This document shows, piece by piece, positions 1-64,000 of a DNA stretch of 64,000 nt. Positions within the stretch are counted from its first letter, which is position 1; the number at the start of each line of letters is the position of its first letter. The DNA lies in the NCBI RefSeq assembly GCF_042242105.1, contig NC_092027.1:17422221-17486220 (forward strand). Reading direction: 5' to 3'. Both the position numbers and the translations under genes were made by a program. This stretch comes from Pempheris klunzingeri (lineage: Eukaryota; Chordata; Actinopteri; Acropomatiformes; Pempheridae). The notes below the pieces were generated by a model. That model did not search any database, was not told the DNA's origin, and saw only the letters and a list, made by a program, of their open reading frames with translations.

Positions 1-960
1 TGGCTATATTTGCTACATGCAGTATCGTGTTTGTCAAAGTCTCTAACATGCGAGATTCTTGGTAATGTAATTCACTTTCACTGCTCTGTTTTTTTCATTT
101 CTCTATCACAGAGATTAATAAAGGCCTTATATTTAATGTAGCCATTAATATTTGAGTATCATAATTCTGCTCAGGGGCGTTTTGAACCTTGAGACTTGGA
201 AAAATTTCAGTTTGAAGAGCAGTTTCCTTTCTGAGCTTTGGCTGTGAGCGGATGGAAACGTGCACAGTAAGCTCTTGTTGTCTTTATTTGGGATGTGGGA
301 TGCCAATTAGTTGCTATCAAAGAGAACCGTCATAGGCTCCAAGGGGTCTACATGGACACGGGCTCTTGATGCGTTATACATGCATGCATATGTGTGTGTT
401 ATTGTCCCCCCCCCCCATTTCCTTGTCCTTCCCCGACCTCCTGCTATCTGTAAACAAAGACAGAGGCGATATGTGTCTGTATAGCCAGCCACTCTTTGTC
501 CCTGATGGACTGCTTACACACTGCTTTATGTAGGTCAGGACAGTGAGCGTGTGAGTGTGTGTGTGTTTTACATATGACGTTAATTTCATTTGGATGAAAA
601 ATAAATCTAATTGAGTTCAACTGGAGTTGAATTCTATTGTATGTGGGATGTGTAGCTGCGTGTACATACAGTATGTTTGTGTATGCTTATTCACCTGAAA
701 TTGAACTGAATTTCATTGAGCTTGTGTGTGTCTGTGTGTGAGAGAGAGAAAGAGAGAGAGAACGAGAGAGAGAGCATAAAACAGAGCGTGAGCGACAAGG
801 ACTACTATAAAACAGTACATAAAGGCAGTTTGAACTCAACTCCCTGGTGTCTCGCTGTCTCGTGATTCTCCTCTCTCCTTCAACTCTCCTTCACTCTTTC
901 AGTTCATTCACTGTCTGTCCGTCAGCCTGTCTTTTTGTCTGTCCTCTTCCCTGTTTCTGA

Positions 961-965
961 CACTG

Positions 966-1020
<55 letters not shown>
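961..1020. repeat. (CT)n microsatellite
   Basis: Nearly pure CT dinucleotide run, interrupted by a few TTT steps. A shorter GA-rich tract lies just upstream at about 738-772. Confidence 0.9.
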
Positions 1021-1044
1021 ACTTAGTCCCTTTACATTTTTGAC

Positions 1045-1192
1045 TTTTTTTTTTTTTTTTACCTTAATTGAACAGTAGCAAACATAGACAGAAGACATGG
1101 CATAAAAGAGAAGGGGATGAGATGCAACAATTCTGCAGCCAGGATCAAACCAGGAGCATTGTGATATGTGCCTAAAGCACCAAGCCACCCTT
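1045..1192 (-). mobile_element. tRNA-derived SINE-like copy
   Basis: Read on the minus strand, the copy starts near 1192 with an A-box-like stretch (GGTGGCTTGGTGCTTTAGGC), then a B-box-like GGTTTGATCCTGG. A body with GTTGCATCTCATCCCCTTCTC follows, and it ends in AATTAAGGT plus a run of about 16 A (the T run at 1045-1060). This is the layout of a fish tRNA-head SINE with an A tail. The family name is not certain and the promoter boxes are degenerate, so it is probably an old copy. Confidence 0.6.
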
Positions 1193-1280
1193 ATATACAT
1201 AATACTTGCATATTATTGGCTGGTTTTGATTTGTGGTTTAATACACACTGAAATAATGACCCACTAAATTTCCTAAACTT

Positions 1281-1313
1281 CTCCTGGGATCAATAAAGTA
1301 TCTATCTCTATCT
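1281..1313 (+). mobile_element. Non-LTR retrotransposon 3' tail
   Basis: The end CTGGGATCAATAAAGTATC followed by TATC/TCTA repeats matches the common 3' terminus of short, 5'-truncated LINE copies in fish genomes. Only the tail is recognisable. Confidence 0.5.
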
Positions 1314-2518
1314 AAAAAGAAACTAAAAGAATTTGAAATGCATACTTGTGGTGCTGCTGCACACTTGTAGCCTGCACAGAATGGAAATAGTGAATAGTAA
1401 GAACAGTCAAAAAGCTGCAGAGCAACCGTGGAAACAATTAGAGTTTCAAATCTTTACAAAAACATTTTGTTTTCTCTTGCATAATTCCATAAAGTAGTCT
1501 CATTCCAGGCAACAATTGCATTCAGTTTGATGCTCACTAACGGCTGTTTCCCTCGTTGGAGAAACAACAGACCCAAACAGAGCTGTGGAGGTAGGATGTG
1601 ACATCATCAACCTGCGCCAGAGCCAGAAAAATGGTGACGGAGAAATGGCCACAAAATGGCAGGCTGTTAATCAGTAACCCTTAAATCGGCCTAGTTCTTA
1701 AGTGTGAAAGACGTTAAGTTATCTGCTCCTTGCAACCAGTATTGCTGCTTCCATGTTGACTGAAAATGACAACAGAAAACAGCTGACATGAGCAAGCTAA
1801 AAACTAAAGACAAAGTCAATGTCAGAGTTAAAAAAGTAAAATACTAAACGACTGGTAAGTCTGATTATCAGGCTCACAGTACAGTCGAGTTTAGTATATT
1901 AACAGCAAAATCATTAAATTGCAGAAACGTGTACTTTGTACACACTGTATACTATTACTATGTAGTGTGGAAGTGGGACACAGCTGCAGCACATGACCTC
2001 AGAGAATGAATGAATGGGATGACCTCTGACCTCAGCGTGACCTAGAATCTATATTAAGATCAGTGCGTCGAAGTCGTCCACCCACTACCTATTGGGAAGA
2101 GCCGGCGTGTCCTTGACGGAGGCGATGCTCAATCACACTGTGCTGCAGTGTGTCTCACATGGCAGAGGATGCAGTGTTACACTACTCCCTGTCCCACTGG
2201 GAGGGGCAGAATAGCAGCAGCAGCTCTCAAATATAGGAAATTGGCTGAGTTGCGAGGTACGGGCTCAAGCTGACGCAGAGAAAAAAATAATTGATGGAAC
2301 AGGATAAGATAAACTGAAAATGAAACAAAAGCGATTTGAGATGTGTTGGTGGATCCCTGGTGTGAAAGTTTGAGATTTTGGCTGTTTTTTGTGTTTTTTT
2401 AATTTTAAGTGTTTTATTTTCACGTTACGTTCCTGTGCTCTCTTTGCCGTTTGATGTACAAGAACGATATATACAGTAAATAAATCCTCACTGACTCAAG
2501 CTGCTCTAATTAGTGAGC

Positions 2519-2548
2519 GCGCGCGTGTGTGTGTGTGTGTGTGTGTGT
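2519..2548. repeat. (GC)/(GT)n microsatellite
   Basis: A short alternating GC stretch runs into a GT dinucleotide run. Alternating purine-pyrimidine sequence of this kind can adopt Z-DNA. Confidence 0.85.
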
Positions 2549-3549
2549 TCATGTGCACAGAAAGGGAGAAAGATAGAGAGCATTTATGTGTGTAGTCTCA
2601 TAAGCCTGATCAAACATTGAACACAAGCATAGTTGCCAGCATCCCAGTGTGCTCACGGCTAATCTGGCATACACACATGTGAACTCACACACACACACGG
2701 GCACAGATAGCAACTTACAAAGACATACAGTGATCATACTGAAATGAGAACCGACCCTTGGTTCCTGCTGCCACACCTGTCAAGCTAGGCGTTCTTTTAT
2801 AGCATATCATTCAAACTTTTTTGTACATTTTTGAAACTATGGGTCCTTGATTTCACACAAAGATAGACAAAAGTTGGGTTTTCAGTTTTTGCTGCCAACA
2901 TCCATTTTGCAGGCCAGAATGACAATTGTTGATAGCATATTTTATTGTATTATGGTGACATGAATTGATTGAATTCTCAGATGTATGACTTGAGGTAAAG
3001 CAGCGTTAAAGGGTCTTAAATATGCTCTTGATGGCCACATTGATGGTATCAGACTAAATTATGAGCTAGACTTATATGATCCAGCAAAACAGTCAGCATC
3101 CATGAAGAAGACAAGAAAATAAAGGAGCGGCATTGTACTGCAGAGTAAAGCTTTAGCCCTATGGGTTACATACAGAACAGTATGATAGTGAGAAAAATTA
3201 CAACAACTAGCACAGATGATATGGTGGTTATAGCTGTGCTTTATTGGCAGCATTTTCAAAAAATATGTCTAATTTTTTATGTAACAAACCAAGAGGCTTT
3301 GAAGATGAGGACTAATTGCTGTGTTTGGCAAACGTAATGCTATCTTGGGTAATGTTGGCTGCGGTTGCTGGAGTGGAAACGTCCCCAAATCCAATTAAGA
3401 GCTGCTAACGTTTAGCCTAAAGTCTGATATAGCGTCATTCAGGACTCCCAAACTGTAGGTAAACACCACACAGTGGATATCCCAGTCCTGAAGGTGCTTT
3501 TCTGACATAACCTGGAACCAAAACACTGGTTTTTGTTAATGAAAAGCTG

Positions 3550-3613
3550 CCAGCTCTCCCGCAACCCTGACGGATAAGCGGTATAGACAATGGATGGATG
3601 GATGGATGGATAG
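3550..3613 (+). mobile_element. LINE/SINE 3' tail with (GGAT)n
   Basis: The segment CCCGCAACCCTGACGGATAA, then GCGGTATAGACAATGGATGG and further GGAT units, is a very common 3' end of dispersed retroelements in teleosts. No 5' part is recognisable. Called from remembered pattern, not from a search. Confidence 0.5.
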
Positions 3614-4957
3614 TTGAGCGAACATGCTACCGCTTGTAGTTTATGTTAGCAGATAAACACTTGATGTCATTCATTCCTCACACTTTCTATGTTGTGCTTT
3701 TGGTTTAGGAAAGGCATAAAAATGACACCATCCTCCAAACTCTTTGGATACCAAGTATTGATCTTACTACAGCTTCACAGACCTGATGTGTCTGGTTACG
3801 GCGGCTGTGATTTCAGGGTGTTAGCGAGAAAAGATTTAGCAGACAAGACACACACACTGCAGACACTAAAGGAACTAAATGTCATAGAATCATCCCAGAC
3901 AGTCTAACGCGTTAAGTGTATCTACCTCGAGTCTCAACAAGCAAACATTTGCCTATATTGTCCAACAAAACTTATTAAAAGAGCACGGGCCTTGATTGAG
4001 ATACCATCGCAAAGTAGATAATTTGCCTCTTTAGTTATTACACACTAATTGCAACACTGGCTGGCTTCCTCTCCCTCACTCTGCTCTCCTCAGCCTGTCG
4101 GCCTGGATTGGCTTCACCTGCTCACTGAGTTGGGTTTAGGGATATTGATCTTAAATATGACTGGAGGGCAGGCGTTTGGGCTGTTCATTGACGTTAGTGG
4201 ACAGAAATTGATCTGATCACCGGACAACAGGCCACGATACTGTAGGAAGTCCTCAAAGAGCAGATCTGAAGTAATCTGATTACATCCAGAAATTCACCAT
4301 CTCCTCTTTTATCGGCATAGAAAGAGAGAGTTAGACAAGCCAAGTCATGTCTGATTGAAGAAGACTCTCAGAGCAGGAGAGGATTCACTGTGGCCCCTCT
4401 CTGCGTCTTACTGGATGTAATATCACACATTTCAAACAGGGTTTCAGCAGGACACCCCTGTCGAGGATGATAACAGAGCTTAATAAGACTTTTCAGCAGT
4501 CTCCACAAGTGCCACCCAACATTGAGAGTTAAGTAATATGATCTAAGAGTTATCAGATCTTGGCTCCCTTGTCACGATGAATTAAATCTCACCGTCTTCT
4601 AAATCTATTTCCTCTCTGATTCAGAGGGTTACTTCATAGTTGTGTGTTAAATTAAAAGATCCCTCATTTAGAAGCTTGTTAGCAAAGTTTTGTAATCAAG
4701 AGTTGACTCTTTCATCTCATTTCTCTAATACAAAAAAAGTGGAATGGATAATTAGAGAAGTTAGTTTTGTGTTAAATCACCTTTTACTTGAACCTAGTGT
4801 TTGATATTCATCTTTAGAGAATCCTTGTTCCTCTTTGTTTCGAGATACCGACACTTGAAGAAAATTCCTGAAACGGGTGACGGAGCGTTGTGAAACCTGA
4901 AGTGACTTTACCGCACCAAGCAAAACTATTCCTACTATTTGTGTGAAAGCAATAGGT

Positions 4958-5546
4958 TGACATTTTGGACACATGCCTTCTCGCTGAGAGTTTGATGAGA
5001 AGAAAGATGCCATTGTCACATCTGTATAGTGAATATGAAGCTATAGACAGCAGCTGGTTAGCATAGAGACTGGAGGTTGGGGAAACAGTTAGTCTGGCTG
5101 TGTTTAAATAGTACAAAAAACTACCAGCACCTTGAAAGCTCTCTAATTAACACATTACATCTTGTTTGTTTATCTTGCACAAAAAAGTGAGTCTGGCCCT
5201 CACCATGAGGTTACCAGGCAACCAGTGGAGATTCAGGAAGTTATTGTTCCTAACACAGATATAGTTGCTCTGAGACCACAGCTTGTTGATTTTACACTTA
5301 CTTTTCTGTACAGATGAACATTATAACATATTGATTAGTGAGCTTTAGAGGTGATGGTAGTCAGATTTAGCTCACTTTGGACAGAGCCAGGCTGGCTGTT
5401 TCCCCCTCTTTCTGGTTTATGTATGAAGCTAAGCTAACTGGCTGCTGACTTAAACCTTATGTTTAATGGACAGATATGAGGGTGGAATTGATTTTTTCAT
5501 CTAACTCTTAGCAAGAAAGTGGTTAAGCGTATTTCAAAAAACGTCG
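4958..5546. mobile_element. Fold-back (long inverted-repeat) element
   Basis: The two ends are long imperfect inverted repeats. The left arm (about 4958-5104) reverse-complements to the right arm (about 5381-5546). Matching blocks include GACATTTTGG with the complementary end of the right arm, GAGAAG with CTTCTC-like blocks, ATGAAGC with GCTTCAT, and GGGGAAACAG with CTGTTTCCCC. The spacer is about 276 bases and has no coding potential. Related pieces occur at 27868-28022 and around 35735-36185. This fits a non-autonomous DNA transposon or fold-back element common in percomorphs; no transposase is present. Confidence 0.7.
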
Positions 5547-7257
5547 CACCATTGAGCGAAACCTTAGATTTCAGGACGAAATAGCTACATCCCCAATTTC
5601 TCTTTTCCCTGCTGCTCTCTGACCCAAGTAGTATATACAGAGTAAACTTCTATATAACCCTCTGCATGCTATATCCAGACCCTCTCTCATTCCCCTTTAA
5701 CAGGATCATCTTCGCTCTGAGGGAGTAATCCCTGATTCCTGACAATACGGGTTTAAAAACCAAAAGATTACCAGGTGGAGAAGTATCAAATCTCAGATTG
5801 TGAAACAATCTCAGCCCTGGCTATAATAGCAGCAGTGAAAACAAAAGGCACATCAACAGCGAGCATGAAAGCTCAAGTGACAGATGTTTGAATGGCAGAT
5901 GTTACTGCTGGACAGATGGGTCGGCCAGACAACAAGATTAGGAGTGTTTTGGTAAAACGTGGATTGTCAGGCATTTTTTTAGGAAATCGGGTGAGCTGTG
6001 TAGACAAACATATGGGTGAATGGTGTATTTTAATCAAAGGATTGGATGCAACATGGTTGTTCATCCACTTGTTCCTGATATCGTAATACGTCACGGGAGT
6101 CTGTGTGATCAGATTTTCTAAGTAAAAAAAGAGCAATAATCCAACTTCGAATCATTGTTGCTCTTTTGATGTGGGCAAGTACAGGATGTTCAAGGATGGG
6201 CTTGGTTTTGAAAAAACCAAAATCATTCACAAAATGAAATTATGACACGGCCACATTTGCAAGTAAAAGCTGTAGAAACAGATCTGAAACGATGCAGGTA
6301 GCAGGAAATACTCTTCTGTCGTTAGCTCTGATTTTGACCTGACACTTCAGGCTTTAAAATGCTCTTTCAAGTTGTCCTATTAGCATCCATTCACTGTCAA
6401 AATGTTTTTACAAAACACTTTTTGAGGCGTGAACCATGACACTTTGGAGTAGCTGCGCACATTTCCGTGTCATTGTGCGTGTCACTGATCTGCCGTATTC
6501 GTAGGCTGTCAGTCAGGGTTATGCTGCGACCTCAGCCGTGTCTGGTTCAGTGAGGGCTGGAGGAGATCATTACACCTGATGGGCTGTGTTGACAGTGCTT
6601 CGGAGGTGACGAAGCAAACAAGACGAGCTTTACCCCCTTTTCCTCTTGCTCTGAGTTTTTTCACTCATCCTAACCTTACATACCCCCACGGTCTATTCAC
6701 AACATGTAATAACCGACATGCTGGAGCCATAAGATTACACACTTCTGTGGTGTGGGATACATGTCATCATGGGAAACGTTATGTAGCCATGAACTTTGGG
6801 TAATTGCAGTGATAACATGAATGTCTGGCTCAAATAACAGTGCATATTGTAGAGAGAAAAGGTTGAAATCCGTGACGTGATGTGCATTAAGAGAAATATG
6901 AAGAGAGCCTCCTACACCGTGACACCCCAACCCCCATTCCTGTCTTCCGCCTTGTCAAACCTGATAATCCTGACACAAGCTAAGGCAACCTAATAAGATA
7001 GTGCACCTCACATGGACAGAGGAAATGGGACATTGTGAGACACACAGAGCACTAATCCTCTGCAAGACAGCGGGACAGAATGATTGTACAGCGCTGGAAG
7101 ACACGGACACATGCTGTCAACACCATTTTACTGTGGGCATTTTCACAAGATGAGGGCGAAAGAAGTGACAGAATGTACCGAGGTGGTGAGGACTGATTGG
7201 AGAGGCTTGGAAGGAAGGAAATATTGAGAGCAGGGACCAATTAACAAGCTAATGATG

Positions 7258-7288
7258 GAGCGAGAGAGAGAGAGAGAGAGAGAGAGAG
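7258..7288. repeat. (GA)n microsatellite
   Basis: Pure GA dinucleotide run. Confidence 0.9.
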
Positions 7289-7554
7289 GTGCACAGAGAG
7301 AATGCACAAGGAGGAATACTAACAGAGAAAGGGGCGGGTGGGGGTGTGAGACAAAGAGTGACAGAGAAGGAGCGAGGAGAGAGGAGGAAATGCAGACGGG
7401 CATGTTTCTATGGGCGCTCAGGAAAGATTTGGGGTGAGGGAATCTTGCATCATCACGGCAGGCCAATGAAAAGGCTCGGTTAAAATGTTCAAAGGGAGTG
7501 TCCTAGCAACAGCGGAGTAAATACCATAGCAGCCACCATTCCATCTTAGACCGA

Positions 7555-7556
<2 letters not shown>

Positions 7557-7590
<34 letters not shown>

Positions 7591-7608
7591 CACACACACA
7601 CACACACA
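7557..7608. repeat. (CA)n microsatellite
   Basis: CA run with a single TG interruption near its middle. Confidence 0.9.
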
Positions 7609-8974
7609 TTGATTAACACACTCCTGTGCCCAGTGCACATTGCTGTTTGTTCATACATGTAAATGTGCTATTATCGGCATATTTTGATTCATGACTGTAC
7701 AGTGTACAACAAAACTGTATGTAAGCATGTTTCAAATGACAGTAACGAATTCTGACAAATACCAAACACACATTTGGACATTTAAAAGATGTGTGGTGTG
7801 TATAATTTAGATGGTTATGCATATGAAATACATATAAGAAGTGACAGTACATGAAACATGTGTCTGAGTATACCGTACATGAAACTGTATGTGGAATTTG
7901 TAAATATGTTGACTATATGTATGTAATTACATATGTGTGCACATTTATACTGTATATGCACATATGTCTGATATAGTATATACATAGTATATGTATAGCT
8001 ATGTTGTATCAAAAGAGAGGAGAAGACATACACACTGACACTGAAATATGACCTCCTCTTAAACTAAATTATTATTTGTGTGTGTGTGTCATGAAAGTCA
8101 ACATGGCAGTAAATCATCATTTAATCTACTCATATGGATTATAAGCAGAGTCAGTAGATTACAGAGGGATAGACGGGGACAGATGTCTTAATTACACACC
8201 TCTCTTATCTGCTTACAGACACACTCAAACACAGTACTTCATCATGCTTTCTCTTTCTATCTAACTATTTAACCATTTCTCCATCCACAGCGTCGCTCTC
8301 TCAACCCCCCCCCGCACACACAAAGAAGACCCGCAGAGTCACACGGTAGGTAGCTTCACCCTGTCTGCTCTCCCTCTCCGTCTACCATCCTCATGCACAA
8401 CCTCTCCTCCACCACAGTTTTTTTTTTTCACATTTGAAAGAACGAAACCCTCCTGAAAACCCTTAGCCCTCATTCATTCATCCATCCATTCAGTTTTTTC
8501 CTTCCTCCCTCCCTCCTTCCTTCCCTCCTATCTGTTTTCTGCTCTAGTCGCATGCACCCACCCCTTCTGATCAGCAGTGCAATCTGGAGCTATTGTTTTT
8601 AGCAGTCTGTATGCAGAGACGGCTCACACAAGCACACACACACACCTCAAACACCTGCCTCACTGTATAAAACTGAGGGCCTTTTGTAGAGACGCCAACA
8701 ATTCCTGATACAGTGCGTGTGTGATAATGGAGCTGAAAAAGCCAAAGGAGGCATGCTTGACGTGCAGTGAACCCACATTGTTCACAGAACACTCCAGTCC
8801 ATCAATTTGATGTATGATGCATGTGCTGTGATGGTTCTAGGTCGCATATGTCCTGTGACCAAACCATCATCCATCACCGGAAATATACACACATTAACAC
8901 ACACAAGCATATGTGGACTCCATATTCTCCTGATGCAATCCTGCTGATACACAGAGGAAGAATAGATCTTTGCT

Positions 8975-8977
<3 letters not shown>

Positions 8978-9021
<44 letters not shown>
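8978..9021. repeat. (GT)n microsatellite
   Basis: Uninterrupted GT run of about 44 bases. Confidence 0.9.
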
Positions 9022-9022
<1 letters not shown>

Positions 9023-9890
9023 CTGTGGCAGTGACCATGCCGCTCTGGCTAAGCACTGCAGTGAAAGAGGACAAGCCCCAGTTGACCAGCCCCATGGGGT
9101 TCAATGTGGTCGGGCCAAATTCAGCGCTCCCTCCCTGCCCTTAGGATGCTGACCCAAGCTAGTCCTCTACATCCACTCCTTCTTCCCACAGGCACTATCA
9201 CCATCCCTCTGCCCCCTCTAAAACCAAGCACCAGTCAGCCACCAGCCTCAGTCTACAGTCTAACCCACATCCATCCTCCAGCCCCAGCCTCCTTCTCCTC
9301 TTCCAGCAAACCCAGCTCGCAGCCTCTCTTTTGGGTGCAGGGTGGGACTGTGAGGCTCCCTTCCTACTCTCGCACCTAAAAGGATGGAGCGATGGTGAGA
9401 GATAAAATGAAGAGAAAAAATGAAGAGAGTCTTGGCTCAGCTTACCGGCTGGGCGTGCAGGAGGGGAGGGTGATGCCTCTGACTCTGCTCTTCCTTCCTT
9501 CTCTCTGGACCGAGGTGAAACACAGATGGATGCAGGGAACAAAAGAGAAGGACAGTAAAGAGACAAAATGCAGACACCGGCGGCTGGTGGCTAGTGAGAG
9601 AATGAAGCGAGGAAAGAGGCGACAGAGGATGCAAAAAAAAAGGAGGGAAAAAGTCCTTTGGCTGCTTTTCTCTGTCTTCCTTGGAGAGACTCCTTTATCC
9701 TTGTGAGCCAGAGGGCTGTGGATTCACCTAAACACTGAGCACACGCACTGCCTCACGCCACACAGCCCTCCCTCTTCCTCTCTCTCTCTCCGCACTAAAG
9801 ACAGCAGCTGTTGGTCTATGGGAAATAGAACGCTATGTCCCCCTCCCTCTCCCCTTCTCCTCCTACCTCGCTCGCTCACAAAGACCCCCA

Positions 9891-9892
<2 letters not shown>

Positions 9893-9926
<34 letters not shown>

Positions 9927-10005
9927 TCAGCATGTTCTCACAACACCCCCTCCCCCTTTGACTAACATCTCCCACTAGCCTGCTGGCAATAAGAGGAGGG
10001 GGCAC

Positions 10006-10038
<33 letters not shown>
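9893..10038. repeat. Paired (CA)n and (GT)n microsatellites
   Basis: A CA run at about 9893-9925 is followed about 85 bases later by a GT run at about 10010-10038. The two are complementary and could form a hairpin in single-stranded DNA or RNA. A further GT run lies at about 10542-10566. Confidence 0.85.
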
Positions 10039-10041
<3 letters not shown>

Positions 10042-13000
10042 CTGTGCATTTGTGTGTGCGTGTGTGTTGCAGAGCTGTATTGTGTTTGACATTGTTTCAG
10101 CAGCAGAGTGACTTTTTCTGTCCACACGGTGTGAAAGTGAATCATGGTGAGTAAGGATGTGCAGCAGGGTATTTTTGCAAACTGTGTGGGTGACTGCCGA
10201 GCATCATTTGCCACTGTGCTGCAGAGGGGAAGGAAACTCACATTATTTGTGGTTATAGGCAGTGTGAGGCTGTTTATACAAACAGAGCAGAGCATCTATG
10301 AGCAGAAATGAGCCGACATGTACGACATGTTCACTATAACTGGCAACTTCTTTGTGTTTGTTTGCGTTCACGCTCTGTGCTGGTCACTCAGTATGAATCT
10401 GATGTGGTGAAAACTCCCATTAGGACCCTCACTTCACTTCACTGCACTTCACTTCAGTTAAGGGTCGCAGCCTGAATGAAAGGGCATGGTTAAATGAGCC
10501 GTGGATAAATTGTCACTCTGTGTACATTTGTGTGTAGGGATATGTGTGTGTGTGTGTGTGTGTGTGGTGGGGGTTACAGAATGTCTATTGTCCAGTGGTC
10601 TTGCACCCAGACCAGTCCTTATGGCAGCCCACCCAGGGGACTGGAACAGAGTTAAAGAGCTGAAGGCCAAAATGCTGCCATGCAATGCTCAACCACCGTT
10701 TGTATGACAGCCAAATGTAGACTCAGGTTAGGAAGACCTGGAGTCCAACTGAGAGGAGTCCGGTTGATGAACCACTGGAGACATTGTTAATATTTGAACA
10801 GGTTGTTTGGTAACTTAAAGATGCAATCAGACTCCAAAGTCTGAGATTGAGATTTTTCGACTCTCGTCGCTTCTATGGAAGACCGTGCCAAAAGTTACAC
10901 ATTTGTGCATGAAATACCAATTGAAGGTTCACACAAAGTTCATGTGCGCTGAACTCTAATTTGGCCACTCAAAAGAAAGGTTGTTTGTTGGCCTCTGAAA
11001 AAAAAAAAAACATCATCCAATGTGTCTGTCAGCAACACTGCACGGAGTGGATGAGCTGCTATGCGGCCATGGTTGGTCATGAGGGTACAATTACCTGTGT
11101 ATAACGACTTGCTATATAGCTGAATAGCAGGGTAGTTGTATGTAGCACATCTGAGTAGTGGTTTGACACTTGTTTGAGGACGGATGCCTTATTCCTCTAA
11201 AGTTTGAAATGCTCATATCATTAATGTCATGTAAAGTTAATTTATCAATTAATTCAGTTCAGATGCATCAAAGGCTTACATATGGTGTAGATTATCAGAA
11301 ACACAGGCTCTGTGGTGTTTGCTAAACCAAAATGAAAAGCAGAGGAAGAGTTTATTGTCTAACAATAAATATGAGCCTTCCTGTTTTTGTGGTTGCGTCT
11401 GAGAAGTGGATCTTCTGACTGCTATTTTCACATCACTAAAAACATTGTCCAGCATTGCTAAACAGACTTCAGATAGGCGGCTTGTAATCGGATGCAAACA
11501 ATAGTTATAGTTAGAAATAGTTTTGTTTTCACCTCAACTTCCCTGTGATAGAATACTATTAACATCTTGTTAGAAACATTAGAAAAGTATACAGAATGTA
11601 CTAAGCTTATAATGAACTTAATATGTCTGGAAACTTACAGTTGAGTGAGAAAAAGACATTTAGGTGCAATATATTTAAACCACATACATAGACACACATT
11701 CAAAGAAAGTCTGAGTTAAGGGTAGAACTACATATACCAGAATGCACCTGTGCCATCCATAGTCCATCACAGAGGAAAAGATGCATAGAAACATGGAAGA
11801 GGTGCTGCAGTGGTTGACACCCTCCTGTTAGCTGCCAGCTGAGCGCCACAAAGATGAAAGGGCGGTAAAAGATAATGACGGGAGAGGCAGAATAGACAGA
11901 ATAGGGAGCACTTCGTTTTGGAGTTGCGTGACTGTGTTTGAGAGCGCTTCGGGTTTTTATTTAACACACGCTGGGACACGAGTTTGCCTCCACAGGGATG
12001 TCAGATGAGGCAGAGGAATAGAGGAGAACCAGAGACTGTTAGTTTTTCATAAGTCGCTGAAGCTCACTGAGTGGGAGGTTATTATAAAACTAGTGTGACT
12101 CTCATTATAACAACCTCAGTCTGTTATGATGTTGTACAATTGTAAGTTACTATATGTGGAGTGTGGAGCAGGTCAGGTAGACATGTGTACCTGACATTAT
12201 CATTAGATATCATCTCCTGAAAGCAACGTTTGCACCCATTTCCTGCACACTAACGAGTTATACAGTGGATTTAGCCTGCTTGTCTTATGTAGCATCACTG
12301 TGGAAAAGGTCTTTTAAAAAGTCAGTAGGCCGGTAGGTTTGTCCTGTCTGTTCAGGTGCTGCTGCAGGCCCTGAGGATTTATCCTGAAATTTGAGGCTTG
12401 AGCAACACATGAATGGTGGCATCTGTTGGATTTGGTGCGCAGCAGTTCAAACATGATGGCCTGAGCTTTCCACAGGGCGTTTCACACATCGACTCATTGT
12501 CTCATCTTACCCATATGATCAGTGTTGCCATCCTAATTTCCTCTTTTGAAAGGGCCTCCAACATGGACTGAGATCACTTATTAAGTCAGTGCATCAGAAT
12601 CTGGAAGGGTTTCAAACAATGAAATACTCCAGTTCCACAGTTGTAGCAAATGCACCACCCCTAATAACTCAAATATGCACAGGACCAGATGTTCTCTGTG
12701 AAACAAGAGGGAGGGTGGTGAGTTGCTCCTATTCTCTGTGAATAAACATTACTTTGATGTGAGGCCTTGTACTGTACCCTCCTGACCAGCTGAATCCTAG
12801 CCAACAGATAAATTGGTCACATCTCACCACACTGTGAAATTCACGCCAGTATCTTTCCGTGCGTGTGTGTGTGTGTGTGTGTCTGCCAGATTGAACAGCA
12901 CATACTGCAGACCCCAGCTGAGACACATGATCATCACCTGATCTTGGTGCGTTGCTCTGAAAGACGACGGCTCTGCAGTGAAGGAGACTAAAATGAATAA

Positions 13001-14444
13001 ATAACTCGTATCCAAGGATACTGAGGCAGGATGGTGAGTTAAGTCAATTTGCATAAGCTTCTAGGGAAAGTTTGCCTCCAGAAAAACCTACTGTATGCAG
13101 TCTCTTAGTACATAAATATGAATTAATGATTGCTAAACCATTCATTAAGTTTAATTGAGGTTTCTGTTTCATTCTCTTTGTCTGATACCATAATACTCTA
13201 AATTCTCTAAACTCTAAATTTCATATCAGCTGTGAAATCAAAAGCTTTTTCAGTTTGATTGCCCGTGTCGGTGAAAAAGGGGACAAGCTGTCTATTCAGA
13301 CCCAGCCTTAAATATGGGAAAGTGGTAGAGAGGTATGGAGGTCTTTTTTAGCTGAAATATTAATACCTGAGCATTATTGCCAACCAGTATAAGGTGGAGC
13401 ACCTTGGATTATTTATACAGTGTCTATTATTTTTTAGGTCAGTTGTCCCATCCTGCTTGCCGTTGCAGTGAATGGCAGAGGCCGCCTGTGGTGTGTGAGC
13501 CAGTCCCCGGATGAGTTGAGTCTTTATGAAGCCACGCTTTATGAATTATGTGGAGAAGTAAAGTGCACTTGCTTCAATGAGGTGAAACACAGTGAAAGAG
13601 CAAGTTGCGAAAAAAAAATCAAAGCGAGGACACTTATTTCAAGAGGAATTTCTACAGGAATGTCATGAGCCAAAAGAAGCACATATCTGCACGGATCTAA
13701 CAAAAGAACATGGGGTGGTCTTTAATTAAGATGACTCTGAGTGTTCAGTTTTAAGGAATATTTGGATTAGAACAGTATAGTGGTTTCATAGAACAGCATT
13801 CCTATAATGCATAGCTTTGCATTAAAGTGAGACTATTTGCTGAACAGAAATCATTATAAATGCCGAAATGAATCGTGTAATAGTAGAAAGGACGAATCAT
13901 TAAGTCAGTGAAGTCACTAATGTCAGTAAAGTCATAACACAGCAACACCTGCCTAAATGTTGCTAACATTAGCAAACATTAGCCACCATAAGCTACTGGT
14001 CATACCAGACTGAGAAAGGATCCATCTTATTGCTTACAATAACTAATCAGTTGCTTATTGACATCTGCCGTCAACCATTTCAGGCCAAAAGTGTTATAGC
14101 CACATTGTTAACATGCTCCAATCATTCAAGTTGTTTAAAAAAATTGACCATGTGAGAAAAATTGTATAAAACATCTTGTGGCTTCAGGGGGAGCAGTGTG
14201 AAGTCTGATGAACCGCCTCATGTGATGTCACGTGAGGCAGCGTAGTATGGGGCTGAAGACAACAAGCGTGAAAATCAAACAAATGTGGAGATGTGGTGTT
14301 AGTCAAAGTGAGCTCACCAGCCTGCTGCTCATCTCCACTCGAGGCTACATTAGCGGACAAGTTGCATTGTGGGTTTTGACACAGAAGATGACTGTGTGGA
14401 ATATCTCAGGTTCTGCTGCATCGATTTTGATCTGGTAGTCTGCA

Positions 14445-14778
14445 CTAAAGGTGCAGTGCGTAGGATTTAATGGTATCTAACGGTGAGATTGCCAATTGCA
14501 ACCAACTGAAAACCCTTTAGCTTACCCATTCCTAGCTGAGTGTGTTGGAGAAGCTACAGTGGCCGACAAGGATTTTCTTGTACTCCACTTCAGTGTAAAA
14601 ACTGCAAAGGCCCTAGCTTGTCCATCCGGGCTGCTGTAGAAACATGATGGTACAACATGGCGGGCCGTGTGGAAGACGATGTTTAGGTGATTATACACTG
14701 CTGTAAGCATATTTCTGAATATAATATTCCATTTCTGCCTATAGATCCCTGTAAATTATGCACACTGTACCTTTAAAG
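14445..14778. mobile_element. MITE-like dispersed repeat
   Basis: The ends are imperfect inverted repeats: CTAAAGGTGCAGTGCGTAGG at the left and, reading the right end on the minus strand, TTTAAAGGTACAGTGTGCAT. The interior carries phrases I recognise from a repeat widespread in perch-like fish, such as GATTGCCAATTGCAACCAAC, CTGTAGAAACATGATGG and TATTCCATTTCTGCC. It has no coding capacity, so it is a non-autonomous element. The family is not named here. Confidence 0.65.
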
Positions 14779-16884
14779 ATAATCACTGTGAACATGCTCA
14801 GTGATCTGAAATCAATCATTATTTTGTGTGTTTCACTCAGTCAAAGGACGCCTTATTCCTCTAATCAAAGCACAGAATATCTGAAGCCTGGACCAGTCAC
14901 GTTGCACTACAGACGTCCGCACTGAAGCCCACACACTCCCTCCATGACTCTCACTGGCTAAATGTTAGACTTCTATATCGATGAGTACGTGGGCAGCTGG
15001 TGAGCTGGCATCATGCAGACACTACTCACAGTGTCAGGATCGAGAAAATGAGTGTTATCAGTGTGGACCAGCCTTGGCTTTTGACATGGAAAGTAAATGT
15101 TGTTGGAAAGTGTTCTGTCTCTTGGTAACATTACCTTAACCTGACATACAAGCATCCCCAATCACAGATGCATTCATGTGCCTCTCCTCGCCATCCTCTC
15201 TCCAATCTCCAGCCTCTCCTCCCTCGCCCCACCTCTCCCTCCCCCCGTGCCTATTTCTGTCTTCTTATTTGGACTCATTGACAGAAGTGTGGTAGCTCGA
15301 CAAACCTCCCCCCCCAACGCCACCACCACCACAACCTCCATCCTCTGTCCTCCTCTATCCTCCTCCCATCTCACCCTGCTGTTACTGTCGCTGTGGTCTC
15401 CCTGCCCCTGCAACACCCCCGCCGAGCTCGCGTGGTTAGTACAGTCTGCCTGTGCTCTCTCCTTATAAGGGCAAAATACATTGACAGAGGCAGAGAGAGG
15501 GGGCTGTACCAGCACATGCAGGCAGGTAGGGGGACAGTGGCTATGACAGGAGGAGGAAAGAGAGAGAGAGAGAGAGAGAGAAGCAGAGATTGGGAAACAG
15601 TGAGCAGGGAGGAGGAGGAGGGATGAAGATGGAAAAGGAGAGAGGCTGATGGGGATTGTGTGCTAAGAAGAAGGGTTCGACTGAAGCTTTGTGGCTTTCG
15701 AAAGCAAACAGCAAATTTTTTTGTTGCGGCCTGTGTCAATCAATTTTTCAGTCTCACAGAAAAAGATATTTCAAGATCTAGTTTTTCTCCCTGAATTTCA
15801 TTTCATTTACAGAAAAGCGTGTTGGCTATACAGCAACTTTGAGCTTTGCCTGCGTCGTGGCAACAATGACTGTTATCAGCATCATCGTTATTTAATCACC
15901 TCCTTTAATCACCACCTTCTCCTCCTCATCATAATCATCACATTGATCATATGGCCTAATCGTCATCATATTTCACATAAATAAATGTGTGTGTGTGAGT
16001 GTGAACATGTGTTACTTTACAATCAATTAAGGTTATACGCTGCTTCACTCACCACCAATAAAGTATCGATCAGCTATACAAGATGCAATCAAACAAAACA
16101 TTTTGTATCCATTAAAATCAGAAATGATCAATATGCATTTTCTAATAAAAGGCCAATATTGACCTGAAACATTAAAGGGGCATACCAGCATTTTAGCATT
16201 TCAAAAGACACATGAAAAACAAATGGCGAAAATCAATGTAATCCGTACAGTAATAATATGGGTAAATCTCCAAAAACGCTGGGTACCACACTTCCCGTAA
16301 TGCAACTTGAACATTTATTTTAATTTGCCCGGCCTACATCTTTCAAACTCCACAAAAATGAAGCATAATTAGTAACCGACTTCAGGAACTCCTCCTGCCA
16401 ATCAAATTTACTGAAAAGAGTACCCCAGCGATTTAGCATTGTTCTCCTATAGTATCACGGAATTTATGATGGACAGATTGAAAAATATATCAGAATCAAT
16501 GCAGCAGAACTATATAGTTCTTTTTTTATTCCACACATTGTTCTTCCTGGTCAAAATCTACCGCCTACATTACCCACAGTGCAACTGCACAATGGTAATG
16601 CTAGTAGCAGCTAATGTAGCCTTGAATCTCTAGCCTGAGGCACCGGCTACAGATGTCTAATTAGCTCACTTCTTCCTAACCCCACACCTACAGACTTTCC
16701 TTCATTTTCGAGCTTGAAATGACTCGGGTGATCATTTTGCACAGCTCCGTCTGGAGCCACAAAAGGCTTTATACAGCAGTATTCACATTTGTAGTGGTGC
16801 TTCTGGTGCAACAGACTTTCAATCAAGCCCAGTTACAAAGTTCAGTATCTTTTGGAGTGTGGTAGAGTGTTTAGTTTTTCCCCG

Positions 16885-16919
<35 letters not shown>
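16885..16919. repeat. (GT)n microsatellite
   Basis: Uninterrupted GT dinucleotide run. Confidence 0.9.
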
Positions 16920-16922
<3 letters not shown>

Positions 16923-18624
16923 GTTCTGTTGGTTCAGCTGGAGGATTTCTCAGCGTCACACCTCCTGTGTAGCAGGAGGCCTGGTCTGTCTGTGAGGACT
17001 GGGCAGGTGCTAATTGGGCCTGAAGCTTCTGAATGGAGGCGCCTGCCATGAATGGAGGTGAATGTGTAGAGGGGCCCCATGTGATCCATGTGTGTTTGCT
17101 CAGTGTGTGCACGACACACCAGCGTCAGCAGCGCCACAGATTGCATAAACACACCTCCTCTGTGTATCTCTCTTACTTAAGTTAAATAGACCCCTCACTT
17201 TGTCGCACACGGAGAGATGACACCCCTCTGGGAGTGATGCAGGAAGAGAGATGCAAATCCATTTAGTCACAGGTCCCTAAGTGGAGTAAAAGGCAGAAGG
17301 GGAAGAAAAGGGAATTAAACCAACATAGCAGCCGGCTGCTAAGTGTGTCAGCATCTACGAAAGGAGGCGGGGGCGTCGGTAATGGTGTGGGGTGTGTGTT
17401 TGTTTCGGCGTATTATCAGTATAAAACATCTGCTCTTGATAATCTTTACCAACCTGTAGGCAATACTTCATTCACTGTGAGTAATTCCCCCATAGGGACA
17501 AAAACTCAACCCCCCCTAAGGCAGGCGCAGCTGAGTAGATCTTAGAAAATAGATCAGATGAATAAATATCATCTTGATTCGGAGGGAGTTTGGAGATAAG
17601 CCTTTTCTCACCATCTCTGCTCTCAAGACTATATAACAGTGAAGCGTCTCCTCCTATCTCTCCATCGCGTCTCTCAATCGGCATTCCCTTTGAAGGAATT
17701 AGGAAATGAAAACTGTTGAGAGGGAGATGAGTCTTGATAGCTCTCCCTGGTGTGCCGGTTATGTAAAGCGGCTGTGATATAACCCAAGAGGAGAGATGGA
17801 GTTTGTGGGATGAGTAAGTTGAAGGACGTGCAAGAACGAGGTCACAGATTTACACTGATGGAGATTCGCTGACAGGAGGAGTGTACGCCTGCATATGAAC
17901 AGGGAGCGTTCCTCTGTGGGACGGAGGCTGTAGTTTAAAATGTGGTGACATTAAAACACCATATCTTCTTTTCCCAAGATCCAGAAAAGTTGAAAAGGAC
18001 ATTTCTCCCACACAAAATTACACTTAGACAGACAGCAACCATATAAAGATCCTCATACCTAGAATGCAACACTTTTCAAGCAACAGGCCTTTGAGCCTGT
18101 CCTCATCTACTAAATCAAATATGGTATTTTGGGCAGCATAGTTTTTAATGAGATACACAGAGATTATTTCTGCAGCTACTATGGTCCTTTTCATTGTGAA
18201 GTTGTGCACAATATATCATATATAATGCTAAAGTTTCTAGTAAAGTTGTTTCTTATAATGTCACACACAGCTTGGCTCCTTTAATCCTGTAAACTAAAGC
18301 GAGACCCTTTTGGTTTGTGAATTACCGGATGATTTTACATCTGGCCACCAACATATGGACGAATGCGAAACCAAAACCTTCGTTTTATGGGTCACAAGTC
18401 AAAAAGTTTGTGCAACGCCACATTACTGTATGGCAACAACAAGTTTTCCATTGGTCCAAAGTGAAATGTGACGCACAGTCAGATGAGGCACAGTGACCAC
18501 AGTCGCACAGTTACTGGGTAAAAAGAACAGGTTCACACATTATTTGCGTATGTGTGTGCGTCAGTGCCAATAGGGCAAGCTGCAGGGGTGGGGGTGGGGT
18601 GCCCCAGAAATTGGCCATTGCCCC

Positions 18625-18625
<1 letters not shown>

Positions 18626-18661
<36 letters not shown>
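18626..18661. repeat. (TAA)n microsatellite
   Basis: About twelve perfect trinucleotide units. It is followed by TTTATTTATATATATTTTCT, which resembles the A/T-rich end of a degraded retroelement tail. Confidence 0.9.
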
Positions 18662-20799
18662 TTTATTTATATATATTTTCTTAACAAAGTTACAACGTGC
18701 TTTACAAAACAAAGTAAAACCAGGGACAAGGATAAAACCAAAGGATAAAAGCACATAATAACGACCTAACCCTGGCCCTTCCCCCATGTTGGGCGCGCAC
18801 ATGGACAGCGACAGACTAGTGAAAGAGGAGGGAGGAGAGCCAGAGAGAGGATGGAGGGATGCCAGCATGTCTTCCCCCTGGCACCTAGATGATCCTCATG
18901 CCCTGCCTGCCTGCTGCACCCTCTTTGTGCAGATCCATTTAAACACTATCAGTTGAAAACAGATCCTGGATTACCACAGCTCTGGGGATGAGTGTGCATA
19001 TTCCCTATACATCCATAGGAAGAACAACTCCACCTCCCGCTCTGTCTCTTCGCACACAGACACTCACTGTACTGTTCATCCCGCCATGTCTCCATATGTG
19101 TCTAGACTGGAGTTTCCCACTAACCCTTAGTCGTCCAGGCCTCTCCTCTCCCCCTGAGGCTGAGCTGATTAACAGTAATAGGGAACAACAATGCATGATA
19201 ATGTGAATTATAATGGACCAGTGGAGGCGGTCTTTGGCCCCCACGCTCCATATGAGGGCAATGGCACAGTAATGGTGAACATGGGCCCTGCAGGGACAGG
19301 CTAGACAAAGACAAAAGCATGTCAGACTATAGGTTAATATAAGTGGAAAGGACAGGGGAGGCCTGGGGGGGTTTGTACCCTCAACATGGTCTATACTCAT
19401 AAAGATGAGGAAATGAGTTTATTTTGAACTGTAAATATGCTCGTGCCTGCCAGTGTACACACACTAGCACAATGAGGTCATCCTGCAGCTCCCACGTTCA
19501 TATTGTTATGCTTCAAAAAAGAATGGCACTCAACCTAAAAACACAGCGTCCTCTGGTTCCTGAGAAGTTGGCATTTTAGAGATTATGTGGTTTTTGCTCA
19601 AGAGCTGCCAAGTGTGGTCACAGCGTTTTGTTTTTGCAGCAGCCACAGCAGTGCCTTGGCCTCCTCTCTCCTCCTCCCTCACCTCCTTTCCGATAGCCAG
19701 CTGTTGTTCAGCCGTCCCCGTCCTCCCCTCCGTCCCTCTCTTTGGCCAGAGCTCTGGGCCAGTTACAACCAGACGGCGATCAGTTGGGAGCAGGGTTGGG
19801 GGGTGAGCTTTGCGGTGGAGCAGGGGTGTTTAGAGACATACACAGTGCAGTGAAATGACTTAAAGGACCTAAGAGAACACACACACTGACTCTAAGATTG
19901 GAGGTTTTATCCCAAGTGGCTCCCCACTTGTCTCACTAAGGAGAGGTGAAGAGGTCAGGCTATTTACTCTGGAGAGGATCCCTCTCTGCCTTTGGTCCAA
20001 ACACACACACACTCAGAGACAGAGTTTGTCCCCTTTCACCTCATCTATCACTCAACAAATTGGACTCTGTCTCCCATGCAGTATGCGGTGTCTGGTTTTA
20101 AGGAGCTGCAAGAGATGGAGCCGACAGCTGACCGATATGAATGAGACTCATCGGCTGATATATTCTCTCACTCTCTCCAGCTCTTTCACACTCCATTTTC
20201 TCACTTCTTCTTTCTTTGTCCTGCTCATTTCTCCCAGTATTTCTATCATTCTCCCATTGATGGATGATGGCTGGCGGGGTTGCGGGCTGATGCTGAAATT
20301 TGTGAAGAAATCAAAGACCCAGTGGAAGAATTAAGGCCGGTATTAATCACCCTGCTTTGTTAACCCACGTGGGACTGTTTTCCACAGGATTTGTACTGTT
20401 TTGAGAGTGTGTAAATAGTGTGGACAGACAGAGCCTCGTGATTTGGCACCATATTTCTTAGGAAAACACATACTTGCTCATCCATGCAGAAGAAGATTCA
20501 AACACGGGATTAAAATTCAGTGATTCTGATTTTAGATTAAGTCTTAAATTTATGAAAATAAATGTTAAATCATCTTGAAATCTCTAAAAAAATTTAAAAA
20601 AATAAGAAGGTATACATTTAAACCCAGTTCCTATATGTTGAAGACACAGCATGTATCCCAAACATCTGATGTTGCTGTGGAGAGAGTAGAAGGCAACAAA
20701 CACATATGTCAGGCAGGAATATGTCAGGAAAGAAAACAAGAAGAAAAACTCCATTAGTTTTCCGTTCACTGTTCATCACACACACTTCACACCCCAGCC

Positions 20800-21560
20800 A
20801 AAACGTATGCGAGTTTCTCCCCTCTGGCAGGCACTGCGGGATGCTGGAAGCCAAAGCAAGCAGACAGAGGAACTGTTTCTTCCCACAGGACATCGCACTC
20901 ATGAACAGCTACCTCAGCTTTGGGAATGCCTCCCTACAGCGTCTGTACAATACCCGATGGTGCAGGGTATGTCTGCGCTGTGCACTACATGATCCCAAAT
21001 TACACCATCTTCACTCACAACACTGCATGTATGGCCTGAATTGTGTGACGGCTGTACATATTGCCACCTCTATATTCTACGTACTCTCCTAGTCTGATCC
21101 GCTATTTAATGTTTTTTGTGCTACCATTCATCCACACACTCTTTGTACATACAGTGACCAACCAGAGCCTGTATTTGGTTACGTTTGCTTGTATTACTTT
21201 AACTGATTTAACATTTTATTTTTGCTTTCTTTATTTATCATACACACAGTGTGTTTATCTGCTTTAAATTCCTCTGTTGGGTTTTTTAAACTTGCCTCTA
21301 ATCCACAGGGTATTATTGGCAGAAGTGGGGGACTGTATTGGAGTGTTTGTGTTGCCTAAATTTGGATGTAATGGCTGAAGTTTGTAGGTGTGTTTGAGTT
21401 TAGTATTCATTGTATTTGAACTTGTATTCGTATTGACTGCGTATTGACTCTCAAATCAGCTAGTGGCTAAACCTGGCACATCTTTGATAATGTTTTTTGT
21501 ATGTAGTCCCTGACTGATAAATTCAGTACATTGAAACTGATCTAATTAAGTGGTAAATAA
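20800..21560 (+). mobile_element. Degraded LINE-like 3' region
   Basis: The stretch GAACTGTTTCTTCCCACAGG, then ACATCGCACTCATGAACAGC, resembles the end of the L2/CR1-type LINE reverse-transcriptase ORF and 3' UTR in fish. In those elements the text 'phe-phe-pro-thr-gly..ser' precedes a T-rich 3' UTR with TTTAATG and TTGTACAT phrases. Frames are broken and no RT core motif is visible, so it would be an old, truncated copy. Called from pattern memory. Confidence 0.4.
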
Positions 21561-22540
21561 AGCAATCTGTATCTTTGGTAGCACACTAACTGTATCAGCA
21601 GCCTGATGCTGTAAAACCTGCCAAATATCTCTGGCTCCACCTCATGGACATTTTTGGGAACTGCGCTCTCTGCTTCAAGACGCTGAAGTCAGGCCTTCAT
21701 TTGCAAAACCAAAAATCAAATTTCTGCATTCTTAATACTTTCTTTCTTCTTTCCAGATGAACATGGGTACAACCTATTTCAATAAATCTGAATATTCTTA
21801 TGAAATTAAATGACTAAATGTAATAAATATTCCTGTTGTTTTCATTGAGTATTAAGTTTGGAGAAGAAGAATGCTTGAAGATTATGAATTGCTTGAGTTA
21901 CATTTTGATTTGGGGGTTATTAGGTGTGTTTTGACAATGGGAACGCCTGTTTGTTTAATGACGGTGACAAAAGGAGTTTGAGACTTTTGTCTGCCAGCTG
22001 AGTAAAAGCTCCGAGGCTGTTTTGGACATTCCTAACATTTCTCAACCCTGATTATCAAAGCTAACAACTTAAGTCAACCCAATAAAACTCAACTTGAATC
22101 TACATGTCTGAGACTGGAGCAATAAATGAACATCATGAGTCACCTGCTTTTACTATAGAGCCGCAGTTTAAGGTGCTTGTTATATTATTTAACCACTGTG
22201 GGCAAAGACTCTCTTTTTGTGGGTGGCTGTGTTCACAGCATCTATGAAATACACATTCAACATCTCAGGTTTCCTGTGCCACGCAGGTGCAGCAAAACCA
22301 CATGAGTAAAAATGGGGACAGCAGCAGCATCTACTCAACAACAGTCACTATAGAATGGCTCCGCGCTGTACTGAGCAGACCCACCTCATTAATCTATCAT
22401 CTTGTGTTCAGAAACTGCACTTTAGTTAAGTTTTCCACTATTACAAGTAACTATACTGTGTAAGTGATTGTGAAAAGACAGTTTGGAACAACTAAAAATG
22501 GCCTTTAGCAAAAAAGTTCATATGTAAAAATCCATCCACG

Positions 22541-22558
22541 TTTATTACAACATTTATT
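22541..22558 (-). terminator. Candidate txnl4a polyadenylation signals
   Basis: Two TTTATT hexamers on the plus strand (22541-22546 and 22553-22558) read AATAAA on the minus strand, about 255-270 bases past the txnl4a stop. An A run on the plus strand at about 22736-22757, which is a T run in the transcript, lies between stop and signals. Confidence 0.5.
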
Positions 22559-22809
22559 CATCAGGACTTTACACTGTGTCCAGTTTCTAAAGCACCAGAC
22601 ACTGTGTCAAAGCCTTGTTGAAGAAACTGAAAAACACATCAATCTACACAGAAGAAACACAAATGGCACAAAGTGACACAATTATGCACATTAATAAGAA
22701 TATTGTCCTGTTTCACTGGCAAAGACAAAAATGTTAAAAAAAAAAAAAAAAAAAAAGATCTTCTTGTAGTCTCTCATCACAAAAAGAAAATGGGAGGAAA
22801 AAAGAAAAA

Positions 22810-24509
22810 TCAATATCTGTATTTAGTGGAATAATCCTTTGGAGAGACCACCAGACCTCGGCCTTTTCTTGCTCCTCGGTAAACTGTCTCAACAATGTCT
22901 ATCATCTCCTGCTTGTCCTCCATTGTCCAGTTGATCTTGTTGTTGTTGCCGGTGCCCAAATCAATCATGATGTGTTTGTTCCTAAAGAGCAGCAAGAAGA
23001 GTATGAAGTTCCGAGGTTTTACAGAGATTCCTAAACAATGTCACGAGTAGGTCCTCATGCAGCAACTTGGTTCATTTCAATCATAATAATCACCTGTTAA
23101 ATAATGTTTACGCTGATATTTTTAAATCTAGATGATGAGAGCCTCACCTGAAAAAGAACATGACCGTGCAGGGGTCGTACAACTCGTACATCTTGTTGAA
23201 GTCAGGCACTTCTGTGATGTCCACCAGGTAAATGACTGCAAAATTCTTTACCTGTCGGGATGTACGAAGGTAGAACATTAATCAATCACTGAACCATCGT
23301 GGGATCATTGTGAGCAGCAAAGCATTGAACATTACAGGCAGAGCAACACAACAGGGAGAGGTCATTTTCTAGATGATTTACATTTAACTGCCTAACCGGC
23401 AACACCTCAACTGTTTAGTGTACTGGTATAAAAATGGGCATGCTGAGATAAGCTTCAAAAAGAATCTAAGTAATATCCTTAAAAATTATTGCAATGCCTT
23501 ATCGTTTTAACAGCCTTAATAGCTTTAGCTTTAACTTCTTTGTCCTGAAGTTGGTGGCCAAACTGCTGTTAAAGCAGCAATAAAAGTGTCAACAGCAGCA
23601 AACACAGTGATGAAAATAGTGATGAAGCCTCGCATCCCTTTAGCAGACAAAATAAATCTGCACTAGAAAAAAAATCTACAGCATCCCAGAAACAGACCCT
23701 TCAAAATCCATGTGATTTTCAGCTAAGATAAAAAACTAAACTGTAATGCTCCTATTGGTCCTCACAGTTCAATGTGTGAATTTGAGTAAAGCATTTTTGC
23801 TGCAAGTGTAGTAATGCTGCAGTAGATATGAAGTGTTATTATTTGTAAGCATAAAATAAGCTTGCAAATCAATATTAATAATTTAGCATTTATAAATGAA
23901 TGCAACACATGGCATTTAGTCGCAGTGGCAACATTTATCCCTGCTCACAAAGGATAATCAAGGCTATTAATAATGTATACACCCCAATTGAGTGTGAATG
24001 AGCAGGTGCATGTAATGCTCAGTCTGACAGAGGGACTGTGTGTCAGCAGCCTTTTGAACCTAAACTAACCTCTATGAACACTACAGCTTGTGATCAACGT
24101 GTTTCCTATTTATCACACCCATTGATGTGAAACATGACCATTGGCTGGAGGAGTGAATGACAATAACAGTCTGTCATTTCACCAAGATTTTAGGATAGTT
24201 TGTACTTTATAGTCTCGTGCTTTCTCTCTGGGAAGCTGTTATACGTTTATCCCGCCAGACCAGCAGGTGGTGCTGTTCAGCATGTTCACATAGCAGGACG
24301 TAGCTACTGGTGCTAATGTTATAAATACACACACGGTTCACAGGCTGGATGCAAACCTTTTCCGCGATGCTGTAAAGAACCTCGTCCATCTTCATACACG
24401 TCGGGTCCCAGTCGTGTCCAAAGCGGATCACGAGGACTCGGTCCTCCTCGGACAGGATGGCTTGGTCGACCTGCCAGCCGTTGTGGAGATGTGGTAGCAT
24501 GTACGACAT
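22810..24509 (-). CDS. txnl4a: Thioredoxin-like protein 4A (U5 snRNP 15 kDa, Dim1)
   Basis: Small thioredoxin-fold component of the U5 snRNP and U4/U6.U5 tri-snRNP, needed for pre-mRNA splicing; nuclear. Three coding exons on the minus strand: 24509-24357 (51 codons, MSYMLPHLHNGWQVDQAILS to IAEK), 23251-23148 (VKNFAVIYLVDITEVPDF to MFFF) and 22981-22810 (RNKHIMIDLGTGNNNKINW to STKYRY). The spliced product is 142 aa, the same length as human TXNL4A and almost identical to the human sequence as I remember it. Donors are GTTTGC and GTGAGG; acceptors end CAG and TAG. The family lacks the thioredoxin CxxC, and none is seen here. Extra residues after IAEK in an unspliced reading are intron. A 5'-UTR intron is likely (see promoter entry). 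Confidence 0.97.
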
Positions 24510-24960
24510 CTTGATCCCGGGCTATCGACTCCCTAGCTGAAAAACAGCACAGCTGACTGTAGCTTCACGTAACTTCAGAGGCGGTAAGAGTAACATTTAG
24601 TTAACATTGAGTAAAAACGGGACTTGTGCTCGTAGTTTGAGGAGAAATGTGCTGTTAGCCTGAACTACCGATAGCTAGCTAGTGAGCTTGAACTGACGTT
24701 AGCTAGCGCTCAAAGAAAGTCTAGAAAACAATTAAACCTTAAAGGGTAGAAATAAATAATTCGTGCGGAAACACTCACCTTAAAATACAATGGGCTGCTT
24801 ATTATATGTCGAAATAAAAGCTCTGTGGTGTAAAAGCCTCGCTTTTTGCCGGCTGCAGTTGAAACTGTGTACCTTCTTGAAAATGTTACGTTTCTGTACG
24901 TACGACGTCATCAAACCAGCGTGCGGACGACGAGTTTACGTCACGTGCATGGTATGTATA
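24510..24960 (-). promoter_or_regulatory. txnl4a 5' UTR, non-coding first exon and promoter region
   Basis: On the minus strand a strong donor AAG|GTGAGT sits at 24779/24778. An acceptor with a pyrimidine run (GCTGTGCTGTTTTTCAG) ends at 24537, 27 bases before the ATG. A non-coding first exon ending at 24779 is therefore likely. The sequence beyond (about 24880-24950) is CpG-rich with ACGTCA- and CACGTG-type motifs, as expected for a housekeeping promoter. The transcription start is not visible. Confidence 0.5.
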
Positions 24961-24999
24961 CATTTGTTTATTTTTGCTTTTTTATTTGTTTGTTTCTTT

Positions 25000-26020
25000 G
25001 TTGTAACTGGAACATTTCAAGATACAAAATTATATCAGTGATAAAGCGTTTAACTTATGGGACACTTCAAAAACATACTCAGTGATAAGTCAGTCAGGTA
25101 AATAAGATTAAATATGTTGAATACAACATTATTCACCAAATTATTTTTATCACTAACAAAGTAAAATAAAAAAAAAACACCAGTTCACATGGTATATGAT
25201 TTCATGCAAAATCAGGACTGTTTGAGGAATCAAGAAGAATCTTTTATCAACAAGAAGCAAACCAAAAACTTCTTATGAAACAGTTAAGATATACTTCATT
25301 AAACCAAGACCATCTTTATTTAAAATTGGTATGAAGATGGACTTTATTTTTCACTTATTTGCTTTATTTATCTATGTTTCCAGCATTTATCCAATCAATA
25401 CAATAGCCTTTACAAAAGGCTCATAAAACACATACAATCTCCATGAGGCCCGTTTAGTGAAAAGAAATGTTTTTATGTCTATCAAAGTGGCATAGTCCTA
25501 TCTGGATACAACATCCAAGAATCTAAACATAAAGAATTCACTCCTGGAGAAACTTCACTCCATTTGCTGTTTCTTCTGTGATATTTTTAGAAGCAAATAT
25601 AGTCAAAGAAATGCACAGGTATTATCTCTGCAACACCTTGAGCAAATTGAGAGCTGATATCTCCTCAGACTGCTCATTTAGCAACAAACAGAAAGAACGC
25701 TTGATCCATGTCCCTGCATGCCCACTCTCAGGGGAACACTGTTCATTGTCGGTGCCAGCTCTTGGCTTGTGAAACTTTAGGAATCGGCTGTCTTGTTTTA
25801 GGATTGTTAAAGGAGAAATTCTTTAATAGATGATGCCATTTCTTCTGTGCCTTCTTGGGAGGTTTCACATCCAGGCCAGACTGCATAGAGTCTATCTATG
25901 TTCCTCCTGTCTCCATCTTATTTCTTGTACAAAAACATATAAGTATAAGATAAGTATGCAAAACAAGCTTTTACAATAAAAGTTTACTAGTCTGTCTGCA
26001 TTTAAGAGACACAAAGAAAA
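25000..26020. other. Intergenic A/T-rich stretch between txnl4a and znrf2
   Basis: No coding exon or named repeat is recognised. Short open frames here have no recognisable motifs. Confidence 0.5.
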
Positions 26021-26026
26021 AAAACA

Positions 26027-26823
26027 TTTATTGTTGTGCAATTCATTACAGTACAAACAGAAAATGGTTCAAAGGTTATAGGATTTTTTTCCAGTCTATG
26101 ACATAGCAGCATATTATGGCACTCCTTTGAGAGAGCATGAATCATCTTTAGATATGTCTTGGCTTTTATCTTTAATTCCACCACTAAACTACACAATCAC
26201 ATTACTGTGGTTCTGAATGGCCGTGTGATTAGCAAAGTCTGACAATTTCACAATAGACTATTTGGTCTAGGACACATGATTGTTTAACAAACAATGATAG
26301 CCAACGTCACAATAAAATGAGGATCTATTTCCTAACTACCATCAACACTGTAATCTTCCCTTAAAGCTGATAGAGGCATTTTGAATTCTGAATGGCTGTT
26401 TTTCACATTGCGCAGCATCAGCCTTCAGCCTTCTGATGGACTGTCTGAACAGCTGAGGTTTTGCCGAGGAGACGTTACTCTCCCACCATGTTGGTTATAC
26501 AAGTCCCCTGCTATAAAACCACACACTGCTCAGCAAAACAATCCAGATCCCAGGTTGCATGAAACCACTTCAGGCCAGCAGGTGGCATGAGAAACATTCA
26601 CATATTTACTGGAGACAAAATGGCTCCACCAGTGGTTCTTTGAACATCCCAAGACGTCTAAATAAACATATCCTCGGGCCGTCGCTATTCCATGAGGCAA
26701 TGTGAAAAGTCCTGTACACAATAATGTCTTACAATCCCTGAGGAGCGCTGATGCTTGGCCGGAGCGGTCGGTGTAAGGACGAGGTCGACCACGGTGAGTA
26801 CAGTAGACTGTACTCTTCAGCTC
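26027..26823 (-). other. Probable znrf2 3' UTR with polyadenylation signal
   Basis: Sequence downstream of the znrf2 stop on the minus strand, ending at a minus-strand AATAAA (plus-strand TTTATT at 26027-26032). The extent is inferred from that signal only. Confidence 0.45.
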
Positions 26824-28980
26824 CTAGTCGGATGGATGCTCCGGGCACGAGCGATTCACCTCGAACCACTCATCTATGCACCTGGAACAGTAAGAGGAGG
26901 ACGAAGGGGGAGTTTGTCTCTTGTGATCAAAGGGAAGCTGAATTACATTTAGCACTACTAATCACACTATAAGATATCTAAATTAGCTGGATGTGTGTGT
27001 TTCCTCAATGTGTTTCATTCACCAACTGACTGAATGTTTATGCTCCTCTGATAAAACAGCATAAAACCTCTTGTTCATACACCAAAACAGGGAAACTGCT
27101 ATCCTGACTCGGTCCTGAGGTAACAGAATCTGCCCACGAGCAACTCTTGAACTCACCGACTATCACACTGTATCTTCTTTTGTTGCTTTTGTTAGCTAGC
27201 TGTTTCCCTCATATTTTCAGCATAGACTGTATACAAGAAGTGGACGTGTCTTCCAGGTGTGAAAAATGAAGCCAGTGCGGAAGTGCCTTTAACCTGCATT
27301 GTTTCTATTGGCCAGCAAGGGTGACTCCACTGGCTACAAAAAATAAGTCAGATTGTATAGAAGTCTATGAGAAAATGACCCTGACTCTAACTTGATTTAT
27401 TACCTCAATAAATGTTTTCCTAATGCATTTATGCTCTCAGTCGCTAGTTTCTAATCTTCTTCAACACAGCGTGATGCTCATTTAGTAAATTATGGTCCCA
27501 TTTAGAGGGTCCCAGTCTGTTCTTTTAAGTAAATAAACTGGTAGTGAGTGAGACAGTATGCAAGAGTTTTTTTTCATTGTTCAAGGTGTTCCAGCCTTTG
27601 AGACGTCATGCGAGGGGTATTTCTTCGTCATTGTAATAATTATAAAGTTTAATTACTGTTTTATAATTTCTACAAAAGACGCCAGAAGCCAGCTCAGTGC
27701 CTTGCGCAAAGTTTCAAGTTGTCTCTTGCACAGTGTGCTCTGTCATATCGAGTGAAAATCTAATGACGTCAGTGTTACCGGAAAAGTTTGCCACTAGGTA
27801 ATTTGCTTATTCACCCTCTTGAAAACTGATACTGGTCCACTCTCGATTTATATGCTTAATATGAAGCTACTACCTGTTTCCAGTCTTTTTGCTAAGCTAA
27901 GCTACTTGGTGGTTGACTTTAGCTTCATATTTACCATGTGGACATGAGAGAGGTGTCAATCTTGTCATCTACTCTGGGGGAAAAAAAAAAGCATTTCCCA
28001 AAATATCAAACTATTCCTGTAAATTATTCATCAGGACTTCTGAGTCTGCATTTCAGATTTCCTGGAAGTCATGACTGGTTACACTTGGTGCATTTCCTGC
28101 ATTTGCCAAACTTTTTCCAGCTACAATCAGTTTATTTGTGTGTGTGTGTGTGTGTGTTAGTTAGTTACCCTTTATGGTAGATGCAGAGGCAGGGCAGCCT
28201 GGCGATGGTGTCCCCCTGCTCTAGCTCTTCTAAACAGATGGCACATTCCCCAGAGTCTCTGGATAGGATGTCCTCTGAGAAAGACAATACAGAGACAGAC
28301 TGAGAGAGGAGCACACCAAACCATGCATCACATGCTCAGTCCGGTCACTGAATCTGTTGAACCATCATAGCCATCATCGCAGCCATCTGTTAAACCATTG
28401 GTACCAGAGTCCCTGTGGTCACCTGAGCCCAGATGAGAGCTGCTGCTCCTCCACAGTGTTCAGTAAATACGCAGTCTCCAGTGGGAATAGGTTGATTTTT
28501 GTTGAACATAGTTTCACCCGTTATCATCCTTTCCTTTGGACAATAGTTTGATCATGTATTTCAATAACCTGAGGTCAGGTAATGCTGTTTACCTGCATAT
28601 TGAGCTATGACAGGCCCTAGTGTCAATACCTGAGGCGAAGGACTGTTTGTAGCTCTGATGACAATGAAATTGAATCCTGCAGGAGCAGTACAGGAGCAGT
28701 ACATCCAAATGTACTTATATGTACAAAATGTACGATATTTGCATGTGCTAAGTGAAGGATAAAGTGATGATTGTGTGTGTGTTTCATATCTGTCTGCCTG
28801 TGATAAGCTAATACACACTGTGCAGGCACTGTGAGCTGTGTACGAAATATATATTTATCAGCAACATGCACACTGCTGTGGGTGTGTGCCAGCTGAAAAC
28901 TCTGTGTGTGTGCACGTCTCCCCACATGCACAGACACTTTAAGATTGCACCGTCAAGCCAGGGGAGTCTCTGTTTGCAGG

Positions 28981-29017
<37 letters not shown>

Positions 29018-32000
29018 TACAGCAAAGATGTGTTTGTCTTTCCTGTGTGTGCACATGTAGGTGTGTGTGCACAACACAGGTGCTCAGATACAGTTAGTCT
29101 GGACTCGCATGGATGGCTGTGTAAATGTGCAGCTGCACATCTCTTCATGCTGCACTGTATAACGTCTAGTACAGGTGTATTTCTGTGTTCTTGACAAAAA
29201 AAAAAATATTCGTCTGACTGTGAATCATTTCATGCAAGGAAGGGCGGACAGAGGTACTTGCACTTGATTACTTCCATTCTATGCTACACTATACTTACAG
29301 ATTACAGATGCAAATACTGTACCTTGTATTACATTTAGGTGACAGTTTACAGATTAAGGCTTTGAATAAAAACCTATGGGGATTATTGATTAAACTACCC
29401 ACCAATAAATAAAGCAGTTAAAACCACCATTAAAATGTGACTTACAAAGTAACATTAGAGGTAATAATCAAGTGCTATGATATAATAAAATATTTCAGCG
29501 GTGGAGTCGTGTGATAAGTAGAATTGTCCATGTAAACATCTTGTGATTGGATCACGTCATATGGACAAACAGATTCATCATAGGACCCCTTGACAAATAG
29601 AATTACCGCCTCCGCCAAGCAGTCAAATTGCAGTTTACATTCATGACCTTTCCATTCAAAGACTGGTGCCACCAGTTCAGTATCCAACCAAAGGGGAAAT
29701 ATGGTCCCCTTCTGTTCCTGATCATCGTGTTGAATAGCGACCAGAAAATTGTTTTAGCAGAACATTATGATGCCACAGTGAAGTTGACCTTTGACCTCTT
29801 GGATGTAAAATGTCCTCGCTTCATCATTTTATCCTATTAGACATTTGTATGAAATGTATAATAAGTAACTATAAATTAGTATAATTAGTCTATGAGTTAT
29901 GGCCAAAAACATTTTTAGTGAGGTCACAGGGACCTTTGACCTTTGACCAGCAAAATCTACTCAGTTCATCCTTGAGTCCAAGTGGACACTGGCGCCAAAT
30001 TTGAAGAAATTCCCTCAAGGCGTTCTTGAGATTTCAGCTTCATGAGAACTGAATAACATTTGTCTGGTCTCAGCCTTCCCATGCACAAGCATTGTCATTG
30101 TCAGTGTCACATGATGCATGCATGTCGTTTTTGACCAAAAATGAACAAGTAAAACTGCGAAATAACAGACACATGATAGCTGTGCAATCTTCCATGGTCC
30201 TCTGGCACTTTCATCCCTGATAACTTACTGTTGTAGGTGAGGCGCGTTTTGCTGAAACACATGAGGAGGTGCTTCTCTATTTCTGCTGATGCCATAAACT
30301 TGGAGCAAACAGGACAGTGAAAGCCTGGAATGAGAAACACAAAGACAAGAACATGAGGACTCGGATGTGCCAACGTCTCTCTCATAACCTTTTATTGATA
30401 TGTACACAACAGAAGGTGTGGGGCAGTTTCTGAGAGCTTGATGCATGCACTTTCTAGCCCTCTGCCTGCTGTAAACAATCTGTTACAATCTAACATACAA
30501 CCTTTAGGTGTCATTGCTCGACACAAACTAACTGCAAACAAATCCTTAAGCTGAGATGCCTTCATATTTACACATATTTACACTCCACATGCACGTGGCC
30601 TCCTGACCCCGCGCATCTTCTCACCTGCACAAACAGGCCAGGCGCTGCTTGACCTGAGATAAGCTAACCACGTGTTTAAGTCAAGGAAAGGAGCACAAAG
30701 GCTTCATATAAAGAACACAGGCGGGAATTATCTCTGTGTCTGCTGTGAACCTCGTGTTTGTGAGGGAGGTGACACTGTCAGGCCTGCAAAGTCACAATTG
30801 CATGGATCTGATTGGCAAAAAGTATCAATGACGTTATTCATGCCTGGACTTCCTCATCAGGGAAATTACCTCTGAAGGGCAGACCAAAACTCCTCCCTGT
30901 TTTTATTGATCACATTAGGATAGATGAGGAAACTGGGACAACTCCAACAACAACAAGGATTCAAGAAATGCTATCAAATATTGTTTGGATTGTTCGTTTG
31001 GTCGCTTTTCTTTTTCAGTGACATGGATGTTAGACCGCAACAGTCCTGTTGTAGCACTTTGAGGCCTCTTTTGTTGTGGTCTGGAGACACCCACCAGTTG
31101 AGATGCAGCCAGACTTGCAGATTCAGGAAGTTTGTGTGTGTGTGTGTGTGTGTGTCAGGCAATGTGTAACCAGCAGGAAGCTCTTATCTGCTGACCTACA
31201 TAATGCACTCTTCCCTCTCAGACGGAGTGAAAAACAAGCCAGTTTTGCAAGACAGAGGAGAAGCAAGCGAAGGCAGGCGGCAGTTCCGTACAGCAGAGGC
31301 ACCTGTGGCTACAATAAAAGTGCAGAAGTGCTAAACAAAGGGCTCAGTCATCATACTGCTATTATCATATACCAGGTGTCACATGTCAAATGGAAAAATA
31401 CTCGGCAACTTTGACGATAACTCTACTGTGCAAAGCTGTAGGAGTATCAAACACATACAGTGTCCAACATGAACTAACATGTTGACTCGTGTTGTTCCAC
31501 TAACACAGTGTTAATATTGCAGTTATGCAACATGAGATAACAAATTGGCCCTTTGGTAAGATAATGACAACATACAGTGTACTAAAAACAATGCTCTCTC
31601 CATAAATATTACAAGAGATAGATGGAAATAGCACAATTCACCATTATGTCTGTTCTCACTACTGAGTAACAGACAAAGAGCACTTCAGGAACAATAAGGA
31701 AATCAGGAAACTAAAAGGTGTCATAATGTCACTGCCTTCCCTCCACATCATTTATATGGTAGCTGTGAATTTGTAGTAGCTTAACCCGTGCGTGACAATC
31801 TTACCTCCCAGCAGGTGAGGGGACAGGTGAGCCGGTAAGGAGCCTATAAGCAACCTATGGCCGTCAGGAGGCAGCTGGCCGTCGTCGTCACCATCCGTGC
31901 CATCGAGGCTCTGATTGAGTGCGTGTGACCCTGACCTGGTGCCGGTTGGTATACTGAGCCCGGAGCTGGTTGGTCCTCCACCCGTGTACCGGATCCGGGG

Positions 32001-32132
32001 GCCTTCTGGTCCATTTGTGTACCTAAACCCCGCGATCCTTTCCCCTCCGCTTGAGTTTCCAGATGGGAGATCGGAGCTGGAATAAGCCCGAGTTCTGCCA
32101 TCAAACGCTGGGCTGCTCTGTTTGGCCCCCAT
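26824..32132 (-). CDS. znrf2: E3 ubiquitin-protein ligase ZNRF2 (zinc and RING finger 2)
   Basis: Membrane-associated E3 ligase; mammalian ZNRF2 acts on endosomal/lysosomal membranes and neuronal terminals. Four coding exons: 32132-31805, 30324-30229, 28274-28169 and 26881-26824, with consistent phases and a 195-aa product. MGAKQS at the start is an N-myristoylation signal shared with human ZNRF2, as is RTRAYSSSDLPSG. A low-complexity Gly/Ser-rich segment leads to the conserved LLIGSLPAHLSPHLLGG. Exon 2 gives the first zinc finger (CPVCSKFMASAEIEKHLLMC). Exons 3-4 give the RING (CAICLEELEQGDTIARLPC, LCIYHKGCIDEW, RSCPEHPSD, stop TAG). ZNRF2 rather than ZNRF1 because of the N-terminus; it is shorter than human (242 aa) mainly in the Gly/Ser/Ala-rich part. 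Confidence 0.95.
27868..28022. mobile_element. Partial copy of the fold-back element (one arm)
   Basis: Closely resembles the right arm of the element at 4958-5546: CTGTTTCCAGTC, GCTAAGCTAAGCTA, TTTAGCTTCATATTTACC, GACATGAGAG and GCATTTCCCAAAATATC occur in the same order. It lies in znrf2 intron 3, just downstream of coding exon 3 (28169). Confidence 0.65.
28983..29018. repeat. (GT)n microsatellite in znrf2 intron 2
   Basis: Uninterrupted GT run, followed by GT-rich sequence to about 29068. Confidence 0.9.
29590..30060. mobile_element. Dispersed fish repeat in znrf2 intron 2
   Basis: Contains phrases that recur in many teleost genomes, such as GGGACCTTTGACCTTTGACC, TCATCCTTGAGTCCAAGTGG and CCAAATTTGAAGAAATTCCC with TCAAGGCGTTCTTGAG. 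No coding capacity is seen. The family assignment is open and the boundaries are approximate. Confidence 0.5.
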
Positions 32133-33360
32133 GCCGCCTCGGGCTTACCTCCTCTGGTTTTGTGTGCGCTTTAAAGTTTTTAGCCACGACACATGGTTGC
32201 AGTGAGTTCTGAAGCAGTGACACCGACTGAGGAAATAAAGCCTAACGTGTGAACAACAGTACAGGCGAGGCCATCCAACATCCTAAAGTTTCATGGTGCG
32301 CTCTGTGCGTAAAGTGCGCACTCGCCTACGCATAAGTTTATTTCCAAATGGTAGCTTTTTTTTCTTGGCAGAGCTCTTCTTTCTTTCCAACAATGGAAAA
32401 ACTAAAGAGACAAAGTCTCTTCAGTTAAAAGTCTGCAGTTCTTCCACTTCAGATGAGGACATTGGCGCAAGTGTTGACCCACAGCCCATCTGGTTCAAGT
32501 TTGTTTTTGTGCTCAACTGTGGCGTCTGGAAAGAAAAATAAAAGCAGGGATTGCCCTCCTCCCCCCTGCGAGGCAGCTCCGTCAAACTACCCAGAGTTCA
32601 CCAGGATGAGAAAAGTTCGCCTTCAAAGTAAAGGATCTTACCGCTGGAGTTGGCTCAATATAACCACTTTATATGGAACTGCATGTAATGTGTATTTTCA
32701 TGATGGGTTCATCCACAGATTAATTTCTCCATCAATCAATTTATTGTCTAGTCAGAAAATAGTGTAAATGCCATCACAATTACCCAGAAACCAAAGTGAC
32801 AACAACCAGAAGAACAAAACTTCAAAATGATCTAAAATGAATTGATTAATTGAAACGATTCAAAGGAAAAACAGCAAATCCCCACATTTAAGGAGTTGGA
32901 ACGAAGGCATGATTTACAAGGAAAATTATTTAAACAATTATCAAAATTATGATTCCAATTAATTTTCTGTCAATCACTAAATAAACTAATCTGTCTCATC
33001 ATGTATGTAGTTTTGGGTAGTTTAATTTATAACAAAGCATCATATTTTATAAGCTGTTCGTGCATTTTGTCCAATAGTATAATAATATTATAGCACTTTT
33101 TGCTACTTTAACTTAAGTAGATGAATATGTTCAACACAGCTGAACAACACGTGTAGCGTTGTCCTTATATTTATGGTTTGTGATTGATGATTTCAAATTT
33201 GTTCAATTTGAGTTGCGTTTAATGAATGAAAACAATTATATGAGTGAAGTTTATTGTCATATTATTACCTAGGACTTGAATACTTTTGCTGTTTCACTCA
33301 AAGGTTTTGTGTTAAAGGCTCAAAGGCTTCCTTAGATGCTTACAGGTAAAAGAAAAAACA
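32133..33360. other. znrf2 5' flank and A/T-rich repeat-like intergenic DNA
   Basis: The first 150-200 bases upstream of the znrf2 start are CpG-rich and probably hold its promoter. From about 32700 to 33000 the sequence (AATTGATTAATTGAAACGAT, then ATTATCAAAATTATGATTCC and AATTAATTTTCTGTCAATCA) resembles a common A/T-rich hAT-like MITE of fish. No gene is seen. Confidence 0.4.
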
Positions 33361-33372
33361 GGAAAATCGAAT

Positions 33373-34895
33373 TTTATTGAAGTTTAAATTCTCAAGGACC
33401 ACTGTGTATATTCACATATGTATGCGATGTGTGTTCTTGGTGGTCCTGTGACTGTCTTCTGGTCGAACAGGAAAAGCTACCAACGCAAACCTTTTACTGG
33501 CACACTTTTGTTCTTTTACTTTGAAGGCGTAATCACAGCTTCCTGCATGCAGTCTCCAGCCTGACGCAGCTCCCAGTGGGCGCGTCAGCTGGTGCGTGAC
33601 GTCAACCCCAGTAACACCAGCAGGCAGCAGGCACAGCAGCAGGTCACCAGTCCACTCTGGGAAATGAAAGCCCTCCATGTTGGGCGCTTTGAGTCCCATT
33701 ACCTTGAGGCCACTGAGAAAACCAGACATACTGAAAACACTTCTGGGACACTGTTCACACGGTTTATTGAACAACTTCACACACATCGGGGGACAAACAG
33801 AAAACACACTGCATGAGAAACATTCAAATAGGCAATAAAAAGACAAAACATTTACAAGCCAAAGTAAACGGGCTAAAGATGGACCTCTGAAACAGTCTCG
33901 CATGTGGATCAAGTGGTCGGAGGCGGCGGGGCCTGAAGCATCGCAGTGCACTGGATGTGACATACAACAACACACCGTGAGATTAGAGATAACAGGGTAG
34001 GGAGAGGGTGGCTCTTAACAAATATATTCTCCTCCCTGCGAGACCACTCAGGGATTTGGGTGTGCACTTATTAAACTCATGGTTACGAGAAGCCTCGAAA
34101 GAAGCCGATGAAGTCAGAACAGGCAGAAAAGAGGTTTTGGCTGTAGCTTTAGGAAAGTATGTCATCAGAATGTGCAGAGAAAAGGGTCCAAACTGCGAAC
34201 CACCGACAACCAGGAAGGAAGACTACGGGACAGAGGAACTAGGGTGTCATGTGACCATGAGTCACCCAGGCCGGGAAGGGCTGAAGCTGCTGCATGGGCC
34301 TTTGTTGTCATGGTCAAATGATAGTAACTTTGATTAAAAACATCCTCCTTAAGTGACTTTAAACTCTTTGAGGTGCACTACCTTGGAAACGTTAAGCGAC
34401 ACACCTCAAGAGATGGTCCATGCTACCGTGAAGCTGCACACTTGGATTTCCACGTGAGGAGCCAATGTGTGAAGTGCTTTTGACTTAAACCTATACTACT
34501 ACTTTAATTTTGTCTAAAAGAGGAGAGTTTGAGAGCTGCCCCACCTGAATCCACATCTGAGTACGCTTTACATCCTGCCCTCCCTCTTTCCTCCCCTCTC
34601 TTTGTCTGCGTCACTCTGGTTGCCCCACGCAACCACAAACCGTCAGTTTTTACTCGTTAATCTTACTTCTAGCTCTCGCTTGGAGAAAGTAGGTAACTTG
34701 TCACATTCATCTCCAAAGCCACCGGGGGAAATGTGTGTATTGTGGTAACATCTGACTGTATTTCTGCATAATGAAGCCAGCTGAGGCCAATGTAATATTG
34801 CTGTGCTGTGGAACTTTAACTAACCAGATGGTGAATGATTATGATACTTGCATTGTACATGGCTACAGCTCACGTAGGCCCTGTGTGTGTGTGTC

Positions 34896-34947
<52 letters not shown>

Positions 34948-35200
34948 TGTGTCTGTGTGTGTGTGTTTGGTTGTGGGGGTCGACACAGTGCAACGGAGTG
35001 CACTCTTTGGGAAGCAAAGCCACTGAGACATTCAAGAACATGGTGGTGCAATTTTAGCAAGTTGACTGTAAGTATGTGTGTGCGTTTGTGTGTGTGTGTG
35101 TTTGGATAAGAGTGTGTTGTTAGGTGGTTGGGCGGATGAGTTGAGGCCCGGAGGTTGTGGGCAGCTCTGCCCCAGCTGCAGGCCCCGTCCTAGGGGCTCA
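33373..35200 (-). other. Probable mturn 3' UTR
   Basis: Minus-strand sequence after the mturn stop. Candidate AATAAA signals on the minus strand lie at 33763-33768 and 33373-33378. It includes the long GT microsatellite at 34881-34965. MTURN mRNAs in other vertebrates have long 3' UTRs, which fits, but the extent is inferred. Confidence 0.45.
34881..34965. repeat. (GT)n microsatellite
   Basis: Long GT run with a few CT or GA interruptions, in the probable mturn 3' UTR. On the transcribed strand it reads CA. Confidence 0.9.
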
Positions 35201-38200
35201 TCACTGCTGGCTGACCCCCATCTGCTGGTGGTCAGGCCCTGGTTCCCCCTCCATGTCAGCGTGGTAATGCTCAAAACTGTCGTCTTCTAAGTCTGGAAGA
35301 CCCAGCAGCTGACAGGGGGAGACGGAGAGGGTTGTGTTAGAGGCTGTGACATAAAGACGTGTGTATGTGTGTTAACAACATGAGTTAATGTCTCGTTTAA
35401 ACAAACATTCGGTAGCAGGTGGACCATGATCCAAGGCCTCATATCAATGATTAGGTTCAACTCTTCAGTACAATATACTGTACTGGATGTATAGTATATT
35501 GTACTGAAGAGTTGGTACATTTACATTTACATTTACTCACATAGTGTGTTACTTTGAGCATGCTTTGTGTTAATACTTGTGTACTTTCACTTCAGTAAAA
35601 TTCTGAACACGGTACCAGAGTATTACTACACTGTGGTATTGATACTTTCTGGAGTGGAGTTCTCCCACCAATAACAATCCCTGCAAATTCCCTTGATTAA
35701 TCCTTAATTTACTAGAAACACTAAAGTATAGTAAATATACGGTTATAGCCAGTAGGCTGTTGCATAAAGATTGGCAACAAGGGGTTGGGGAAACAGCTGG
35801 CCTGGGTCGTACAGTAATAAACTCCACCCAACGGCACCTCTGGATGTCACTGATGAGCACGTTATACCTTGTTTGTTCAGCCGGTGTTAAAAAATTAGGT
35901 CAAAAAATTGACATCCTGTGATTTTATGGCGAGTAATGTGCCGGAGTGTTGCCACTGTGAGCCTGCAGGAAGTTACAGCCCCTTATTTTTTCTGTTATTG
36001 CTTATCTTGCCCCTGCCTTTGTTGCTGCTGTAACATGTAAATTTCCCCCGATGGGGAATCAATAAAGTCCATCTTATCTTAAAGTTAGTGATCAGGTAGG
36101 TAGATTTTGACACTTAAAGCTAGCTGTTTGCCTTTGTTCTCTTTATGTCTTTATGCTCAGCTAAGCTAAAAGGTTAACCCTACATCTGAATGCACGTATC
36201 CTAAAATTTCCACAGTTTCTTGATTGAGGTGCAAATTCATTGGACACATCAATGGATTTTAATAGATTAAGCATGGTTTAAAGGGTAAAACCCACACATT
36301 TCCATCAAATAGCCTGCAAGCCTGAATTTTCAAGTTAATGAAAAATGCATGTCTTTTCTAGTAAATTAAGTAATGGATAATTTGGTTGTTTCTTCAGGGA
36401 GTTTTGCCCCTTAAAGAGCTTTTAAGCCATGCTGATAATCCATATATAACCTACATATAACAATCCATTAATTTCTCCATTAAGTATCCTTTTAAAATTA
36501 CATTAGCAGTACATTAAGTTCTTTGAATAGAGGTTTTGTGAAATTAAAACTACTCTTACATGTCAAATAGGCAACAGGCCTTGAATCATGTTCTGTATCC
36601 TTCTCATGTTTTGTGTCATTTGCCGATAAGCAAGCCAGCATTAAAATGTCAGAACTGTGGGTGGAGTTCGGCGTGTTTTGTCCGCACGCGAAAGAACAGA
36701 ATGTATCAGGGTTGTAATAAACCCAGACAGACACAAGCAGAGGTCATTGCACTGTGGTTAATGCGGTGTGTTAAAAAGAAAACTGTGACTCCCAAGAGTG
36801 TCACTCTTTTGTTCCCTCACAGGCCTGAAGGACGTGAAGACCTTCTCCAGCACCTCCAGCAGAGTCTTCTTCCCGCAGGAGGAGATGTAGTCCTGGGCCA
36901 GCTGGAGGAAAGGAAGGCAGTCCTCACTCTCGCTCCACACGTGCTACACACACACACACAGACAAAGATCAGCAAATAGTCATGCAAGTTGGCAGCTCGC
37001 CCTCTGTACCAGGCGATGTAATACTGTCACACTTCCTCCACCGGTGTGGCCTCGTGTGGGCCGTATACTGACATTCAACTCTCAGGAATGATCAAGTAAA
37101 TAAGTAAAGCTGGGTCAGGGGCAGCGCCGCACAGAAAAAAGCAATTAAACCAGATAAAGAGACTTACTGTATCTTCACGAACATGAGACAGACAACAGGA
37201 GAGACACTGGATAATAAAATACACAAAGTCCTGAATATTCACTACGGACAGTCAGACATCGCATGACTGTACACCAGCTCATTATGAAATGCTGGGCAAG
37301 TAGTCCAAGGTTATATAGGAGATAATGATGAATTCTTGAGAGCAGTGTGCTACCTAATATATTCATGGATTAGTGTCATATTATAATCAATAAGTTACCA
37401 TTACTCTCTTTTTACAGAACAATATTGGTTACACACGGTCTGTTTTTCATTGGCCTCAAGTAAGCGCCGTTATTCAGGAGCTCTGTGTACACGTCGTTTT
37501 GCTGCCAAGATGGCTCTTTCTCACCAGAGAGCCTGTCTAGTCTGTGGGCATCGATTAATGTACAACCTGGTTTACACTCTACTTGTCTGGTGCATACCAC
37601 TTAGTGCACTTATGGCCAATAAAACCATGTTAAGGAGCAGTAAATTGTAATTCCTTGACATTAGACATAAGATTTCAAGTTAGATCAAGATCAACTTCCT
37701 CATGAGTGCCACTTGTCGACTTGTCGACTCCCTGGATTGTTAGATCAACACCACTGCTTGGGGATGGCCATTGAGCAATTCTGCTTCACTTACTGTTAGT
37801 GTTGTTTAATTGGAGTCGAAAGGCCGTGTTGTTAGGTTATGTATTAGGCAATGCTATTAGGGGCGTCTGGCCAAGTGTGCAGAATGACCTGGAGGGAAAA
37901 GCCAGCGGGTGTTAAACAAAAGTAGATCATCTTAATGTGCAGGCAAGAGTCTTTGTCTGCTCAAGTTGGATTGTCCAGCATTTATGTATTTGATTATTTT
38001 TCAGTCAATTATACAATATGGACAATTTAAGGACTTTTTCTGTGGTTAAAATTGACCACAAAACCATAAAAACCATCCCCTAATTTATACCTTACAGGCT
38101 AATTTATACCTTACAGGCTAGTTTTTACCGTATACCCTGAAGGTCAACATGGATAAATGGGAAAATCAATGTTTTGTAACAAGGTAATTTTAATATATGC

Positions 38201-38871
38201 ACAATTTAACTCAGTGGCATAAAAACCATCTCAGAATTTTCATCTTAATTGAAAAATTAAGGACCTCTTAAAAATGCTTTGATATATTACAATCTATGTA
38301 TTAATTTATCAATTGTCGCCTTGAAAATGTCATTAAAAGCAGCTTACTTTCATCATTATCAATACATGAATCAATGAAATGTTGAAGGAAAAAGCAACGG
38401 GCTGCAGGTTTCATAATGTGCACTGGGGACACGGCTTCATTTAAGCATTTTAAGAGGGTGAGAATCAAGTGAATCAGGCTGGGGAGAAAAAATAAAATGA
38501 CAAAGTGGTAGATGGGTCTAATATTGAGTCCTCTGGCTAAAACTGCTCAAAGATGGTCGTTCCAGTTTGACACTGATGGATGGGCTCTCACTTGAGGGTG
38601 TGCCTCCTCTGCACCCGTAAAAACCTCATTTTTCAGCAGATCTCAACCAGCAAATCCACTCGCTCTTGTTTCGCAGCAGCTGTACACTGTATCATATAAC
38701 CGATATAACAGAAAGCTGCTAAAATGAAGCCTGAGGGAAATTACTGAGCTGGAGACAGTGATGTTCAGCTGCACTGTTATTATGGTGGAACTGATCTCAC
38801 AGTGCCCTCTAGTGAAATGACGGGCCAATGATGCTCAGTTCTGAAGAAAAAACAAGATAAACTGAGGAGAG

Positions 38872-38962
<91 letters not shown>

Positions 38963-39023
38963 AGTGTGTCAGTGTGTGTGTCAGTGTGTGTGAGTGTGTC
39001 AGTGTGTGTGTCAGTGTGTGTGA

Positions 39024-39058
<35 letters not shown>

Positions 39059-39167
39059 TGAGACACCCTGCTGATAGCTGTATTGATCGAGCAAGGGTAA
39101 CTAGATCTCAGGAGTCCTGCAGAGAGAGGGTTATTCTTGCTGATTTGAGAGTGCAAAGCCGACAGAG

Positions 39168-39203
<36 letters not shown>

Positions 39204-39490
39204 GTGGGTGTTCTGTCTGCAGCAGCTCACATGCATTAGCCTGAAATGGGAGTTGGCACTGAGAGATGACAACTAACCACATGATGTATTTATGTTACTG
39301 TATCTTTTCTGTATTTAACCTGCTGCTATTCTCTTTCTCTGCAAACATGTTCTCAGTAAGATGATTTGATCATGCAAGGAGCTGGATTTGTATTCATCTT
39401 CCACCAGCGGCCACAGAAAGCCCCTGCTTCAGCGGTGCTGCTCTGCTGTCTGTGGGACAGACCAGGCGAGGCCTGCTAACACACACACAA

Positions 39491-39523
<33 letters not shown>

Positions 39524-40794
39524 CACGGTCATTGTGACATAACGTGTTATTGACTGAACAGACGCCCTGGCTCCTGGGTCATCTCCATCTGCTCCCCGCC
39601 CCGTTAGCCCCTGTCACTGAGCAGGAGGAGGGAGCAGGGCGGGTCTGGCCTCAGGAGCTGCAGGGATCACAACAGCACCACCGCACCACACTGGTTCAGG
39701 ATAGAGATGGTGAGCTGTGGAAAGACTCCTGTCTCTAGTCTCTAGTTGATCAGCTTACAAATAATCAGTGATAGTACCACTGAAGACCCTAAGCTCATAT
39801 CATCTATTGTGCCTGGGGTTTGGGGGATTTCAGTTTAACAGTTATAGAAAAATTACACATAGTGAGATTCTGGCGTTGCTTAGGACCTTTAAATGTGGCT
39901 GTTTTAGGGAGAAATTCTATTTGATAAAAGTAACATGAAGAGATGTGGTATTCCTCCACCATCCAGTCTGGAGAATTCTCCAAAATGTCATTTAGACATC
40001 ATGTGAGCAGATGTCTATTTAAATTTGCAGACTTTATTTGTGTCTCTGCAAATATTTTTATAACACTGGGGTATAAATTGTACTCAACCCTGGATCTGAG
40101 CAGAAAACTGGTCAATAAACCCTTTAAAACAAAGACATAAAAATGCCTTTATATATTTAATGGTTATTTGTATAGGGACGTTTGTAGCATACGACAGTGC
40201 CTCACACCACAGCATTTATAGCCTATGTTAATTCGGAACGCCCAGCCTTTGATGGGCCTTTTAAAATGCACAAGTCTTTTGTTAATTATGTACTGTATGT
40301 ACTGCAGAACATCGACCTCACCAATCAAATAAGTAAGTGGATAAACTAGAGAGATTTATTTGCACACTTGTCTGGTGTAAAATCTGGGTTCAAGCTTTTT
40401 GGCAGAAAGCTCTGGCCTTCATGGCTACAAAAAAAGACAATGTCATGGAACTTGTCACTTGTTAGTTGTCCACGTATGTCCACAAATGTATTTCCTATTG
40501 TTCATTTAATGCTTTGTGTTCCAAGTGCAGCACAGTGGCCTGCAGGGCTTTTATTTTGAAAGTTATAGGCCTCATGTATTCAACATGGCCAGCCTGATGG
40601 TGCTGTGGTTCAGAGGGTTATAGCAGTTGATTATGGTGGAGGGGGGAGAGGACCATCGACAAAGGGGGTTGGGAGTGTGCACCCAAACTGAAATGACGTC
40701 ACCCCCTCCACTCCTCTCCTGTGTCCATCAGCTGGAAAACCGGGACCAACCGGGGCACACCCACCTCCAACCCAGCCTCGACACACCTACTAGA

Positions 40795-40848
<54 letters not shown>

Positions 40849-41036
40849 AGTGTAAGGCCCTGCAGAGGCTCACTCACGAAACTGTCGGTGCCGCCGGGAC
40901 ACAGCACGTAGAAGGAGACGCCGGGCTCTGCGTAAAAGTCCAGCCGCCTCTCGTCGTCCTCCTCGGCGAAGATGAGGTCGAACGGGTTACCGGAGCACCA
41001 CTTCTCCGCCGCCTCCACCAGATGCTTGAACTCCAT
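35201..41036 (-). CDS. mturn: Maturin (neural progenitor differentiation regulator)
   Basis: Small cytosolic protein that promotes neural differentiation in vertebrate embryos; also linked to megakaryocyte differentiation. Three coding exons: 41036-40878 (53 codons, MEFKHLVEAAEKWCSGNPFD to GGTDSF), 36943-36821 (HVWSESEDCLPFLQLAQDY to SFRP) and 35308-35201 (LLGLPDLEDDSFEHYHADM to HQQMGVSQQ, stop TGA). The product is 129 aa against 131 in human, with the same exon boundaries in protein terms and the same C-terminus. Donors are GTGAGT and GTGAGG; acceptors end TAG and CAG. All introns are phase 0. Its position upstream of znrf2 in the same orientation repeats the mammalian arrangement. It is divergent from sh3bp5, with 1.7 kb between start codons. 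Confidence 0.96.
35458..35514. repeat. Perfect 22-bp inverted repeat (hairpin)
   Basis: The arm 35458-35479 is the exact reverse complement of 35493-35514, with a 13-base loop. It starts CAACTCTTCAGTAC and lies in mturn intron 2, about 150 bases from exon 3. It can form a hairpin in DNA and in RNA from either strand. Confidence 0.85.
35735..36185. mobile_element. Third fold-back element copy, interrupted by a LINE tail
   Basis: The left part (GGTTGGGGAAACAGCTGGCC at about 35775-35800) and the right part (GCTAGCTGTTTGCC, then TTTATGCTCAGCTAAGCTAA at about 36119-36170) match the two arms of the element at 4958-5546. Between them is a segment ending GGGGAATCAATAAAGTCC plus TTATC repeats (about 35972-36083), the signature 3' end of a CR1/Rex1-type LINE. 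It appears inserted into the element right after a shared CAGGAAGTTA. Confidence 0.5.
38874..39054. repeat. Long compound (GT)n / (GA)n microsatellite
   Basis: About 86 bases of uninterrupted GT, then GTGTCA/GTGA-type higher-order units to about 39026, then about 28 bases of GA. It is among the longest simple repeats in the window. Further GT and CA runs follow at about 39168-39201 and 39481-39522. Confidence 0.95.
40799..40846. repeat. (CA)n microsatellite beside mturn exon 1
   Basis: CA run ending about 30 bases downstream (in gene sense) of the mturn exon 1 donor. Confidence 0.9.
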
Positions 41037-41775
41037 CCTCTGTTATCCGGTCTGCGGTGTCCCTGGCTCCGGAGCTTGATGTCGATCTCTGTGGCCGTCG
41101 CGGCGATGATGCTCAAGACACAAAAAACAGCTGATCGGACAGCAGCATCAGCAGCCTCCACTACCGCATCTCCTCTAGAGCACCGTGTGCATGGCCCGGG
41201 AAGAGAGATAACGCTGCTGGTGCATAGAGCCTACCGGGTCTGCTGCTCATCCGCTCTCAAAGCCCCATTCCTCTCTTCCTCCCCACGTTATGAAATCAGC
41301 CCGTCGGTCGCATGCATGCATACGCAGGAGGACGCTGGAAAAAACGCGATGACGAACAGTGAAGCCGGGCAGCCGTCCATATCTGAGGCTCTGTGTGGGC
41401 CCACTCCCAAGGCAAAACTACTGTATCATTTCAGCCTGCTGACAGCATGCAGGGCAATATATAAGCTGCCATGGAGAATCACTGTGTGGGAATGTTTATG
41501 TGGGTTTGCACACAGTACATATGTGAGGACCACACAATGGTCATCATGAACTACAAATGAAGCCTAAGGACAAATACTGCTATGAAATATATTTGTACAC
41601 GAATGAGTCATTCAAGTATTAGTTCACCCAAATCACACAAGTAAAAAAACATGTTATACAGAAATCCTCATTGGGTTAAACATAATCCTCATTGGGTAGT
41701 GCTGGTCTTACTGTCTGAGAATGAGTAGGTCTAAACTTTAAACTGCAGTAGTTTAATAATAGCAACAACTTGAAT

Positions 41776-41877
41776 AATGATAATAACGGCAATAATAATG
41801 ATGATGATGATGATGGTAATAATAATATTAATTATAATGATAATAATAATCGTCATCATCATCATCATCATCATCAC
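41776..41877. repeat. Trinucleotide-rich tract (AAT/GAT/CAT)
   Basis: Runs of TAA, GAT and CAT units in the 1.7-kb region between the divergent genes mturn and sh3bp5. Confidence 0.8.
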
Positions 41878-42439
41878 TGTTTAAATGCCCATAATATCAC
41901 TTCACCTGGGGCTGTAAAACCACTGGTCAACCACTGGTCAACACCCCCCCCCAAGTCTGCCCCCTCCCCCCCCTGCTCCCCGGAGGCCTCACCACCAGAG
42001 GGCAGATGACACCAACTCTCAATCTCCGTCTGGAGCTCAGTCAAGCTCGCAATAAGTAGCTCTAATAAGACCGGAAAATGTAATATAAAAAGCTAAAAAT
42101 AAAGGCATCATTTTGGTAAAATGGGTTGAATCGGAGATCAAAATAAAAAAAAACGTGTCATAAAAGCCAGATTAAGCTCATTACAGTTTTAGACCAACAG
42201 GATAAATGTGGGCTAAAGTCACTCATGTTGTATAAAGGATCACATAAAATCAGCTTGATTACATTAGATGGAAGATAGCCGATAAAAACACGCCTTGTAA
42301 AGTAAGACGCCAGCAAAAAAATGTTCCTCAAAGCATTAATTGTTTGATAAGGTTCTTTGATATGATATAAACTTAAAGCAGACTGCTCCACCGAGTGGGC
42401 TTTATTTTGAAAGTCAAAACCAGAAGTAGTCTTATTGGC

Positions 42440-42711
42440 CACTCTGGTGAGTTTAACACTTTCTCTTCCACAGTCCGTCTGCCGTCGGTCCCTGGGGTTG
42501 TGGTCCTCTACAGTGTGTGGAGGATCGTCCCCGCGGTCAGACGCGCTTCACCCCTCAGCCGGAAACCTCAGAGAGCCCGAAGCATGAAACGTGCTCTGCG
42601 TAAAGGTTAGTGAGGGCGGATCACTGCCCGACTCCCCTGCTGTCCAGCACCCCGGGGTCGGTCGCGCTTTGTTTGCGGTGAAGACCCAGAAAATCTCCAG
42701 ATATCCTGAAA
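42440..42711 (+). promoter_or_regulatory. Probable sh3bp5 promoter / 5' UTR
   Basis: The sequence just before the sh3bp5 start codon is richer in G+C and CpG than its surroundings, as is common for vertebrate 5' ends. A possible donor (AAAG|GTTAGTG) lies near 42606, but nothing shows that it is used. Confidence 0.35.
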
Positions 42712-43133
42712 ATGGATCCTTTACAAAATGGGAATAATTGTGAGGAAGACTCTCAATGTGCTGAGGAGGAAGAGGAGGTGGATCCAAGAATCCAGGTGAG
42801 ATTTTGAATCCATATTTTAATAGATCCAGATGTTATCACCAGTGAAAGTGACATTGAGGTGACACTGGGGAGCCCAATGACAAGAACTGTCAGGTTGTGT
42901 GGCATAAAAACATGTTGACCTCACATACAGTGTAAAAACACGCATAGCCAGTAAAATCCAGTCACATGTGGAATGGCACTACTTCGTTTATTATAATGCT
43001 GCTATTTAGCAATTGCAGGTCCTCTTTAAATAAGTGTTAACTGAATGGGCTTTCTAGGCATGCCATCAATTGTGGTCATCATGGTGCTCATAAATAGATT
43101 TAAGAGTATTTGTCCCTTTAAGGCTTTCTCAGA

Positions 43134-43181
<48 letters not shown>

Positions 43182-45332
43182 GGCTGCATGCTCAGTAATT
43201 TGGTCAACAGAAGTCACAGTTTAGCCTCCAGATACACAATCTGTGTTAAGCCTACTCCTCCCCTCACTCTGTCTCTCCCTCTCTCTCTCTGTCTCTTCAT
43301 GCATGCCATGTTTTCTGTAAACAGGGAGAACTGGAGAAGTTAAACCAGTCCACGGATGACATTAACCGCTGGGAGAGCGAGCTGGAGGTGAGACCCGTCA
43401 CCAGCCGTGGCTGAGCTGCAAAAACACACCCAGCTCAAGGAGCCGTTAAGTCTTCACACTTAAAATCTAATGTTTTACTCTGAACTATCTGCACCGTGAG
43501 ACAATTCATCTCATCTCCAGTACAGTTTCATGTGTTCCAGGAATTTTTCCTAGCAACAAGGCACAGAAAACAGTAGCAGGAGCTGCTTTTGAGGGAAAAT
43601 GTGGAAAAACTGAAGCAGCAGCTGTCACTCCCATTTAATAACACCGTATGAAGTCTTTGTGCTACAAGAGGCAAAAATGAACTGAGTGTTTAAATATAAT
43701 ATTTGAATGGCACATTTGGAGCAATCTAAATCCCAAGTGAGGTGCTCTCCTCCTTTCCTCAGCCTTCCTTTTAACAAACACACCAAACACTTTTAAAAAG
43801 GAAAAAGGCAGTAAAAAGCAGCGAGGAACAGAACAAAGACGGATGGTAGGTAAATGGTTTTAAATGTGTGCTTGGAGGGTTACTGCTCAGCAAAAGTAAA
43901 AACATTCCAGAGACAGGCCACAGTTTTTCTTTTCCTCAAAGTAGGCCTCTTCTGCTTCTCATTAGACCTTCATTCACGTCCGAACACCGAGAGCCAGTGC
44001 TGGAATGATTATAACAACAGGCAGAGAGGCTGAGGGAGAAGCCAGGGCTGTGTATACACACATCTAAGTGTTGGAACCGTCGTTATATACTGCTTAAATC
44101 ATCGTTTCAAGCTAAAGGTAATCATTATAGATCCTGGTTATTTTTGCACATCTGGGATGAAGGGACTTTTTGGGAAAATGTAAATTTTTTCCACTCCTTT
44201 GGCAATATTTTCACGCAACAGTTGTGTCAGTAGAGTTCCTGATACAAATATATACATAGACATAAGCAAACAGATAAAAAGAAAGAAGGCCATTCATCGT
44301 GAGGCAGAATGAAAGTCGGGAGCTGAAGAATGTGAAAAGTGCCACAGGCAGGCTGCAGGCGGCTTTCCTGCACAGTCTGGAGTTGATTAAGGACGATGTG
44401 CGGTAGATTCAGAGGATTCGGGAGGAGCTGAGGCAGCGAGGTTAAATCCAGGCTCAGATACAAGGTTCTCTACTCTGCCAGCGTAACTGTAAACCTCTCA
44501 TGGCCTGGCAGAGATATAAGATTGTGATTTACCTTATACCTCACTGGCTGCGTGCTGTGTCACTATTTCTCTGCAGGAACAGGAAGTCAGGAAGCATAAT
44601 GATGTCACAGGAATCAGGTTTCCTGTAGCGCCCTCTCCCTTTTCTCTTTTTTACCCTAACATCAGTTTTATGAACAGGATGCAGGTGTGGCTGCCTCTCA
44701 AACTCCCACACAAGAGACACAACTGCACACACACACACACACACACAGACAGGTGGCCTGCCTCAGTAATTCTGTTTTATAGATTAGCTGATGACAGACC
44801 TCATCTAGGAATAACAAGTCTACTGTCACAGTCCCACCTTTGGCCTTATGCAAGAAGGTGCACACAGACACACACACACAGCTGTTGTCACGCATGTTAT
44901 ATCATTGCACACAAACAGTCACGATTTCACCACCAAAGAATGTACATAAGGAGCAATTGGAACAAAGGACAAAACTGACATACAGCTGCAGTGTACATGA
45001 ATGCACGTGCTTAAACTAAAAAACTGATTTTCAGCTTCTATTTAAATGGTTTGACCTTGACATTGTCGAAGTGCCTCGAGCTATAGACTATAACAACACA
45101 GAGTCTACAGCCATGTCAGCATCTCTGTGAAGCTGCACTTGGACGCAGCTGTAATGTGATGTTTCGCAGGAATGCTAATTTAGCATGCAAAGATTTGCAA
45201 ATTAGCACTCAACACACATCTGAGGCTGATGAGAGTGTCATTCATTCAATACCGCAAGAATACCACACTGCAGTCATGGCTAAAAATTGTTCTGCATCCT
45301 CATGGCAATGTCTCACTGTGATTGTCAAGTTT

Positions 45333-45378
<46 letters not shown>

Positions 45379-46296
45379 TTGTATGTGTAGGACTGTCGTC
45401 AGCGGTTTCGTGCGGTGCTGGTGGAAGCAACAGTGAAACTGGATGAGCAGGTGAAGAGGATTGGACGAGCTGTGGATGACTCAAAACCATACTGGGAAGC
45501 TCGCAAAGTAGCAAGACAGGTACACACACACTATTCACGCACACACACACACACACACTCACAGAAGAGAGCTGGACTGACTCCGAGATCGGCAAACAGA
45601 GAGTGTGAGGGCAGGTTTACTGCGGATTAGTGATGAGAAGTTTAAAGAGCTCAGCTTATATCTACTTAAAGGAGCACGGTCACGTGAATTCTATTTTTAA
45701 ACTTGTCGTGCGCACACACACGCACGCACACACACACACAGCTCAGTAATGAAATTCTGAGCTGCACTGAAACTGCTAGACTTGCCATAATTTTGCTAAT
45801 CTTGTTTACTCCCTTTGCTGCATCTTAGAGGTCTCTGTGTTTTCATGCTTGATGCAAATAGATCCTAAGTAGGCTGTCCTCCCCGATGGCTAGCGCACTG
45901 ATTTGTGCTGTTCCCTCTCCAGGGGGTCGTGTCCTTTACTGTCTAATTGCTCTCGCCTGTTGAGGCTTTCATTTGATTGGATAGCACCAGAAATTTAGAG
46001 TCCAGCGCAGTCCTCCTCTCAACCAGTACAGAAGAAGCTTATGAGTCATTCATCAGCAGGCTGACGTTTGTGTGTCAGAGCTGAGCTGTCAAACTGAAAT
46101 AGACTGTGTGTGTGTGTGTGTGTGTGTGTGTCCTTGCTTATCTCTGCTGCAAAATGACAAACTACCTGCCAGTGGCATCTGCCTATGACAGGAACACGTG
46201 AGAGTCAGGGATTACTGGGAGGTTTTGAATTTTGATGGGACCTGTGTTCACGTGGAAGGAGCAGAGGACCTTCCTAGCTTTGTGTATGTGTATGTA

Positions 46297-46382
<86 letters not shown>

Positions 46383-49300
46383 TATGATCAAGAGGATTCA
46401 ATAGCCAAAGCCGATGAAGGCCTCGGGTTAAACTAGCGTGTTGTCTGGTAATGATTTATGGATGAATATTTAATATTTAATACATGACCTATTTTAGAGG
46501 GATTCACATGCTTACCCTCACTGACCCTCCCTACTGGAAAACACACACACACACGATAATGCACCTACCCCCTCCTATAAGTCAGCTTCAGCCCCCAACC
46601 CCCCATGTTTTCCCCACTACATTCCAGCAGACTGGGGGGCGGTGTATAGGAATTTGCCTGTACTGTCCTATCTTTTGTCCTTTTTACCCAGCATTCTCTT
46701 CTGCACCACTGCCTGTCTATCTGGCTGTCTGTCTCCCGTACGCCTCTCTCCCTCTCTGTTCCAGTCACCTCTGTCTACCGCTTCACCCTCTATCTTGCAC
46801 ATCCCAAAAGCTGTAAGTGGGATGTGGAAGACAAAGGTGTCAGACGTGATGACAGTGTCTGACACATGAATTATACACGAGTCATGTGCACAGTTACACA
46901 AACACACACACACACACACATACAGTACACGCACATGACAAAAAACCCCGCCCTTTAGTAGGATGATATTAACAGGCATCATGCATACACGAGGTGACAG
47001 CATGTCATGGTATTTCAGAGCAAAACCGCTGTATTGTTTGCCTTACAGACAGTCGGATATTGTGGGCTCCGTGGCATCAAGTTAATTAACTGATAACAAT
47101 GCTCATCATTTGTGTGCTTTCCCGTGCTCAGCAGGCTTTTGTGCCTTGAAGATAGCTCAAATTGTATCCTCCACTTTTGCTGCATGTTGCTCACCAGGGT
47201 GCTGAAGATTAGCCATTTGTTCAAGTCTTTTTTGCAAAAGTAAAGAAATGCAGAGCCTCACGTAGTCACTTTGTTTAGTGAGCTTATATACTGACAACAC
47301 TATGAATAGATGCTAAGCCTGCATGAGAAAGGAAGTGTGCTGTTGGTGGTTCCAGGAAGTGCTGTGAAGGATGGCTTCTTATCTCCAGCTTGATAAGGAC
47401 CATTGATGGGTAAAGTCTCAGTTCCTCGTCTGTTTCTCGCTCATGGTTTCTCCTCATCAAATATCCTTCATCTTCCTTCTGCTCTGCCTGCACCCCACCC
47501 CCCCCCCCCACCCCCTCCTCCAAGCCTGGGAAATGGGTCACGATGAGGGACAAAGCGGAGGGCTTCATCTCAGACAGTCAAACTAACAGATTACACGCGA
47601 AGAGCGACTGCAATCTTCCCACTCCCTTCCCCTATCTCTTCACCTTCTCGAAGGGCCTTGACGTCCCGAGATACCGTATTGAACGGCTGCAACGCTCAGA
47701 CAGCACCCACACAAAACGTGGATCTAGATTTTTCTGCAAGTTCTGTGAGACGAAGCAGACCTCTGCTTGCTCACGTCACTGTCAGGAGCCTTTATCATAA
47801 ACATGGCTGCCAGTGCCAGGGGGGTCATGTTACAGGGGTTAATGTAACAGAAAGTCAGGGAAGCCTGTGAGAAAAAATGTGTAACAGCTGAGGGAACTAC
47901 ACTGACCTATTAGAGGCATGTTGTGTTAAAGCTGTAAAATGTGATGAACAAGAATGCTCACCCAGCTCTGCTGTTCACCTCAACTCTCGGAGCATTTTAG
48001 CAAATTTAGCAATTTAAGCTCAGTGGTTTAGTTTTACATTCTGCAATTTTACTGTCTTCATTCTCACTGCTCTCATTTGTAGACTCGTTTGTAGACAAAG
48101 CACATAGCAGCAAAAAGCAATGCTCCGTTGAACCCACTAGCCTAAATTCATCTGTTTAGGCAATCACAGTTGGCAGCTAACTATGGAACATAGTAGCACT
48201 TTGCAGGTAAAGAGTCAGATATTTCCTTCAGGAGTTGGTGGAGATCAAAACAGAGCTAAAAGGAGAGTGAATATTGGACTTACAGAAAATACGACTCTAG
48301 ATAAATGCTAAAGTAGCCCTCCTTTACTCGTCCACTATAATAACTTTATGAAGTGATATTATGTCAATGTTGCGTTTATTGCATTTTTGTGGTCCATAAG
48401 CAGCCAAAAATCATCATATGTAGGTTTAATTAAATATGTGAAAGTATAGTATAGTAAAGTATTAGCATGCGCTAATATCTACTATAGACAGAGAGCATTT
48501 GACACAACCCCTCTTTTTACCCAGTGGATAATGTATAAAATCCCTTAGATTTCAGATGTCTAATGCACACAGTGAATAAAGGCTTATCGTTATTGATTAT
48601 AACAACTCAATATGCACCTTTTGTAAAAATAAAACATCCATTAGCAAAGTAAAGTAAATAAGCTCAGTCAAGGCTTCTTTCCTGTCATCTATTGATTTTG
48701 GGGAACTGCTGCATTTATGTTTAAAACTGAAATTCTCTATAGTTCTTCTCCTTCTATAATTATAATTGGGTGGCTTTATTTCATATTTTAAAATGGCCAT
48801 TTAACTGCAACAATGGTGTACAATAATCCATTCAAAATGCTCAAGGATAGAAACACAAACTGGGCCAGCAAGTTGGTTTCCATTGTAGCATACAGTCAAT
48901 ACAAACGGACAATACGGTTAAAACAGGACAAGGGGCACACTGACAGACTTACAGGGTATGTTATAACATGTCAAAGGGTTACACAAATGATTTCCCGTCA
49001 GTTTGAAGGGAAATGTGTGCTGTTAAACTGTTGCACTGAACAAAATGTACTCTAGCCCCATAAAACTGGAGGAAAAGTATCAGTGGGACAGTCTGTTGTT
49101 ACATAATTTTGGATATCTCGGATGTACGTACAATCATTAAGCCAGATAACTTGGAGCAGAATTGTTCACAGATATGTTTGCTGTGACCTTTACTCCAACC
49201 ACTTGTGTCTCTTAAAAGGAAAATCTGCACTACAGGGTTTCATGACATTCATAACTACCCAGCTAACCTACTTTCCTTGATTGTTATTATTTTTATTGAA

Positions 49301-50437
49301 CAAAATCTGATTAGTTACTGCAACTGCTTAGTCTTGGTCTTCAGCCAGTACCCTGACCTTTAAGTCACGCCTGTCAGAGTGGGGAGTGGGTCCAAATATG
49401 TTCAGCGTGATGGGAATAATCCTCCCATTGACTGTGGCTGTGGGCAGGAGGATCCCACTGACAACGTGTCAGATTTTCTTAGTGACAAAGCTTCAGTTTG
49501 TCCATCGGATCAAGGCGCGATTGTCTTTCTGTGCGTGCGTTGCAAAAACTCTTCGTCCCTTTATGGCTGTCAGGAGGAATCGACTGTGGCTCCTTCAGAG
49601 GAAATATAGGTCATGAAATATACGCTGACACACACTGAAAGCAGCACAAGGACCACTTCTGCACTCATGCCATGTAAAAACAAACGCCAGTCAAAATTTA
49701 TTACTAAAAAGGGAATGTTAACTAGTTTGAAGCTGTCATGATGCTATGATTTAAGCTTTATCAGCTTTTTCACACTTGCAAAATCCCAGTCTATATCAAA
49801 ACCCTGAGCTATAATTTTAACCACTTGAAAGCCGATGTAAGTCGTGTTTTCAAGCTGCCTTTGAGGTGATCATAAGTACCCCTCTCTCTCTGAACTCCAG
49901 GCCCAGATTGAAGCCCAAAAGGCCACTCAGGAGTTCCAGCGGGCGGTGGAGATCCTGCGGGCAGCCAAGGAGACCATCGCCCTGGCTGAGGAGAGGCTGC
50001 TGGAGGAGGACAGCCGTCAGTTTGACTCCGCCTGGCAGGAAATGCTCAACCATGCCACACAGAGGGTACGAACATGATGCAAGACAGCTGAAAAAAACTG
50101 AAAAGTTCCATCCTAACAAGTAATTTGTGGTTGAGGGCGAGGTTTAGACCGCTACTGACAGAGGAGATTGAAAAAGTGGGAGTATGTATGTATGTATACA
50201 TACATATCTTTGTCTTTTCTACCGTTAAAATAAACCTTCCTTGATTGTTCCAGGTGATGGAGGCCGAGCAGGCGAGGACACGCAGTGAGGCTGAGCACCG
50301 GAAAACGGCAGCCAATTACAACTCCTGCATCAGCCACATGAGGCAGTTAGAGAAGAAACTCAAACGCTCCATCAACAAATCCAGGTCTGTGCCTTTGTTT
50401 CCTTTTCTTCTCCCCCCGCTTGGGCCTCTCTGTGTGC

Positions 50438-50470
<33 letters not shown>

Positions 50471-53084
50471 AAAGAGGGGCTACGTTTATGTCATCTGATG
50501 CAATCCAGATGTTTCATGTGTTGGTTGTGCAGTGTTGGGGTGTGCTCCTTTGTAAGAGCCAAGGAATGTGACGGCTCACAGAGGAGTGTTATTCTTCCAG
50601 CAGTTTCCCCAGTGACAGATGGCAAAGTTTCTCCCTCCCTCTCTCTCACTTTTCCTTCTTTTTCTCCCCCTGTAGGCCGTATTTTGAACTGAAAGCCAAG
50701 TATTATCTACAACTCGAGGTATGTTTGCAAGCAGGCTAACTACTCAAAGATAACACACTTTTAGCCAAAGCAGTTGCAGTTTATGCATTTTTAGCAACGC
50801 TAATGTTGGTTGGTCAGTCAGTTGGTCCTAACTTTGGTAGCTTTTAACACCAAAATGTTATTCTCATAAACCAAATTATATATTTTGGTTTATGACCAAA
50901 TGCCTGCAAAGCTAATGGCACTCCCATCAGCCTCAGCTGTACTTTCTTTAGTGTTAATTACAAATGTTAGCATGCAAAATATTAGCATGTTCGTCAATGC
51001 ATGTTTGTCATTGTGAGCATGTTTGATTTCTCATAGCAACTGAAGCGTCTTGTGGATGAGCGTCAGGCCAAACTTGTGATTGCTAAGGCCGAGTACCGCA
51101 CAGCGCTACGCAACCTAGAGAGCATCTCCGAAGAGATCCATGCCCAGCGACGCTCCCTCACCATGGGAACCAGGGAGCAGGGTGTTGGTGCAGAGGGAGA
51201 TGGAGGCAACGAGGACATCGCCAACTTCAAGATGGAGTCAGACGGTCTGTCGAGTAAGTACAGCTGAAGCTCAGAAATGGTCATCCCCTTCATCCGTCCA
51301 CACAATGAGTGTTTTCTGTTAGTTTTGTTGGTGAATCCGCGTGTCTGCATGTTTAATGTTCATATCTGTGTGTATGTGTGTGTTTCAGTGGTGTCCGTAT
51401 CAATTGACGAAGAGGGCAGTCACAGTAGCAGCTCAGAGGAGGACGCCGACACTCATTCCACCTCCTCACCTCGAGCCACGCCTTCCTCACCTTCCTCACC
51501 TTCCTCACCCTCCTCCCATCCTTCCACCTCTGCCTCCACCCCCTTGGACATGCCATGCCCTTACCCCTCCACCTCCTTCTGCACCCCCTGTTCCTACCTC
51601 TCCTCCTCTCCCTCCTCCCCCATCCTCTCCACCTCTTGTCCCGGTGGCCTGGAGTCAGTGAGCCCTTGTAGCTCTCATGACCCAGACTCAGTGTGCGGTT
51701 CTGGGCACGCCTCACCTCTCCTGGGCCATCGTAGCCAGTGCAGTGGAGCTTCCTCTCCAGACTGTGACCAGGAGAGAGGTGTGTGTTCATCACATTAATG
51801 TCCAGACGTGTGTTAACTCCTGATGTGATCTTTTATCTTATATGTTGAAGTTTTGTATTCGCAAAGTGGCGTATTAAAGAAATACTTCAACATGTTTTTA
51901 GATATGCTCGGAATAAAAGCTTGATGAAGCGTTTCAGTGCTATCCACAGTCTTTCTCAACAGACATTTAAAATCACATTCCAAAGGAATCACATGACACT
52001 AGATGTGAGACAAATGTTGCAGAGGACCTTAGATGATGTAGATGTAGGATACTATTGTCATAGTTTTATAAAATGTAGGAATTTGTAGGAGAATTAAATG
52101 TAATAGTAAAGAAATTGTTGTGATCCACACAACAGTGAACAAGAGTGGAACGCAGTCACACAGTTCTTCTTCTTCTTCTTCTACTTCTTTTCCTGCTTTT
52201 ATTATTCAGTGGCAGTTGGCAAACAGCTTTTAGGTGCATTACTGCATTACCCTCTGGACTGGAATGTGGATCAGACTAGTTACTATACATTAAATTCTCC
52301 TATTAATTACTTTATTTTAATTTATATTAATTCCTGCATCACGTGATTCCTTTGGAGTGCTGGATCTCTTCATCAAACTTTTATTCCTAATTGTTTATTC
52401 CTAACTTTTATTCCATAATTATTGTTCATATGTTGTCAGTCATTGATGCTCCACTTCAGTCATTGTAAGTGGGTGTGTCTTTATTGCAAATTCAGATGTA
52501 GAAACTTTCATTGCCAAGAACGGTTTAAGTAACATTAAGACATTACTCACAGGATTTAGTCTGGGTTTGTCGAATATGGTATTTTGCATATTTTGAAGGT
52601 CATCAACAGCATTGCAAACCTTGAAATGACAACCGTTAGTACAAAAAATAATAATTTGTTTGTCTGCGCTCTATCAACTCTTCCCATATCCCACTAGGGT
52701 AATACTGATAAGGTTTTTTAAATTGTGTAATATTTGAAAAACACAGCATCATCATACTAGCACCATATCCATCATATTAGAGGTGGATGACATTGACTGG
52801 AAAGTGTTTTGTTATCAAGCAGTAAAGACACATTAGTGTTTCCTTGGTTAACTTGAACCTGCAGATAAATTCACCACTGTGTGCTTTCTGTTCTTGCGTG
52901 CTTTGTAGGTGACAGAGCAGAGGGAGCAGAGGCGTCGCTGGAAGCAGGTTTGAACAAGCTAACCTTGACTGTAGCACAAAAACAAGAGGAGGACTCCGGG
53001 GATGAACAAGACCCCCATTACATTAACCCTGAAATATCCTCTCCCAGCACGGCCACTGCCATTCTGCTACTCAACAGTGTCTAA
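42712..53084 (+). CDS. sh3bp5: SH3 domain-binding protein 5 (Sab; RAB11 guanine-nucleotide exchange factor)
   Basis: Coiled-coil protein that binds BTK and JNK, sits on the outer mitochondrial membrane and activates RAB11. Nine coding exons: 42712-42795, 43325-43387, 45391-45519, 49901-50065, 50254-50384, 50676-50718, 51037-51253, 51389-51778 and 52909-53084. Phases join exactly; the product is 465 aa (human 455). Signatures are VDPRIQ|GELEKLNQSTDDINR, SKPYWEARKVARQ, DSAWQEMLNHATQRVMEAEQ, MRQLEKKLKRSINKSRPYFE and CSGASSPDCDQERG|DRAEGA. The first seven exons form the long helical hairpin of the GEF domain. Exon 8 adds an acidic/Ser segment, then a Ser/Pro/Thr-rich stretch. The paralogue SH3BP5L is excluded because its helices differ at the sites listed. 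The C-terminus (HYINPEISSPSTATAILLL) differs from human. Which fish co-orthologue (a or b) it is cannot be said. Confidence 0.96.
43135..43181. repeat. (CA)n-(GA)n microsatellite in sh3bp5 intron 1
   Basis: CA run followed directly by a GA run, about 140 bases upstream of exon 2. Confidence 0.9.
45341..45376. repeat. (GT)n microsatellite at the sh3bp5 exon 3 acceptor
   Basis: GT run ending about 14 bases before the TAG acceptor of exon 3, so it replaces much of the usual pyrimidine tract on this strand. Confidence 0.85.
45520..49900 (+). other. sh3bp5 intron 3
   Basis: The largest intron of the gene, 4.4 kb, GTACAC to CTCCAG. It holds CA/GT microsatellites, a Pro/Ser low-complexity stretch near 46560-46800 and no recognised gene. 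Overlapping open frames at 49379-49616 show no domain. Confidence 0.6.
46290..46381. repeat. (GT)n microsatellite in sh3bp5 intron 3
   Basis: About 80 bases of GT after a short GTAT-rich lead. Confidence 0.95.
50865..51030. mobile_element. Dispersed repeat fragment in sh3bp5 intron 6
   Basis: Contains GCTAATGGCACTCCCATCAG, then CCTCAGCTGTACTTTCTTTA and TGTTAGCATGCAAAATATTA, a string that recurs in many percomorph genomes. An 11-bp perfect hairpin (CATAAACCAAA with TTTGGTTTATG, 50865-50894) is at its left edge. It has no coding capacity. Confidence 0.45.
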
Positions 53085-54090
53085 TGAACGTTGTCTTACT
53101 TTAAACACTCACCGTGCCCAGCTTCAAGCCTCAAACTGGACTCTGTGGCAGGAGGTATGGAGCAGGATGGGATGAAGCGCACAACACTCGCTCCAACCAA
53201 CCTGATATTATGTCCCCATATTGTCTAAGCATCAGATGGTGTCATATTAAAGGTGCTATACGTAGCGTATTTGAACACCAGTACATCATCGTCAAATAAA
53301 TCGTGAACGCATGTGGATGTGTTGTAAACAACGGAGAGCAGGGACAGACTAATTAGTGCTCGTGTTGTACAAAAGACTACATTTCCCATAAACCTTCTAG
53401 CTTCCTGTTGTAAAGAGGATGTTGCTTGTTGCCACTGATCTGATCTCACTCGCTCTGTTTCTGCTAACAGACACCCACGTCCATTGTGCCATAAAGACAT
53501 TTGTGTTGTACAGCAGTATGGCAAATTTTCTCTCTTTTCACATATTGAAGAGGCTGTCACTCCTCTCAGCAATGGTGTAACTTGTCTGCAGCTTTATCGT
53601 TACGTGTCAAAGTTAAACATTTGTTCATGTTAATATGCTACAGTTGGCATCACTAAGAGACATTTTGTATTAATGTAAACATTGTTTTGGATCTGAATCT
53701 CCACATGAGGATCAAAATGGGACAAAATGAGGTGTCTTCGAGGTTGGATTGCGAATAGTTTGGAGGAAGCAGTACTCTGAGCACTAAACTAAAGAAGAGA
53801 CTGTCTTCAGACGGGACTGGACCTTTGGGGACAGAAGTGGTCTTCCATTTGGATTTTTGAATGAGGGAGTGAATGTATTCTTGAGTGCAGCCCACACCAT
53901 CTGAGGTGGTGGCGATACATGCGCGAATGATTTTTTTAAGTGTGTGTCTGTTGTGTTTTAGAGAAACGTTCAAATACTACCCGGTAGTACAGATATTCTA
54001 TATTTATACCCCTGTATTCTTGTATATGAACAATGTTTTGTGGTTACTGTTGTTATTGTTTAACACAAAATAAGCAATAAACGTGTCGCA
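53085..54090 (+). other. Probable sh3bp5 3' UTR with polyadenylation signal
   Basis: About 1 kb of non-coding sequence after the TAA stop, ending in AATAAA at 54076-54081. The segment at about 53246-53690 looks like a dispersed fish repeat (see separate entry). Confidence 0.6.
53246..53690. mobile_element. Repeat-like segment inside sh3bp5 3' UTR
   Basis: Begins TTAAAGGTGCTATACGTAGC and holds GACTACATTTCCCATAAACC, AGAGGATGTTGCTTGTTGCC and TCTGCTAACAGACACCCACG. I recall these phrases from a repeat common in perch-like fish. No coding capacity. If right, most of the 3' UTR is transposon-derived. Confidence 0.45.
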
Positions 54091-54099
54091 CATAACAGA

Positions 54100-55005
54100 T
54101 TATTTTTATATCAGTCTTCGCCAATGCCTGTTAGCACTTGTGTAGAAAAGAACTATACTCCTGGAAGTTAATGTTCCTCCCAGTACCGGTGCTGGGGGCC
54201 AACTGACCTGCATATTTTAGATGTTTCCCTGCTCCAACACACCTGATTCAACTGATCAGCTCATCATCAAGCTCTTCAGAAGCCTGGAAAACACTACTTT
54301 AAAGTTAAACTAACAGACTGCAGAAAGATCTTGTTAGCATTGATATCACACAGTCTCAACAACCAGTTTTGCTGAATCAGAATGGCTGCAGCTGAAGGAA
54401 TTAGAGGCCTAAACCTGTGAAAACATGATATATTATTTGCTGTTGTGGAAAAAGGTCGGTTCAAAGTCTGAAACTCAAGATCACATATTCAAAGTGATGC
54501 ACTGCAAGGTGCACAATAACAGCTACAGATAAGGAAGGGACAGCTTTAAAGTTTATGCATATGTAAAACAATTTGTCGGTTCAGCCTCACTTTAAATAAA
54601 CTGTAGTTTGTTCAGTTTTTTCAGACTTCTTCATCCTCAACCTGGTTACAGCTCCTTAAAAACATTCAAGTCAAGTTCATGTCATGAATAATGGTGTTTA
54701 TATCATTATTAGATTTTTTAAACATCAGTTTAAATATCAATAATAGTACGTTTTTCAAGTCCAGTATCAGTCGATATTATATATGATACTATCAGATCAA
54801 CATCTGCAAAAGCCAAAATGGTGACAAAACAACCAAAAACAGTTAAATTCAGTCCTGTAGAATCAACATTTTTCCATTTGATCCTCGCATCATGATTACC
54901 ATTAGCAGCCAGTTCCTAAAAAATCCCACAAAGTGATCTTTAGAAAATATCCTCTCCTGCTGACCCGTTTTCTCTTCCACTGTCTCTCAGCTGTTTCTGT
55001 GAACT

Positions 55006-55041
<36 letters not shown>

Positions 55042-55540
55042 AGCGTTTTTATGTCCTGCTGGCACCTCAGCTGTTGCCGTGTTATCTCATGACTCCAGTT
55101 AGTGCCCTGAGACTCAGACCTGACGGCACAGTTTGTAACTCTGTCTTCCCCTGCTTTCTTCCTTCTGCCTGTCTGCACAAGCTCCACAGGGCACACTGCC
55201 TTTCAGTTACGCTAAATCATGTGATTTCAATATGTGCCAGAATAGCAAGGTCTCACAGGGCAGATTTGTAACACTGGGCAATAATAACACAATGTTCTGT
55301 AAAATACTGACATCTAGTGCTGAGTTTGGGATTTGTCTGCACTCCAGAGGCTTTCAGAAGGAGCTTCAGACCATTAGAGATAAATGCATTCATGGTTTTA
55401 GTTAACTGACAACCACATGGTGCAACTATACAGTATGTGTTAACATATTGTATAATAGAACATAAAGGCAACATACACATTAAAAAGTAGAGATGTCACA
55501 TAGGAGTTTTCTTTAATTCAAGTTTTATTTATTGTATTGC
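54100..55540. other. Intergenic region between sh3bp5 and the retroelement cluster
   Basis: A/T-rich, no coding exon recognised. A CA microsatellite lies at about 55007-55041. Confidence 0.5.
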
Positions 55541-55544
55541 TCAA

Positions 55545-55931
55545 AACAGGAGAAATAAGAACCTTAAAGACCTCCTGGTGCGCACGTCATTTAACTCCGT
55601 CCAGACTACGTCACACAGACGATTTGTCATGTACAAGTACCTTGAAAATATACATTCAGGAATTGGCACTCCCATTTGGCAGTCCTTTTCGTTAGATACT
55701 TGTAATATAGTTTATGCGATCCTGTGCACTGTCTGCAAAAAGATCTATATAGGGGAAACGGGAAATAGTTTACGCACGAGAATGTATCAACACACACATC
55801 ACATAAGGAAACATAATAAATCTACAGCGCTTTATGATCACTTTCAAGAACATAGTCTCAATGATCTGGTCTGTATGGGATTGGAAAGCGACAAAAACAC
55901 AGAGACAGAAGAAAGAACGATACTGGATTAA
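55545..55931 (+). pseudogene. Truncated Penelope-like element: GIY-YIG endonuclease end
   Basis: An open frame of about 129 codons with no start of its own reads NRRNKNLKDLLVRTSFNSV, then GIGTPIWQSFSLDTCNIVYA, then KKIYIGETGNSLRTRMYQH, and ends TEERTILD with TAA at 55929-55931. VYAI/KKIYIGETGNSLRTRM is the GIY-YIG nuclease core (the two aromatic strands and the catalytic Arg) found at the C-terminus of EN+ Penelope-like polyproteins. The reverse-transcriptase part is missing, and homology begins at about 55545, so this is a 5'-truncated copy. It is related to, but clearly diverged from, the element starting at about 59.6 kb: over the shared RRNKNLKD(L/I)LV to GIY-YIG stretch I count roughly half of residues identical. 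Confidence 0.8.
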
Positions 55932-56946
55932 TTTATTACAAACAATAGAACCAACAGGACTGAATGAGATATTTTAACTGATGACTGATGACCTGATTTT
56001 ATTGAACAGACTTTTTACTCTCCCAATTTTTTATCCCCTCTATAGGAAGACTTGGCCAATTTTAACACTCTATGAAATTTTCCCCTTCCTTTTCTCTCCT
56101 TTTTAAAGAATTATGAACTGTCTATATAACCTACATGATTAAATTATCTGCTTGTATCAATTTTGTACTTTAATTATGAATTTTGCATGCTCTATTTAAC
56201 CCCCCCCTGTTTTTTAAATAATTGCATGAATTGTTTTCTCAATCAGGTTTTACCACTTTTTAAGCTGATTACTGTACAATGAATTACCAACACTTATCAG
56301 CGCAGCACTTAATTTTACTCAATTTTCATGTAGCATGACTATAATTCTATACCTTTTTAACCTTTTACTTTTCTAACTTAATTTATTTCACAGAGTGTAT
56401 GGATTTACATTGCTATTGTCTTTTAATTATGATGGGATGGAGTATTTGCCTTTTAATAATCATGTCAAATCATACTACCTGGCGGGCGCATATTAGTTTC
56501 CCCCCCTTTTTTTCCCATCCTCTCTCTCCTTTTTTTCCCCCTTTTTTCTCCCCCTCCCCCCTTCTTTTTTTGCTCTCCCTCACATCAGCACATCACAAGT
56601 TATGTAACAGTCCAGACCCTCTTAAGAGACTTCGACATTGCTAGCTGTGCTACTGTCGTTTGGTGGGACTTGGGGCCACAAAAGCACAGGAACGTTTACA
56701 CGGCCTAATGTCACTATTGCTGACTCTAACCCGTCCCCTCCCAGGGCCCCACCTCCCTCACTGTCCATCTTTCTATGCAGATTCTGCTTGAGCTCGACTA
56801 TGATGTGACATGATGGCTGGATTCTACTTTATTTTCTTAGGCTCAGTTCTTTTTTCCTTTCTCCCTCATATTCCTTTCCCTTCCTTTTATCCATTCTTTC
56901 TATTTGTTAGTTTTGGTCTTCTTATTACATCTATTTTTCTCCCCTG

Positions 56947-57290
56947 ACCCTTACCTTAACCTCCTCTCTTCCTGATTTCATCTGTTCTTTATCCTAACCT
57001 TAACCATCCCCCCCCCCCTTTTTTTCCCTCTTTCTTATCTAATCTATCCCTCTTCCCTAACCCTTACCTTAACCTTCTCCCTCCCTTGTTTCATCTCTGA
57101 TTTAACCCAACCTTAACCTAATTTAACCCCCCCCTTTCTTCCTTTCTTCTTCTTCTTCATCTAATTTATCCCTCTCCCCCAACCCTTACCTTAACTCCTC
57201 TCTTCCTTCCCCCCCTTCCCTCTATTCTAACCTTAATCAGAACCCTCTTTCTTACCCCCCCCTTTTTTTCCAACTTTTAACCAACTTTTC
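56947..57290 (+). repeat. Diverged tandem repeat, period about 113-122 bases
   Basis: Each unit starts ACCCTTACCTTAAC (56947, 57060, 57182) and continues with CTCC/TTCC-rich sequence, ATTTCATCT-like words, CCTTAACC and a C run followed by a T run. About three copies, clearly diverged. Confidence 0.6.
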
Positions 57291-57786
57291 CTAAATTTTT
57301 TCCCCATTATGTGCCATCCAACCAGAGATTTAACTAATCTCACCCAGTCACCATCTGTTGTTGTATATCTGACCGGTTTCTTTTTTCTAAACATAACCAT
57401 TGCACCTGCTCATAATCATAATCACAATTTTCCTTTTCAGACACCTTGCTGGTCCATCAATAAAACTTCTCTTTATGAATTCCCTCCTTTTTGTTTAAAC
57501 TCTATTCACACCCTCTCTCACCTAAAATAATAATTCTTTTGTTTAGGGAGGTACGGTGAAGGAGGAGGAAGGAGGGATACACATTAATTAAGTATCTTTT
57601 GTTACTCCTAAACAAGTTTTTTTATGATTCCTTTCTCTTAATTTTTCCCTCCTCCTTTTTTCCCCCCCTTTCTCCCTTATATTTTGTGGAACTGTATATA
57701 ACCAAACAAGTGAGAGCAAAACATAATTTAACACTGTCCTGTGCCTGTACTTTTTATCATTCCTTTTATTAGGATTGCATAAGAAT

Positions 57787-57816
57787 CCCCAACCCAACCC
57801 AACCCTAACCCTAACC
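57787..57816 (+). repeat. Short telomere-like tract (CCCAA / CCCTAA)
   Basis: Two CCCAA units followed by CCCTAACCCTAACC. The complementary strand carries TTAGGG, the vertebrate telomere unit. Confidence 0.8.
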
Positions 57817-58303
57817 TTTCATCGCTATCCCTAACCTCATCCTATTCTAACCTTAACCACTGTCTCCTCCACTTTCAACCCTCACCTCCATCCTTAATCC
57901 TAAACCACACCCCTATCCCCTAACCCCACCCACCCCTAATTTTAACCACTTTCTCCTTACGTCTAACTATAACCCCACCTAACCCCTCCCCCCACCCCCC
58001 TCCCCTGTGAGACAGGCCCCTCTGAGGCAGCCTGCCCCCCCTTCCCCCTCCCTCTATGTCTGTCTCTCATCCCTGTCTGGCCAGCCCCCCCTCCCCATGT
58101 TTGTCTGTGAACTATTTTCCTTTCTTTTAAATCCAGGCCCCCAGAGGGCAGCCTATGGACAGGGCAGCCCTGTGACCAGTGCACACCTGTACCTGTACCC
58201 TAAGCTCTCCCTCTCCATTACCCTTACCTTAACCACGCTCCTTTAATGCATGCCTAACCCCCTCCTCACTTGCCAAAAAACACTCTCCAGAATAGGCTCC
58301 TAT

Positions 58304-58880
58304 CCACTCCAAATGGCCTCAAATGTGCTCCTAAACACTTTCTGGAAACACCTTTTTCCAAAAAACATGGTCAAATTTTCACTCATCAAAATTTATCCAT
58401 CTTAAGTTCATAACTCGGCCTAGGAATGTCCCACAGACACCATTCAATTATGCCTAGAATCCCTCTAACTCAAGCTACATGACTCTATAATTTCAGCTCC
58501 ATAGCACCTAATACTGCTGAGCTACTGGTCACTCACTTTTCAAAACACTCAGGTTAGAGTAGGCACCAATCCACTCCAAATGGCCTAAAACATGCTCCTG
58601 AACACTTTCTGGACACTCTTTTTTACAAAAAACACTTTTCACTTAAAATCAATCCATCTTAAGTTCATAACTTTGGCTAGGAATGTCACACAGACACCAT
58701 TCAAGTATGCCTAGACTCACCCTAACCCAAGCTACTTGACTCTCTAATTTCAGCTCCATAGTGCCAACTACTGGTCACTCACTTTTCCAAAGGTAGTGTT
58801 TATTTACTTTTCCAGGCCTCCAATCAACTCCAAATGGCCTGAAACACGCTCCTAAACACTTTCTGGGGGAACTTTTTTCA
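58304..58880 (+). repeat. Satellite-like tandem repeat, period about 254-267 bases
   Basis: Two full units and the start of a third. Equivalent points fall at 58304, 58571 and 58825 (CCACTCCAAATGGCC and variants), each followed by TGCTCCTAAACACTTTCTGG, and in the first two units by CCATCTTAAGTTCATAACT and CAGACACCATTCAA. Units differ by scattered substitutions and small indels. No coding content. Confidence 0.8.
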
Positions 58881-59230
58881 AAAAAAAAAATTTTTACCTC
58901 ACTCAACTCTATGGGGAATTTTCAAACGCCTATAACTTTACAACCTGCAAACCACTTCCGCCTGCCATAATTCGGCCCTTCTGAACACGCCAGGCTTGGT
59001 CCCGTCTCTCTACGACCTTCCGTTCCGGAGATACAACAAAAATAACGTTTTTTTCGCTACTTACGCCCACTTCCCGACGTCACAGCGACTCGGGGGTCCC
59101 ACCCATTGAAAGACAGCCAATGAAAATGGGGGGGGTAGGAAAAACTTCAACTCTCTAGCTCAAAAGGTTCTTCAGTTATCACCCAACAAGAGGACCATCA
59201 AATTGATGATCGTGGTTATTACCCCCCTTA

Positions 59231-59256
59231 CCTAACCCTAACCCTAACCCTAACCC
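59231..59256 (+). repeat. Interstitial telomere-like array (CCCTAA)4
   Basis: Four consecutive units, CCTAACCCTAACCCTAACC and on, equal to TTAGGG on the minus strand. It lies about 480 bases upstream of the hammerhead-like motif that marks the start region of the second element. The G-rich strand can form a quadruplex. Confidence 0.9.
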
Positions 59257-59706
59257 AATCCCCCCTCTATGCCTAACCTCAACCCCTCCTAACCCCTCCC
59301 CCCACCCCCCACCCCTGTGAAGACCCAGAACCTAACCTCAGCCCGTGCCCAGGGCGGCCTCCAGCTGCTCCCCTCCTGCCATCCCCCCGGGCACGACTTC
59401 CTTCCTGGGGGAGAGGACTGAGAGAGGCACAAGCACCAGCACCACTATAAATTCCCATCCATATATAAAAAAATATATAAACATAAGTGAAAACTTATGT
59501 TCCATAAAATATATACACACCTGAGAGGCCATAGGAACTCCGCACCAATAGGGGGCGGAAGGGGGCACAGGCTGTGGTATCCTACAAAGGAAATAACAAC
59601 AAAATGGGAGGGGAAAAAAGGACCAATGGGAAAGCTGACCTATCAGAAGCATTCCCTCCAATTTTAAAATTTAAACCCCCAGTGGTGCTGGGGCTCTCCC
59701 TTGTGT

Positions 59707-59748
59707 GTTTTCTCTGAAGAAGCCGATGTAGGCGAAACGTCAGAAAAC
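59707..59748 (+). ncRNA. Hammerhead-ribozyme-like motif (PLE pseudo-LTR)
   Basis: Stem I is perfect: GTTTTCT (59707-59713) pairs with AGAAAAC (59742-59748). Between them come CTGAAGA (fits the core CUGANGA, 59714-59720), one extra A, a stem II of GCC/GGC around a GATGTA loop, GAAA (59734-59737), CG, and TC as the end of a GUC cleavage triplet (59739-59741). Stem III is just the palindrome ACGT, with no loop, so cleavage would need two copies pairing, as proposed for other PLE hammerheads with minimal stem III. The extra A before stem II is a deviation that could weaken activity. Confidence 0.6.
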
Positions 59749-59970
59749 CTTTTTTATCTTTCTTTTAAATTGTTTTTACACGGTTTTTAATGGTTCTTTT
59801 ATGAGTGAGTTTTTCTATGGAATGGCCTAGCTTCCTCTTTTATTGTTCTTATGTGGCCCTTTAACGGCCAAGGAATAAGACTTACTGAGGACTAAGATCC
59901 AGGACTGCTTCATTCCTCCCCTCCAACTGGATCCTCCCAATAAAACTTCTACAAACAACAAGAACTCCAG

Positions 59971-60279
59971 GTAAGGCATCTACCAAATCAGGATCAAAGA
60001 GTGTGTACACATGAAGATCAACTTACCTGGATGATTAGGGGATCCAACCACCTACTCCGGGAGGACACAAGCCTGGAAGGAGCCTCTGGTGGGTCCACTA
60101 GGCCACAAAATAACCCATCTTACTCCACCATAACCGATCCTTAAGCACTGTGTTTTTTATTGTCTTTTATTTTTATATTTTGGTTTTATGGTTTGTCTTA
60201 TCCTGTATTTTTAATTGTGTTTTATTACCCCTGTGTGTCTCTTTTATCTCTCCTCTTCCCCCCTTCCCTTCATCCCCAG
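59971..60279 (+). other. Candidate spliceosomal intron in the element's 5' UTR
   Basis: CAG|GTAAGG donor at 59970/59971 and a long pyrimidine tract (TCTCTCCTCTTCCCCCCTTC) leading to CCCCAG at 60274-60279. The intron would be 309 bases and removes A/T-rich, frame-broken sequence ahead of the ATG at 60391. A second possible acceptor (TTTTTTAACAG) ends at about 60303. Introns are documented in PLEs; here the site is a sequence match only. Confidence 0.4.
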
Positions 60280-60390
60280 GTCTTTTATTTGGTTTTTTAA
60301 CAGGGGACCTGCTCCCGGCCGTCCAGCCACTCCTGCACAGAACCTTTTTTATTGCCTTTTACCGGCTTTTAACAGCCAGAAAACGTCACA

Positions 60391-61713
60391 ATGGCTATCC
60401 CACTACAAAATAGATACGGGATACTAACCCAACTCTCAAACAGGGGTGAGTCCAGGAGTAAAATCAACCATCGACCACCTCTGTCCCCCAGTGACCTGGC
60501 CACGTGCAAGGGTTATTTCAAATTACTACGAGCGGTTCATCATGCTGAGATTTTGAATAATGTACTCAGCACAGGTTCCCTACCGGTGGGCATGCAGAGG
60601 CAGGCGGACAGACTCGCGGCCTTCATCAAGCCTTCATCACCCTCGGAAGATACCCTGGCAAAGGTCAAGCAGAATACCAACCAGTGGTTATCTAACAACC
60701 TCCATATCCTCACCACTCACTACGACACTATTATAGCCACAGCACTCAGTAAATCACTCCCATTTCACCCAGAAGCCTTTAATAAAGCTATAACCTGGGG
60801 CAAAAACCGGTACAAAAGAAAACTCACCCTCACCTCCATCAGCACTCTCAGGTCTCTGTTATCACCACCACAGGGCCCCCCACCCACTCACACTCCCCCC
60901 ACGGTTCATACCCCAACAGAGGCCCCGGTGTTGCCCCGGAACAACCTACCGACTGGGCAGTTATCATATGCACAGGCCCTGAGGAAACCCTCACCTACTA
61001 GGACCACCATACAGAACCACCCAATAGGCAAACCTCTCCCCCATACTCACTCACCACTAGTGAACCCAAGCCGGTCGCCTGGTCCTCGAAGCCCCGTAAA
61101 CTCTCCTGGACCAGAAAATGGCACCGGCTTTCCCTCCCCCAGGCCACAGCGTACCTCCAGGAGGTCGCTCTTGGTCCAAGCCTCGGTGGAAATAGTGAGA
61201 CCCAGGGACCTCCCGTTAGCCCTGCGGGGGAACACAACATCAGCCGGGGTTAGCTCAGCTACTAGTTTGGAGACTGGCCCGGCTACCGACGCAGCGATCG
61301 GAAACAAAATGTCCGCCGATCCAGTAATTGGGACCGAGCTAACACCTGGACCGATTGCTGCCTCGGTACCGGCCCTAGCAATTAGCCCACCGGCTAGCAT
61401 CCACCTCCCCCCACACCAGATAATCCACTTACCTCAAACCCTCACCTGTAATAGCACTCCAATAAACAAGAACAACAATAATAGAACAGTACTTACTTCA
61501 TTCTCCAACGTTATTGCCATGGATAACGACTCCATCTTGCCTGCCTCTCTTCCAGACCCCGCACCAGAGGGACCCCGGCCAGCAGTGGAGCGGTCACCCG
61601 AAATAGCCATAATGACGTCGGGAGGACACTCAAAAATGATGATGGGCTATACAAAAGACAATAACTCGTGTCTGAATAAAACCCAATCTGAGTCCTCCTC
61701 GAACACAAGCTAA
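60391..61713 (+). CDS. PLE ORF1: helical start, proline-rich, unknown function
   Basis: A 440-codon frame from ATG (MAIPLQNRYGILTQLSNRGE) to TAA. Residues about 35-150 look mostly helical and charged (CKGYFKLLRAVHHAEILNNV, then DRLAAFIKPSSP, VKQNTNQWLSNNLHILTTH and TWGKNRYKRKL). Residues about 160-270 are rich in Pro, Thr and Ser. The rest is low-complexity with no domain I recognise. No zinc knuckle or RNA-binding motif is visible. It lies 15 bases upstream of, and in the same reading frame as, the hydrolase ORF, so it may be the N-terminal part of a longer ORF1 cut by one stop, or a separate protein. A gag-like RNA-binding role is only a guess. Confidence 0.65.
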   Translation: MAIPLQNRYGILTQLSNRGESRSKINHRPPLSPSDLATCKGYFKLLRAVHHAEILNNVLSTGSLPVGMQRQADRLAAFIKPSSPSEDTLAKVKQNTNQWLSNNLHILTTHYDTIIATALSKSLPFHPEAFNKAITWGKNRYKRKLTLTSISTLRSLLSPPQGPPPTHTPPTVHTPTEAPVLPRNNLPTGQLSYAQALRKPSPTRTTIQNHPIGKPLPHTHSPLVNPSRSPGPRSPVNSPGPENGTGFPSPRPQRTSRRSLLVQASVEIVRPRDLPLALRGNTTSAGVSSATSLETGPATDAAIGNKMSADPVIGTELTPGPIAASVPALAISPPASIHLPPHQIIHLPQTLTCNSTPINKNNNNRTVLTSFSNVIAMDNDSILPASLPDPAPEGPRPAVERSPEIAIMTSGGHSKMMMGYTKDNNSCLNKTQSESSSNTS

Positions 61714-61728
61714 ATTGGCTCACCGGAA

Positions 61729-62289
61729 ATGACCGCTCCACCTGCGCACCGGGTACCGTTCATACACCCACGCACGCATAGGAAAATCCAAGAATGGTCC
61801 CTCATGGTGCACAAACCAATACTTATTCTGGGAGATTCTAATCTGGCACGAATACCTTCTTTTAAAGACGAGGAGGTCCAAATCGACAGCTTTCCAGGGG
61901 CCACGTTCTACCACCTGAATGGGGTCCTGGAAAAGCTCGGTCCAAATCCTGACGTCCGAAAGTTGGTCATTTCAGCAGGCCTTAATAATTGCCTGCAAAA
62001 ACAGCAGGAATCAACCACCTGGAAGCAGTTACTACAACTGCTGAGGACGGCTGCGAGCAGGTTCCCTAATGCATGCGTGTATGTCCCTGTCATTAACTTC
62101 TCCCCCAGGCTGGATGTGCAGCAGCGGACCCTCCTGGAGGCTCTTAATGAGAATATCAGCAGGAAATGCAAATTCTTACCTGAAATTAACCCCCTCATTT
62201 TCAGAACGCAGCCACACGACCCGGTCCACTGGACACCGGGCACAGCAACCAAAATCCTGAAAAGGTGGCTGGCGGATTTAAACATGTGA
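61729..62289 (+). CDS. PLE SGNH/GDSL-hydrolase-like ORF
   Basis: A 186-aa frame, ATG to TGA. SGNH family blocks are all visible: block I PILILGDSNL with nucleophile Ser37; block II SFPGATF with Gly57; block III as SAGLNN (Gly84, Asn86/87; the usual form is GxND); and the C-terminal DPVHW with Asp164 and His167. The predicted chemistry is lipase/esterase-type hydrolysis; the substrate is unknown. Esterase domains of this fold are known in ORF1 of CR1-like LINEs, and I do not recall one described in PLEs. It follows ORF1 in the same frame, and its last codons contain the slippery heptamer that would allow a -1 shift into the RT. Confidence 0.8.
   Translation: MTAPPAHRVPFIHPRTHRKIQEWSLMVHKPILILGDSNLARIPSFKDEEVQIDSFPGATFYHLNGVLEKLGPNPDVRKLVISAGLNNCLQKQQESTTWKQLLQLLRTAASRFPNACVYVPVINFSPRLDVQQRTLLEALNENISRKCKFLPEINPLIFRTQPHDPVHWTPGTATKILKRWLADLNM
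62277..62283 (+). promoter_or_regulatory. Candidate -1 ribosomal frameshift site U_UUA_AAC
   Basis: In the hydrolase frame the codons read GAT TTA AAC ATG TGA, so the heptamer T TTA AAC is in the exact X_XXY_YYZ phase and ends 3 bases before the stop codon (62287-62289). A slip of -1 enters the RT frame, which is open from 62184 through the whole RT start. No clear stem-loop or pseudoknot is evident by eye downstream. Confidence 0.6.
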
Positions 62290-64000
62290 GGGGGGTTAAC
62301 TGTATTAGGCTAGATTCAGTTTCAGATTCCATTCAATTACTCATCCACAAGGACCTAGATAGTTTCAGCCACTATAGACCCAGACCACCCACCCAGTATA
62401 ACCTTTCTCCGGCACAATTACAGGCAATTAAATCACTTAGCAACAATCAGGATATAGTCATCAAATCGGCCGATAAAGGATCACAAATAGTTATAATGGA
62501 CAAATATCAATATCTTTATGAAGCACACAGACAATTAAACAATAACAAACATTACATCCCATTAACTCAGAAACTTATTCATAACATTTTATTCAGATTA
62601 CATAACAATAAATTTATAACAACAAAACAACTACATTATCTCTCAGGCCCGGACATCCCCCGAGCCAGAGCATTCTACCTGTTACCCAAGATCCATAAGC
62701 CTCCTGTGAGTTGGACGATCCCCTCCGAGGTCCCGTGCGGCAGACCCGTAGTGAGCGATTGTGGCTCAGTCGTGTCGAGTAGCAGAATACATCGACTTCT
62801 ACCTCAATCCACTTTCTCAAAAACATAACAGTTACATTCAGGATACATATGACTTCGTTAATAAACTCAAAGGAATCCAGGTACCACATCATGCATTTTT
62901 ATTCTCAATAGACATCAATTCCCTCTACACAAACATCGACACGACCCTGGGCCTCCAAGCCATATGGGAAATTTTTAATAAATTCCCTGACCCTAAACGC
63001 CCGGATGGGGATATTCTGGAGCTGTTGGAGCTGAGCCTCACCAGGAACGATTTCCAGTTCAACAATAAACACTACCTACAAATACACGGGACGGCCATGG
63101 GCAAAAAATTCTCCCCGGCCTATGCCAACCTCTACATGTGCCTCTGGGAAGCTACAGCCTTCACCAAATGCATACATTTACCACTCACATATTACAGATA
63201 CCTTGACGATATATTTGGGATCTGGGGGGGCTCCAAGACAGAGTTCGAGGGGTTCCTCCAGATCCTGAACACACACCACCCATCCATCACCACTACTCAC
63301 AATACACACACCGAAAAAATAGAATTTCTGGACACACAGGTTTTTTTCACTCCACACAACGAAACACACAATAAACTGGCTACTAGAATACACTTTAAGG
63401 ATACAGACAGACACGCACTATTACATAAATCCAGTTTTCACCCCAAACACACTTACAGAGGACTCATCAAATCTCAACTCATCCGTTTCCATAGAATCTG
63501 TAGCTTCCCAGAGGACGTGGAGGTGGCAACATCCACACTATTTACAGCGCTCAGGCCCCAGGGATACTCCAAACGATTCCTGAGGACCATAAAAGGGGAG
63601 GTCAGGCAAATATTTCAAGGGGAGGGACAATATATCAGGGTACCGGATCACAAAACCATTATACCATTCGTAGCCACTTTTTCACAGGACCTGGTGAGGC
63701 TCAGCTCCAAAATAAAGTCCCACTTCCGTGAGGCCCAGGCGGATAATGGGGACCTGGAGAGATACAAAATAATCTCAGCCTTCAGGAGAAATAAAAATCT
63801 AAAGGATATCCTGGTGCACTCCAGCCTAACTAGGGGGAGTGAACGGTTGCAGGCCCATCACGCATACCTTTCAAAGCCCAAATTTGTTTTTAATAATAGA
63901 ACAGGGACGGGATCCCCGGTATGGCAAATCATGGACCTAAACACATCCAACCTGGTCTATGGAATAAAGTGCAAGAAATGCAATATCATTTATGTGGGGG
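62277..64000 (+). CDS. Penelope-like reverse transcriptase plus start of GIY-YIG nuclease (partial, one frameshift)
   Basis: Copies element RNA by target-primed reverse transcription; the C-terminal nuclease cuts the target. The first part reads in the -1 frame: IVIKSADKGSQIVIMDKYQY and FYLLPKIHKPPVSW, then CGRPVVSDCGS. From about 62770 the frame moves by a net two missing bases and then stays open to the window end: VAEYIDFYLNPLSQKH, FSIDINSLYTNID, GTAMGKKFSPAYANLYM, YRYLDDIFGIW (the catalytic YLDD, 63199-63210), HPKHTYRGLIKSQLIRFHRI, RRNKNLKDILV and finally NLVYGIKCKKCNIIYVG. The last is the GIY-YIG start. There is no good ATG before the conserved RT block, which supports translation by frameshift from the hydrolase ORF. 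Confidence 0.85.

Follow-up and report, generated by a model that had tools for sequence, protein, structure and literature searches.

An SGNH-fold domain at the end of ORF1 in Penelope-like elements bearing a GIY-YIG endonuclease, and the placement of their relatives at chromosome ends

Why should a Penelope-like retroelement (PLE) carry an SGNH-hydrolase domain ahead of its reverse transcriptase (RT)? The question is raised by the last part of the window, i.e. the whole stretch of 64,000 nucleotides analysed here, in which all features discussed lie on the forward strand. Judged from its sequence, the element is a damaged copy of a PLE in which an SGNH-fold domain forms the end of ORF1. The first-pass annotation had described an SGNH-type enzyme, encoded by its own 186-aa ORF, before a PLE RT with GIY-YIG; the domain and its position were confirmed, the separate ORF was not. 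The N-terminal part of ORF1 (60373..61710, first ATG at 60391), to which related ORF1 sequences exist in other lineages, is parted from the SGNH domain (61714..62289) by an in-frame TAA (61711..61713), which is absent from the seven other full-length family matches. The SGNH frame was therefore rejected as a separate ORF: in the relatives it is the tail of ORF1, and the stop is private to the window copy. This stop is also the sole support for regarding the frame as a chance insertion or chance ORF, a reading already refuted, with a probability close to nil, by 123 SGNH matches in the genome that fall into several lineages, with dN/dS between lineages well below 1 (dS being saturated in 6 of 14 pairs). 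Conservation in related copies and purifying selection, both put forward earlier as checks, were thus found, the former in several PLE lineages of the genome and on two outside contigs, probably of fish DNA. A further candidate relative (L104) was dropped, as its 62-residue match lay inside apparent bacterial genes on the other strand.

The domain was found to have an SGNH (flavodoxin-like) fold, and its best PDB sequence match by profile alignment was the active ZfL2-1 esterase (4c1b). A phmmer search of the domain against PDB gave no meaningful match, an NCBIfam scan of SGNH and ORF1 no match and a Pfam scan of ORF1 no significant match; 4c1b was not among the best 50 matches listed in either PDB fold search, which excludes nothing. 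A single-sequence fold prediction was uninformative (pLDDT 44.9), and viral contigs scanned with the window protein and alignment A1 gave no match. The SGNH tree took in two LINE sequences only. The Ser, Gly, Asn and Asp-x-x-His of the SGNH conserved blocks are present in the window and in most lineages, so that the expected retention of Ser, Asp and His holds in part; the exceptions are family C (Thr at the catalytic Ser position, and mostly Glu), L029 (Thr), L012 (Asn for Asp) and L013 (Tyr for His).

Retention of these residues across most lineages, along with an active esterase as the nearest PDB sequence, speaks for an active enzyme that takes part in a membrane- or lipid-related step of the life cycle, the role that has been proposed in CR1-type LINEs. 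We regard this as possible, though rather doubtful. The H191/S228 pair, called transposon-specific by Schneider et al. 2013 (PMC3905857), is replaced here: the His191 position (ZfL2-1 numbering) is Ser or Ala in the aligned PLE lineages, and the Ser228 position is Pro in the 4c1b profile alignment, one residue beyond its printed part, or a neighbouring Val, Ile or Phe in a second alignment, with Ser in neither. Two LINEs of the same genome (L074 and L075) have His and Ser at these positions. As candidates for the pair, the window domain offers ATFYH (its His) and INFSP (its Ser); this assignment was rejected, since the 4c1b profile alignment puts those positions elsewhere. A lipid step shared with CR1-like LINEs, as suggested in the first-pass annotation, becomes doubtful because in the RT-less, telomeric family C the domain is still under selection although Thr occupies the nucleophile position, and because the H191/S228 pair is not retained in the PLE lineages aligned. 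Rather than in ester hydrolysis, the domain probably acts mainly in the formation or localisation of the ribonucleoprotein (RNP), as a binder of lipid, RNA or protein, a biochemical role that we infer.

The RT follows in the -1 frame relative to ORF1. A frameshift in the window copy divides its open frame into a first part (62190..62825) and a second part (62755..63999) that holds the RT core with YLDD and the start of GIY-YIG, and is cut by the window end. RVT_1 reached E 8.6e-5 in the window copy and 9.2e-6 in L033, both below the Pfam cut-off, and a PDB search with the RT gave no match. The C-terminal GIY-YIG (PF01541) was above cut-off in the RT proteins of all three relatives scanned (L033, L102 and L101), the window having only its start; from its motifs and the GIY-YIG we take the RT to be of PLE type. 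The RT tree was calculated without family A and the second family B copy, for which no frame was found by motif. The same plan, ORF1-SGNH and then RT-GIY-YIG in the -1 frame, is common to related lineages of the genome. It should be added that in family D (L080) the 7.7 kb after the RT contained no frame of at least 120 aa.

At the end of the SGNH part, a canonical -1 slippery heptamer, T_TTA_AAC, is situated in zero frame at 62277..62283, the only zero-frame X_XXY_YYZ heptamer in 60373-62289. T_TTA_AAC, T_TTT_TTA or A_AAT_TTA occurs at the same place, the end of SGNH, in 6/8 RT-bearing lineages; it is absent in the RT-less C and A3, and also missing in the RT-bearing A4 (L015) and L101, while in E (L030) it is present and the next 5.4 kb gave no RT match. 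A hairpin follows with z -1.8 in A, z -4.7 in A2 and z -2.6 even in the RT-less A3; in family B none was stable. The recurring slippery site makes a possible Gag-Pol logic of these PLEs testable in a reporter.

Upstream of ORF1 lies the 5' region of the family A element (59309..60372), shared from about 59309 with a copy at C5:29.44 Mb and 96% identical over 972 bp to L082, with the common start at GAAGACCCAG. By pattern scan it contains a hammerhead-ribozyme-like motif, CTGAAGA-stem-CGAAACGTC (59714..59741), and families A, B and C each have its core upstream, with differing stem II sequences. The fold in the window was no better than shuffles (z -0.26), z -2 was not reached in any of the five folded stretches holding the motif, the sixth, L066, lying outside it, and an Rfam scan of 57000-64000 returned seven weak matches, all below gathering scores, and no hammerhead up to E 5. 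The element is preceded by a short (CCCTAA)n tract (59231..59254) and, adjoining this tract with its 3' end, by a copy (58277..59231) of a repeat found at chromosome ends elsewhere in the genome, in between telomeric arrays. In blastn this repeat showed approximately 80% identity over approximately 700 bp to the right ends of C11, C18 and C22 and 77-84% to the left end of C8, and it shares its 3' junction with the end copies (662 genome matches to the junction pattern, <=2 mismatches). The window copy itself is interstitial, at 17.48 Mb of a 24.3-Mb contig.

Its relatives are concentrated at chromosome ends. Among the 88 chromosomal SGNH matches (the other 35 of 123, on small contigs, being left out), 54 lie <=100 kb from an end, with 0.77% expected, and 33 lie >200 kb from one; the 5' end points toward the telomere in 52 of the 54. 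As tandem copies are not independent, clusters were counted: 21 of 39 were at ends, 19 of them wholly 5'-outward, and 20,000 random placements gave at most 5 at ends. At least 17 of 43 chromosomal RT matches were within 100 kb of an end, the RT counts being lower bounds since 60 of 208 candidates were scored in that search. In the control, ZfL2-1 LINE esterase matches (two of the 83 inspected, both LINEs by the adjoining frame), 7/83 were <=100 kb from an end, five of these seven pointing the same way, and 6/70 clusters were at ends, also above the random maximum of 5 in 20,000 placements.

By identity class, the most end matches fall to family C, an abundant telomeric tandem family with units of 4.9-5.3 kb, in which ORF1-SGNH is retained and RT and endonuclease (EN) have been lost together; the RT-less units L032 and L053 gave no RT match at E <= 1e-3 except a 29-aa stretch resembling the RT/EN C-terminus. 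Its ORF1 had a pooled pN/pS of 0.129 and was open over 551 codons in all 10 copies compared, sampled at nine chromosome ends and on small contig C30 (the truncated L032, L057, L059 and L064 were left out). The SGNH part gave pN/pS of 0.10 in 18 copies. On these values, family C ORF1-SGNH is under purifying selection despite the loss of RT; three pairs inside the family, with ORF1 dN/dS of 0.35-0.44, count on the other side. The low pN/pS over both sets of copies would also suit a takeover by the host, with ORF1-SGNH arrays kept for telomere protection or lengthening; a selfish element, however, would be expected to reach high copy number and to have RT-bearing relatives alongside it in the genome, and we consider such a takeover very improbable. 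In Drosophila, telomerase is replaced by HeT-A, TART and TAHRE, which are Jockey LINEs, and HeT-A has a Gag-like ORF only and must borrow its RT. By analogy, family C may work like HeT-A, with a Gag-like ORF kept, RT absent and a telomeric array; as HeT-A is a Jockey LINE, family C is not a member of it.

How the elements came to lie at the ends can be read in two ways. Direct (CCCTAA)n junctions were found at six truncation points, in 6/15 contig-end stretches examined, and in all six, L032 included, the truncation is on the 5' side; in L056, telomere repeats come after the 3' region of a unit. The telomere junctions could be healed breaks, which counts against insertion at telomeres. Unit length is near-constant within most ends and differs between them (5331-5332 bp at C11 left, 4920-4921 bp at C17 left; C10 left and C5 are exceptions), which points to local recombination besides insertion, and units at different ends are 96-99.5% identical. 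An outside contig filed under Epulopiscium carries a 5.44-kb head-to-tail array that starts inside a telomere-repeat stretch of about 40 bp. Constant unit length, identity between ends and the excess of LINE esterase clusters over random placement are all in line with ordinary EN-driven PLEs that insert widely and survive and multiply at subtelomeres through weak selection, with ectopic recombination spreading tandem arrays between ends and telomerase healing the breaks at the junctions. We judge this unlikely, if worth serious attention: it is opposed by the 5'-outward orientation, by the consistent 5'-side truncation, by the telomere repeats after the 3' region of L056 and by the loss of GIY-YIG, save the short remnant, in the family that supplies the most end matches.

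The best explanation, to which we give a probability of roughly 0.6, is that these GIY-YIG-bearing PLEs insert at telomeres, use ORF1-SGNH as a Gag-like protein and have an RT-less partner comparable to HeT-A. Points on the other side are the interstitial window copy, the matches >200 kb from an end, the end excess and orientation of the LINE control, the gaps in the heptamer and hairpin pattern and the hammerhead-like folds. The Gag-like ORF1-SGNH would carry the element RNA as RNP, and -1 frameshifting would yield RT as a minor ORF1-SGNH-RT product. At chromosome ends, the exposed G-rich 3' end may serve as primer for the RT; synthesis would frequently stop early, and telomerase would then put TTAGGG repeats on the new end. 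RT-less elements would be copied with RT supplied in trans, like HeT-A of Drosophila. The elements resemble HeT-A, TART and TAHRE in their telomeric arrays with the 5' end outward and in a Gag-only family, RT borrowing being only presumed here; unlike them, they are PLEs beside TTAGGG telomeres.

These Drosophila elements are named in PMC10088271. The combination of SGNH and PLE, of which the first-pass annotation knew no description, is already in the literature: Schneider et al. 2013 (PMC3905857) reported the esterase "even in Penelope-like elements", with an SGNH-bearing ORF1 in CR1, L2 and RTEX LINEs as well as in some RepBase Penelope elements, and GDSL ORFs are present in Athena PLEs (Rodriguez et al. 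2017, PMC5408684). As in the elements of the former study, the fold here is on the C-terminal side of ORF1, before the RT, with catalytic residues mostly kept; in contrast to that group as described in the portion available, ours are without the H191/S228 pair, and have a telomeric setting, a -1-frame RT with its slippery site and an RT-less family whose catalytic Ser is replaced by Thr. With Athena/Terminon of bdelloid rotifers (PMC5408684, PMC6431247, PMC3846280) they share chromosome ends and telomere repeats on truncated 5' ends, and probably a PLE-type RT; a hammerhead-like motif would be a further likeness to the hammerhead of those elements. According to the available parts of these accounts, some Athena/Terminon carry GDSL ORFs, but as an extra ORF and not as the end of ORF1, and they are EN-deficient, with GIY-YIG possible as a separate ORF, whereas here GIY-YIG accompanies RT in the three relatives scanned, units are compact (~5-12 kb) and the genome is fish-like. 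Telomere-confined PLEs, described as lacking EN, are on record from rotifers, fungi, protists and plants (PMC3846280). In lake sturgeon, degraded GIY-YIG PLEs bounded by telomere-like repeats were reported next to an integrated herpesvirus (PMC12031113), likewise a fish PLE with GIY-YIG beside such repeats; ORF1, SGNH, arrays and mechanism do not appear in the portion of that account available. In the literature searched, no report of esterase-bearing PLEs at vertebrate telomeres was found, and what appears new is hence the telomeric setting in a vertebrate.

A broader proposal, which we advance tentatively and rate somewhat below even odds, is that vertebrate chromosome ends may host a self-renewing two-part system. 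Its parts, GIY-YIG PLEs (producing ORF1-SGNH and, by -1 frameshifting, ORF1-SGNH-RT) and a Gag-only partner without RT, would both insert at telomeres next to the repeats added by telomerase. The task of SGNH would be to home the RNP to telomeres or pack it, with catalysis dispensable in the partner, and the whole would have arisen in fish as the equivalent, among PLEs, of HeT-A/TART. If true, EN-bearing PLEs with a Gag-only partner at vertebrate telomeres would parallel Drosophila HeT-A as an independent case and provide a vertebrate system for asking what retroelement Gag does at telomeres. Moreover, since the catalytic Ser was lost under continued selection, a direct test of transposon SGNH domains as enzymes versus binding modules becomes possible.

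The first-pass annotation of the Penelope-like retroelement (PLE) near the window end had described ORF1, a separate 186-aa SGNH-hydrolase frame and a PLE reverse transcriptase (RT). All these frames are present, but the SGNH domain owes its separateness to a stop found in the window copy only: ORF1 (60373-61710) and the SGNH frame (61714-62289) share one reading frame, with a single TAA between them. Searching the P. klunzingeri genome (646 Mb in 439 contigs, 24 of them chromosome-sized) returned 123 matches to the window SGNH domain. None of the seven other whole-domain matches of family A, the lineage of the window copy (L002-L008), has a stop at the TAA position, and in six of them ORF1 sequence lies inside the open frame ahead of SGNH; SGNH is therefore the C-terminal domain of ORF1. 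Two copies (L003, L007) carry complete ORF1-SGNH as a single 638-aa frame, and in L006 telomere repeats cut the element at the point corresponding to the window stop. A frameshift also disrupts the RT of the window copy, while an open 768-aa RT frame is retained in four other family A copies. Upstream of the main element, window 55536-55980 holds a second, 5'-truncated PLE fragment (RT end and GIY-YIG) that matches the window RT at 42% over 76 aa.

The pairing of SGNH with a PLE, which had been thought undescribed, proved to be already in print and is thus not new: Schneider et al. 2013 mention the esterase ‘even in Penelope-like elements’ (PMC3905857) and Rodriguez et al. 2017 report Athena PLEs with GDSL ORFs (PMC5408684). 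The former text also terms H191 and S228 (ZfL2-1 numbering) transposon-specific. In the two LINE esterases of the same genome that were examined (L074, L075) these positions are His and Ser, whereas the PLEs studied here have Ser or Ala at the first and, depending on the alignment, Pro or its hydrophobic neighbour at the second.

A search of outside genome contigs yielded two useful ones, filed as Enterovibrio (L101) and Epulopiscium (L102, L103). Both are probably fish host DNA in assemblies filed as gut bacteria (an Enterovibrio MAG and an Epulopiscium single cell), which would make them database contamination. The Epulopiscium-filed contig is an array that repeats head to tail every 5.44 kb, encodes ORF1-SGNH (616 aa) and RT-GIY-YIG (765 aa) and opens with ~40 bp of telomere repeats. 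The SGNH domain encoded there clusters with that of family G (support 0.77); among the five lineages with both domains, D falls with L102 in the RT and SGNH trees alike, and the placement of L101 differs.

The RT frame overlaps the end of ORF1-SGNH, at -1 to it, in families A, B and D as well as in both outside contigs. A zero-frame slippery heptamer stands at the overlap in six of eight RT-bearing lineages: T_TTA_AAC in A, A2, G and L102 (also in family E, yet with no RT in the following 5.4 kb), T_TTT_TTA in D and A_AAT_TTA in B. T_TTA_AAC is the sole such heptamer in the window ORF1-SGNH frame. None was found at the ORF1-SGNH end of RT-bearing A4 (L015) and L101, nor in RT-less C and A3. 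Downstream folding gave z of -1.8 (A), -4.7 (A2), -2.8 (A4), -1.8 (D), -1.1 (L102), -0.3 (G) and +0.7 (E), with -2.6 in RT-less A3; in B this stretch has no stable fold. Such sites may permit -1 frameshifting in cells.

The 24 large contigs carry 88 SGNH matches; a contig end is no further than 50 kb away for 46 of them and no further than 100 kb for 54, against an expected share of 0.77% for 100 kb. These 54 are spread over 21 of 48 ends; 33 are on the plus strand at left ends, 19 on the minus strand at right ends and two are otherwise. Counted as clusters, 21 of 39 are at ends, 19 of the 21 wholly plus at left or minus at right, and 20,000 runs of random placement put at most five there. ZfL2-1 esterase matches, our LINE control, lie within 100 kb of an end in seven of 83 cases (five of the seven also 5' outward) and in six of 70 clusters, likewise exceeding random placement. 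Accumulation at subtelomeres is thus a general tendency of elements, and is much stronger for these PLEs.

Fifteen stretches at contig ends were inspected (L032, L033, L054-L066). Six show a direct junction of (CCCTAA)n with a 5'-truncated element, and no two share the same truncation point (family C in L032, L056, L057, L059 and L064, family A in L066); L033 terminates within an element, and the remaining eight align with the family C unit over their whole length. At the right end of contig C10 (L056), a unit's 3' region and the next truncated unit have ~220 bp of telomere repeats between them. The C11 array contains a degenerate telomere-like tract after the 3' region of one unit and ahead of the following 5' region; L101 has a similar tract with largely the same following bases. 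The elements may prime on telomere ends. Truncated 5' ends of EN-deficient PLEs are described as bearing telomere repeats (PMC3846280), sturgeon GIY-YIG PLEs are mentioned as lying next to telomere-like repeats (PMC12031113), and in a list of telomeric retrotransposons (PMC10088271) the vertebrate entry is Anolis Tx1 and the PLE entry Athena. Among titles, abstract openings and passages, with subscription literature mostly outside this scope, we found no recognisable report of telomeric PLE arrays in fish.

A ~0.85-kb subtelomeric repeat, which in L057, L059, L064 and L066 lies between telomeric arrays, recurs at window 58277-59231, where a short CCCTAA tract follows it. Immediately ahead of the CCCTAA tract, a candidate hairpin with compensatory differences could form in two variants of the repeat's 3' end, as judged by eye. 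Allowing up to two mismatches, the 3' junction pattern occurs 662 times; among the 100 sites listed, 74 are outward-oriented and no more than ~25 kb from one of the ends of C2, C3 or C4, and ten form a single internal cluster on C1, the largest contig. That locus (C1:23259094-23282574), which combines a long internal (CCCTAA)n, the ten junction copies and a family D element in decay, resembles a site of chromosome fusion or a buried telomere.

Family C, the telomeric tandem family, has units of 4.9-5.3 kb, nearly constant per end, apart from a single 6.2-kb spacing at C10. Lengths range from 4920 to 5332 bp between ends and contigs (C11, C15, C17, C22; small contigs C30, C91, C166), and their uniformity within and difference between ends is a sign of local homogenisation. 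At the left ends of C11 and C22, RT-less units give way inwards from the telomere to RT-bearing family D units, followed on C22 by further RT-bearing copies, G and A among them; the small contig C91 departs from this order. The one unit read whole (L032/L053) has ORF1-SGNH as its single long frame, and RT queries matched it only over a 29-aa stretch like the RT/EN protein end (55%, E 7e-6). We regard family C as having arisen by deletion from a B-like element. It should be added that no RT was found within 1.5 kb past ORF1 in the A3 copies L012 and L013.

Selection on the family C protein is evident: ORF1 is open in all ten copies sampled (nine chromosome ends and C30; 551 codons), with pooled pN/pS of 0.129 and up to 0.44 in single pairs among those listed, and the SGNH domain has pooled pN/pS of 0.10 (18 copies, 168 codons). 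Thr replaces Ser in all 18, and Glu replaces the block II Gly in 15. ORF1-SGNH may serve these elements as a Gag, in which the SGNH domain probably acts in RNP formation or localisation, and the RT for family C would be supplied in trans.
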